Below are positions 1 through 38,111 of a stretch of 38,111 bases of DNA, piece by piece; the first letter of the stretch is position 1, and every line of letters begins with the position of its first letter. The position numbers were made by a program, and so were the translations under genes. The notes under the pieces were generated by a model. The model did not search any database and had not been told where the DNA came from. It saw only the letters and a program-made list of their open reading frames with translations. This DNA comes from Persephonella sp. (GTDB lineage: Bacteria; Aquificota; Aquificia; Aquificales; Hydrogenothermaceae), in contig JALVEY010000036.1 of the NCBI GenBank assembly GCA_027030485.1, positions 1 through 38,111 on the forward strand. Direction: 5' to 3'.

Positions 1-2
1 CA

Positions 3-1988
3 GATTTTAAGATAAGAAAATCAAAACATAGAGGAAAAAAAGAGGTTTTTATCCTCCCTGACATATCTGTGTGTGATGAGTGCCTAAAGGAGTTAGACGA
101 TCCAGAAAACAGAAGATACAGGTATCCGTTTATAAACTGTACAAACTGCGGTCCCAGATTTTCTATTATTGAGAAACTGCCGTATGACAGACCTAACACA
201 ACTATGAAACAGTTCAAGATGTGTCCTGATTGTGAAAGGGAGTATAAAGATCCAGAAAACAGAAGATTTCACGCCCAGCCTAACGCTTGTCCTGTTTGTG
301 GTCCCCACATAACTCTTTATACATCAGATAAAAAACTTATAACCCAAAAGGAAGAAGCCCTTGAAAAAACAGTCCAGCTTTTGAAAGAGGGAAACATAAT
401 AGCTGTAAAAGGTGTGGGAGGTTTCCATCTTGTTTGTGATGCAACAAATGATCAGGCTTTAAAAAAATTAAGAGAAAGGAAAAAAAGGGGAGAAAAGCCG
501 TTTGCAGTGATGTTCAGGGATATTAATCAGATAAAAGAGTACGCAAAGATTACAGATTTTGAAGAGGCTGTTATCCTTTCTCCAGAAAGACCTGTTGTGA
601 TAGTCAAATCAAAAAAAGGGACAGATCTAAGCCCTGAGGTTGCTCCATTCTTAGACAGGATAGGTGTTTTTCTTCCTTATTCACCTCTACATTACCTTCT
701 TCTGAATGATTACAAAAAACCTCTCGTGATGACATCTGCAAATCTTTCTGATGAACCAATAGTGAAGGATAACGATCAGGCTTTTGAAAAACTGTCTGTA
801 TTCACAGATTACGTACTTGTTCACAACAGAAAAATAAAAAACAGGGTTGACGATAGCGTAGTCAGGGTTATAAATAAAAAGATCTCTTTTATCAGGCGTT
901 CACGGGGATATGCCCCTCTTCCTGTAAAGCTCCCTTTCAAACTAAAGAGAAAAGTTTTAGCTGTTGGAGGACACCAGAAAAACACGATAGCTGTAGGATT
1001 TGATGATAAGGCTTTTTTGAGCCAGCATATAGGAGATCTTCAGACTTTTGATGCCTGCAGAAATTTTGAGGAGGTTATTGAGTCATTTTTCAGTCTTTAT
1101 GATTTTAAACCAGATGTAGTTGTTTGTGATCTCCACCCGTCATATTTCTCAACAAAATGGGCAAAAGATTTTTCACAAAAAAATGGTGTTTCTCTTGTTC
1201 AGGTTCAGCACCATTACTCCCATGCCCTATCCCTTATGGCCGAAAACCAGATAAAAGAAAGGATACTTGCTGTAAGCTGGGACGGAACTGGATACGGTGA
1301 TGATGGAAATCTGTGGGGAGGGGAGTTTCTTGTGTGTGGTTATGAAGGATATGAAAGGGTTTCTCATTTTGATTACTTCAGGCTTATAGGTGGTGAAAAG
1401 GCTGTAAAAGAGCCAAGAAGAGTTGCCATTTCAGTCTTATTCAGTATTTTTGGGGAAAATATTCCTGATACGCCCTGTTTAAAAGCATTTAAAGAAAAAG
1501 AGATAGATATCCTGTACAAAATGTGGGAAAAAGGACTGAACTCTCCATTTTCTTCCTCTGCTGGAAGGCTTTTTGATGCTGCTGCCTCAATTCTTGGGAT
1601 CAGACAGATTCTTTCTTATGAAGGACAGTCAGGTATGATAATGGAAAACTTTTATGACCGGAATGTTAAAGATTTTTATCCGTTTGAAATAGATAATACT
1701 GTCAGCTGGAAACCAATCTTTGAGGAGATGATAAAAGATATATCAGATGTTTCTGTCAAGGTATCCCGTTTTATCAATACACTTGCAGAGGTTGTGATAA
1801 GGGTTTACAAAGAAAAGGGAGAAGGTTTAAAGATCGGTCTAACAGGTGGTGTTTTCCAGAACAGGTTTTTAACAGAAAAAGTGATAAGTCTGTGTGAAAA
1901 AGAAAAAATATCTGTCGTCACACATAAGAAAGTTCCCCCAAATGATGGGGGAATATCTTTAGGTCAGCTTGTTTTTCAAGGGTTATGA
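3..1988 (+). CDS. hypF: HypF carbamoyltransferase, [NiFe]-hydrogenase maturation (5'-truncated by window edge)
   Basis: HypF uses carbamoyl phosphate and ATP to carbamoylate the C-terminal Cys of HypE, which supplies the CN ligands of the [NiFe] hydrogenase active site in the cytoplasm. The frame is open from base 3, so the gene starts upstream and the N-terminal acylphosphatase domain is missing here. Visible parts, in order: two zinc-finger units (CDEC...CTNC and CPDC...CPVC), a YrdC-like domain (around VKGVGGFHLVCDATN), and a Kae1-like domain with HHYSHAL, DGTGYGDDG, SSAGRLFDAAAS and GLTGGVFQNRFL. A GTG at 69 lies inside the first zinc finger and is not the real start. The stop overlaps the convergent peroxiredoxin gene by 6 bases. 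Its presence implies a hydrogenase elsewhere in the genome, in keeping with a hydrogen-oxidising lifestyle. Confidence 0.95.
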   Translation, partial: DFKIRKSKHRGKKEVFILPDISVCDECLKELDDPENRRYRYPFINCTNCGPRFSIIEKLPYDRPNTTMKQFKMCPDCEREYKDPENRRFHAQPNACPVCGPHITLYTSDKKLITQKEEALEKTVQLLKEGNIIAVKGVGGFHLVCDATNDQALKKLRERKKRGEKPFAVMFRDINQIKEYAKITDFEEAVILSPERPVVIVKSKKGTDLSPEVAPFLDRIGVFLPYSPLHYLLLNDYKKPLVMTSANLSDEPIVKDNDQAFEKLSVFTDYVLVHNRKIKNRVDDSVVRVINKKISFIRRSRGYAPLPVKLPFKLKRKVLAVGGHQKNTIAVGFDDKAFLSQHIGDLQTFDACRNFEEVIESFFSLYDFKPDVVVCDLHPSYFSTKWAKDFSQKNGVSLVQVQHHYSHALSLMAENQIKERILAVSWDGTGYGDDGNLWGGEFLVCGYEGYERVSHFDYFRLIGGEKAVKEPRRVAISVLFSIFGENIPDTPCLKAFKEKEIDILYKMWEKGLNSPFSSSAGRLFDAAASILGIRQILSYEGQSGMIMENFYDRNVKDFYPFEIDNTVSWKPIFEEMIKDISDVSVKVSRFINTLAEVVIRVYKEKGEGLKIGLTGGVFQNRFLTEKVISLCEKEKISVVTHKKVPPNDGGISLGQLVFQGL

Positions 1989-2468
1989 ACCGGTGAGTTT
2001 CTGAAGTTCTTCAATCACTTTTGCGACATGTCCTTTTGCCTTTACATTCTTCCATTTTTTAACTATCTTTCCTTCAGGTGAGATTATATAGGTTGATCTT
2101 ATAACCCCTACTGTTGTTTTTCCGTACATCTTTTTTTCCCCGTAAGCATCGTATGCCTGAAGAACTTTCTTATCAGGATCAGAAAGAAGGTAAAAGTTCA
2201 GATCATACTTTTCCTTAAACTTTTTATGGCTGTTGATACTGTCTGGACTTACACCTGCAACCACTGCTCTGTCGGCAACTGCATTCAGATTATCCCTGAA
2301 GTCGCAAGCCTCCGTTGTACAGCCGGGAGTGTTGTCCTTGGGATAAAAATACAGGATTAAATATTTTCCTTCAGATAAAAGATCTTTTAGACATATATCT
2401 TTTTCTTCTCCATCAGGAGTTAAACCTTTCAGACAAAAATCAGGTGCTCTATCTCCTTCTTTCAGCAT
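1983..2468 (-). CDS. bcp: Peroxiredoxin, PrxQ/Bcp type
   Basis: A thiol peroxidase of 161 residues that reduces H2O2 and organic hydroperoxides in the cytoplasm, recycled by thioredoxin. The active-site segment TPGCTTEACDFRD is clear. The first Cys is the peroxidatic residue and the Cys five residues later is the resolving residue typical of PrxQ. Length is normal for the family. The ATG at 2468 follows GGAGG at good spacing. It lies 37 bases downstream of the FG-GAP protein gene on the same strand, so the two may be co-transcribed. Its 3' end overlaps the end of hypF by 6 bases. A short inverted repeat includes its ribosome-binding site. Confidence 0.95.
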   Translation of the reverse strand: MLKEGDRAPDFCLKGLTPDGEEKDICLKDLLSEGKYLILYFYPKDNTPGCTTEACDFRDNLNAVADRAVVAGVSPDSINSHKKFKEKYDLNFYLLSDPDKKVLQAYDAYGEKKMYGKTTVGVIRSTYIISPEGKIVKKWKNVKAKGHVAKVIEELQKLTGS

Positions 2469-2475
2469 ACAGCTC

Positions 2476-2490
2476 CTCCTTTTTTAGGAG
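2476..2490 (-). promoter_or_regulatory. Inverted repeat covering the bcp ribosome-binding site
   Basis: On the minus strand, CTCCT is followed by five A and then AGGAG, where AGGAG is part of the Shine-Dalgarno sequence of bcp. Folding would hide the ribosome-binding site in a 5-bp stem. That is compatible with temperature- or ribosome-dependent control, but a 5-bp stem is weak and could be chance. Confidence 0.3.
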
Positions 2491-2505
2491 ATTTTACCAG
2501 AATTT

Positions 2506-4584
2506 CTACAGTTTTTGCTTGAGTAAAAATCCTTTTTGTAATCCTTTAATCTGGAGCTTAGGTTTTAGAATGTTTCCTTTTTTGTCCAGAATGAACGGTT
2601 TAACAGGAAGTTTTACAGATGGAGGTTTGTAAAAACTGCCCTTTCTTGGAACGTAGTAATCAAGGATAAGATGTCCGTCTACACTGTCGTAATACAGAAC
2701 AGCACCTATAGTGTACTGCCTTGAATGGAGATTACACTGGGGAAAACCTCCTTTATACTGCACGCTTATACTTGTAGATTCTTCAAAACTGATTTTATGG
2801 GTACTTATTCTTGTGTTTTTATAATCTCCGCTAAACTTCATCTCTGTCTTCCACAGTAGAGAACCCCCTTTAGCCTCCAGATTAATGCCGATCTCATGTG
2901 TTAATTTTGACTTTTGTATAGAAACAGTTCCCTCTTTCTGTGCGAAAAACACACCTGAAGGTGCACATGTTATGTCTATCTCCCAGCTTGCTATCTCATT
3001 GCTTTGGGAGTAATGGTAAAGCTGGGATTTTCTTTCAGGATAGGAAGCAACATACCCGTTAACATGCATGTTTGATCTGTATATTCCTATATTTTTTGTG
3101 CCCATTGAGACAGGTACAGAAACTAATATGTACTGCTGTTTGCCTCCTATTTTCGCAAAACGGGGAGGGCTAATAATTGGGTATTCGTATACGTGGTATG
3201 TTGAGGTCAGGGTAAATGCACGATCTTCATAAACATCTGCATTCATGTTCTGACCTATCGTAATTGATAAAGACTTGCCTTTTGTTCTTTCGCTGTACGT
3301 TTTTATTTGCTGTTTAAGTTTTATACTGGCTGTGGCTATTTTGGGTATGCCTCCTTTTGCTGAAAGCTGGGTTGATAATGTGAAACTGCTTATAGCCGTA
3401 ACGGTTTGTTCTGTGATTTTTTGCTCTTTATTTTCGTATGAGGCGTACAGTTTTCCCAGAGAATCTGGGCTGTCAGGTTCACCGAAGATAGACCTTTCTT
3501 TAGGGGGTTCATTAATTACTGCTATCACCTGATTTTCAATCACCATAGGTTTTGGTCCTGTAGGATTTCCTACTACAAGTGAGTCCCCGTCTAAATCAAG
3601 GAGAGCAATCCTGTCGTACCTTTCAATTCCTGCGTTGATTGATCCTATTTCCTCCCCCATTAATGTGTAAATATGTATTTTGTCATCTTTTGCGTATCCG
3701 ACTACTATCTCATCTTTTCCGTCAGAATTGACATCTCCTACAGCAACATGGCTGTATTTGTCGTATTTAACCTTTAAAGGTCTAAATTTTTCATTACTTT
3801 GAGGTCTTAATCCCATGCCGTTGTCAAACATAAAAAAATGTACAGTCCCGTCGTTATTGACAAAAACTATCTCGTCCACATTGTCCCCGTCCACATCTCC
3901 GGCAGACAGTTTGTCCTTTCTGTCAAAAATACCAGATGCTTTGATTTTTCCTACCTCTTTTAGTTTCCTTCCGAGAATTTTGAATATTCTAAGTTCATTT
4001 TTTGAAGCATCACCGAGTATTATCTCATCATAACCGTCCCCATCAACATCACCTGATGCTATTTTGTCGTATCTTTCAAATCCTACATTGACGGCTGCAA
4101 CCTTTCTTCCTCCCCCTGTATAAACCTCAATTGTGTCCCTTGCAGCACTACCTATGATAATTTCGTCGTAGCCTCCCCTGTCGGCATACACATTTCCGAC
4201 AGTCATGTCGTCATAACCTTCAAATCTAACATCAAAAGATTTGATAACCGTAAATCTTTTAGGGGAAATTATCGCTATTTTTCCTCTCAGACTTTTAGGT
4301 CCTCTGTCCTTTCCAAATCCGATAATTATTTCGTCTCTGTAGTTTCCTAAAACATTCCCTCCTCCAATTTCGTCATGTCTGTCGTATTCTTCTTTAAGCT
4401 GGGCTACTATTCCTCTTGTTATTCTCCTTCTAAAATCAAAAGTGGCTACAGCATCTTTAGAGGCATCGCCGACAATAATCTCAAGATCTGAAACGATTGT
4501 CCTCTTCATAAGAGGATCATCTGAGCTGTAGCTAAATGAGAATATTAAACAGAATATAACCGTAAGAAAGGTAAACTTTCGCAT
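2506..4584 (-). CDS. Secreted FG-GAP/VCBS-repeat beta-propeller protein, function unknown
   Basis: 692 residues with an N-terminal signal peptide (MRKF then a hydrophobic stretch ending SYSS at about residue 21), so it is exported. Residues of about 35-350 hold roughly six FG-GAP/VCBS-type repeats. Several carry calcium-loop motifs of the D-x-D-x-D form: GDVDGDGYDEI, GDVDGDNVDEI, GDVNSDGKDEI and LDLDGDS. They probably form a beta-propeller. The C-terminal 340 residues are rich in alternating polar and hydrophobic positions, suggesting beta structure, and match no family I recognise. The start is supported by AGGAGG just upstream of the ATG. There is no membrane anchor or sorting motif I can name. 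It is followed by bcp on the same strand. Confidence 0.8.
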   Translation of the reverse strand: MRKFTFLTVIFCLIFSFSYSSDDPLMKRTIVSDLEIIVGDASKDAVATFDFRRRITRGIVAQLKEEYDRHDEIGGGNVLGNYRDEIIIGFGKDRGPKSLRGKIAIISPKRFTVIKSFDVRFEGYDDMTVGNVYADRGGYDEIIIGSAARDTIEVYTGGGRKVAAVNVGFERYDKIASGDVDGDGYDEIILGDASKNELRIFKILGRKLKEVGKIKASGIFDRKDKLSAGDVDGDNVDEIVFVNNDGTVHFFMFDNGMGLRPQSNEKFRPLKVKYDKYSHVAVGDVNSDGKDEIVVGYAKDDKIHIYTLMGEEIGSINAGIERYDRIALLDLDGDSLVVGNPTGPKPMVIENQVIAVINEPPKERSIFGEPDSPDSLGKLYASYENKEQKITEQTVTAISSFTLSTQLSAKGGIPKIATASIKLKQQIKTYSERTKGKSLSITIGQNMNADVYEDRAFTLTSTYHVYEYPIISPPRFAKIGGKQQYILVSVPVSMGTKNIGIYRSNMHVNGYVASYPERKSQLYHYSQSNEIASWEIDITCAPSGVFFAQKEGTVSIQKSKLTHEIGINLEAKGGSLLWKTEMKFSGDYKNTRISTHKISFEESTSISVQYKGGFPQCNLHSRQYTIGAVLYYDSVDGHLILDYYVPRKGSFYKPPSVKLPVKPFILDKKGNILKPKLQIKGLQKGFLLKQKL

Positions 4585-4663
4585 CTGTGAACCTCCTTTT
4601 TTTGATTAATTTGGAATGGCAGAGGTTACAGACAATGGATAAAAATTTTGTATTATACGAACC

Positions 4664-5662
4664 TTATGATAGATCCTTAAAATCCAGAAGATCAGGAAGA
4701 TCATTAAATGATTTGAAGTAAAGCTTATATTTACTTTCAAACTGGTTCTTCTTAACGCCTATTATTTTTCTGATAATTTCAGGATCAACTTTTTTTTCTA
4801 ACATATGGGCAACAAATGAATCTCTAAGTGATTTAAATGATAAGTTTCTATTAATATTTGAGTTTTTCAAAGCTTTTTTAAATATTTCTTCTGCAGATCT
4901 TGGGGTTAGATGTTTTTCTGTGTTTCCCTCTGAAAAGAATATATACCCTTTTTTTCTGTCTTTTTTAAATATTTCTAACTTTCTGGCAAGAGATTCAGGA
5001 ATGGGAACCTTTCTGGAATTTTTTCTAACAGTAAGAATACCGTCTTTAAAATCTATATCCTCAACTTTTATTCTTACTGTTTCCTGAAGTCTTAGACCAC
5101 AGCTGTATGCCACTTCAATTAATAATCTGTGTTTAATGTTTTTTATATTCTCTAAAATCCTTTTAATTTCCTGTCTTGATAATGTTCCTGATATGGGTAT
5201 TTTTGAAACAGGTCTTTTTATACCGCTGAAATCTATCTTTTTTAGCAAGTTGTGGTAAAAATATTTTAAAGCACTGTATGCAACCCCTAATGTGCTTTCC
5301 GATTTTCCTCTTCTTTTTAAGATTGACAAAAATCTTTCTATATCTTTATCTGTAATCTCAGTGGGTGTTTTATTTAATGTTTTCAGGAATGCCAAATTTA
5401 CAGAAAAATATGTTTTTTTTGTTGTTTGGGAGAAATTAGAGTTCTTCAGTCCTTCTTGCAGCTCAAATAAATAACAGCTCTTATCAATTTTTTCAGAGCC
5501 TAAATATCTTTCAAGTTTCTCAAGGTTCATCTGGGTTGTTTTAATGTAGTAATAATTTTCTCCTGCTGTGTAATCTGTTTTGTATAGGTTTTTTATTAGA
5601 CCCTTTCCCTCTTTTTTTTCTATCAGGAAATAGCCACCTCTGCTTAAAAAAGCTGTAGCCAA
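4664..5662 (-). CDS. Divergent tyrosine recombinase / integrase-like protein
   Basis: 332 residues with the layout of a tyrosine recombinase: a SAM-like core-binding domain at about residues 60-150 and a catalytic domain at about 160-320. The first Arg is present (CGLRLQE, R191), as are a candidate beta-hairpin Lys (near 214-218), the second Arg (KSLR, R280) and the nucleophile (Y312 in ESKYKLY). However, the His of the usual HxxR box is Lys (K277), and the His/Trp of the usual LGH box is Val (V303). The TTG start lies 10 bases after the hisIE stop, with TAGGAG spanning that stop as the ribosome-binding site, so it appears to be co-transcribed with hisIE. A start at the ATG encoding Met45 is possible but lacks a good binding site. 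One 60-base line counted by hand has 15 G+C, against 26 in hisIE, hinting at transfer. It could be a Xer-type protein or an inactive relic. Confidence 0.8.
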   Translation of the reverse strand: MATAFLSRGGYFLIEKKEGKGLIKNLYKTDYTAGENYYYIKTTQMNLEKLERYLGSEKIDKSCYLFELQEGLKNSNFSQTTKKTYFSVNLAFLKTLNKTPTEITDKDIERFLSILKRRGKSESTLGVAYSALKYFYHNLLKKIDFSGIKRPVSKIPISGTLSRQEIKRILENIKNIKHRLLIEVAYSCGLRLQETVRIKVEDIDFKDGILTVRKNSRKVPIPESLARKLEIFKKDRKKGYIFFSEGNTEKHLTPRSAEEIFKKALKNSNINRNLSFKSLRDSFVAHMLEKKVDPEIIRKIIGVKKNQFESKYKLYFKSFNDLPDLLDFKDLS

Positions 5663-5672
5663 TGGATATCTC

Positions 5673-6302
5673 CTATTTATATCTTTTTAGTAGTTCCTCT
5701 TGAAGATCCTGTATCTTAACTTCAGCATCAACAAGGGCTATAATGAGATGAAATATTAGATCTGAAGCTTCGTATATAATCTCATCTTTGTTTTTGTTTT
5801 TTAAAGCTATTACAGTTTCTACAGCTTCTTCTCCCACTTTCTGGATTATTTTGTCTGAGCCTTTTTCAAACAACTTTGCAACATAAGAACCTTCAGGCTT
5901 TTCTATCTTTCTCTGGAGAAGTTTTTCATACAGGGCGTGGAATATCTCGTATGCGTCAGGTTTTTCTTCTTTTTTTAGATCAATATTTCTGTAAAAACAG
6001 CTTTCTTCTCCAGTATGACATGCTACCCCGTAATCTTTTACCAGATACAGTATGCTGTCCCCGTCACAGTCTATCTTTATTTTCACTATTTTTTGTTTGT
6101 TGCCTGAGGTTTCCCCTTTTACCCATAGTTCTTTGCGGGAACGGGAGTAGTATGTTGCGTATCCTGTTTCTATTGTTTTTTCTACCGCTTCTTTGTTCGC
6201 ATAAGCCTGCATTAAGACTTTGCCTGTGTAGTAGCTCTGGGTTATAACAGGAACAAGACCTTCAGAGTTGAATTTTATCTCACTTAGAATAGATTTATCC
6301 AA
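5673..6302 (-). CDS. hisIE: Bifunctional phosphoribosyl-AMP cyclohydrolase / phosphoribosyl-ATP pyrophosphatase
   Basis: Catalyses steps 2 and 3 of histidine biosynthesis in the cytoplasm. The HisI half (residues of about 1-115) carries the metal-binding region with [11 protein letters not shown] and [12 protein letters not shown]. The HisE half (about 120-209) carries the helical MazG-like fold with [12 protein letters not shown] and the [12 protein letters not shown] segment. At 209 residues, this is the expected length for the fused enzyme. The start is TTG at 6302, downstream of an AGAGG sequence. Upstream, 77 bases separate it from the divergent dxs. The recombinase gene follows immediately. 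Confidence 0.96.
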
Positions 6303-6379
6303 TGAAGTTTTACCTCTTATGGTTTATTATATTATTTTAGCAAACTTATACATATAAAACCTGTTAAATAGGTGGAAAA

Positions 6380-8275
6380 ATGAAAAATTATACGGTTCTA
6401 AGCAGAGTTAAAGATTATAAAGACCTAAAAAAACTTTCTGAAGAAGACCTTGATACCCTTATAAATGAGATAAGAGATTACATAATTGATGTAACATCAA
6501 AAAACGGGGGACATATAGGTCCTTCACTTGGAGTTGTTGAGCTTACCATTGCACTGCTTAAGGTTTTTGATCCGGAAGTTGACAGAATTGTGTGGGACAT
6601 CGGTCATCAGGCTTACTCTTGGAAGATACTTACAGGAAGAAAGGAACAGTTTAGAACCTTAAGACAGTATAAGGGAATATCAGGATTTTTAAAAAGAACA
6701 GAAAGCAGGTATGATCATTTTGGGGCAGGTCACAGCAGTACATCTATTTCAGCCTCCCTTGGAATGAGAAAGGCAAAAGATCTTCTTAAAAAAGATGGAT
6801 GGACTGTTGCTGTTATAGGCGATGGGGCTATGACTGCAGGACAGGCTTTTGAAGGGCTTAACCATGCTGGCTGGCTTGATCCTGACAGGTTTATAGTGAT
6901 TTTGAACGACAATCAGATCTCTATATCTCCAAACGTGGGGGCTCTTTTCACATATTTCAACAGAATAATAACAAATGAAGTTTTTCAAAAGTCAAGGCAG
7001 ACATTAAAAGATGTAATAAAAAAGGTCTTTGGAGAGTCAGGGGCTAAGATAGCAAGGAAGTTTGAGGAGTATGTAAAGGGTCTTTTTGCTCCCGGAATTA
7101 TATTTGAGGAGCTTGGTTTTACATATGTTGGAACTATAGACGGGCATAATCTTGCTGAACTTGAAAAAACCCTTGAGAATGTTAAAAAAATGAGGGGACC
7201 TATTATTATTCATGTTCTGACACAGAAAGGAAAAGGATACACCCCTGCAGAACAAAATCCAACCCCATTTCACGGCATATCTCCATTTGATAAGATAACA
7301 GGTGTTCCGATCAAAAAGGTGGGCTCTCCCCCATCTTGGAGTAAGGTTTTTGGAAAGGCTTTAGTAGAACTTGCAGAGAAAGATGAAAAAATAGTAGCGA
7401 TAACGCCTGCTATGAAAGAAGGTTCCGGTCTTTCAGAGTTTGCCGAGAAATTCCCTGATAGATTTTTTGATGTTGGTATAGCGGAGCAGCACGCTGCAAC
7501 GTTTGCTGCAGGGTTGTCAGCTGAAGGTATGAAACCTGTTTTATCTTACTACTCAACATTTCTACAGAGGGGTTACGATCAGGTTATCCATGACATAGCA
7601 CTTCAACATCTGCCTGTTGTTATAGCTATAGACAGAGCTGGTCTTGTCGGTGAAGATGGCCCAACACATCACGGAGTATACGACATAGCATTTTTGAGGG
7701 CTATACCTGATATTGTTATATCTGCACCAAAAGATCAGCAAGAACTGAGAGACCTTCTCTATACAGCCGTTAATTCCGGTAAGGTTTTTGTTATCAGGTA
7801 TCCAAGGGGTTCTGCTGTTGGTGAAGGGGGAAAAGGATTTAATGAAATACCGATAGGAAGCTGGGAAATAATTGAGGAAGGAAAGGATATAGCTATACTT
7901 GCCGTCGGGAAATACGTTCAAAAAGGTTTAGATGTCAGGAAACAACTTAAAAAGCATGGATTTAATCCGACAGTAATTAACGCAAGATTTATAAAGCCTG
8001 TAGATGAAAATCTCTTAAATGAAATTCTGAAAAAACATAAATATATAGTTACAATGGAGGATGGAGCTTTAAACGGTGGATTTGGCTCTGCAGTAGCCGA
8101 GTATATTCTTGATAACAGATCTATGAATGAACTTCTTAGATTTGGAATTCCAGATAAATTTGTCCAGCATGGAAAAATAGATAAGCTTGAGGAAGAGCTT
8201 GGGCTTCTTCCAGATCAGATGGCTGAAAGAATAAAAGATTTTGTGAAGATCAGGGATTATAAAGTAGTGGGATGA
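6380..8275 (+). CDS. dxs: 1-deoxy-D-xylulose-5-phosphate synthase
   Basis: Thiamine-diphosphate enzyme that condenses pyruvate and glyceraldehyde 3-phosphate, the first step of the MEP isoprenoid pathway. The 631-residue length is typical. Visible motifs are DIGHQAYSWK, the ThDP/Mg motif beginning GDGAMTAGQAFEGLNHAG and ending LNDNQISI, the catalytic Glu region VGIAEQHAATFAAG, and IRYPRG near the transketolase C domain. The ATG at 6380 is preceded by GGTGG. It is transcribed away from hisIE. Downstream lie 172 AT-rich bases with no gene that I can support. Confidence 0.97.
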   Translation: MKNYTVLSRVKDYKDLKKLSEEDLDTLINEIRDYIIDVTSKNGGHIGPSLGVVELTIALLKVFDPEVDRIVWDIGHQAYSWKILTGRKEQFRTLRQYKGISGFLKRTESRYDHFGAGHSSTSISASLGMRKAKDLLKKDGWTVAVIGDGAMTAGQAFEGLNHAGWLDPDRFIVILNDNQISISPNVGALFTYFNRIITNEVFQKSRQTLKDVIKKVFGESGAKIARKFEEYVKGLFAPGIIFEELGFTYVGTIDGHNLAELEKTLENVKKMRGPIIIHVLTQKGKGYTPAEQNPTPFHGISPFDKITGVPIKKVGSPPSWSKVFGKALVELAEKDEKIVAITPAMKEGSGLSEFAEKFPDRFFDVGIAEQHAATFAAGLSAEGMKPVLSYYSTFLQRGYDQVIHDIALQHLPVVIAIDRAGLVGEDGPTHHGVYDIAFLRAIPDIVISAPKDQQELRDLLYTAVNSGKVFVIRYPRGSAVGEGGKGFNEIPIGSWEIIEEGKDIAILAVGKYVQKGLDVRKQLKKHGFNPTVINARFIKPVDENLLNEILKKHKYIVTMEDGALNGGFGSAVAEYILDNRSMNELLRFGIPDKFVQHGKIDKLEEELGLLPDQMAERIKDFVKIRDYKVVG

Positions 8276-8447
8276 AAAGTTTTGTGTAGCTCAGATAAAA
8301 CCCATCAAATTAGAAGTAATAAAAAACTTGGTTTAACTGAATAATCTTGCTAATTTTAAAGTGATTTTAGGAAATAAAAAGGTTCTTAATCACACAAATT
8401 CAATAAATGCAATGTAATAAAACAGTATTTTGTTAATCTAAAGCTTT

Positions 8448-8870
8448 TTAAATACCTGTTTTGTTTTTTTCGTCAGGTAGTTTATCTTCAAGCAGAGATA
8501 TATGTTTTCTTCCTGAGAAACCTTCAGAAACTTTATGCCAGTATTCTATACAGTTTTCACCTTCTCTCCAGCAGAGGAAAATTTCCTCTCCATTATGCAA
8601 GGCAGGGAAATCTACAAGAAATGGATCTATCCCTTTAACATAAGTACCGAAGCTTTCTATTATCTCAATAAGTTCATTAATTTCTTCATTTGTTTCATTT
8701 ATTTCTGTTTTTAAGTACATTATCTCAAGCTCATCGTTTGAACCTTCTAACTCCTCTTCATAGGAATCTATAACCTTATAAAGTTTTCCTCTTTTTTCTT
8801 TTATCTCGTCTACTAAGAGCTTTATCTGAGGCAGTATGCTGTTAGCCTCTGAAAGTGTAAAGTATCTCAT
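8448..8870 (-). CDS. DUF2203 family protein
   Basis: 140 residues matching the DUF2203 pattern as I know it: an N-terminal FTLSEANSILPQI, a central helical region probably forming a coiled coil, then VKGIDPFLVDFPALHNGEE, FLCWREGE and GFSGRKHI near the C-terminus. The function of the family is unknown. The longer reading frame begins at 8882, but GGAGG at 8876-8880 lies inside its first codons and sits 5 bases before the ATG at 8870, so 8870 is the likely start. It has a good promoter of its own and is divergent from the DUF151 gene. Confidence 0.8.
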   Translation of the reverse strand: MRYFTLSEANSILPQIKLLVDEIKEKRGKLYKVIDSYEEELEGSNDELEIMYLKTEINETNEEINELIEIIESFGTYVKGIDPFLVDFPALHNGEEIFLCWREGENCIEYWHKVSEGFSGRKHISLLEDKLPDEKNKTGI

Positions 8871-8898
8871 TACGTCCTCCATCTATTCCTACTTATCA

Positions 8899-8926
8899 AT
8901 TATATAAAAAAATATGACTTTGGCAA
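8899..8926 (-). promoter_or_regulatory. Sigma-70-type promoter for the DUF2203 gene
   Basis: Reading the minus strand, a -35 box TTGCCA (8926-8921) is followed by a 16-base spacer and a perfect -10 box TATAAT (8904-8899), about 29 bases before the chosen start codon. Five of six bases match the -35 consensus. It lies back to back with the promoter of the DUF151 gene. Confidence 0.65.
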
Positions 8927-8937
8927 CTATTCATATC

Positions 8938-8965
8938 TTGAAATTTTTATAAAAATCTATATTAT
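8938..8965 (+). promoter_or_regulatory. Sigma-70-type promoter for the DUF151 gene
   Basis: TTGAAA (8938-8943) and TATTAT (8960-8965) are separated by 16 bases, each five of six to consensus. This predicts a start of transcription near 8972 and a leader of about 40 bases before the ATG at 9014. Confidence 0.6.
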
Positions 8966-9013
8966 ATAGTGTAGAAAATATTATAGTATTTTTATCAATT
9001 TGGAGGTAATGGT

Positions 9014-9601
9014 ATGATACAGGTTAAGGTTAGAAATATAGGACTTGATTCTTTAACAGGTTCTCCGATAGTTATGCTTGCTAATATAAAGAATGAAGAT
9101 GAAATATTTCCTATCTGGATCGGAATTTCTGAAGCGGAAGGGATAATACTGAAACAAAGTGGTGTAGAAACCCCCAGACCTCTTACTTATGATCTTGTAA
9201 AGAATATTATTGAATCTTTAGGAGGAACTGTTAAAAGGATTGCAATTATAGACAAAAAGGATAATGCATACATAGCTGAGATAATTATTGAAAAGGATGG
9301 AGAAGAACTCCATATTGATTCAAGACCAAGTGATGCGATAAATATTGCCCTTAGGTTTGATGCTCCTATCTACCTTGAAGAGACCGTTGTTCAAAAAGTT
9401 AATATTAAGGAAATTATTAAATCTTCCCAAAAACAGGAATTAAAAGAAGCTGAAGAGACCAAAAAAGTGTCTGATCATAAAACAGAGATATTAGATGTAA
9501 ATCCTGAAAGGGATAAAGAACTTGAAGAATTCAGGAAAATGCTTGAAAACATAAAACCGGAGGATTTTGCTATAAAACCAGAGGATAAAAAGGAGGGGTA
9601 A
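9014..9601 (+). CDS. Bifunctional nuclease (BFN/DUF151) domain protein
   Basis: 195 residues. Residues 1-135 match the DUF151/BFN fold: a start of the MIQVKVRNIGLD type, FPIWIGISEAEGI, RPLTYDLVKNIIESLGG and the signature HIDSRPSDAINIALRF. Plant members were reported to have DNase and RNase activity; the bacterial role is unsettled. The C-terminal 60 residues are charged and low in complexity, and are not part of the domain. GGAGG at 9002-9006 lies 7 bases before the ATG. A nearer ATG at 9009 is out of frame. The gene ends inside a strong hairpin shared with the convergent ankyrin operon. Confidence 0.85.
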   Translation: MIQVKVRNIGLDSLTGSPIVMLANIKNEDEIFPIWIGISEAEGIILKQSGVETPRPLTYDLVKNIIESLGGTVKRIAIIDKKDNAYIAEIIIEKDGEELHIDSRPSDAINIALRFDAPIYLEETVVQKVNIKEIIKSSQKQELKEAEETKKVSDHKTEILDVNPERDKELEEFRKMLENIKPEDFAIKPEDKKEG

Positions 9602-9613
9602 ATCCCCTCTTTT
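9589..9613. terminator. Bidirectional intrinsic terminator between the DUF151 gene and the ankyrin operon
   Basis: GAGGGG (9593-9598), a 5-base loop and CCCCTC (9604-9609) form a perfect 6-bp stem. A G-U and three A-T pairs extend it outward. T runs follow on both strands (TTTT on plus, CTTTTT on minus). The hairpin overlaps the stop codons of both convergent genes. Confidence 0.75.
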
Positions 9614-10967
9614 AAATATGTTTTGCTTTCGCTTTAAGTAGTATCTTTTTGATTTCTGGGACTTTTGCGTAATCAAGAGGCGTTTTTCCTCTCAGATCTT
9701 TTGCATTAACATCTGCCCCTTTTTTTATTAAAAATTTAACCATTTCTGTCTGTCTTCTCAGAACTGCAAGATGAAGAGGGGTTTCTTTGTATTTTCCTTT
9801 AAGATTAACATCAGCTCCACGACTTATAAGAAGCCTGGCTACATCTATTTTGCCTGCCATAGCAGCCTTAAATAAAGGTGTCCACCCTTTATTATTTTTT
9901 GCATTTATATCTGCCCCGTGTTTTATAAGAACCTGAGCAACTTTTAAATGACCTTCAAGTGCTGCTATGTGAAGGGGTGTATCTCCGTACTCATCTTCGA
10001 CGTTTACTTTTGCTCCATGCTTTATAAGATATTCTGTTAAATCACTGTCTCCATTTCTTGCTGAAACATGTAAAACATAATCTCCGTATTTGTTTTCTCT
10101 TGCGTTAACGTTTGCATTCCGATCAATTAACAGCTTAACTAACTCTATTTTTCTTCTGAAAGTTGCCTCATGAAGAGGTGTCCATCCATCGTTGTCCTGA
10201 GCATTAACATCAGCTCCATTGTTTATCAGAAATTTTACAACCTTTATGTCGCTTCCGGCCAGTGCAAGATGGAGAGGGGTTTTGCCTTTATTATTCCTCG
10301 CATTAATATACGATCCTTTTTGAACGAGTATTTTAACCAGATTAAACTTTCTTTGAATTACAGCTTTGTGTAAAGGAATTTCTCCGTCTTTATCTTTTAT
10401 GTTTGGGTCTGCTCCATTCTCAAGGAGTATCTTTGCAACCTCATACTCTCCTCTGAATGCTGCATGGTGAAGAGGCGTCCAGCCATTACTGTTCTGTGAG
10501 TTTATGGAGGAGCCAGCCTCAATTAATATTTGGACTACTGTAGGATGTCCTCCAAGAGCTGCAAGATGAAGGGGGGTATCCCCTTCACTATTTTTTACAT
10601 AAACATCAGCCCCATTTTCTAACAGTAGTTTTACAATCTCATCATATCCTAAAAAAGCTGCTTCATGGAGAGGAGTCCATCCTTCAAGGTTCTGTGCATT
10701 TATGTTTGCACCTTTGTTTATAAGCATTTTAGCAAGATTTATATCTCCCTTGATTGTTGCAAGATGAAGGGGAGTATTACCTAAAATGTTTTTAACATTT
10801 ATACCTGCACCTTCTTCTATTAGTTCTTTGACCGCTTTAACATTTTCTTGAGATATTGCTTCGGTTAATTTCTTATTAAGCTCAGCTTTTGTTTTTCCAT
10901 GTGTAGAAATAACAGGGAGAATAGTAAACAAAACCACACTTATAAACAGTTTGTAAAATCTTCTCAA
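9612..10967 (-). CDS. Exported ankyrin-repeat protein, 13 repeats including caps
   Basis: 451 residues with an N-terminal signal peptide (MRRFYKLF plus a hydrophobic core), then an almost unbroken ankyrin solenoid of 33-residue units: an N-cap, about 11 full repeats (GxTPLHxAA...GADVNAKD) and a C-cap ending in GKTPLDYAK. Ankyrin stacks bind other proteins. No enzymatic domain is present, so the partner is unknown. Repeat 9 (GDYVLHVSARNG) is degenerate. The third and last gene of a three-gene ankyrin operon, it starts 12 bases after the previous stop with GGAGG upstream. Its last two repeats are very similar to those of the 266-residue paralogue, also at DNA level. The likely location is the periplasm, inferred from the signal peptide. 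Confidence 0.9.
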   Translation of the reverse strand: MRRFYKLFISVVLFTILPVISTHGKTKAELNKKLTEAISQENVKAVKELIEEGAGINVKNILGNTPLHLATIKGDINLAKMLINKGANINAQNLEGWTPLHEAAFLGYDEIVKLLLENGADVYVKNSEGDTPLHLAALGGHPTVVQILIEAGSSINSQNSNGWTPLHHAAFRGEYEVAKILLENGADPNIKDKDGEIPLHKAVIQRKFNLVKILVQKGSYINARNNKGKTPLHLALAGSDIKVVKFLINNGADVNAQDNDGWTPLHEATFRRKIELVKLLIDRNANVNARENKYGDYVLHVSARNGDSDLTEYLIKHGAKVNVEDEYGDTPLHIAALEGHLKVAQVLIKHGADINAKNNKGWTPLFKAAMAGKIDVARLLISRGADVNLKGKYKETPLHLAVLRRQTEMVKFLIKKGADVNAKDLRGKTPLDYAKVPEIKKILLKAKAKHI

Positions 10968-10979
10968 TTTACTTCCTCC

Positions 10980-11780
10980 TTAAAAAATTTCACTTCCCCT
11001 TTTCCCTCCCAGTTTCTGGAGCAACTTTTTCAGATCTTCAACTTTCGCATAATCAAGGGGAGTACGTTTTCTTATATCTTTAGCATTAATGTTAGCTCCT
11101 TTTTTGATTAAAAAAAGCACCATTTTCTTATGTTTCCTCATAACAGCAAGATGAAGAGGGGTTTCTCTCGATCTTCCACATGCGTTTATATCAGCACCAT
11201 TCTCTAACAATATTTTTGCTACTTCAACCTTTCCTGTCAATGCAGCTTTGTGCAGTGGGGTCCATCTTCTGGCATTCAAAGCATTAACATTAGCTCCCTT
11301 CTCAATTAATATTTTAACTATGTCAACATGTCCTTCAAGTGCTGCAAGGTGAAGGGGAGTGTCCCCATATTTGTCTTTTACATTTACGTCTGCACCTTTT
11401 TCTATGAGTAATTTCAGTATTTCGGTATATCCTTTCATCGCTGCAATATGTATCGGGGCATATCCGAAAAATTTTTCCCTTGCGTTTATATCAGCACCAT
11501 TTTCAATCAGGATTTTTACTATTTTTAAATTTCCTTTACTAACCGCCCTTAACAAAGGTGTGTAATTGTTCTTATCCCTTGCGTTAACATCTGCACCCTT
11601 TTCTAAAAGTTCTTTAACAAGTTCAGCATCCCCTAATTTTATCGCTTCAAACAGTTTACGGTTTAATTTTTCTCTCGTTTCAGCAAAGGCTCGGAAAACA
11701 GTTATATTTTTTTCCATTGAAGGTAATATAGTTAACAAAGGGAAAACAAGCAGAAACATAATAATCTTTTTTGACAACAT
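10980..11780 (-). CDS. Exported ankyrin-repeat protein, about 7 repeats
   Basis: 266 residues. The N-terminus (MLSKKIIMFLLVFPLLTIL) is a signal peptide or signal anchor. Residues of about 35-255 form seven ankyrin units including caps, with typical segments such as GDTPLHLAALEGHVDIVKIL and GADVNARD. The C-cap RTPLDYAK resembles that of the 451-residue neighbour. Second gene of the operon, 8 bases after the stop of the 224-residue gene and 12 bases before the 451-residue gene. There is no catalytic domain. The function is unknown beyond protein binding. Confidence 0.9.
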   Translation of the reverse strand: MLSKKIIMFLLVFPLLTILPSMEKNITVFRAFAETREKLNRKLFEAIKLGDAELVKELLEKGADVNARDKNNYTPLLRAVSKGNLKIVKILIENGADINAREKFFGYAPIHIAAMKGYTEILKLLIEKGADVNVKDKYGDTPLHLAALEGHVDIVKILIEKGANVNALNARRWTPLHKAALTGKVEVAKILLENGADINACGRSRETPLHLAVMRKHKKMVLFLIKKGANINAKDIRKRTPLDYAKVEDLKKLLQKLGGKRGSEIF

Positions 11781-11788
11781 TATGCTAC

Positions 11789-12463
11789 CTATTTTCTTAA
11801 TATTTTAAGGAATTCTGGATCCTGAGTATAATCCTTCGGTGTATGTCCAAACTTGTCTTTTATGTTAGGATCAGCCCCTAATTTTATCAGGAGTTTAGCA
11901 ACCTCCTTATGATTCCAAAATACAGATTCGTGAAGGGGTGTATCACCATCTTCATCTACAGCATTTACATCAGCTCCGTGTTCCACCAGATATTTTACAA
12001 CATCTACATGACCGTGTCTTGCTGCATAATGAAGTGGAGTTGAACCGTTTTTTGTTCGTGCATTAATGTCAGCTCCGTATTTTAAGAGAATTTTCACAGT
12101 GTTTAGATTACCCTGTCCAGCTGCAAGGTGTAGGGGGGTTTCCCAGTTATCATCTTTTGCATTGACATCAGCTCCATTCTTTATTAGGTACTCTACTATT
12201 TCAACATTCCCTTTAAATGCAGCCTCATGAAGTGGAGTCCATCCGATAGCATCTTTGCTGTTTACATCTGCTCCTTTCTGGATCAGTTCTTTTATTAATT
12301 TTATATTTCCTTCAGAAACAGCCCTGTTTAAAGGAGGTTTCCCTTCCTTTTTCTTGAGTCTTTCTTTTAGTTCTTCAATAGTTTTAGGCTTTTCGTCTGC
12401 TTTAAGGGAGGAGGGCAGTATAATAAGAAAAAATAATAAAAATATAGTATTTAAAAATCTCAT
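11789..12463 (-). CDS. Exported ankyrin-repeat protein, 5 repeats plus cap
   Basis: 224 residues. A signal peptide (MRFLNTIFLLFF through about SSLKA) is followed by a short charged linker and five ankyrin repeats with a C-cap (GHTPKDYTQDPEF). Repeats alternate GWTPLHEAA, WETPLHLAA, GSTPLHYAA and GDTPLHESV forms. GGGAGG lies 7 bases before the ATG. An ATG closer to that site is out of frame. First gene of the three-gene ankyrin operon. It is probably periplasmic, inferred from the signal peptide. Confidence 0.9.
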   Translation of the reverse strand: MRFLNTIFLLFFLIILPSSLKADEKPKTIEELKERLKKKEGKPPLNRAVSEGNIKLIKELIQKGADVNSKDAIGWTPLHEAAFKGNVEIVEYLIKNGADVNAKDDNWETPLHLAAGQGNLNTVKILLKYGADINARTKNGSTPLHYAARHGHVDVVKYLVEHGADVNAVDEDGDTPLHESVFWNHKEVAKLLIKLGADPNIKDKFGHTPKDYTQDPEFLKILRK

Positions 12464-12499
12464 CTCCCATCCTCCCGATAAATCAAGTGGTTATATTAA

Positions 12500-12529
12500 A
12501 TTATATATAAATATTTTCCTATATGCCAT
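12500..12529 (-). promoter_or_regulatory. Possible promoter of the ankyrin operon
   Basis: On the minus strand, TATAAT (12505-12500) lies about 37 bases before the first ankyrin ATG. A weak -35 ATGGCA is 18 bases further upstream. The region between asd and the operon is only 73 bases and extremely AT-rich, so the match may be partly chance. Confidence 0.35.
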
Positions 12530-12536
12530 ATACGGC

Positions 12537-13550
12537 TTATATGAGGTTGTATTCTATGAGAAGTTCTGCTATCTGGACAGCATTTGTCGCAGCTCCTTTT
12601 CTCAGGTTGTCTGCCACAACCCACATTGAAAGACCGTTTTCAAATGCAAGATCTTTTCTTATCCTTCCCACGAACACCTCATCTTTTCCAGCCACCTCAA
12701 TGGGCATAGGATAAACATTGTTTTTTGGATCATCTTCAAGTATGACTCCCGGTGCATTCTTGAGAATTTCCCTTGCCTCTTCCGGTGTAATAGGATTTTC
12801 AGTCTCAATTACAACAGCCTCACTATGCCCGTAAAAAACGGGAACTCTCGCACATGTTGCAGACACATTTATGTCTGGAGCATGCATTATCTTTCTTGTC
12901 TCATGGAACATTTTCATCTCTTCTTTGGTGTAATCATTATCAAGAAATAGATCTATATGGGGAATGACATTGAATGCTATATGGTTAGGCAGAGCTTCCG
13001 GGTAGTAATACTTCCCTTCAAAGTATGCCCTCGTTTCCTCCTCAAGATCTTTTATCGCTGTTGCTCCTGCTCCTGATACAGCCTGATATGTTGAAACAAT
13101 CACCCTTTTTATCTTTTTTGCTTTGTGTATTGGATAAAGAGCTACCACCATCTGTATTGTTGAGCAGTTTGGGTTTGCTATTATCCCTTTGTGCCATTTC
13201 ACATCTTCAGGATTAACCTCAGGAACAACAAGGGGAACATCATCTTCCATTCTAAAAGCAGAACTGTTGTCTATCACTACAGCCCCTTTTTCTGCAGCAA
13301 CAGGAGCCCACTGTTTGCTTCTTGATCCTCCAGCTGAAAAAAGTGCTATATCTATTCCTTCAAATGATTCCGGTGAAACCGTCTGTACTTTGTATTTTAT
13401 TCCCATAAATTCAATCTCTTTACCGGCAGATTTTTCTGATGCTAAAAGCCTTATCTCTCCGACAGGAAAACCCCTCTCTTCAAGAACCTTCAGCATTGTT
13501 TTTCCAACAGCTCCTGTCGCTCCAAGTATTGCAATGTTATAATTTTTCAT
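12537..13550 (-). CDS. asd: Aspartate-semialdehyde dehydrogenase
   Basis: Reduces aspartyl phosphate to aspartate semialdehyde with NADPH, the branch point to lysine, diaminopimelate, threonine and methionine. The 337-residue length is typical. The Rossmann motif GATGAVGKTMLKVL is at the N-terminus, the catalytic Cys is in NPNCSTIQ, and SGAGATAIKDLEEE and the RVPVFYGHSEAV substrate region are clear. AGGAGG precedes the ATG. It is transcribed in the same direction as the ankyrin operon, 73 bases upstream of it. Confidence 0.97.
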   Translation of the reverse strand: MKNYNIAILGATGAVGKTMLKVLEERGFPVGEIRLLASEKSAGKEIEFMGIKYKVQTVSPESFEGIDIALFSAGGSRSKQWAPVAAEKGAVVIDNSSAFRMEDDVPLVVPEVNPEDVKWHKGIIANPNCSTIQMVVALYPIHKAKKIKRVIVSTYQAVSGAGATAIKDLEEETRAYFEGKYYYPEALPNHIAFNVIPHIDLFLDNDYTKEEMKMFHETRKIMHAPDINVSATCARVPVFYGHSEAVVIETENPITPEEAREILKNAPGVILEDDPKNNVYPMPIEVAGKDEVFVGRIRKDLAFENGLSMWVVADNLRKGAATNAVQIAELLIEYNLI

Positions 13551-13605
13551 TGATACCTCCTGAGAAATTTTGAATTAACAATATTTTACAATAAGAGGGT
13601 CTATT

Positions 13606-13815
13606 ATGGAGAAAACGCCACCGAAAAAAAGAAAAAATCCCTTTACCGCTGTTCTTATTCTTACAGGACTTATGTTTTTACCGTTTCTTGTATTTTTGTT
13701 TGATAAATTTCTCCTCAAGTTGGACACTTCAATACTTTTTATAGCAGAGTTAGGAATTGTGTCCCTTGGTTTGTTTTCCGGTTTTTTAATATACTACTTC
13801 TTTTTCAAAAATTAA
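13606..13815 (+). CDS. Small two-helix membrane protein
   Basis: 69 residues: a positively charged N-terminus (TPPKKRKNP), then two hydrophobic segments at about residues 14-34 and 42-67 joined by a short loop. I recognise no family. AGAGGG lies upstream of the ATG, and the stop is 14 bases before purH, so it appears to be the first gene of a purH operon. Reality as a gene rests on the clean hydrophobic pattern, the binding site and the tight spacing. Confidence 0.65.
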   Translation: MEKTPPKKRKNPFTAVLILTGLMFLPFLVFLFDKFLLKLDTSILFIAELGIVSLGLFSGFLIYYFFFKN

Positions 13816-13829
13816 TTAAGGAGGAATAG

Positions 13830-15377
13830 ATGAGAAAAAGAGCTCTGATCTCGGTATCTGACAAAACAGGTGTTGTTGAGTTTGCCAAAAATCTTGTTGA
13901 TCTTGGTTTTGAGATTATTTCCTCATCTGGTACAGCAAGGGTTTTAAATGAAAACGGGATTCCTGTTATTGAGGTTTCGCAGATCACAGGATTTCCTGAA
14001 ATAATGGGAGGCAGGGTTAAGACTCTCCACCCAAAGATACACGGTGGTCTTCTTGCAGTCAGGGACAACTTGGAGTATATGGAACAGCTTGAAGAGCATA
14101 ATATACGCCCTATAGATATCGTTGCAATCAACCTTTATCCCTTTGAGGAAACTGTTAAAAAGGGGGCAGACCTTGATGAAATTATTGAAAACATAGATAT
14201 TGGCGGACCTGCTATGGTAAGAGCCTCAGCAAAAAATCATAAATTTGTAACTGTTGTTGTTGATCCAGAAGATTATGGTCTTGTGATAAAAGAGCTTAAG
14301 GAAAAAGGAGAAACATCTATAGAAACAAGAAGAAAACTTGCTTTAAAAGCTTTCAGGCATACAGCATTTTATGACAGCGTAATATCAGATGTTTTAAACC
14401 AAAAATTCGGGATAAATGAAAAATTTCCTGAAGAATTTTCTATTCCATTCAGAAAAAGATATTCTCTTAGATACGGTGAAAACCCACATCAAGAAGCTGC
14501 CATATATGTATCACCAACAGAGTATAATGGGCTTTCCATCGCACAGAGTGAGGTTCTTCATGGGAAAGAAATGTCTTACAATAACTTTTTAGATGTTGAG
14601 GCTGCTGTAAATCTGGTAAAGGAGTTTGATGAGACAGCCTGCGTTATTGTGAAACACAACAATCCCTGTGGGGTAGCAGTTAGAGATAATCAGGCTGATG
14701 CTTACAGAGAGGCACTTTCAAGGGATCCAAAATCTGCCTTTGGAGGCATTGTTGCTTTTAACAAACCTGTTGAGTTAGAAACGGCTCAAGCGTTGACAGA
14801 GATATTCCTGGAGGTAGTAATAGCCCCTGATTTTGAGGAAGAAGCTTTTAAGTTTCTAACAGATAAAAAGAAAAATCTCAGAATTGTGAAGATAAAAAAC
14901 TTTGAGAAACAGCCGGAAGGTCTTGATTATAGAAGAATAAGCGGGGGAATACTCATTCAGGACAGGGATCTGAGACTTTACAGTGAATGGAAGGTTGTTT
15001 CAGATAGAGAGCCATCCCCTGAGGAGATTAATGATCTTCTTTTTGCCTGGAAGGTTGTTAAACATGTTAAATCAAACTCTGTTGTGATTGCAAAAGATAA
15101 AGCCACTATAGGTATAGGTCCCGGACAGACCTCAAGGGTTGACAGTCTCGAAACAGCAGTAAAAAAAGCATCTGAATTTGGATTTTCAACTGAGGGATCT
15201 GTTCTGGCATCTGAGGCATTTTTCCCGTTCAGAGACAGTATTGATGAAGCTGCAAAACATGGAATTAAAGCTATTATCCAGCCTGGAGGATCTATAAGAG
15301 ACAAAGAGGTAATTCAGGCTGCAAACGAACACGGAATAGCGATGGTTTTCACAGGAATGAGACATTTTAAACATTGA
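13830..15377 (+). CDS. purH: Bifunctional AICAR transformylase / IMP cyclohydrolase
   Basis: Catalyses the last two steps of purine synthesis, formylating AICAR with 10-formyl-THF and closing the ring to IMP. 515 residues. The MGS-like cyclohydrolase domain occupies about residues 1-145 (ISVSDKTGVVEFAK, GRVKTLHPKIHGG). The transformylase domain follows with RYGENPHQ, the catalytic KHNNPCG and EAFFPFRD. AAGGAGG lies just before the ATG. purT, for an earlier step in the same pathway, is convergent 0.5 kb away. Confidence 0.97.
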   Translation: MRKRALISVSDKTGVVEFAKNLVDLGFEIISSSGTARVLNENGIPVIEVSQITGFPEIMGGRVKTLHPKIHGGLLAVRDNLEYMEQLEEHNIRPIDIVAINLYPFEETVKKGADLDEIIENIDIGGPAMVRASAKNHKFVTVVVDPEDYGLVIKELKEKGETSIETRRKLALKAFRHTAFYDSVISDVLNQKFGINEKFPEEFSIPFRKRYSLRYGENPHQEAAIYVSPTEYNGLSIAQSEVLHGKEMSYNNFLDVEAAVNLVKEFDETACVIVKHNNPCGVAVRDNQADAYREALSRDPKSAFGGIVAFNKPVELETAQALTEIFLEVVIAPDFEEEAFKFLTDKKKNLRIVKIKNFEKQPEGLDYRRISGGILIQDRDLRLYSEWKVVSDREPSPEEINDLLFAWKVVKHVKSNSVVIAKDKATIGIGPGQTSRVDSLETAVKKASEFGFSTEGSVLASEAFFPFRDSIDEAAKHGIKAIIQPGGSIRDKEVIQAANEHGIAMVFTGMRHFKH

Positions 15378-15447
15378 TTTATGTTAAGGAAATAGGCATT
15401 TTTAAGTAATACTTTATGTAAGTAAATACTAACCAAAGGAGAGTATT

Positions 15448-15813
15448 ATGAAAAAGCTGTTTTTCTTGTCTGGTTTATTTGCCGTTTCTTTTGTTTTATT
15501 TTCGTGTGCTTCTGAGAAAAAGGATGTAAAAACTATTGAAAAAAAGCCTGTCCAGTCCCAAAAGACGGTAGAGATCAAAAAGGAATGTAAAAATTATGTA
15601 AATAGAATGGAAGAATGTCTAAAAGAAGCAAAGGGAAAGGATTATAGAAAAATATGGACCCAGTGTGAAGGTAAGGTAATGTGGGATATGCTGAAGGAAT
15701 ATCAAGACAACGGTTTTTGCTTTGATGAGGATGAGTGTAAGCAAAAAGTACTTGATGAGATCAATAATTGTAAAAAAGAGAGAACTTACATATTCAGAAA
15801 GTATCATAAATAA
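15448..15813 (+). CDS. Small Cys-rich lipoprotein, function unknown
   Basis: 121 residues. A lipoprotein signal peptide with lipobox LFSC makes C20 the lipidated residue. The mature part is charged and helical and carries six further Cys at 47, 57, 73, 91, 97 and 108. C47 and C57 are spaced CX9C, and C97 and C108 are spaced CX10C. This suggests a disulfide-stabilised helical hairpin outside the cytoplasm. GGAGAG precedes the ATG. I cannot assign a family. It lies between purH and purT but need not be related to them. Confidence 0.75.
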   Translation: MKKLFFLSGLFAVSFVLFSCASEKKDVKTIEKKPVQSQKTVEIKKECKNYVNRMEECLKEAKGKDYRKIWTQCEGKVMWDMLKEYQDNGFCFDEDECKQKVLDEINNCKKERTYIFRKYHK

Positions 15814-15833
15814 CTTTTAAAAGATGTAGGAGG

Positions 15834-17015
15834 TTAAATTAAAACTTTTATACGGTTTGCTGCCTCTTTAGCTTTTTTCCGTGCCTCCTCAATACTATTT
15901 CCTGTTGTAAGGACAACACCCATTCTTCTTTTTGGCCGGGTAGTTGGTTTACCAAATATCCTTATTTTTGTATCAGGAATCGAAAGAGCTTTTTCAATAC
16001 CTTCATAAACCGGAGCAACTCCCCAATCAGGGGCATGGAAGCAGTAAGAAGCAGCTGCTGTTGCAATCATTTTTATATCAATAGGAAGTCCTAAGATAGC
16101 CCGTAAATGGATCTCAAATTCGGACATGTTCTGTGAAATCATAGTTACCATACCTGTATCATGGGGTCTTGGGGATATTTCGTTAAACCATACATTATCC
16201 CCTTTAACAAAAAGCTCACACCCGAATATACCGTATCCCCCAAGTGCATCTGTTATTTTTTTTGCCATATCTTTTGCTTTCTCTAAGGCAACAGGGCTCA
16301 TAGGTTGAGGTTGCCAGCTTTCGTAATAATCCCCTTCAACCTGGATATGACCTATAGGCTCACAAAAAAGTGTCCCCTGATCTTGGGTTCTGACAGTTAA
16401 AAGGGTTATTTCAAAATCAAAGTCAATGAACTCCTCTATAATCACCTCTCCTCCTTTACCCCTTGCATTTTCCTGGGCATAGTACCATGCCTTTTCTATC
16501 TGATCTTCCGACTTTACAATACTCTGTCCCTTTCCTGAAGAGCTCATTACAGGTTTAACAACAGCAGGGAGACCTATTTCTTTAACAGCTTTTTTATACG
16601 TTTCTATATCTGATGCGAACCTGTAAGAAGAGGTTTTAAGACCAACCTCTTCAGCTGCAAGTCTTCTTATCCCTATTCTGTTCATTGTGTAGTTTGTTGC
16701 TTTTGCCGACGGTATCACAGTAAATCCTTCTTTCTCAAGTTCAAGAAGCATAAGGGTATCTATAGCTTCTATCTCAGGAACGATAAAATCAGGTTTTTCC
16801 CTGTAAACAATATTTTTTATCTGTTGTCCATTTTTCATATCTATAACGTAGGATCTTTGAGCAACCTGCTGTGCAGGAGCAAATTCATAGCTGTCAACAG
16901 CTATTACCTCTATACCAAGTCTTAAGGCTTCTACTGCAAACTCTTTGCCAAGCTCACCACTTCCAAGGAGAAGAATTTTTGTGGCATTGTGGGATAAGGG
17001 TGTTCCTATTATCAT
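15834..17015 (-). CDS. purT: Formate-dependent phosphoribosylglycinamide formyltransferase
   Basis: An ATP-grasp enzyme that formylates GAR using formate and ATP, a folate-free alternative to PurN. 393 residues, as in the family. Visible features are an N-terminal nucleotide-fold segment ([17 protein letters not shown]), the [16 protein letters not shown] region, [14 protein letters not shown] of the ATP-grasp fold, the metal-binding stretch [16 protein letters not shown] and the C-terminal [14 protein letters not shown]. The ATG at 17015 follows AAGGAG. It faces purH and diverges from the DUF1538 operon. Confidence 0.96.
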
Positions 17016-17087
17016 CTGTTTCTCCTTTTATTGATGTTATAATATTTTAAACTAAAGAATTATATAACATAATTTAGGGAAAAAATT

Positions 17088-18590
17088 TTGTCTCAAATAA
17101 AGATCTTTATTCATCTTTTAAGGGAATCTGTCAGGGATCTTCTACCTATTATACTGGTTATAGCAATCTTCCAGATTTTTATAATACAGGAGGTTCCCCA
17201 GAATATAATATCTATAGTATTAGGTCTTTCTATCGTTGCCTTTGGGCTTGCTGTTTTTATTCAGGGTCTTGAAACAGGTATATTCCCCCTTGGTGAAAAT
17301 CTTGCAAATGAGTTTGCTAAAAAAGGTTCTCTTTTCTGGCTTTTAATATTCTCCTTTCTAATTGGATTTTCAACTACTATAGCCGAACCTGCATTGATAG
17401 CTATAGCAGATAAAGCCTCTATTATATCAGGAGGAAAGATAGATGCTTTCTGGCTCAGATTTACCGTTGCTGTTTCCGTTGGATTTGCCATAGCTCTCGG
17501 GGTTTTAAGAATTATTTTGGGACACCCTATACACTGGTACATAATTTTTGGTTATGTAATAGTGGTTCTTATAACATTTTTTGCCCCTGCTGAGATAGTT
17601 GGGCTGGCATACGACAGCGGAGGAGTAACAACGTCAACCGTAACTGTGCCTCTGGTTACAGCGTTAGGTATAGGGCTTGCTTCAAGTATAAAAGGAAGAA
17701 ATCCGGTAATAGATGGGTTTGGACTCATTGCCTTTGCCTCTTTAACTCCAATGATATTTGTTCAGCTTTACGGTATGGTAGTTTATGCTTTTTTTCAGTC
17801 TCCTACCGTTATGGTAAAATCAGAACTTCCCATTTCAGAAATTACCTATTCTGAACATGAACCCCACTGGCTAACTGAGATTTTCCTTGATTTCATTGGT
17901 GTGGTTAAAGATATTGTTCCGATACTTACTGTAATATTTTTCTTCCAGCTTTTCGTAATCAAACGGTCAATACCCCATCCAAAAAAAATAGGAATAGGAA
18001 TAATCCTTGTTATCATAGGTCTTTACTCTTTTATAGTGGGACTTGACATGGGACTTTTTCCCCTTGGGGAAACGATGGCTTTACAACTTACAGAGATGAA
18101 AAATGTTTTTCTTATATACATGTTTGGATTTTTGATAGGATTTTCCACAACTATGGCTGAACCTGCTTTAATAGCAGTTGCGATGAAAGCAAAAGAAGTT
18201 AGTGGAGGAAGAATAAATGATTTTATCTTAAGGATTTTTGTTGCCTTGGGTGTTGCTATTGGTATAGCGCTTGGCTGCTATAGGATTGTGGAAGGAGATT
18301 CTATACACTACTATATTATTGTAGGCTATATACTGGTAATAGTTATGACCTACTTTGCTCCTAAGTACATAATTCCTATAGCTTATGATAGTGGTGGAGT
18401 CACTACATCAACTGTAACAGTTCCTCTTGTTGCTGCACTTGGGCTTGGTCTTGCAACAAATATTCCCCAAAGAGACCCTCTTATTGATGGGTTTGGACTT
18501 ATTGCCTTTGCCTCTTTATTCCCTATGATGACAGTTATGGGGTACGGAATAATAGCTGAGTATTTAATTAAAAAAACAAAGGAGGGATGA
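17088..18590 (+). CDS. DUF1538 membrane transporter, fused two-repeat form
   Basis: 500 residues and very hydrophobic, with about 12 or more membrane helices. It is an internal duplication: GFSTTxAEPALIA, [17 protein letters not shown] and [11 protein letters not shown] each occur once in the N half (residues of about 1-245) and once in the C half (about 265-500). The family is DUF1538. From memory, a two-subunit DUF1538 pair (UmpAB) from Halomonas was described as a Na+/H+ antiporter, and this gene would be the fused equivalent; the transport role here is inference. The start is TTG at 17088 after AGGGA. The stop overlaps the start region of the P-II-like gene, which suggests translational coupling. 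Confidence 0.85.
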
Positions 18591-18592
18591 AG

Positions 18593-18940
18593 GTGAAGTT
18601 CTCTGTTCTTGTTGCGATAGTAAGTGAAGATTTAGAAGAAAAAGCTATTGAAACAGCAAGAAATGCAGGAGCAGGAGGGGTGACAATTCTTCACGGAACA
18701 GGAATAGGTCTAAAGGAAAAAAAGATTTTTTTTGGTCTTACCTATGAAGGTAGAGAAAGTATTTTGATATTTGTTCTTGAAAAAAAACTTGCCCTAAAAG
18801 TATTAAAAGCACTGAATAAAGAACTTGAACTTGAGAAGGAAGATAGGGGAATAGCATTTACATTTCCTTTAGAACATCTATCAGGAATTAACAGGGAAGA
18901 AGTTTTAAAGTTTCAAAAAGAATTAGAGGAAGAAATTTAG
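18593..18940 (+). CDS. P-II-like signalling protein, linked to the DUF1538 transporter
   Basis: About 115 residues with a P-II-type ferredoxin-like fold: a FSVLVAIVSEDLEEKAI strand-helix, then the diagnostic ARNAGAGGVTILHGTG loop. The T-loop region (GLKEKKIFFGLTYEGRES) lacks the GlnB uridylylation-site sequence, and the GlnB nucleotide loop (TGxxGDGK) is replaced by a KEDRGIAFTFPLE segment. It is therefore not a classical nitrogen regulator. It probably binds a nucleotide and controls the neighbouring transporter, by analogy with AmtB/GlnK and SbtA/SbtB. GGAGGG at 18581-18586 directly touches an ATG at 18587 but sits at normal spacing from the in-frame GTG at 18593, which I prefer. Confidence 0.8.
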   Translation: MKFSVLVAIVSEDLEEKAIETARNAGAGGVTILHGTGIGLKEKKIFFGLTYEGRESILIFVLEKKLALKVLKALNKELELEKEDRGIAFTFPLEHLSGINREEVLKFQKELEEEI

Positions 18941-18952
18941 GGGGTGTTTTTA

Positions 18953-19342
18953 ATGATTGTAAGGGATATAATGAGCAGAAGTGTTCATCTTGTTCAACCT
19001 ACAGCGACCTTGAAAGAAGCTCTCAAAATGATGAAAGAAAGGGATGTTAAGGCTCTAATTGTTGATAAACAACATCCTCACGATGCCTATGGGATAATTA
19101 CTTATACCAGTATTCTCAAAGCTATTTACATGGAGGAAGGAGATATAGATCTTCTTAACGTTTATGATGTTGCTGTAAAGCCTGCAATAACAATTTCAGG
19201 AGAAATAGACATTAAATATGCGGCTAAAATGATGGTGAATTTTAATATTAAAAGGCTTCCTGTTGTGGAAAACAACGAGATAAAAGGAATAATATCAATG
19301 ACTGATATAATAGAATCACTTTTTAAAGAGATAGGAGAATAA
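18953..19342 (+). CDS. CBS-domain pair protein
   Basis: 129 residues consisting only of two CBS domains: VRDIMSRSVHLVQPTATLKE through about residue 65, then AVKPAITISGEIDIKYA with IKRLPVVENNEIKGIIS and TDIIESL. Such pairs bind adenosine nucleotides and regulate transporters or enzymes. It lies 12 bases after the P-II-like gene and 6 bases before lolC/E. An upstream GTG at 18944 is in frame, but an AGGGGGTG binding site overlaps it and is well spaced from the ATG at 18953. It is likely the second sensor of the transporter module. Confidence 0.85.
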   Translation: MIVRDIMSRSVHLVQPTATLKEALKMMKERDVKALIVDKQHPHDAYGIITYTSILKAIYMEEGDIDLLNVYDVAVKPAITISGEIDIKYAAKMMVNFNIKRLPVVENNEIKGIISMTDIIESLFKEIGE

Positions 19343-19348
19343 TAAAGA

Positions 19349-20560
19349 ATGCCTCTATATATAAAAATCGCTCTGAGACATCTTTTTTCTTTAAGGTCTA
19401 AGGCTCTATCATTTATGACCGTTATATCTTTCGTAGGTATTACAGTTGGGGTTTCAGCTCTTTTGATAACCCTTGCTGTAATGAGCGGTTTCCAGTGGGG
19501 ATTGAAAGAAAAAATTCTGGAAACATCTCCCCATATCGTTATTTTTAAGATGACAGGACCTTTTATAGAGTACAAATCTCTTTATGAATATTTCTCCAGT
19601 ATAAAAGATATACAGGATTACCAGCCTTTTATTTATTCACAGGCTCTTGCATCAAAAGGGGCAAATGTTAAATCTGTAAATATCAGAGGGGTTGATCCTG
19701 AAAAGGATAAAAAAATAATGAAAGTAAACCAAAAAATAATAGCAGGAAATTATGATGATCTAAAAAAAGAAAACCATGTTCTTGTAGGAAAAGATGTTGC
19801 AGTTTTCCTTGATGTCTGGGTTGGAGACTCTTTCAGAATAATGTCCCCTTTTGGTAGAAAAACGCCGCTTGGTTATCTTCCAAAGATCAAAAAGGTTTAT
19901 GTTGCAGGAATTGTTGATTTTGGTATGTATGAGTATGATTCAACATATATTCAGATGAAATTAGAAGAATCCCAAAAGTTTTTTGATATGAAGGGAGCGG
20001 TTACAGGAATTCAGATAAGACTTAAAGATCCCTACAGGGCAAATGTAGTAAAAAAACAGCTTGAAAAGTATATATCTTACCCATACCTTGTCCGAACATG
20101 GATGGATCTAAACAAAAGTCTTTTTCAGGCTCTTCAGCTTGAAAAACTTGCCATGTTCTTGGTAATTGCTCTTATAGTTCTTGTAGCATCATTTAATGTT
20201 TCAAGCCTTCTGATAACAAAGGCGAGGGAAAAAAGAAAAGATATTGCGATACTCAAAACAATAGGAGCAGACAATGGTTTTATACTAAAAACATTTTTAT
20301 GGCAGGGTATGCTTATAGGAATATCAGGAACGATTTTTGGAACACTTTTAGGTTATACTGTTATATATTTTGCAGACACTTATCAACTTGTGAAACTTAA
20401 TCCTGAAGTCTATATGATAGATTACCTTCCCCTGAAAACATCAATTTTTGATATAGGATCTGTATTTGTTTCTTCCCTTGGAATATGTTTCCTGTCTTCC
20501 ATCCTCCCAGCGTATTTTGCCTCAAGAGACATTCCTGCAGAGGTTTTAAGGTATGAATAA
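19349..20560 (+). CDS. lolC: LolC/LolE family lipoprotein-releasing ABC permease
   Basis: 403 residues: an N-terminal helix (about 20-45), a large periplasmic domain (about 50-260), then three C-terminal helices in the FtsX/MacB-like order. ALRHLFSLRSKALSFMTVIS at the N-terminus and ITKAREKRKDIAILKTIGA after the second helix are typical of LolC/E. With LolD it extracts outer-membrane lipoproteins from the inner membrane. Only one permease gene is present here, so it may act as a homodimer unless a second lies elsewhere. Its stop overlaps the lolD start by 8 bases. Confidence 0.92.
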   Translation: MPLYIKIALRHLFSLRSKALSFMTVISFVGITVGVSALLITLAVMSGFQWGLKEKILETSPHIVIFKMTGPFIEYKSLYEYFSSIKDIQDYQPFIYSQALASKGANVKSVNIRGVDPEKDKKIMKVNQKIIAGNYDDLKKENHVLVGKDVAVFLDVWVGDSFRIMSPFGRKTPLGYLPKIKKVYVAGIVDFGMYEYDSTYIQMKLEESQKFFDMKGAVTGIQIRLKDPYRANVVKKQLEKYISYPYLVRTWMDLNKSLFQALQLEKLAMFLVIALIVLVASFNVSSLLITKAREKRKDIAILKTIGADNGFILKTFLWQGMLIGISGTIFGTLLGYTVIYFADTYQLVKLNPEVYMIDYLPLKTSIFDIGSVFVSSLGICFLSSILPAYFASRDIPAEVLRYE

Positions 20561-21221
20561 CATTATTCAGACGGAAAATCTGGGAAAAAAATACTTTCTC
20601 GACGGCACATATATAGAAGCGATAAAAGAAATAAACTTAACCGTTAAAGAAGGAGAAATGGTTGCTCTTATGGGTCCTTCAGGCTCCGGAAAAAGTACAC
20701 TTCTTCATATACTTGGAGGAATAGATATTCCTACAGAAGGAAAAGTTTTTATCAAAAATCAGGATATTTTTTCACTTTCAGAAAAAAAACTTGCCAGATT
20801 TAGGAATGTACACATAGGCTTTGTCTTTCAGTTTCATTACCTTCTTCCAGAGTTTACAGCACTTGAAAATGTTATGATGCCTGCTCAAATTTATAATAAA
20901 AGTGGAGCAAGGAAAAAAGCTGAAGACATACTAATAAGATTGGGACTTAAAAATAGGCTAAATCACAAACCTTCACAGATGTCAGGTGGAGAGCAGCAAA
21001 GGGTTGCAATTGCAAGGGCGGTTGTAAATAATCCATCGGTTCTTCTGGCAGACGAACCTACAGGAAATCTTGATAGCTATAACACACATCTTGTAATAGA
21101 ACTACTGAGAGAGCTTAATAAAAAAAATAATGTGACTATGGTCATTGCCACCCACGACAGAGAAGTGGCAGAATATTGTGATAGGATAGTTTTTCTACGG
21201 GATGGAAGACTCCAGACTTGA
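20553..21221 (+). CDS. lolD: Lipoprotein-releasing ABC transporter ATP-binding protein
   Basis: 222 residues and a complete ABC ATPase: Walker A GPSGSGKST, Q-loop region FVFQFHYLLPEFTALENVMM, signature SGGEQQRVAIARA, Walker B LLADEPTGNLD and H-loop IATHDRE. The FxYHLLPEFTALENV-like stretch is characteristic of LolD. It powers the permease encoded just upstream, whose 3' end overlaps this gene, so the two are translationally coupled. Confidence 0.95.
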   Translation: MNNIIQTENLGKKYFLDGTYIEAIKEINLTVKEGEMVALMGPSGSGKSTLLHILGGIDIPTEGKVFIKNQDIFSLSEKKLARFRNVHIGFVFQFHYLLPEFTALENVMMPAQIYNKSGARKKAEDILIRLGLKNRLNHKPSQMSGGEQQRVAIARAVVNNPSVLLADEPTGNLDSYNTHLVIELLRELNKKNNVTMVIATHDREVAEYCDRIVFLRDGRLQT

Positions 21222-21244
21222 AAAATATATTTTGTGTATATATT
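21218..21244 (+). promoter_or_regulatory. Possible internal promoter for clpC and the envelope genes
   Basis: TTGAAA (21218-21223, overlapping the lolD stop) and TATATT (21239-21244) are separated by 15 bases, slightly short of optimal. The 64 bases between lolD and clpC are the widest gap in this plus-strand run upstream of rpsO, which fits an internal start. Confidence 0.35.
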
Positions 21245-21285
21245 TAAAGGGCTAAACCGAAAAAGAAAAAAAGAGGTGTTTAGAT

Positions 21286-23739
21286 ATGTTTGAGAAGTTT
21301 ACAGAAAGAGCACGAAAAGTAATACTTAATGCAAGAGAAAAAGCTTTAGAATACAGAAGTAATTATCTGGGAAGTGAACATCTTCTTCTTTCTCTTCTGG
21401 AAGAAGAAGACATACCTGTTCTTGTTCTGTCAAGATTTGGTTTAACAATTGATAAAGTTAAAAGAACTCTTACCTCCCAGATGGTTCATGGCAGTCATTC
21501 AGGGGAGGTTCTTTTTGCCCCTGACGCAAAAAGAGTTCTTGAGTTTGCAGTGGAAGAAGCGAGAATACTCCACCACCAGTTTGTAGGACCTGAACACCTG
21601 CTTATAGGTGTTGTAAGAGAAAAAACAGGTTTGGGAGGTAGAGTTTTAAGGGGATTTGGTATAGACGAGTACTCCATCAGAAAGGAGATACTCCAGATCC
21701 TTGGAGAAATACCGCCTCAGGAGCAGGTAAAACAGGTTCCAACACCAAACATAGACAGATTTTCCAGAGATTTAACAGCTTTAGCAAGAGAAGGTAAGCT
21801 TGATCCTGTTATAGGCAGAGACAGGGAAATAGACAGGGTTATCCAGATTCTCTCAAGAAGGAGGAAAAATAATCCGGTTCTTATAGGAGAGCCTGGAGTA
21901 GGAAAAACATCAATAGTTGAAGGTCTTGCCCAGAGGATAGCAAACAAAGAAGTACCTGAACCACTCCAGTCGAAAAGGATAGTAGCCCTTGATCTTGCTG
22001 CTCTTGTTGCTGGAACAAAGTATAGAGGTCAGTTTGAAGAAAGGCTTAAAAATATCCTTAAAGAACTGGAAAAAGCACCTTATATCATCCTGTTTATAGA
22101 TGAACTTCACACACTTGTTGGAGCTGGGGCAGCAGAAGGATCTATAGATGCATCAAATATGTTAAAACCTGCCCTTGCAAGGGGAGAAATTCAGGTTATT
22201 GGTGCAACAACAATAGATGAGTACAGGAAGTATATAGAAAAAGATGGAGCTCTGGAAAGGAGATTTCAACCTGTTTTAGTAGAACCTCCAACTCCGGAAG
22301 ATACCATAAAAATACTTCTTGGTCTTAAGAAAAAGTTTGAAGAGTTCCATGAGGTTGAATACACAAAATCTGCTATAGAAAAAGCTGTAGATTACTCGGT
22401 TAAATACATAACAGACAGACAGCTTCCTGATAAGGCTATTGATCTGATTGATGAAGCGGGAGCATGGGTCAGAATAAGAGAGATGGCTCTTCCCCCAAAA
22501 CTTAAAAAAATAGAAGAAAGGATAAAGAAAATAGAGGAAGAAAAAGCAATAGCTGCAAAAGAACAGGATTACGAAAAAGCAGCAAAGCTTAGAGATGAAG
22601 AACTTAAGCTCAGAGCAAAGTTTGAGACATTAAAAGCTGAATGGAAAGAAAAGAAGAAAGTAAAAAAACCAAAGGTAAAAGATGACGATATAGCTCTGGT
22701 TGTTGCAAAATGGACAGGAATTCCTGTTGCAAGGCTTACAGAAACACAAGCAGAGAAACTTCTCCATATTGAGGAAGAACTTCACAAAAGGGTAGTTGAT
22801 CAGAACGAGGCCATAGAAGCTATATCAAAGGCTATAAGAAGAAACAGCGTTGGTCTAAAGGGAACTCACAGACCTATAGGAGTATTCATGTTTCTCGGAC
22901 CAACAGGAGTTGGAAAAACAGAAACAGCTAAAGCCCTTGCCGAATATCTCTTCGGAACAGAAGACGCTCTTATAAGATTTGATATGTCTGAATATATGGA
23001 AAAACATACAGTTTCAAGGCTTGTAGGTGCACCTCCAGGATATGTAGGTTATGAAGAGGGCGGACAGCTTACTGAGGCTGTCAGAAGAAGACCTTACTCT
23101 GTTATACTGTTTGATGAGATAGAGAAAGCACATCCGGATGTTTTCAATATATTCCTTCAGATATTTGATGACGGTAGATTAACAGATTCTTTTGGTAGAG
23201 TGGTAGATTTCAGCAATACGATAATAATTATGACATCAAATCTTGGTGCAAGGCTTATCCTTGAATCAGAAAGTCTTGGTTTTGAAAAAAAAGCTGGAAT
23301 GCTTGAATATGAAGAAATGAAGAAAAATGTTCTACAACAGGTAAGAAAACATTTCAGTCCGGAATTCTTAAACAGACTTGATGAGATCATAGTGTTTAAA
23401 CCATTGGACAAAGAAGTAATGAAAGGTATAATTGATATACAACTTAAAGAGATAAATAAAAGGCTGAAAGAATGGGGAATAACTGTAAAACTTTCAAGGA
23501 AGTTCGTAGACTATCTTATAGACAAAGAATTCAAACCAGAGTTTGGTGCAAGGTCTATAAAGAGAGCTTTACAATCTCTTGTGGAGGATCTGCTTGCAGA
23601 AGAGATACTGAAAGGGAAATTACCTCCAGGATCTACAGCAGAAGTTATTATCAAAAAAGATGGATCAATTGGTATAAAGGTGAAAAAACCAAAAGCGAAA
23701 GCCTCAAAGAAAAAAGTCAAAGAAGTAGCAACAACTTGA
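21286..23739 (+). CDS. clpC: ClpC-type AAA+ unfoldase, ATPase of the ClpCP protease
   Basis: 817 residues. The order is an N-terminal ClpN repeat domain (about 1-145), the first AAA+ module with Walker A GEPGVGKTS, a UVR-like middle region (EQDYEKAAKLRDEEL), the second AAA+ module with GPTGVGKTET and FDEIEKAHPDVF, and a C-terminal D2-small domain. The UVR segment and length separate it from ClpA and ClpB. A ClpP-docking loop with LGF (ESLGFEKK) is present, so it should feed ClpP. The last 20 residues are a Lys-rich tail. It sits between lolD and bamA. Confidence 0.94.
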   Translation: MFEKFTERARKVILNAREKALEYRSNYLGSEHLLLSLLEEEDIPVLVLSRFGLTIDKVKRTLTSQMVHGSHSGEVLFAPDAKRVLEFAVEEARILHHQFVGPEHLLIGVVREKTGLGGRVLRGFGIDEYSIRKEILQILGEIPPQEQVKQVPTPNIDRFSRDLTALAREGKLDPVIGRDREIDRVIQILSRRRKNNPVLIGEPGVGKTSIVEGLAQRIANKEVPEPLQSKRIVALDLAALVAGTKYRGQFEERLKNILKELEKAPYIILFIDELHTLVGAGAAEGSIDASNMLKPALARGEIQVIGATTIDEYRKYIEKDGALERRFQPVLVEPPTPEDTIKILLGLKKKFEEFHEVEYTKSAIEKAVDYSVKYITDRQLPDKAIDLIDEAGAWVRIREMALPPKLKKIEERIKKIEEEKAIAAKEQDYEKAAKLRDEELKLRAKFETLKAEWKEKKKVKKPKVKDDDIALVVAKWTGIPVARLTETQAEKLLHIEEELHKRVVDQNEAIEAISKAIRRNSVGLKGTHRPIGVFMFLGPTGVGKTETAKALAEYLFGTEDALIRFDMSEYMEKHTVSRLVGAPPGYVGYEEGGQLTEAVRRRPYSVILFDEIEKAHPDVFNIFLQIFDDGRLTDSFGRVVDFSNTIIIMTSNLGARLILESESLGFEKKAGMLEYEEMKKNVLQQVRKHFSPEFLNRLDEIIVFKPLDKEVMKGIIDIQLKEINKRLKEWGITVKLSRKFVDYLIDKEFKPEFGARSIKRALQSLVEDLLAEEILKGKLPPGSTAEVIIKKDGSIGIKVKKPKAKASKKKVKEVATT

Positions 23740-26102
23740 TAAACATCTTAGGGGGGATTATCCCCTTTTTATTTTTGTTTTTCTTCATTTTTTTAGCACC
23801 GGCCAAATCACAGGAAACACCACAGTTAAAACCTGGAAAAATATCAGAAGAAGTTAAAAAAGTTTACAGATTAAGAAAGATAGAGATAAAAGGTTTAAAA
23901 TACGTTAGCCCCCAACTTATATATCCTCTTATTCCGCTGGGAAAAGGAGCTGTAGTAAGTAGAGATAATATTGTCAACATACTAAGGGATCTTTATAAGC
24001 TTGGATATTTCCGAGACATAGAAACATACACAAGATACACAGAAAACGGTATAGATCTGATATTTGTTTTTAAAGAGCTTCCTGTTGTACAGAAGATTGA
24101 GTTTGAAGGAAATGAAGAGCTGTCGGATGAAGATCTTATGCAGGTTTTAGGTATTCAGACAAAGGAAAGACTTGAGTCAGGAGGAGCAATTCCTTTCTCA
24201 ACCATAGGACCAGAGCTTGCAGAAAAGATGGCATCCATCAAAAAAGGTCTTGGTAGAGTTTTTTCCCTTGATGAGATAAATAGAATGGTGAAAGCAATAA
24301 AAGAAAAATACGAAAAGGAAGGTTTTTACAACACCAAAATAACCTATTATTTTAAAGGAAATACACTTGTTTTTAAAATAGATGAAGGTAAAAGAGCCTA
24401 TGTAAAAGAGATAAAGATAATCGGTAACAAACAGTTAGATGAAGATGAAATAGAAGATGTTATGGAAACAAAAGAAAGATGTATATGGAAGCTCAGATTT
24501 AATCCAAGACTTAAAAAAGATGTTCTTCTTGAAGATATTGAAAGAATTAGAGAGTTGTACATAAAAAAAGGGTTTTTTGAAGTTCAGGTAGATAAACCAG
24601 ATATACAGTTGAAAAATGGTGAAGAGTATTATATAACGATCAGGATAAAAGAAGGTCCAAGATATAGACTTTCAGGTGTGGAGTTTAAAAACAACAGGTA
24701 TTACACAGATGATGAGATCATAAGAAGATTTAAAAAAGACCTTAAGATCGGTAGCTATTATAATGGAGAGATTATAGAGAGATTAAAGAAAGAAATTCTT
24801 GATAAGTACACAGAGCTTGGATTTATATTCACAATGATTTATGTAGAAAAACTGCTTGACAAAGGTAAGAAAACTGTCAAAGTTGTCTATGATATACAAC
24901 CGGGAGAGATATTTTATGTTGATAAGATAGATATATCAGGTAATTATGAATCAAGGGATTACGTTATCAGGAGGGAGTTAAGGTTTGCCCCTGGAGATCT
25001 TTTTAAAAGGCAGGATTTATTAAGGTCCCAATCAAGACTTTATTCTCTTGGTTTTTACGATATGATAGGTTTTGATCCCCATGTTAAGGAAGAAGGTAAA
25101 TTAGATGTTGATGTAAAAGTTCAAGAAAGATTTACAGGTCAGATTTCAATAGGAGCTGGCTACAGCCAGCTTACAGGTCTGTCCTTTTTCCTATCTTTAA
25201 GAAAAGGAAACTTCTTAGGAACCGGTGATACCGCAGGAATATCTTTTACGGTGGGTTCAACATACAGAAATAACCAGATCTCATATCTACATAGATGGGC
25301 TTTTTACAAACCGGTGAACCTTGGTTTTAGTCTTTATGACAGATATGTTGATTACACTACATTTGTTTCTGTTAAGCAGGGTTTTTCACCTACACTTTCT
25401 TGGGAGTTATCAGAATACTGGAGAGTAGGAACGGGGATAACATTTGAAAAGGGTAAGTACAAAGATATAACAGAAGATGCCCCTCAGAGAATAAAAGATC
25501 AGGCAGGATCATACAGCCTCGTTTCAACATTTCTTAATTTTACAAGATCAGATGTTGATAACCCAATACTTCCAACAAGGGGAAGCAACTTCAGCATAAC
25601 ATTTAAAGTAGGTTATGGGACGAGGGGCTTTTACAAAACACACTTCAGCTATTCAAAATTTGTACCCGACAAACTCTTTTATACAGACTGGGTTTTGTCC
25701 TTTAAAGGGAGATACGGTGTAGTAGAAAAGATGACTGATAAAATACCTCTTGATGAGTACTTCTTCGTAGGTGGTGATTTTTCCATAAGGGGATTTGATT
25801 ACGGGATGGCAGGACCTTATGACCAGAATAAAGATCCGATAGGTTCAAAACAGCAAATAGTTTTTAATCTTCAGGCTTCACACCCTATTGCACAAAGATT
25901 TTTATGGGGATATGTATTTACAGATATGGGAAAAGGTTATAATTCAGGAAGTCCATTTAAAGATATGTTTTACTCAGTTGGAGCTGGTTTAAAGATAGTA
26001 ACACCTATGGCACCTATTGATATATACTACGGTAAGGTTTTGAACCCCCCTGAAGGTGTAGGAGCTTCAAGAATAGGTTTCGTTCTTGGAACATTCTTTT
26101 AA
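23736..26102 (+). CDS. bamA: BamA (Omp85) outer-membrane beta-barrel assembly protein
   Basis: About 788 residues: a signal sequence ending near LAPAKSQ, five POTRA domains (about residues 40-410, e.g. IEIKGLKYVSPQLIYPLI and KEIKIIGNKQLDEDEIEDVM), then an Omp85 barrel with the conserved DEYFFVGGDFSIRGFDYG region and a terminal Phe. It inserts outer-membrane proteins. The 5' end is awkward: the frame stays open far back into clpC, but no ATG or GTG fits. I chose the TTG at 23736, which overlaps the clpC stop (TTGA). The following codons contain a terminator-like hairpin, so the exact start is uncertain. ompH and lpxD follow directly. Confidence 0.93.
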   Translation: MINILGGIIPFLFLFFFIFLAPAKSQETPQLKPGKISEEVKKVYRLRKIEIKGLKYVSPQLIYPLIPLGKGAVVSRDNIVNILRDLYKLGYFRDIETYTRYTENGIDLIFVFKELPVVQKIEFEGNEELSDEDLMQVLGIQTKERLESGGAIPFSTIGPELAEKMASIKKGLGRVFSLDEINRMVKAIKEKYEKEGFYNTKITYYFKGNTLVFKIDEGKRAYVKEIKIIGNKQLDEDEIEDVMETKERCIWKLRFNPRLKKDVLLEDIERIRELYIKKGFFEVQVDKPDIQLKNGEEYYITIRIKEGPRYRLSGVEFKNNRYYTDDEIIRRFKKDLKIGSYYNGEIIERLKKEILDKYTELGFIFTMIYVEKLLDKGKKTVKVVYDIQPGEIFYVDKIDISGNYESRDYVIRRELRFAPGDLFKRQDLLRSQSRLYSLGFYDMIGFDPHVKEEGKLDVDVKVQERFTGQISIGAGYSQLTGLSFFLSLRKGNFLGTGDTAGISFTVGSTYRNNQISYLHRWAFYKPVNLGFSLYDRYVDYTTFVSVKQGFSPTLSWELSEYWRVGTGITFEKGKYKDITEDAPQRIKDQAGSYSLVSTFLNFTRSDVDNPILPTRGSNFSITFKVGYGTRGFYKTHFSYSKFVPDKLFYTDWVLSFKGRYGVVEKMTDKIPLDEYFFVGGDFSIRGFDYGMAGPYDQNKDPIGSKQQIVFNLQASHPIAQRFLWGYVFTDMGKGYNSGSPFKDMFYSVGAGLKIVTPMAPIDIYYGKVLNPPEGVGASRIGFVLGTFF
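23751..23777 (+). terminator. Terminator-like hairpin at the start of bamA
   Basis: GGGGA (23753-23757), loop TTA and TCCCC (23761-23765) form a 5-bp stem, extendable by two G-U pairs, followed by TTTTTATTTTTG. It has the shape of an intrinsic terminator 12 bases after the clpC stop, yet lies within the predicted signal-peptide codons of bamA. It may attenuate transcription into bamA, or coding pressure may have produced it by chance. Confidence 0.45.
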
Positions 26103-26116
26103 AAAGGAGGTAAATG

Positions 26117-26617
26117 ATGCAAAGATTTTTACTTTTTATCATAAGCTTATTGTTTGTAGCAGGTACTACATTAGCTCAAAACATAGCATATGTTGATGTT
26201 CAGAAAGTTATGAATCAGTCAAAAAAAGGACAGGAGTTCAAAAAAGAAATAAAAAGTAAGGTTGAGTATTACCAGAAAAAACTTTATGAGATAGACAAAA
26301 AAATATCTTCTATTGAAAAACAGCTTGAAAGCCCTGTTCTTAGCGAGGAGGCGAAGAAGAAAAAAAGAAAGGAACTTGCTGATCTTAAGTCTGAAGGTCA
26401 AAAAATTCAGCAGGAGGCAGAAGAGGAACTCTCACAGATGAAAGCAAAAGCAGAAAGAGAACTTATAATTCAGATAAGAGAGATTACAGAAAAATATGCA
26501 AAAGAAAAAAATATAGACCTTGTTTTTATAGGTGGTGCACTGGGAGGAGTGGTCTATTTTGATAAAAGCATAGACATAACAAATGAGATTTTAAAAAGAC
26601 TTGATGAGGAAAAGTAA
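26117..26617 (+). CDS. skp: Skp/OmpH periplasmic chaperone
   Basis: About 166 residues with a signal peptide ending near TLAQ, then the OmpH/Skp pattern: NIAYVDVQKVMNQSKKGQEF, a long charged coiled coil (about 45-125) and a C-terminal KNIDLVFIGG strand. It carries unfolded outer-membrane proteins across the periplasm to BamA, encoded just upstream. Two ATGs occur in tandem at 26114 and 26117. GGAGG at 26106-26110 is better spaced from the second. Its stop overlaps the lpxD start. Confidence 0.92.
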   Translation: MQRFLLFIISLLFVAGTTLAQNIAYVDVQKVMNQSKKGQEFKKEIKSKVEYYQKKLYEIDKKISSIEKQLESPVLSEEAKKKKRKELADLKSEGQKIQQEAEEELSQMKAKAERELIIQIREITEKYAKEKNIDLVFIGGALGGVVYFDKSIDITNEILKRLDEEK

Positions 26618-27597
26618 TGAAACTCTCAGAAATTGCAAAAATATTTAATGGACAGCTTGTAAATACCGATGGAAATATAGATATTAAAGGTCTTAAAAAT
26701 GTATTATCTGCAAAAAAGGGTGATCTAACATTTATTGCCGATAATAAGCATCTAAAGGATCTTGAAAAAACCGGAGCATCTGCAGTTTTGACTTTTAAAA
26801 AGTTAGATTTACAGATACCCCAGATAGTTGTGAAAGATCCGCAGTTAGTTTTTTACAAACTTATTGAGATAATGTTTCCTGAGGAAGAAAAAACAGGAAT
26901 ATCAGAAAATGCAAAAATATCAAAAAGTACAAAAATAGGAAAAGATGTTTATATTGGAGATTTCACGGTTATTGAGGAAAATGTTGAGATAAAAGATGGT
27001 GTCAAAATATATCCCCACTGCTACATTGGAAAAAACACAATAATAGGTGAAAACAGCACCTTATATCCAAATGTTGTTATATACAGAGATACGATTATAG
27101 GGAAGAATGTGATAATCCATTCAGGATCAGTAATAGCCTCTGACGGTTTTGGCTATTACCAGAAAGGTGGAAAACACAAAAAAATAAAACATATAGGCAG
27201 AGTAGTTATACAGGACGACGTTGAGATAGGGGCAAATACAACTATAGACAGAGCGATGGTGGATGAAACTGTTATAAAAAGAGGGACAAAGATAGATAAC
27301 CTTGTGATGATAGCCCATAACTGTCAGATCGGAGAAAACACGATACTTGTATCTCAGGTTGGAATAGCAGGAAGTAGTAAGATTGGAAATAATGTTATCC
27401 TTGCAGGTCAGGTAGGGGTTGCTGATCATATAACAATAGGGGATAATGTTATTGTTGCTGCAAAATCTGGAGTTGCAAAGGATCTTGAACCAAACAAAGT
27501 TTACGGCTCAGGCTTTCAAGCTATAGAGTGGTCAAAATGGAAAAAAATCTTGTTTTACTTTTATAAACTTCCTGATATATTAAAAAACATAAAATAA
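26617..27597 (+). CDS. lpxD: UDP-3-O-acylglucosamine N-acyltransferase
   Basis: 326 residues. The N-terminal uridine-binding domain (about 1-100) is followed by a left-handed beta-helix of hexapeptide repeats (e.g. IGKDVYIGDFTVI, IGENTILVSQVGIAG, IGNNVILAGQVGVADHITIG). The catalytic-His region VMIAHNCQIGENT is present. It adds the second acyl chain in lipid A synthesis. The start overlaps the skp stop by one base (TAATG). Only 6 bases separate its stop from the convergent gene of the restriction-modification cassette. Confidence 0.96.
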   Translation: MKLSEIAKIFNGQLVNTDGNIDIKGLKNVLSAKKGDLTFIADNKHLKDLEKTGASAVLTFKKLDLQIPQIVVKDPQLVFYKLIEIMFPEEEKTGISENAKISKSTKIGKDVYIGDFTVIEENVEIKDGVKIYPHCYIGKNTIIGENSTLYPNVVIYRDTIIGKNVIIHSGSVIASDGFGYYQKGGKHKKIKHIGRVVIQDDVEIGANTTIDRAMVDETVIKRGTKIDNLVMIAHNCQIGENTILVSQVGIAGSSKIGNNVILAGQVGVADHITIGDNVIVAAKSGVAKDLEPNKVYGSGFQAIEWSKWKKILFYFYKLPDILKNIK

Positions 27598-27603
27598 AAA
27601 AAT

Positions 27604-28251
27604 TTAAATATTGTTCCTGAATATGTACCCCTTCAATTCCTTTATAGGTGTTAATTCTGAAAGTTTTATTTTATAACACTTTTTCTCAGGACATATCATA
27701 TCATTTTCTTTAGATTTTTCCCATTTCGGATCATCCTTACTGATAAACCCATGTATGTTCACAACAATTGATGGGAAACTGTTGTACCTCCTTTTGTTAA
27801 ACAATTCGTTAAGCTCTGTACAGCTTATATTAAAAAGTTTACCTATGGAAAGTTTATGTTTTATTGAAAGTCCAACATATATGTCCTTAGAATGGTTCTC
27901 AAATTGATCCTCAGGTACAATCATATATCTATTCTTATGGTTAGGTGTCGTTTTAATGTCTAAAGAGTAATCTTTTATTACTAAATCAAAACTATCAACA
28001 TTTGTAGTTCCAAAATATATACTGAAGGACTCTGATCTAAATTTTTGGAAATCAATTGATGATACAATTCCATAATCTAAACACCACTTCAAGAAGGAAT
28101 ATTCACCCAACTTCCCGGTAAAAATCCGCCACAGATGGAGATTTATATTTTTTTTGCTTTTCTTAGTTCTGAGAAAAGTTTGGGATGCTGATGAGCATGC
28201 AAACCATAATGAGGTTATAAAAGTGTCATAATCTACTTTAATTTTTTCCAT
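27604..28251 (-). CDS. Putative type II restriction endonuclease (PD-(D/E)xK-like)
   Basis: 215 residues matching no family I can name. A plausible PD-(D/E)xK core is visible: E50 in GKLGEYSFLKW, D89 in SFDLVI, then D98-x-K100 in SLDIKTT, in the right order and spacing for a metal-dependent nuclease. The gene is divergent from a DNA methyltransferase, the classic arrangement of a type II restriction-modification pair. Hand counts of two 60-base lines gave 19 and 17 G+C, against 25 in lpxD, which hints at horizontal acquisition. No Shine-Dalgarno sequence is seen before the ATG. The endonuclease role is inferred from context plus motif; cleavage specificity cannot be read from the sequence. 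Confidence 0.6.
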   Translation of the reverse strand: MEKIKVDYDTFITSLWFACSSASQTFLRTKKSKKNINLHLWRIFTGKLGEYSFLKWCLDYGIVSSIDFQKFRSESFSIYFGTTNVDSFDLVIKDYSLDIKTTPNHKNRYMIVPEDQFENHSKDIYVGLSIKHKLSIGKLFNISCTELNELFNKRRYNSFPSIVVNIHGFISKDDPKWEKSKENDMICPEKKCYKIKLSELTPIKELKGYIFRNNI

Positions 28252-28261
28252 TTACTTAATT

Positions 28262-28298
28262 TTGTTTAATTGATGTCAGACATATTATACAATAAAAC
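28262..28298. promoter_or_regulatory. Divergent promoter region and possible operator of the R-M cassette
   Basis: On the minus strand a TATAAT box (28289-28284) lies about 33 bases before the putative endonuclease ATG. On the plus strand TTGATG (28270-28275) with TAAAAC (28293-28298), or TTGTTT (28262-28267) with TATACA (28286-28291), could serve the methyltransferase. Between them is an 11-base palindrome, ATGTCAGACAT (28273-28283, arms of five around a central A), placed where a repressor could block both promoters. No controller gene is visible nearby. Confidence 0.4.
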
Positions 28299-28332
28299 AT
28301 AATTAAGATCTGTTAAACTTAGGGGAAAAAGG

Positions 28333-29181
28333 ATGCCTGAAAAAAGTATACCCGGATATGAAATCAAAATATCAACAGATAGAATTGAGATAGATAACAG
28401 ATTGAAATTCTTCTTTAAAAGTTCGGATAATATGAAAGAGATCAAAAATAATGAGGTAGACTTAATAATTACTTCTCCCCCTTACTTTAATTACATTAAT
28501 TATGGAAATGGTATAGGAAATGAATCAAATTATGAAGAATACCTGGCAAATTTAGGAAAGGTTTTTAAAGAATGTTATAGAGTTTTAAAATCAGGAGGAA
28601 CTTTCGTAATCAATATAACAAATATGAAATCCAGATTAAAAGTTGAAAAGAAAAGCTTTCTTTATCCTATTGTTGCTGATGTTATAAAAAGCATGACAGA
28701 TATAGGATTTATATTTTTTGATGAAATTATCTGGATTAAAGGAAACGCAAATAATGGAGCATTAAAAGGGAAACCTTTATTTGGTAGTTATCCTTATCCT
28801 CCAACGCCTAAAATTCTTGATAGCATTTTTGAAAATATATTAGTTTTTAGAAAAGAAGGAAAAAGAAGGAAAGTTAGTAAATCAATAAAAGAAAACTCTA
28901 AGTTAACTAAAGAAGAATGGATAGACTATACTAAAGGTATATGGTTCATTGAACCAGACAGAAAGGCTAAACATCCTGCTACTTTTCCTATAGAAATTCC
29001 AAAAAGATTAATAAAGATGTACTCTTTTAAAGGAGATGTCGTTTTAGACCCTTTTGCAGGGACTGGAACTACTTTAATAGCAGCATATATTCTAAAAAGA
29101 AATTCTGTAGGATACGAAATAAATAACCATTTTGGAGAAGAGTTCATCCATAAATTTGAAAAATTTGTTCAAGAAATATAA
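28333..29181 (+). CDS. Beta-class DNA methyltransferase (N4-cytosine or N6-adenine)
   Basis: 282 residues. The catalytic motif IV TSPPYFNY is near the N-terminus (about 47-54), and the SAM-binding motif I DPFAGTGTTLIAA is near the C-terminus (about 239-251). This order defines the beta class. SPPY rather than DPPY favours N4-methylcytosine, though that is only a trend. KHPATFPIEIPKRLI before motif I is typical of the family. GGGGAAAAAGG precedes the ATG. It is strongly AT-rich: two 60-base lines counted by hand had 15 G+C each, against about 26 in pnp. It would protect the host from the divergent putative endonuclease. Confidence 0.92.
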   Translation: MPEKSIPGYEIKISTDRIEIDNRLKFFFKSSDNMKEIKNNEVDLIITSPPYFNYINYGNGIGNESNYEEYLANLGKVFKECYRVLKSGGTFVINITNMKSRLKVEKKSFLYPIVADVIKSMTDIGFIFFDEIIWIKGNANNGALKGKPLFGSYPYPPTPKILDSIFENILVFRKEGKRRKVSKSIKENSKLTKEEWIDYTKGIWFIEPDRKAKHPATFPIEIPKRLIKMYSFKGDVVLDPFAGTGTTLIAAYILKRNSVGYEINNHFGEEFIHKFEKFVQEI

Positions 29182-29214
29182 ATATCACATAATTTTGTGA
29201 TATAATTCTTTTTT
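29182..29214 (+). terminator. Inverted repeat with T-run after the methyltransferase
   Basis: ATATCACA (29182-29189) and TGTGATAT (29196-29203) form a perfect 8-bp stem with a 6-base loop, directly after the methyltransferase stop and followed by TTCTTTTTT. It can act as a terminator. It is A-T rich and therefore weak at high temperature, and it overlaps the -10 box of the next operon. Confidence 0.5.
29198..29206 (+). promoter_or_regulatory. Extended -10 promoter element for rpsO-pnp
   Basis: TGATATAAT is an exact match to the extended -10 consensus TGnTATAAT, about 40 bases before the rpsO ATG. No good -35 box is seen, which is usual for extended -10 promoters. It overlaps the right arm of an inverted repeat. 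Confidence 0.6.
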
Positions 29215-29246
29215 GTTAAAAATCTGTAATCAGGAGGTTTTCGTTA

Positions 29247-29531
29247 ATGTCAATTACGCAGGAGAAAAAGCAGGAATTGATAAAAAGGTTCGGAAGATTT
29301 GAAGGAGATACAGGGTCTCCAGAAGTTCAGATAGCAATCCTTACAGAAAGGATTAAAAACCTGACAGAACATATCAAGATAAACAAAAAAGATCTTCATT
29401 CAAGGAGAGGTCTTATAGGAATGGTTAACAAAAGAAGAAAACTTCTTAACTATCTAAAAAAGAAAAACCCCGAAAAATATCAACAGATTATTCAGGAGCT
29501 TGGAATAAGAGAAACTACCGGAGAGAGATAA
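29247..29531 (+). CDS. rpsO: 30S ribosomal protein S15 (uS15)
   Basis: 94 residues, a little longer than the usual 89. It contains the S15 core [19 protein letters not shown] and [20 protein letters not shown], which bind the central domain of 16S rRNA. AGGAGG precedes the ATG. The stop overlaps the pnp start by one base (TAATG), in the conserved rpsO-pnp order, where S15 often represses its own translation. Confidence 0.98.
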
Positions 29532-31663
29532 TGGGAGAAGTCGGTGAGATTAATATAATAAAGGTTGAATCAACGGTAAACGGCGTCCCATTATCAATTG
29601 AAACAGACTATTTTGCAAAACAGGCAAGCGGTGCTGTAATTGTAAGACAGGGAGAAACGGCTGTTATGGTGGCAGCTGTAGTCTCTGAAGAAGCACAGGC
29701 TGACATAGATTTTTTTCCTTTGACTGTTGAGTACCGGGAGAAGACATACGCTTACGGCAAAATACCCGGCGGATTTGTCAAAAGGGAAGGAAAACCTTCC
29801 GTAAGAGAAATTCTTGTTTCAAGGCTTATTGATAGACCCATCAGACCTATGTTCCCTAAGGGTTTCTTCAATGATGTTGTTATTACAGCAATGACCCTGT
29901 CTGCAGATGATAAATTTGATCCTGATGTTCTTGCTATTGTGGGTGCTTCTGCAGCACTTCATATATCGGAAGCACCGTTTGAGGGTCCAATCGCAGGAGT
30001 AAGGGTAGCAAGGGTTGAAGGGCAGTTTATTGTTAATCCAACGTACCAGCAGAGAAACCAGTCAGATATAGACATAGTTGTAGCCGGATCAAAAGACGCC
30101 ATCGTTATGGTTGAAGGAGGAAGCGAAGAGGTATCAGAAGAAATTATCCTTGATGCTGTTATGTTTGCCCATGATGAGATAAAAAAGCTTATTGAGATAC
30201 AGGAAGAACTCAGGATAAAAACCGGAGAAAAAGAAAAAATAGCAGTTAAAACTGATGAGATAGAACAAAAAATAAAAGCAGAACTTGAATCTCTTGTAAA
30301 AGAAAAAGTAAAACATGCTTTAAACATTCTTGACAAAAAAGAAAGAAGAAAGAAACTTTCAGAAATATACGAAGAGGCTATTTCCCAGATAGAGATTCCG
30401 GAAGATAAAGAGAAAAAGGTTGAAACGATCTACAAGGATATAGTCTCCTCTGTAATGAGAGAAAAGGTCCTGAAAGAAAAAGTAAGAATTGACGGCAGAA
30501 AACCAGATGAGATAAGACCTATATGGATAAAAACAGGATTATTTCCCAGAATTCACGGATCTGCCATTTTCACAAGGGGACAGACACAGGCATTTGTTGC
30601 GACAACCCTTGGAGCACCAGGCGAAGAGCAGATAGAGGAAAGTATAGAAGAGGACGAAGTCAAAAAGAGATTTATGCTCCATTATAACTTCCCTCCATTT
30701 AGCGTTGGAGAAGCAAGACCACCAAGAGCCCCTTCAAGAAGGGAGATAGGACACGGAAATCTTGCTGAAAGGGCTATAGAACCTTTAATCCCTCCTGAAG
30801 AAGAATTTCCGTATGTAATACGTGTTGTCTCTGAAATCCTTGAATCGAATGGTTCAACATCTATGGCGACAGTGTGCGGAGCATCTCTCTCCCTTTTTGA
30901 TGCAGGTGTTCCTATGAAGAAGCATGTTGCAGGTATTGCGATGGGGCTTTTGAAAGAGGGAGATGAGTATGTGATCCTAACAGACATTCTTGGAGATGAG
31001 GATCACCTTGGAGATATGGATTTTAAGGTTGCAGGGACAAGAGACGGTGTAACATCTATCCAGATGGACATAAAAATAAAAGGTTTAACAAAAGAGATAC
31101 TTCAGGACGCACTACAGCAGGCGAAAAAGGCAAGACTTTACATTCTTGATCTTATGTACCAGGCTATTCCTCAGCCTAAACCTGAACTTTCCCCACATGC
31201 ACCTAAGATAATAACAATGAGGGTTCTTCCTGAAAAAATCCCTGTCATTATAGGACCTTCAGGTAAAAACATCAAAAAAATAATTGAGGAGACCGGAGTT
31301 AAGATTGATCTCCAGCCTGACGGACTTGTAAGGATATACGCTGTTGATGGGGAAAGCGGTGAGAAAGCCAGACAGATGATAGAAGAGTTGATTATGGATA
31401 TTGAGCTTGGCGAGGTATATATGGGTAAAGTAACAAGGGTTGAAGATTACGGGGCTTTTGTTGAACTTCTTCCCGGAAAATTGTCTCTACTACATGTCTC
31501 ACAGATAGCCCCTTACAGAATAAAATCTGCCAAAGACAAAATAAAAGTTGGTGATATATTGACGGTAAAAGTTATAGACATTGATGAGCAGGGAAGAGCA
31601 AAAGTATCCCTTAAAGAAGTCAAAGAAGGGGAAGAGCCTAAAAACAGATTTCTTTACGAATGA
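29531..31663 (+). CDS. pnp: Polyribonucleotide nucleotidyltransferase (PNPase)
   Basis: 710 residues. A phosphorolytic 3'-5' exoribonuclease of mRNA turnover. Two RNase PH-like domains (about 10-215 and 315-530, e.g. REGKPSVREILVSRLIDRP and FNFPPFSVGE-like NFPPFSVGEARPP) flank a helical linker. The active-site region LGDEDHLGDMDFKVAGT is intact. KH (PVIIGPSGKNIKKIIEETG) and S1 (GEVYMGKVTRVEDYGAFVEL) domains end the protein. It is translationally coupled to rpsO. A hairpin follows the stop. Confidence 0.98.
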   Translation: MGEVGEINIIKVESTVNGVPLSIETDYFAKQASGAVIVRQGETAVMVAAVVSEEAQADIDFFPLTVEYREKTYAYGKIPGGFVKREGKPSVREILVSRLIDRPIRPMFPKGFFNDVVITAMTLSADDKFDPDVLAIVGASAALHISEAPFEGPIAGVRVARVEGQFIVNPTYQQRNQSDIDIVVAGSKDAIVMVEGGSEEVSEEIILDAVMFAHDEIKKLIEIQEELRIKTGEKEKIAVKTDEIEQKIKAELESLVKEKVKHALNILDKKERRKKLSEIYEEAISQIEIPEDKEKKVETIYKDIVSSVMREKVLKEKVRIDGRKPDEIRPIWIKTGLFPRIHGSAIFTRGQTQAFVATTLGAPGEEQIEESIEEDEVKKRFMLHYNFPPFSVGEARPPRAPSRREIGHGNLAERAIEPLIPPEEEFPYVIRVVSEILESNGSTSMATVCGASLSLFDAGVPMKKHVAGIAMGLLKEGDEYVILTDILGDEDHLGDMDFKVAGTRDGVTSIQMDIKIKGLTKEILQDALQQAKKARLYILDLMYQAIPQPKPELSPHAPKIITMRVLPEKIPVIIGPSGKNIKKIIEETGVKIDLQPDGLVRIYAVDGESGEKARQMIEELIMDIELGEVYMGKVTRVEDYGAFVELLPGKLSLLHVSQIAPYRIKSAKDKIKVGDILTVKVIDIDEQGRAKVSLKEVKEGEEPKNRFLYE

Positions 31664-31684
31664 TAGGGGTGTTTCTGCCCCTAT
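31663..31684. terminator. Hairpin between convergent pnp and dprA
   Basis: ATAGGGG (31663-31669) and CCCCTAT (31678-31684) form a perfect 7-bp stem with an 8-base loop that spans the last base of the pnp stop codon and the dprA stop codon. T-runs are poor on both sides, so termination is plausible but not certain. Confidence 0.5.
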
Positions 31685-32742
31685 ATATTTCTTAAAACCA
31701 TGCCGTTGTCTATGCTGATAATGCCTTTTATCTCCATATCAAAAAGTATCAACATCAGATCATCTACCTTTATACCAGATTTTTCAGACAACATATCAAT
31801 ATGTACTGGAGAAGAGGATAGTTCCAAAATAACAGATTCTATACTGGATAATTTATGTTCAGGGGATACGTTATTTTTCTTTAGATAGGGAACTGTTTCG
31901 TATATGTCCTGAATATCTGTTATAGGAACAGCACCTTCTTTTATAAGATTGTTTGTTCCTTTTCCGTGGGGATTTGTAATGTTTGAAGGTACTGAGAAAA
32001 CTATCCTTCCGTACTCATTTGCATAACGGGCTGTTATCAGCGAGCCAGATTTTTCTGACGCTTCAATCACAATTGTTGCGAGGGAAAGTCCTGCGATTAT
32101 CCGATTTCTTATGGGAAATGTAAATTTTGAAGGTTTTTTACCTATCGGAAATTCCGACACAAGCAGACCTTTATCTCTGATTTTTCTGTAAATATCTTTG
32201 TTTTCGTATGGGAATATCTGATCTACACCTCCACCTAAAACAGCGACTGTAAAGCCGTTGTTATCCAAAGCTGTTTCATGTGCGATCCTATCAATACCTG
32301 AGGCAAGACCTGATACAATTCCAGTACCGTTTTCAACAAGGGATTTAACAACCTTTTTTGCAACTGATTTTCCATAAACTGTATGTTTTCTGCTTCCTAC
32401 AACCGATACAAGCTGAATATCTTTAGGAAAACTTCCCGATAGATATATATATGCTGGGGGATCGGGAATTTCTTTCAATATATCTGGATATTCATTATCC
32501 TCTAAACAAACAATCTTAAAACCTAACTTTTCTGCCTTTTTTATCTCCTCTTCAGCTTTTTTTCTCAGATTTTTTTCTCTGTTTTTTACAATATCATACA
32601 GTTTATCTCCGAAATCTTCCTTTAAAAATTCTGGATTGTTAAGGATTACTCCTACACTTCCATATCTATCAATTAGCTTTTTAATCAGCCTGTTTCCAAT
32701 CCCTTTTATGAAAGAAATCTCTATATAGTCTATAATAGACAT
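31681..32742 (-). CDS. dprA: DNA processing protein DprA/Smf
   Basis: 353 residues. It binds incoming single-stranded DNA and loads RecA during natural transformation. A SAM/HhH-like N-terminal region (about 1-70) precedes the Rossmann-type core with VVGSRKHTVYGK, SGLASGIDRIAHETALD, FPYENKDIYRKI, SEFPIG and SGSLITARYANEYGR. A winged-helix C-terminal domain (about 290-353) is present. GGAGG precedes the ATG. Its presence suggests, but does not prove, that the organism is transformable. Confidence 0.95.
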   Translation of the reverse strand: MSIIDYIEISFIKGIGNRLIKKLIDRYGSVGVILNNPEFLKEDFGDKLYDIVKNREKNLRKKAEEEIKKAEKLGFKIVCLEDNEYPDILKEIPDPPAYIYLSGSFPKDIQLVSVVGSRKHTVYGKSVAKKVVKSLVENGTGIVSGLASGIDRIAHETALDNNGFTVAVLGGGVDQIFPYENKDIYRKIRDKGLLVSEFPIGKKPSKFTFPIRNRIIAGLSLATIVIEASEKSGSLITARYANEYGRIVFSVPSNITNPHGKGTNNLIKEGAVPITDIQDIYETVPYLKKNNVSPEHKLSSIESVILELSSSPVHIDMLSEKSGIKVDDLMLILFDMEIKGIISIDNGMVLRNI

Positions 32743-32775
32743 TGTTTCCTCCGAAAATAAGTATAGAAGAGAAAG

Positions 32776-33426
32776 TTGAAGGATTCAAAATCTTTATGGA
32801 AGCTTATAGGTGAGATAAAAAAGAAAAAAAGGCTTGATGTTGTAGTTTTTTATGAAGAAGTTCCTATTACTGGAACAATAGAAATAGCTGATATAGATGA
32901 AACCCTTGAACAAATACTATGGAAAGCTGATAAAAAGATACTTCCCACATTGAAGGATACAAGGCATATATATTTCAAGCATAACGGGGAAGTTTATATT
33001 CTTACAGTCATTGCCTATGATCAGAAAGAAATAGCAACATCATTTCCTTCGTACGCTCTGGATCAAAAATTGAACAGAACCTATGTCAGGGTAAAAACAT
33101 CTGAAAAAGATCCGGTTTTTATAACTGTGGATGGGCATCAGCTTTGTGCAGATGATATAAGTGAGGCAGGGGTTGGCATAATAACTTCAGAAGAAGAAAA
33201 AGAATGTGTCCAGGAAGGGAAAGAATGTCAGCTTGAGATAAAATTAAGGAATGATATTATAAAACTCAAAGGTATAGTTGTGTACAGGAGAAAGGCAGGA
33301 AAAGGTGTTATAAGAATAGGCATAAAATTTACAGATATGAAGCAAAAAGATAGAGACAAAGTGGCAAAATATATAATGGACCGTCAAAGAGAGATAGCGA
33401 AAAAAATATTTTTGTTTAAATCTTAA
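32776..33426 (+). CDS. PilZ-domain protein, likely c-di-GMP receptor
   Basis: 216 residues. The C-terminal half carries both PilZ signature elements: RTYVR at 101-105 (RxxxR) and DISEAG at 127-132 ([D/N]xSxxG), followed by a beta-barrel pattern and a C-terminal helix. The N-terminal 95 residues resemble a YcgR-type PilZN partner domain in layout only. It probably senses c-di-GMP to affect motility or surface attachment; the target is unknown. The start is TTG at 32776 with a weak binding site. It is divergent from dprA, and its stop overlaps the end of rbgA by 4 bases. Confidence 0.8.
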   Translation: MKDSKSLWKLIGEIKKKKRLDVVVFYEEVPITGTIEIADIDETLEQILWKADKKILPTLKDTRHIYFKHNGEVYILTVIAYDQKEIATSFPSYALDQKLNRTYVRVKTSEKDPVFITVDGHQLCADDISEAGVGIITSEEEKECVQEGKECQLEIKLRNDIIKLKGIVVYRRKAGKGVIRIGIKFTDMKQKDRDKVAKYIMDRQREIAKKIFLFKS

Positions 33427-34202
33427 AGCCAGTAAGCTTTAATCTTTCCTTTTATCCAGTCCCATAAAACTTTTTTAGCTGTTCTTTCTATATCTACCAG
33501 TCCCCCTGATGTCAGGTAGTTAAGTCTTTGAGCTATTTTTTCAAGGGTTTTTAATGGGTCTTTTTCAGGTTCAACACCGTAAGTTTCTTTTATCCCTTCA
33601 GGTCTTTTATCTGTAATTTTTTGAATAAGCTTGAGGGCAACCTCAACAGGCTGATCAAGTTTTTCAGGTATCCACGATCCCTTGAGGGCAAGGTCTTCCT
33701 GAAACTCAAGGGTAATAATTCCGGGGGTATCTATAAGATACACATTTTTTGAAAGTTTTATCAGTTTTTCTCCCCTTGTCATTCCAGGCTTTGGAGATGT
33801 TGTTGCCACTTTCCTTTTTTTCAGGCTGTTTATCAGAGAGGATTTTCCAACATTTGGATAACCTAACACTCCTATTTTGATTATTTTGCCTTCTTTTGAC
33901 AGATCCCTAATGATCCTGTCTAAATCTTTTTTCCCAATATTTTTATGTGCAGAAAATAAAACTGCAGGGTATTCCTTCTGTATCTCTTCTTTTGCCTTTT
34001 TTGCAAATTCTTTTGGTACAAGGTCAGCTTTGTTAATTATTACAAAAAGTTTCTTGTTCTGATTGTAAGCCAGCTCTTCTATCACCTTGTTTCTTGTTTC
34101 AAGAGGTATCCTTGCATCAACAACCTCAAATATAACATTAGCCTGTGAAAGCACTTTTTTTGCTATACTTTTTTCCCTCAGCCATTCTCTTGGTTTTTCC
34201 AT
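33423..34202 (-). CDS. rbgA: Ribosome biogenesis GTPase YlqF/RbgA family
   Basis: 259 residues and a circularly permuted GTPase: the G4 motif NKADLV comes first (about residue 57), then G1 GYPNVGKSSLIN (about 118) and G3 DTPGI. NVIFEVVDARIPLETRN is typical of the YlqF group. The C-terminal domain of about 80 residues is the ribosome-contacting ANTAR-like part. It acts in late 50S subunit assembly. GGAG precedes the ATG. It is divergent from lptD. Confidence 0.92.
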   Translation of the reverse strand: MEKPREWLREKSIAKKVLSQANVIFEVVDARIPLETRNKVIEELAYNQNKKLFVIINKADLVPKEFAKKAKEEIQKEYPAVLFSAHKNIGKKDLDRIIRDLSKEGKIIKIGVLGYPNVGKSSLINSLKKRKVATTSPKPGMTRGEKLIKLSKNVYLIDTPGIITLEFQEDLALKGSWIPEKLDQPVEVALKLIQKITDKRPEGIKETYGVEPEKDPLKTLEKIAQRLNYLTSGGLVDIERTAKKVLWDWIKGKIKAYWL

Positions 34203-34252
34203 CTGAAACTCCGATATAATATTTATCTTACAAAAGTTTGTGGGGAAAATAT

Positions 34253-36286
34253 TTGGGCAGATATATAATAGCAGTTTTTGGATTGTTAGGTTTTATTCTG
34301 TCTTCTTTCGGTAAGGTGCCTGTTTCTATAGAAGCCCAGAAGATAGAAAGGAAAAAAACGGGAGAGATAGTGGCTGAAGGGGAGGTTATCGTAAAATACA
34401 AAAACAGAGTTTTAAGAGCAGATAGGATAATATACGACAAAAAAAACAAAATAATCCATCTGGAAGGAAACATACACCTAAAGACCGATAGATTTGATCT
34501 GAAGGCAGAAAAAGGCTGGATTGATGAAGAAGGAATCAACGGAGAATTTTTTAATGTTGAAGGTTTGGTAGAAAAGCATTACTACATAAAAGCAGAAAAA
34601 ATAAAAAAATTAAAGGATAAATATATCTTTTATGATGGAGAGTTTTCAACATGTTCCTTTGAACAGTACGACTGGTACATAAAAGCAAAAAAGGGGATTT
34701 TAATTAAGGAGGATAAAGTTCAGTTTTACAATATTTCTTTAAGATTTTGTAAAATACCCATCTTTTTCTCTCCATACTTTTCTTATCCTGCAACGAATAG
34801 AAAAACAGGCTTTCTTTTTCCACAGATAGGACAAGATAGTTATAATGATTTTAAAATAACACAACCATTTTATCTTGTGTTAACCAGACATTCTGATATG
34901 ACTTTTACCTATGACTACAGGAATAAACAGGGAAACGGTCTGGATATTCAGTACAGAAATAGACTGTCTGGGGATAGTTTTTATACCGGACATTTTAGTT
35001 TTTTTTCAGAAAATACAGGCAAATGGTGGGAGAACAGAAATCTTTCCCCTTTAAAAAATAGATGGAGGGTTTCAGGACGTTCAGAACTCCATTATGAAGA
35101 ATTTGATCTTTCGCTTATTTATGATTTTCCAAGTGATCCTTATTACTTTGAAGATATTTACAATGCAACTGACATGAGATATAAATCATATACAAAATCC
35201 CAGATGATAGCCCTTATAGACAGAAGAAGATTTACCCTTGAGATAAACTTTGATTTTATATACGATTTAACAAAGGATAATAACGAATTAACGCTCCAGA
35301 GACTTCCAGAAATTAGATACTATCTTAAAAAAAAGAAGCTCTTTGAGAGACTTCCTGTTTATTTTGATTTTCTCTCAGTTAATACAAACTTTTACAGAGA
35401 AAAAGGTGATGCAGGTATAAGATCTGACAACACCCTTAACCTTGAAATTTTCAATAATTTTAGTGGGTTTTCAAATCTGCTTAAATTTTCTCCAAGAATT
35501 ACGTGGTACTATATGACGAAAGAGGGAAGTGCTGATAGAACCCCTACAAGAAATCTTTTTTCTTTTGAAGATAGATTGAGATATACCGTTGTGAAAGATT
35601 ACACAGATTTTTACCACTCTATTATTCCACAGCTAAGTTTTAAAAGAGTGTCTAAAGTTAATCAGGAAAATCTACCATTTTTTGATAGAGAAGATAGGGT
35701 AAACGATGCTTATGATCTTGATTTTTCTATTTTTAATGTACTTAATTTTAAGAATTTAAATTTTTTATCGTGGGAAGTATCTGCTGGCTACACGTTTAAC
35801 AAATATTACTACTTGGGAAATAACAAGCTTAAAGGACATAAAAAACCTTTTAAAAATCGGGTTTATTTTCGTATAAATAGCTTTTCTGGAGAAAATACCT
35901 TATACTACGATTTTAGGTTTAACCAGATTGTTAGATCTATAACAACACTTAACATTCCGGTTGCCAGCTGGTTAAATTATTCCATATCCCATTCCTACGA
36001 TAAAGGTATATTTAGCTCTATTCCTACTGTAAATCAGATCAGAAATTCTGTCTCTGTAAAATATAAAAACATCAGCCTTTCAGGTTCTGTTCTGAGCAAC
36101 ATAAAATTAGGTTATATCCAGAGAAAATCCTTCACATTTGCCTTTGATAGGAAATGTTGGAGGTTCAATCTGTCTTACAGGGAGGATTATAATGGTATAA
36201 CTGGAAAGACTTTCAGATCTATTATGGTATACATAAATATTCTGAGGACTGATATTAAAATACCTTTTGTTAGTAGAACGTTATAA
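34253..36286 (+). CDS. lptD: LPS-assembly outer-membrane protein LptD (OstA)
   Basis: About 677 residues. A signal peptide (GRYIIAVFGLLGFILSSFGK), an N-terminal OstA/LptA-like domain (VSIEAQKIERKKTGEIVAEG, DRIIYDKKNKIIHLEGNI, residues of about 25-130) and a C-terminal beta-barrel with SPYFSYPATNRKTGFLFPQI. It inserts LPS into the outer leaflet with LptE. The frame also permits a TTG at 34238, but GGGGA at 34242-34246 is correctly spaced only for the TTG at 34253. The 3' end overlaps the convergent IclR-type gene by 6 bases. Confidence 0.92.
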   Translation: MGRYIIAVFGLLGFILSSFGKVPVSIEAQKIERKKTGEIVAEGEVIVKYKNRVLRADRIIYDKKNKIIHLEGNIHLKTDRFDLKAEKGWIDEEGINGEFFNVEGLVEKHYYIKAEKIKKLKDKYIFYDGEFSTCSFEQYDWYIKAKKGILIKEDKVQFYNISLRFCKIPIFFSPYFSYPATNRKTGFLFPQIGQDSYNDFKITQPFYLVLTRHSDMTFTYDYRNKQGNGLDIQYRNRLSGDSFYTGHFSFFSENTGKWWENRNLSPLKNRWRVSGRSELHYEEFDLSLIYDFPSDPYYFEDIYNATDMRYKSYTKSQMIALIDRRRFTLEINFDFIYDLTKDNNELTLQRLPEIRYYLKKKKLFERLPVYFDFLSVNTNFYREKGDAGIRSDNTLNLEIFNNFSGFSNLLKFSPRITWYYMTKEGSADRTPTRNLFSFEDRLRYTVVKDYTDFYHSIIPQLSFKRVSKVNQENLPFFDREDRVNDAYDLDFSIFNVLNFKNLNFLSWEVSAGYTFNKYYYLGNNKLKGHKKPFKNRVYFRINSFSGENTLYYDFRFNQIVRSITTLNIPVASWLNYSISHSYDKGIFSSIPTVNQIRNSVSVKYKNISLSGSVLSNIKLGYIQRKSFTFAFDRKCWRFNLSYREDYNGITGKTFRSIMVYINILRTDIKIPFVSRTL

Positions 36287-36934
36287 CTGGTTAGATATAC
36301 CCACTCCTGTTTCTAAGAGCATACTTTTTATAAATTCCTTGTCTTCTTTTTTTAATCTTTCAGTAGGAACTAAGATTGATATTGAGGCTATTGGTTGTTT
36401 TGTTTCGTCTCTTATAACTGTTGCGATTTCGGTTACTTCAGGTTCTGCACCGTTTGTATCTTCCTCAATGAAAAATCCTCCTATTTTTTTCCCTTTTGTT
36501 ATGGCCTTACCTGAAGCTGTTTTATCAACAGGATACCTTTTTCCTATTCTTGAGTTTACCAGAACTGATCTTTTTGTTTCCTCAGAATGAATATAAACGA
36601 TTGAGTTCTTGTGTGGTATTGATAGATAAACGCTTTCTAATGTTCTATTCCTGAGATTTCTCATGAAAGGCTTTGCCTTTTTTAAAAAGTGCAGGTTTTC
36701 TATGTAAGAATGTTCCAGAGAAAGAAGTTTCATCCCAAGTTTGTAATGTCCTGTTTCTTTATCCTGTTCAACTACACCTTTGACCTCAAGGGTGGCAAGT
36801 ATCCTGAATACATTGTTTTTGTTTAGACCCAGAATACCGCTCAGCTCTGTAACTCCCAGATTATCCCTCTCCTTTAATGTCTCAATAAGATCAAGAGCCT
36901 TTTCTATTGATGTTTTTGCACCTTTTCTTTTCAT
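36281..36934 (-). CDS. IclR-family transcriptional regulator with a shortened effector domain
   Basis: 217 residues from the ATG at 36934, which has AAGGT at good spacing. An upstream extension of the frame is rich in Cys and aromatic residues, runs into miaA and is rejected. The N-terminal winged helix is clear (LGVTELSGILGLNKNNVFRI, then KGVVEQDKETGHYKLG). The effector domain is odd: about 26 residues separate ASGKA from IATVI, where I recall about 60 in typical members, so the segment normally holding the LxxIRxxGYA helix is missing. It may bind a different ligand or none. It is divergent from miaA, with a palindrome between them. Confidence 0.85.
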   Translation of the reverse strand: MKRKGAKTSIEKALDLIETLKERDNLGVTELSGILGLNKNNVFRILATLEVKGVVEQDKETGHYKLGMKLLSLEHSYIENLHFLKKAKPFMRNLRNRTLESVYLSIPHKNSIVYIHSEETKRSVLVNSRIGKRYPVDKTASGKAITKGKKIGGFFIEEDTNGAEPEVTEIATVIRDETKQPIASISILVPTERLKKEDKEFIKSMLLETGVGISNQL

Positions 36935-36967
36935 AATGTACCTTCTGTGAAAATTTTTTATTTTTTT

Positions 36968-36980
36968 GTATATTTTATAC
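36968..36980. promoter_or_regulatory. Palindrome between the IclR-type gene and miaA, candidate operator
   Basis: GTATA, TTT, TATAC is a perfect 13-base inverted repeat with a 3-base centre, 34 bases before the regulator ATG and 27 bases before the miaA ATG. The position suits autoregulation by the IclR-type protein. The sequence is all A-T rich and could also be a promoter element. Confidence 0.35.
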
Positions 36981-37006
36981 CAAAAATAAACAGCAAAAGG
37001 TATGAA

Positions 37007-37930
37007 ATGAAAATAATCGTGATAACAGGAACAACAGCAACAGGTAAAACGGATCTGTCTATAGAACTTGCCCACAGATTAAATGGTGAGATTGTAAGTG
37101 CAGATTCTATGATGGTTTACAGGTATATGGATATAGGAACGGCAAAGCCGTCTTTAGAAGAAAGGAAAGGGATACAGCATTATCTAATTGATGTTGTTGA
37201 TCCTGACTACGACTTTTCAGTTAAGGATTTTATGGAGATTGCAGATAAAAGCATTAAAGAAATCATAAAAAAAGGAAAAGTTCCTATCGTTGTTGGGGGA
37301 AGCTGGCTGTACATACATGCTCTGATTTACGGACTGACAGATGCTCCACCTACAGACTGGAAGTTAAGGGAAAAGCTGTATAAAAAAGACAGCCGTCTGC
37401 TTTTTGAGCAGCTTACAGATATAGATCCTGAATATGCCTCAAAAATACACATAAATGATAAAAAAAGAGTTGTAAGAGCGCTTGAGGTTTATATGCTGAC
37501 AGGAAAACCTTTTTCTTATTTTCACAAAAAACATGGATTTAAAGAAAAAAGATATAACTTTATAGGCTTTGTGCTTGAAAGGGAAAAAAAAGAAATGATG
37601 GAAAGGATACAGACAAGGGTGGAAGAGATGTTTAGAAAAGGGCTTGTTGATGAGGTAAAAAAGCTTTTAGATTTAGGTTATGAAGACACACTAACAGCAA
37701 AACAGGCTATAGGGTATAAAGAACTGATTCCATACATAAGGGGCAGAACCACATTAGAAAAAGCAAAGGAGGAGATAATAAAAAACACAAAGGATTTTGC
37801 AAAAAGACAGATTAGAACATTCAGATCAAAACTAAAACATGATAAAAGCTGGGAAAAAATAGATCTATCTAACTATACAAAGGAAAAACTTTTAGATACA
37901 ATTATAAAAAAATATAACAACGGAGGATAA
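37007..37930 (+). CDS. miaA: tRNA dimethylallyltransferase
   Basis: 307 residues. It transfers a dimethylallyl group to A37 of tRNAs reading UNN codons. Visible motifs are the P-loop GTTATGKTDLSIELA, VSADSMMVYRYMDIGTAKP, the HYLIDVVDPDYDFSV stretch, VGGSWLYIHAL, KRVVRALEVYMLTGKP and AKRQIRTFRS. The frame extends upstream to 36947, but AAAAGG is correctly spaced before the ATG at 37007, which also places the P-loop at the proper N-terminal position. It uses the isoprenoid product of the MEP pathway started by dxs. The conserved miaA-hfq order follows. Confidence 0.97.
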   Translation: MKIIVITGTTATGKTDLSIELAHRLNGEIVSADSMMVYRYMDIGTAKPSLEERKGIQHYLIDVVDPDYDFSVKDFMEIADKSIKEIIKKGKVPIVVGGSWLYIHALIYGLTDAPPTDWKLREKLYKKDSRLLFEQLTDIDPEYASKIHINDKKRVVRALEVYMLTGKPFSYFHKKHGFKEKRYNFIGFVLEREKKEMMERIQTRVEEMFRKGLVDEVKKLLDLGYEDTLTAKQAIGYKELIPYIRGRTTLEKAKEEIIKNTKDFAKRQIRTFRSKLKHDKSWEKIDLSNYTKEKLLDTIIKKYNNGG

Positions 37931-37933
37931 AAA

Positions 37934-38111
37934 ATGAACATACAGGACGAGCTTCTTGAGGAGCTGAAAGAGGAAGGTAAGGAAGTGGTTGTTTATCTTA
38001 CGAGAGGAACAAGAATAACAGGAAAAATCCTTGCATCTGACCAGTTTACAATCCTCCTTGATGTTAACGGTGAAAAACAGCTTGTTTACAAGCATGCTAT
38101 AAGCACTATAG
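37934..38111 (+). CDS. hfq: RNA chaperone Hfq (3'-truncated by window end)
   Basis: 59 codons are visible, encoding MNIQDELLEELKEE, then RGTRITGKILASDQFTILLD (Sm1) and the Sm2 signature VYKHAISTI. These are diagnostic of Hfq, the hexameric chaperone for small RNAs. GGAGG at 37922-37926 lies inside the end of miaA, 7 bases before the ATG, so the two genes are probably one operon. Only the last residues after the Sm2 motif are missing. Confidence 0.95.
   Translation, partial: MNIQDELLEELKEEGKEVVVYLTRGTRITGKILASDQFTILLDVNGEKQLVYKHAISTI

Follow-up and report, generated by a model that had tools for sequence, protein, structure and literature searches.

A catalytically degenerate tyrosine recombinase homologue of one genus, paired with an FG-GAP repeat gene, as a candidate DNA-binding derivative

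Known parallels include recombinases that have given up recombination. PMC10516654 describes MrpR (YopR; PDB 8A0A) as the master repressor of the Bacillus subtilis prophage SPbeta. According to that text, MrpR no longer acts as a recombinase and represses by binding SPBRE; it keeps three of seven hallmark residues, Tyr included, and carries Val at the HisIII position. TnsF of the Tn6022 Tn7-like transposons, as presented in PMC10293859, keeps an inactivated recombinase domain for DNA targeting. Active homologues of TnsF are known; the protein carries zinc fingers at its N terminus and acts together with TniQ (same paper). A KxxR motif occurs in SSV1-type integrases (PMC8371274). No description of the gene pair reported here was found in the open-licence literature.

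The window, which is the whole stretch of 38,111 nucleotides analysed, carries this pair between hisIE and a peroxiredoxin gene:

4664..5662, minus strand: gene A, a catalytically degenerate tyrosine recombinase homologue of 332 aa with a TTG start
2506..4584, minus strand: the partner gene, encoding an FG-GAP repeat protein of 692 aa with a signal-peptide-like start by reading
5673..6302, minus strand: hisIE, the upstream flank of the pair
1983..2468, minus strand: an AhpC/TSA-family peroxiredoxin gene, here called bcp, the downstream flank of the pair

Gene A reads from TTG at 5662 to a stop codon at 4664-4666 in an open frame, and an ATG at the corresponding position in the G009 and G012 orthologues supports the start call. 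The initial annotation had reported an intact tyrosine recombinase gene placed right after hisIE, with Lys and Val at the two catalytic His positions. Its coordinates are right and the frame is open, on the minus strand; 10 nt separate the hisIE stop codon from the gene A start, and the two residues are confirmed as K277 and V303.

By homology, gene A belongs to the tyrosine recombinase/phage integrase superfamily, as both of its domains score above the curated Pfam cut-offs: Phage_integrase (PF00589; E 1.9e-25, 90.1 bits, cut-off 27.1) and the core-binding SAM-like domain (PF13495; E 6.9e-12, 46 bits, cut-off 27). Together with the predicted structure, this gives three domains:

5483..5662, minus strand: N-terminal domain, residues 1-60, with strands and helices in the order E-E-H-E-E-H in the model
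5237..5482, minus strand: core-binding SAM-like domain, residues about 61-142, from Pfam and the model
4715..5191, minus strand: catalytic-fold domain, residues about 158-316, with hallmark residues lost

The N-terminal domain is HARP-like only via alignment to a canonical relative (L042), whose own Pfam HARP match lies under the cut-off (E 5.6e-4, 19.8 bits, cut-off 25); Pfam gives no HARP match for the window protein itself, and no zinc-finger family appears among its matches up to E 1. In the C-terminal tail, P323 and F328 are invariant in 14 sequences of A and of its sister paralogue, B. The pI of A is high (9.75-10.11), and charge says little about function because a high pI is common to canonical relatives (9.55-9.86).

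An AlphaFold2 model built on the alignment of A and B (pLDDT 85.8, pTM 0.53) predicts the domains well and their mutual placing poorly. VIA-align compares this model with XerA (4a8e) at Z 20.3, and with SroF, YopR and MrpR at Z 12.7-13.7. These repressor structures rank 39-46 in the fold list, with whole-chain rmsd of 7-13, under many active recombinases; the fold therefore cannot separate repressor from recombinase function. Six sequences of solved structures match at E of at most 0.001; archaeal XerC-like/XerA proteins and IntI4 lead them, and MrpR is absent. With integrase-type proteins nearest and 8% identity to MrpR, gene A does not belong to the MrpR family by descent. What it does have in common with MrpR is a predicted recombinase fold that lacks the catalytic set.

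The positions concerned are:

5090..5092, minus strand: R191, Arg I position; Lys in 5/8 distinct A and 8/8 B proteins
4832..4834, minus strand: K277, HxxR His position; Lys in 8/8 distinct A, Ser in 8/8 B
4823..4825, minus strand: R280, Arg II; Arg in 16/16 distinct proteins of A and B together
4820..4822, minus strand: D281; Asp in 16/16 distinct proteins of A and B together, His in the aligned canonical relatives (LRH to LRD)
4754..4756, minus strand: V303, LGH His position; Val, Ile or Met in 16/16 distinct proteins of A and B together
4727..4729, minus strand: Y312, nucleophile position; Tyr in 8/8 distinct A, Tyr in 5/8 and Phe in 3/8 B

These counts, and the tree, use eight distinct A and eight distinct B proteins; the A protein of G013 is omitted, as it shows no amino-acid difference from that of G005. 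Among the six hallmark positions, Arg II alone is invariant across all 16. Arg I is R in three and K in 13. The nucleophile is Y in 13 and F in three, all three in B; as these three copies group together in the tree (80/74), the loss of Tyr in B is perhaps a single event. The beta2-beta3 hairpin of the catalytic Lys is 2-4 residues shorter in A and B than in the relatives from G059 and G123. Within the A orthologues, Lys at the HxxR His position, Val or Ile at the LGH His position, and both Tyr and Arg II are each found in 9/9. The hallmark set of an active recombinase, R-K-H-R-H/W-Y, is thus broken in gene A by the two replacements of His (H to K, H to V), by the shortened hairpin, and by an Arg I that orthologues do not conserve.

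The claim that both catalytic Arg are kept is true of this copy and fails for the family, in which 13 of 16 distinct proteins have Lys at Arg I. A picture of two Arg kept and only His lost understates the change, since Arg I, the Lys hairpin and the Tyr of three B proteins are altered as well. Lys at Arg I occurs in all B, in three of five A lineages (G003, G012 and G004/G009) and in G011, and an orthologue 90% identical to the window protein has Lys at position 191. Because Lys is so widespread here, the window copy may have regained its Arg rather than kept it; catalytic residues judged kept from one genome can mislead. A check for orthologues with normal His residues found them at 0/17 A and B loci, which rejects gene A as a lone degenerate copy of a normal-His family. 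Of seven former active-site positions compared across five representative A proteins, five never vary (Glu194, K277, R280, D281 and Y312), while Arg I and HisIII do. This invariance of former active-site positions is not exceptional, as 47 of the 157 catalytic-fold columns are invariant in the same five proteins.

In the genomes searched, both paralogues are confined to one genus, where genus and phylum are kinship labels attached to those genomes. Group A is present in 9/14 genus genomes (G000, G003, G004, G005, G006, G009, G011, G012 and G013) at 51-90% identity to the window protein, and group B in 8/14 (G001, G003, G004, G005, G006, G007, G009 and G013) at 34-38%. Four of the five genomes that lack A are 55-78% complete; the fifth, G001, is 99% complete. 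Across 61 genomes (its own and 60 relatives), strong relatives are restricted to the genus except for one G059 protein. A search of 136 phylum genomes with an A+B profile returned 17 loci at 474-516 bits, all in the genus, and no further A or B member appeared among the 122 other genomes. The next best matches, in G123 (218 bits) and G059 (214 bits), have all hallmark residues; the remainder, part of them inspected, score at most 86 bits. Elsewhere in the phylum, a 156-aa canonical-looking recombinase fragment in G082 (L089, 421-888) reads LGR instead of LGH.

Beyond the phylum, a single-protein scan of genome contigs, suited to close relatives only, gave one relative, a protein with hallmark residues from a Bacilli MAG. 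Viral contigs scanned with the alignment gave one weak partial match. Phage records yielded 54 matches and plasmid records at least 5000, all below 60% identity; the 20 listed of each lie at 25-32% and 25-29%, respectively, and the matches listed are annotated as integrase or recombinase, or carry no annotation. PADLOC gave no match at E of at most 0.001 for either protein of the pair, for B or for the neighbour of B, and the reading of A as a known anti-phage defence gene is rejected on this search.

In the tree, A (97/97), B (100/99) and the joint A+B branch (100/100) are all supported. Given this fully supported joint branch, the catalytic changes common to both, and with them the loss of catalytic residues, would most simply predate the A/B duplication.

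This lineage lost its active-site residues while the protein stayed under selection. The best inference from the sequences is that A is a DNA-binding derivative; on balance we think it likely that A is a genus-specific, catalytically dead recombinase kept for DNA binding and plausibly regulating the FG-GAP gene. If so, the ancestor of A and B would have been a canonical tyrosine recombinase of the XerA/integron-integrase type. Recombination chemistry would have been lost, most simply before the duplication, and the protein would then have been retained by selection for binding DNA. In this mechanism, A would grip DNA with its core-binding and catalytic-fold domains, in the way of active recombinases, and leave it uncleaved. 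More tentatively, A may bind at or near a candidate element in the gap that follows its stop codon, and may regulate the FG-GAP gene beyond this gap in the manner of the SPbeta repressor MrpR. Descent, fold and precedent make DNA binding the natural expectation. For A, the most economical local role would be regulation of the FG-GAP gene, as suggested by the gene pairing and one conserved element. Such regulation cannot be the family's only role, because G007 has the FG-GAP gene without A, and B has no FG-GAP gene adjacent at any of its loci.

The pairing itself is strict where A occurs: the FG-GAP gene lies directly downstream on the same strand in 9/9 genomes with A. The FG-GAP gene is found in 10/14 genus genomes, with one weak partial match (G042) among the other 47 and none found in G059. 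The order hisIE-A-FG-GAP-bcp holds in 7/9 genomes with A; in G004 and G009 the pair sits beyond bcp. Among ten A-less genomes examined, hisIE and bcp lie 10-14 nt apart in three (G001, G007 and G015), are on different contigs in G002, G017, G018 and G022, and were not both found in G010 and G014. In G008, also A-less, an arsenic-type gene group lies between them, comprising ArsR-like, short and ArsC-like ORFs (L109, G008:C23, 3745-4823). An ArsC-like gene is found at the hisIE-bcp region of G004 and G009 too (cluster c100), and genes may have entered this junction more than once in the genus. The hisIE record of G008 (G008:C23, 24325-24951) contains four stop codons, from draft error or decay.

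B lies between a gene for a 126-aa protein and an SDR gene at 8/8 loci, with one further ORF between the flanks in G007 and two on the SDR side in G005. Its orientation is opposite to that of these flanking genes (L036, 4977-7085; L155). In G015, where no B was found, the two flanking genes overlap by ATGA. Thus both the A pair and B look, from gene order, like insertions into tight gene junctions. No transposition gene was recognised by eye among window ORFs of at least 80 aa (first 12 kb) or at least 120 aa (rest), and the window has no tRNA and no Rfam feature at the gathering threshold.

Other parts of the window show features of their own. Three consecutive ankyrin-repeat genes, named by reading, occupy 9612-12463 on the minus strand, and related ORFs lie near A in L043 and L047 (c55). 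At 27604-29181, between lpxD-like and pnp-like genes (by reading), a 215-aa ORF and a DNA methyltransferase-like gene (282 aa) may form a compact restriction-modification insert. At 23472-26102, the start listed for a BamA-like ORF falls within the clpC-like gene that precedes it, and translation probably begins at a more downstream position.

The candidate site for A lies in the gap between the two genes of the pair:

4651..4661, minus strand: conserved element TTCGT[AT]TAATA, closely following the stop codon of A at 9/9 A loci

The element starts 1-7 nt past the stop codon at the nine A loci. By plain counts, five lineages agree in 10 of the 11 element columns, compared with 9 of the 75 other columns of the gap alignment. 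In 657,752 bases of locus sequence (overlaps included), no exact copy of the 11-mer lies anywhere but after A genes. Upstream of the A-less FG-GAP gene of G007 there is no match with two mismatches allowed. A 17-base pattern with two mismatches gave 53 matches in ten genomes against 75 in reversed controls, in a coarse search that missed the known G012 site. In the B genes of G003 and G007, TTCGT directly follows the stop codon, where the full element matches with three mismatches at a chance-level score; TTCGT is absent from this position at the other six B loci.

One possible history, which we regard as doubtful, is a regulatory cassette derived from a retired mobile element: the dead recombinase would have gone on binding an ancestral, half-site-like 11-bp element just 3' of its gene, the site would have become the operator of an FG-GAP gene inserted along with it, and B, a second dead copy, would have taken another chromosomal role. 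The TTCGT after two B stop codons would fit an element older than the A/B duplication, as this history would have it.

The element may also be only a promoter. That it is simply the FG-GAP promoter, with A an unrelated gene travelling along, seems unlikely to us. It does contain a -10-like hexamer, TATAAT or TTTAAT, 5' of the FG-GAP start. However, conservation extends to the TTCGT ahead of the hexamer, a sigma-70 scan did not list the site on the minus strand, and TTCGT also follows 2/8 B genes, none of which lies next to an FG-GAP gene, though the full element scores there at chance level.

The check for a second, canonical Xer gene found one in the same genome (L001), and a separate canonical Xer with hallmark residues is present in 14/14 genus genomes. 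Gene A as the sole Xer of the organism is thereby rejected. As a chromosome-dimer resolvase it is not supported either, given the canonical Xer in all 14 genomes and the absence of A or B from several, mostly incomplete drafts. The window protein falls short of the curated Xer scores (XerA 143 of 220 bits, XerD 91 of 330, XerC 84 of 335) and of the integron integrase model (104 bits, cut-off 265). Of the suggestion of a lineage-specific Xer variant, the lineage specificity stands, as A and B are seen in one genus, and the chromosome-dimer Xer lacks support.

Alternatively, A and B may be accessory subunits: unable to cleave, they would join an active recombinase, such as the canonical Xer present in all 14 genomes, and lend DNA contacts or architecture. 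The predicted recombinase fold would allow such pairing, and the conserved tail residues P323 and F328 could pack against a neighbouring subunit. Against this, canonical Xer is also present where A, B or both were not found, and A and B are located elsewhere in the chromosome than Xer. A generic 20-base dif pattern with three mismatches gave 95 matches against 74 in reversed controls over nine genomes; three of the nine reached about 2-3 times control, and no single site stood out. We consider accessory subunits distinctly unlikely.

The next alternative is that A and B are non-functional, slowly eroding remnants of an old integrated element. Catalytic residues are lost, and presence is patchy, although four of the five A-less genomes are incomplete. 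The exception, G001, lacks both A and the FG-GAP gene and is a supported sister (100/100) of G006 and G005, which both carry the pair; its sisters' pair implies either a clean loss in G001 or separate gains. (The species-type tree omits G007 and G008, for which genes are partial, G013 and G010.) Set against erosion, all 17 A and B copies are open across the gene, at 50-90% (A) and 33-35% (B) identity to the window protein in a 14-row alignment. The one stop codon flagged within a match, in G003, is the normal end of that gene, which falls inside the match because the G003 tail is shorter.

Selection estimates point the same way. By a simple Nei-Gojobori estimate, dN/dS is 0.220, 0.099, 0.113, 0.157 and 0.149 in five informative A pairs, and 0.114, 0.099, 0.139 (few changes) and 0.146 in four B pairs. 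The comparison genes hisIE, dxs and bcp give 0.042-0.115, and the FG-GAP gene 0.091-0.135. Excluded from these ranges are three pairs with saturated values (nan), together with the G005-G013 comparisons, where the sequences are near-identical (A 0.000; B 0.805, from very few changes). The highest A value belongs to the window's own pair, G000-G011. Gene A is under purifying selection, mostly weaker than that on housekeeping genes. A plain pseudogene is disfavoured, and eroding remnants appear very unlikely.

Least probable of all, and in our view highly improbable, is that A still cleaves DNA strands through an atypical active site, with Lys in place of the first His and a hydrophobic residue in place of the second: KxxR by itself is compatible with activity, since KxxR integrases exist (PMC8371274), A keeps Tyr and Arg II in 9/9, and the clean junctions of the A pair and B could mean past or present mobility, but Arg I is Lys in 5/8 distinct A, the hairpin is shortened and HisIII is V or I in 8/8, and Tyr is lost in 3/8 B, perhaps in one event.

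For a DNA-binding derivative of this kind, the order of catalytic loss and regulatory-site gain is testable, with canonical relatives, an Arg I that is R or K, a nucleophile that is Y or F, and insert-free junctions all at hand.

By sequence and by fold, the closest solved proteins are XerA (4a8e, 5hxy) and the integron integrase IntI4 (2a3v), whose aligned parts carry a canonical LRH, unlike the window protein. The best-scoring relatives outside the genus, L042 (G059) and L087 (G123), belong to the same phylum and align over the N-terminal, core-binding and catalytic domains; in contrast to A and B, they keep all six hallmark residues. SroF of Bacillus phage phi3T (9rd5, 9rgl; Z 13.5-13.7), known here from its PDB title as a 'repressor', has a recombinase-like fold and differs from A in being a phage protein, at 13-14% identity. 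Like TnsF, A has a probably inactive recombinase domain with active homologues known; unlike TnsF, it has no zinc-finger match. Like MrpR, A has the tyrosine recombinase fold (Z 12.7), most hallmark residues replaced and Val at HisIII; unlike MrpR, to which it is 8% identical in the fold alignment, it carries an additional N-terminal domain and has an FG-GAP gene as its partner. MrpR is a phage repressor with several prophage sites, whereas the candidate element of A shows no excess elsewhere in the genomes searched. The passage from recombinase to pure DNA-binding protein is already documented in phage (MrpR) and transposons (TnsF); here it would extend to two paralogues, probably catalytically dead, across one bacterial genus, in ordinary chromosomal gene clusters.
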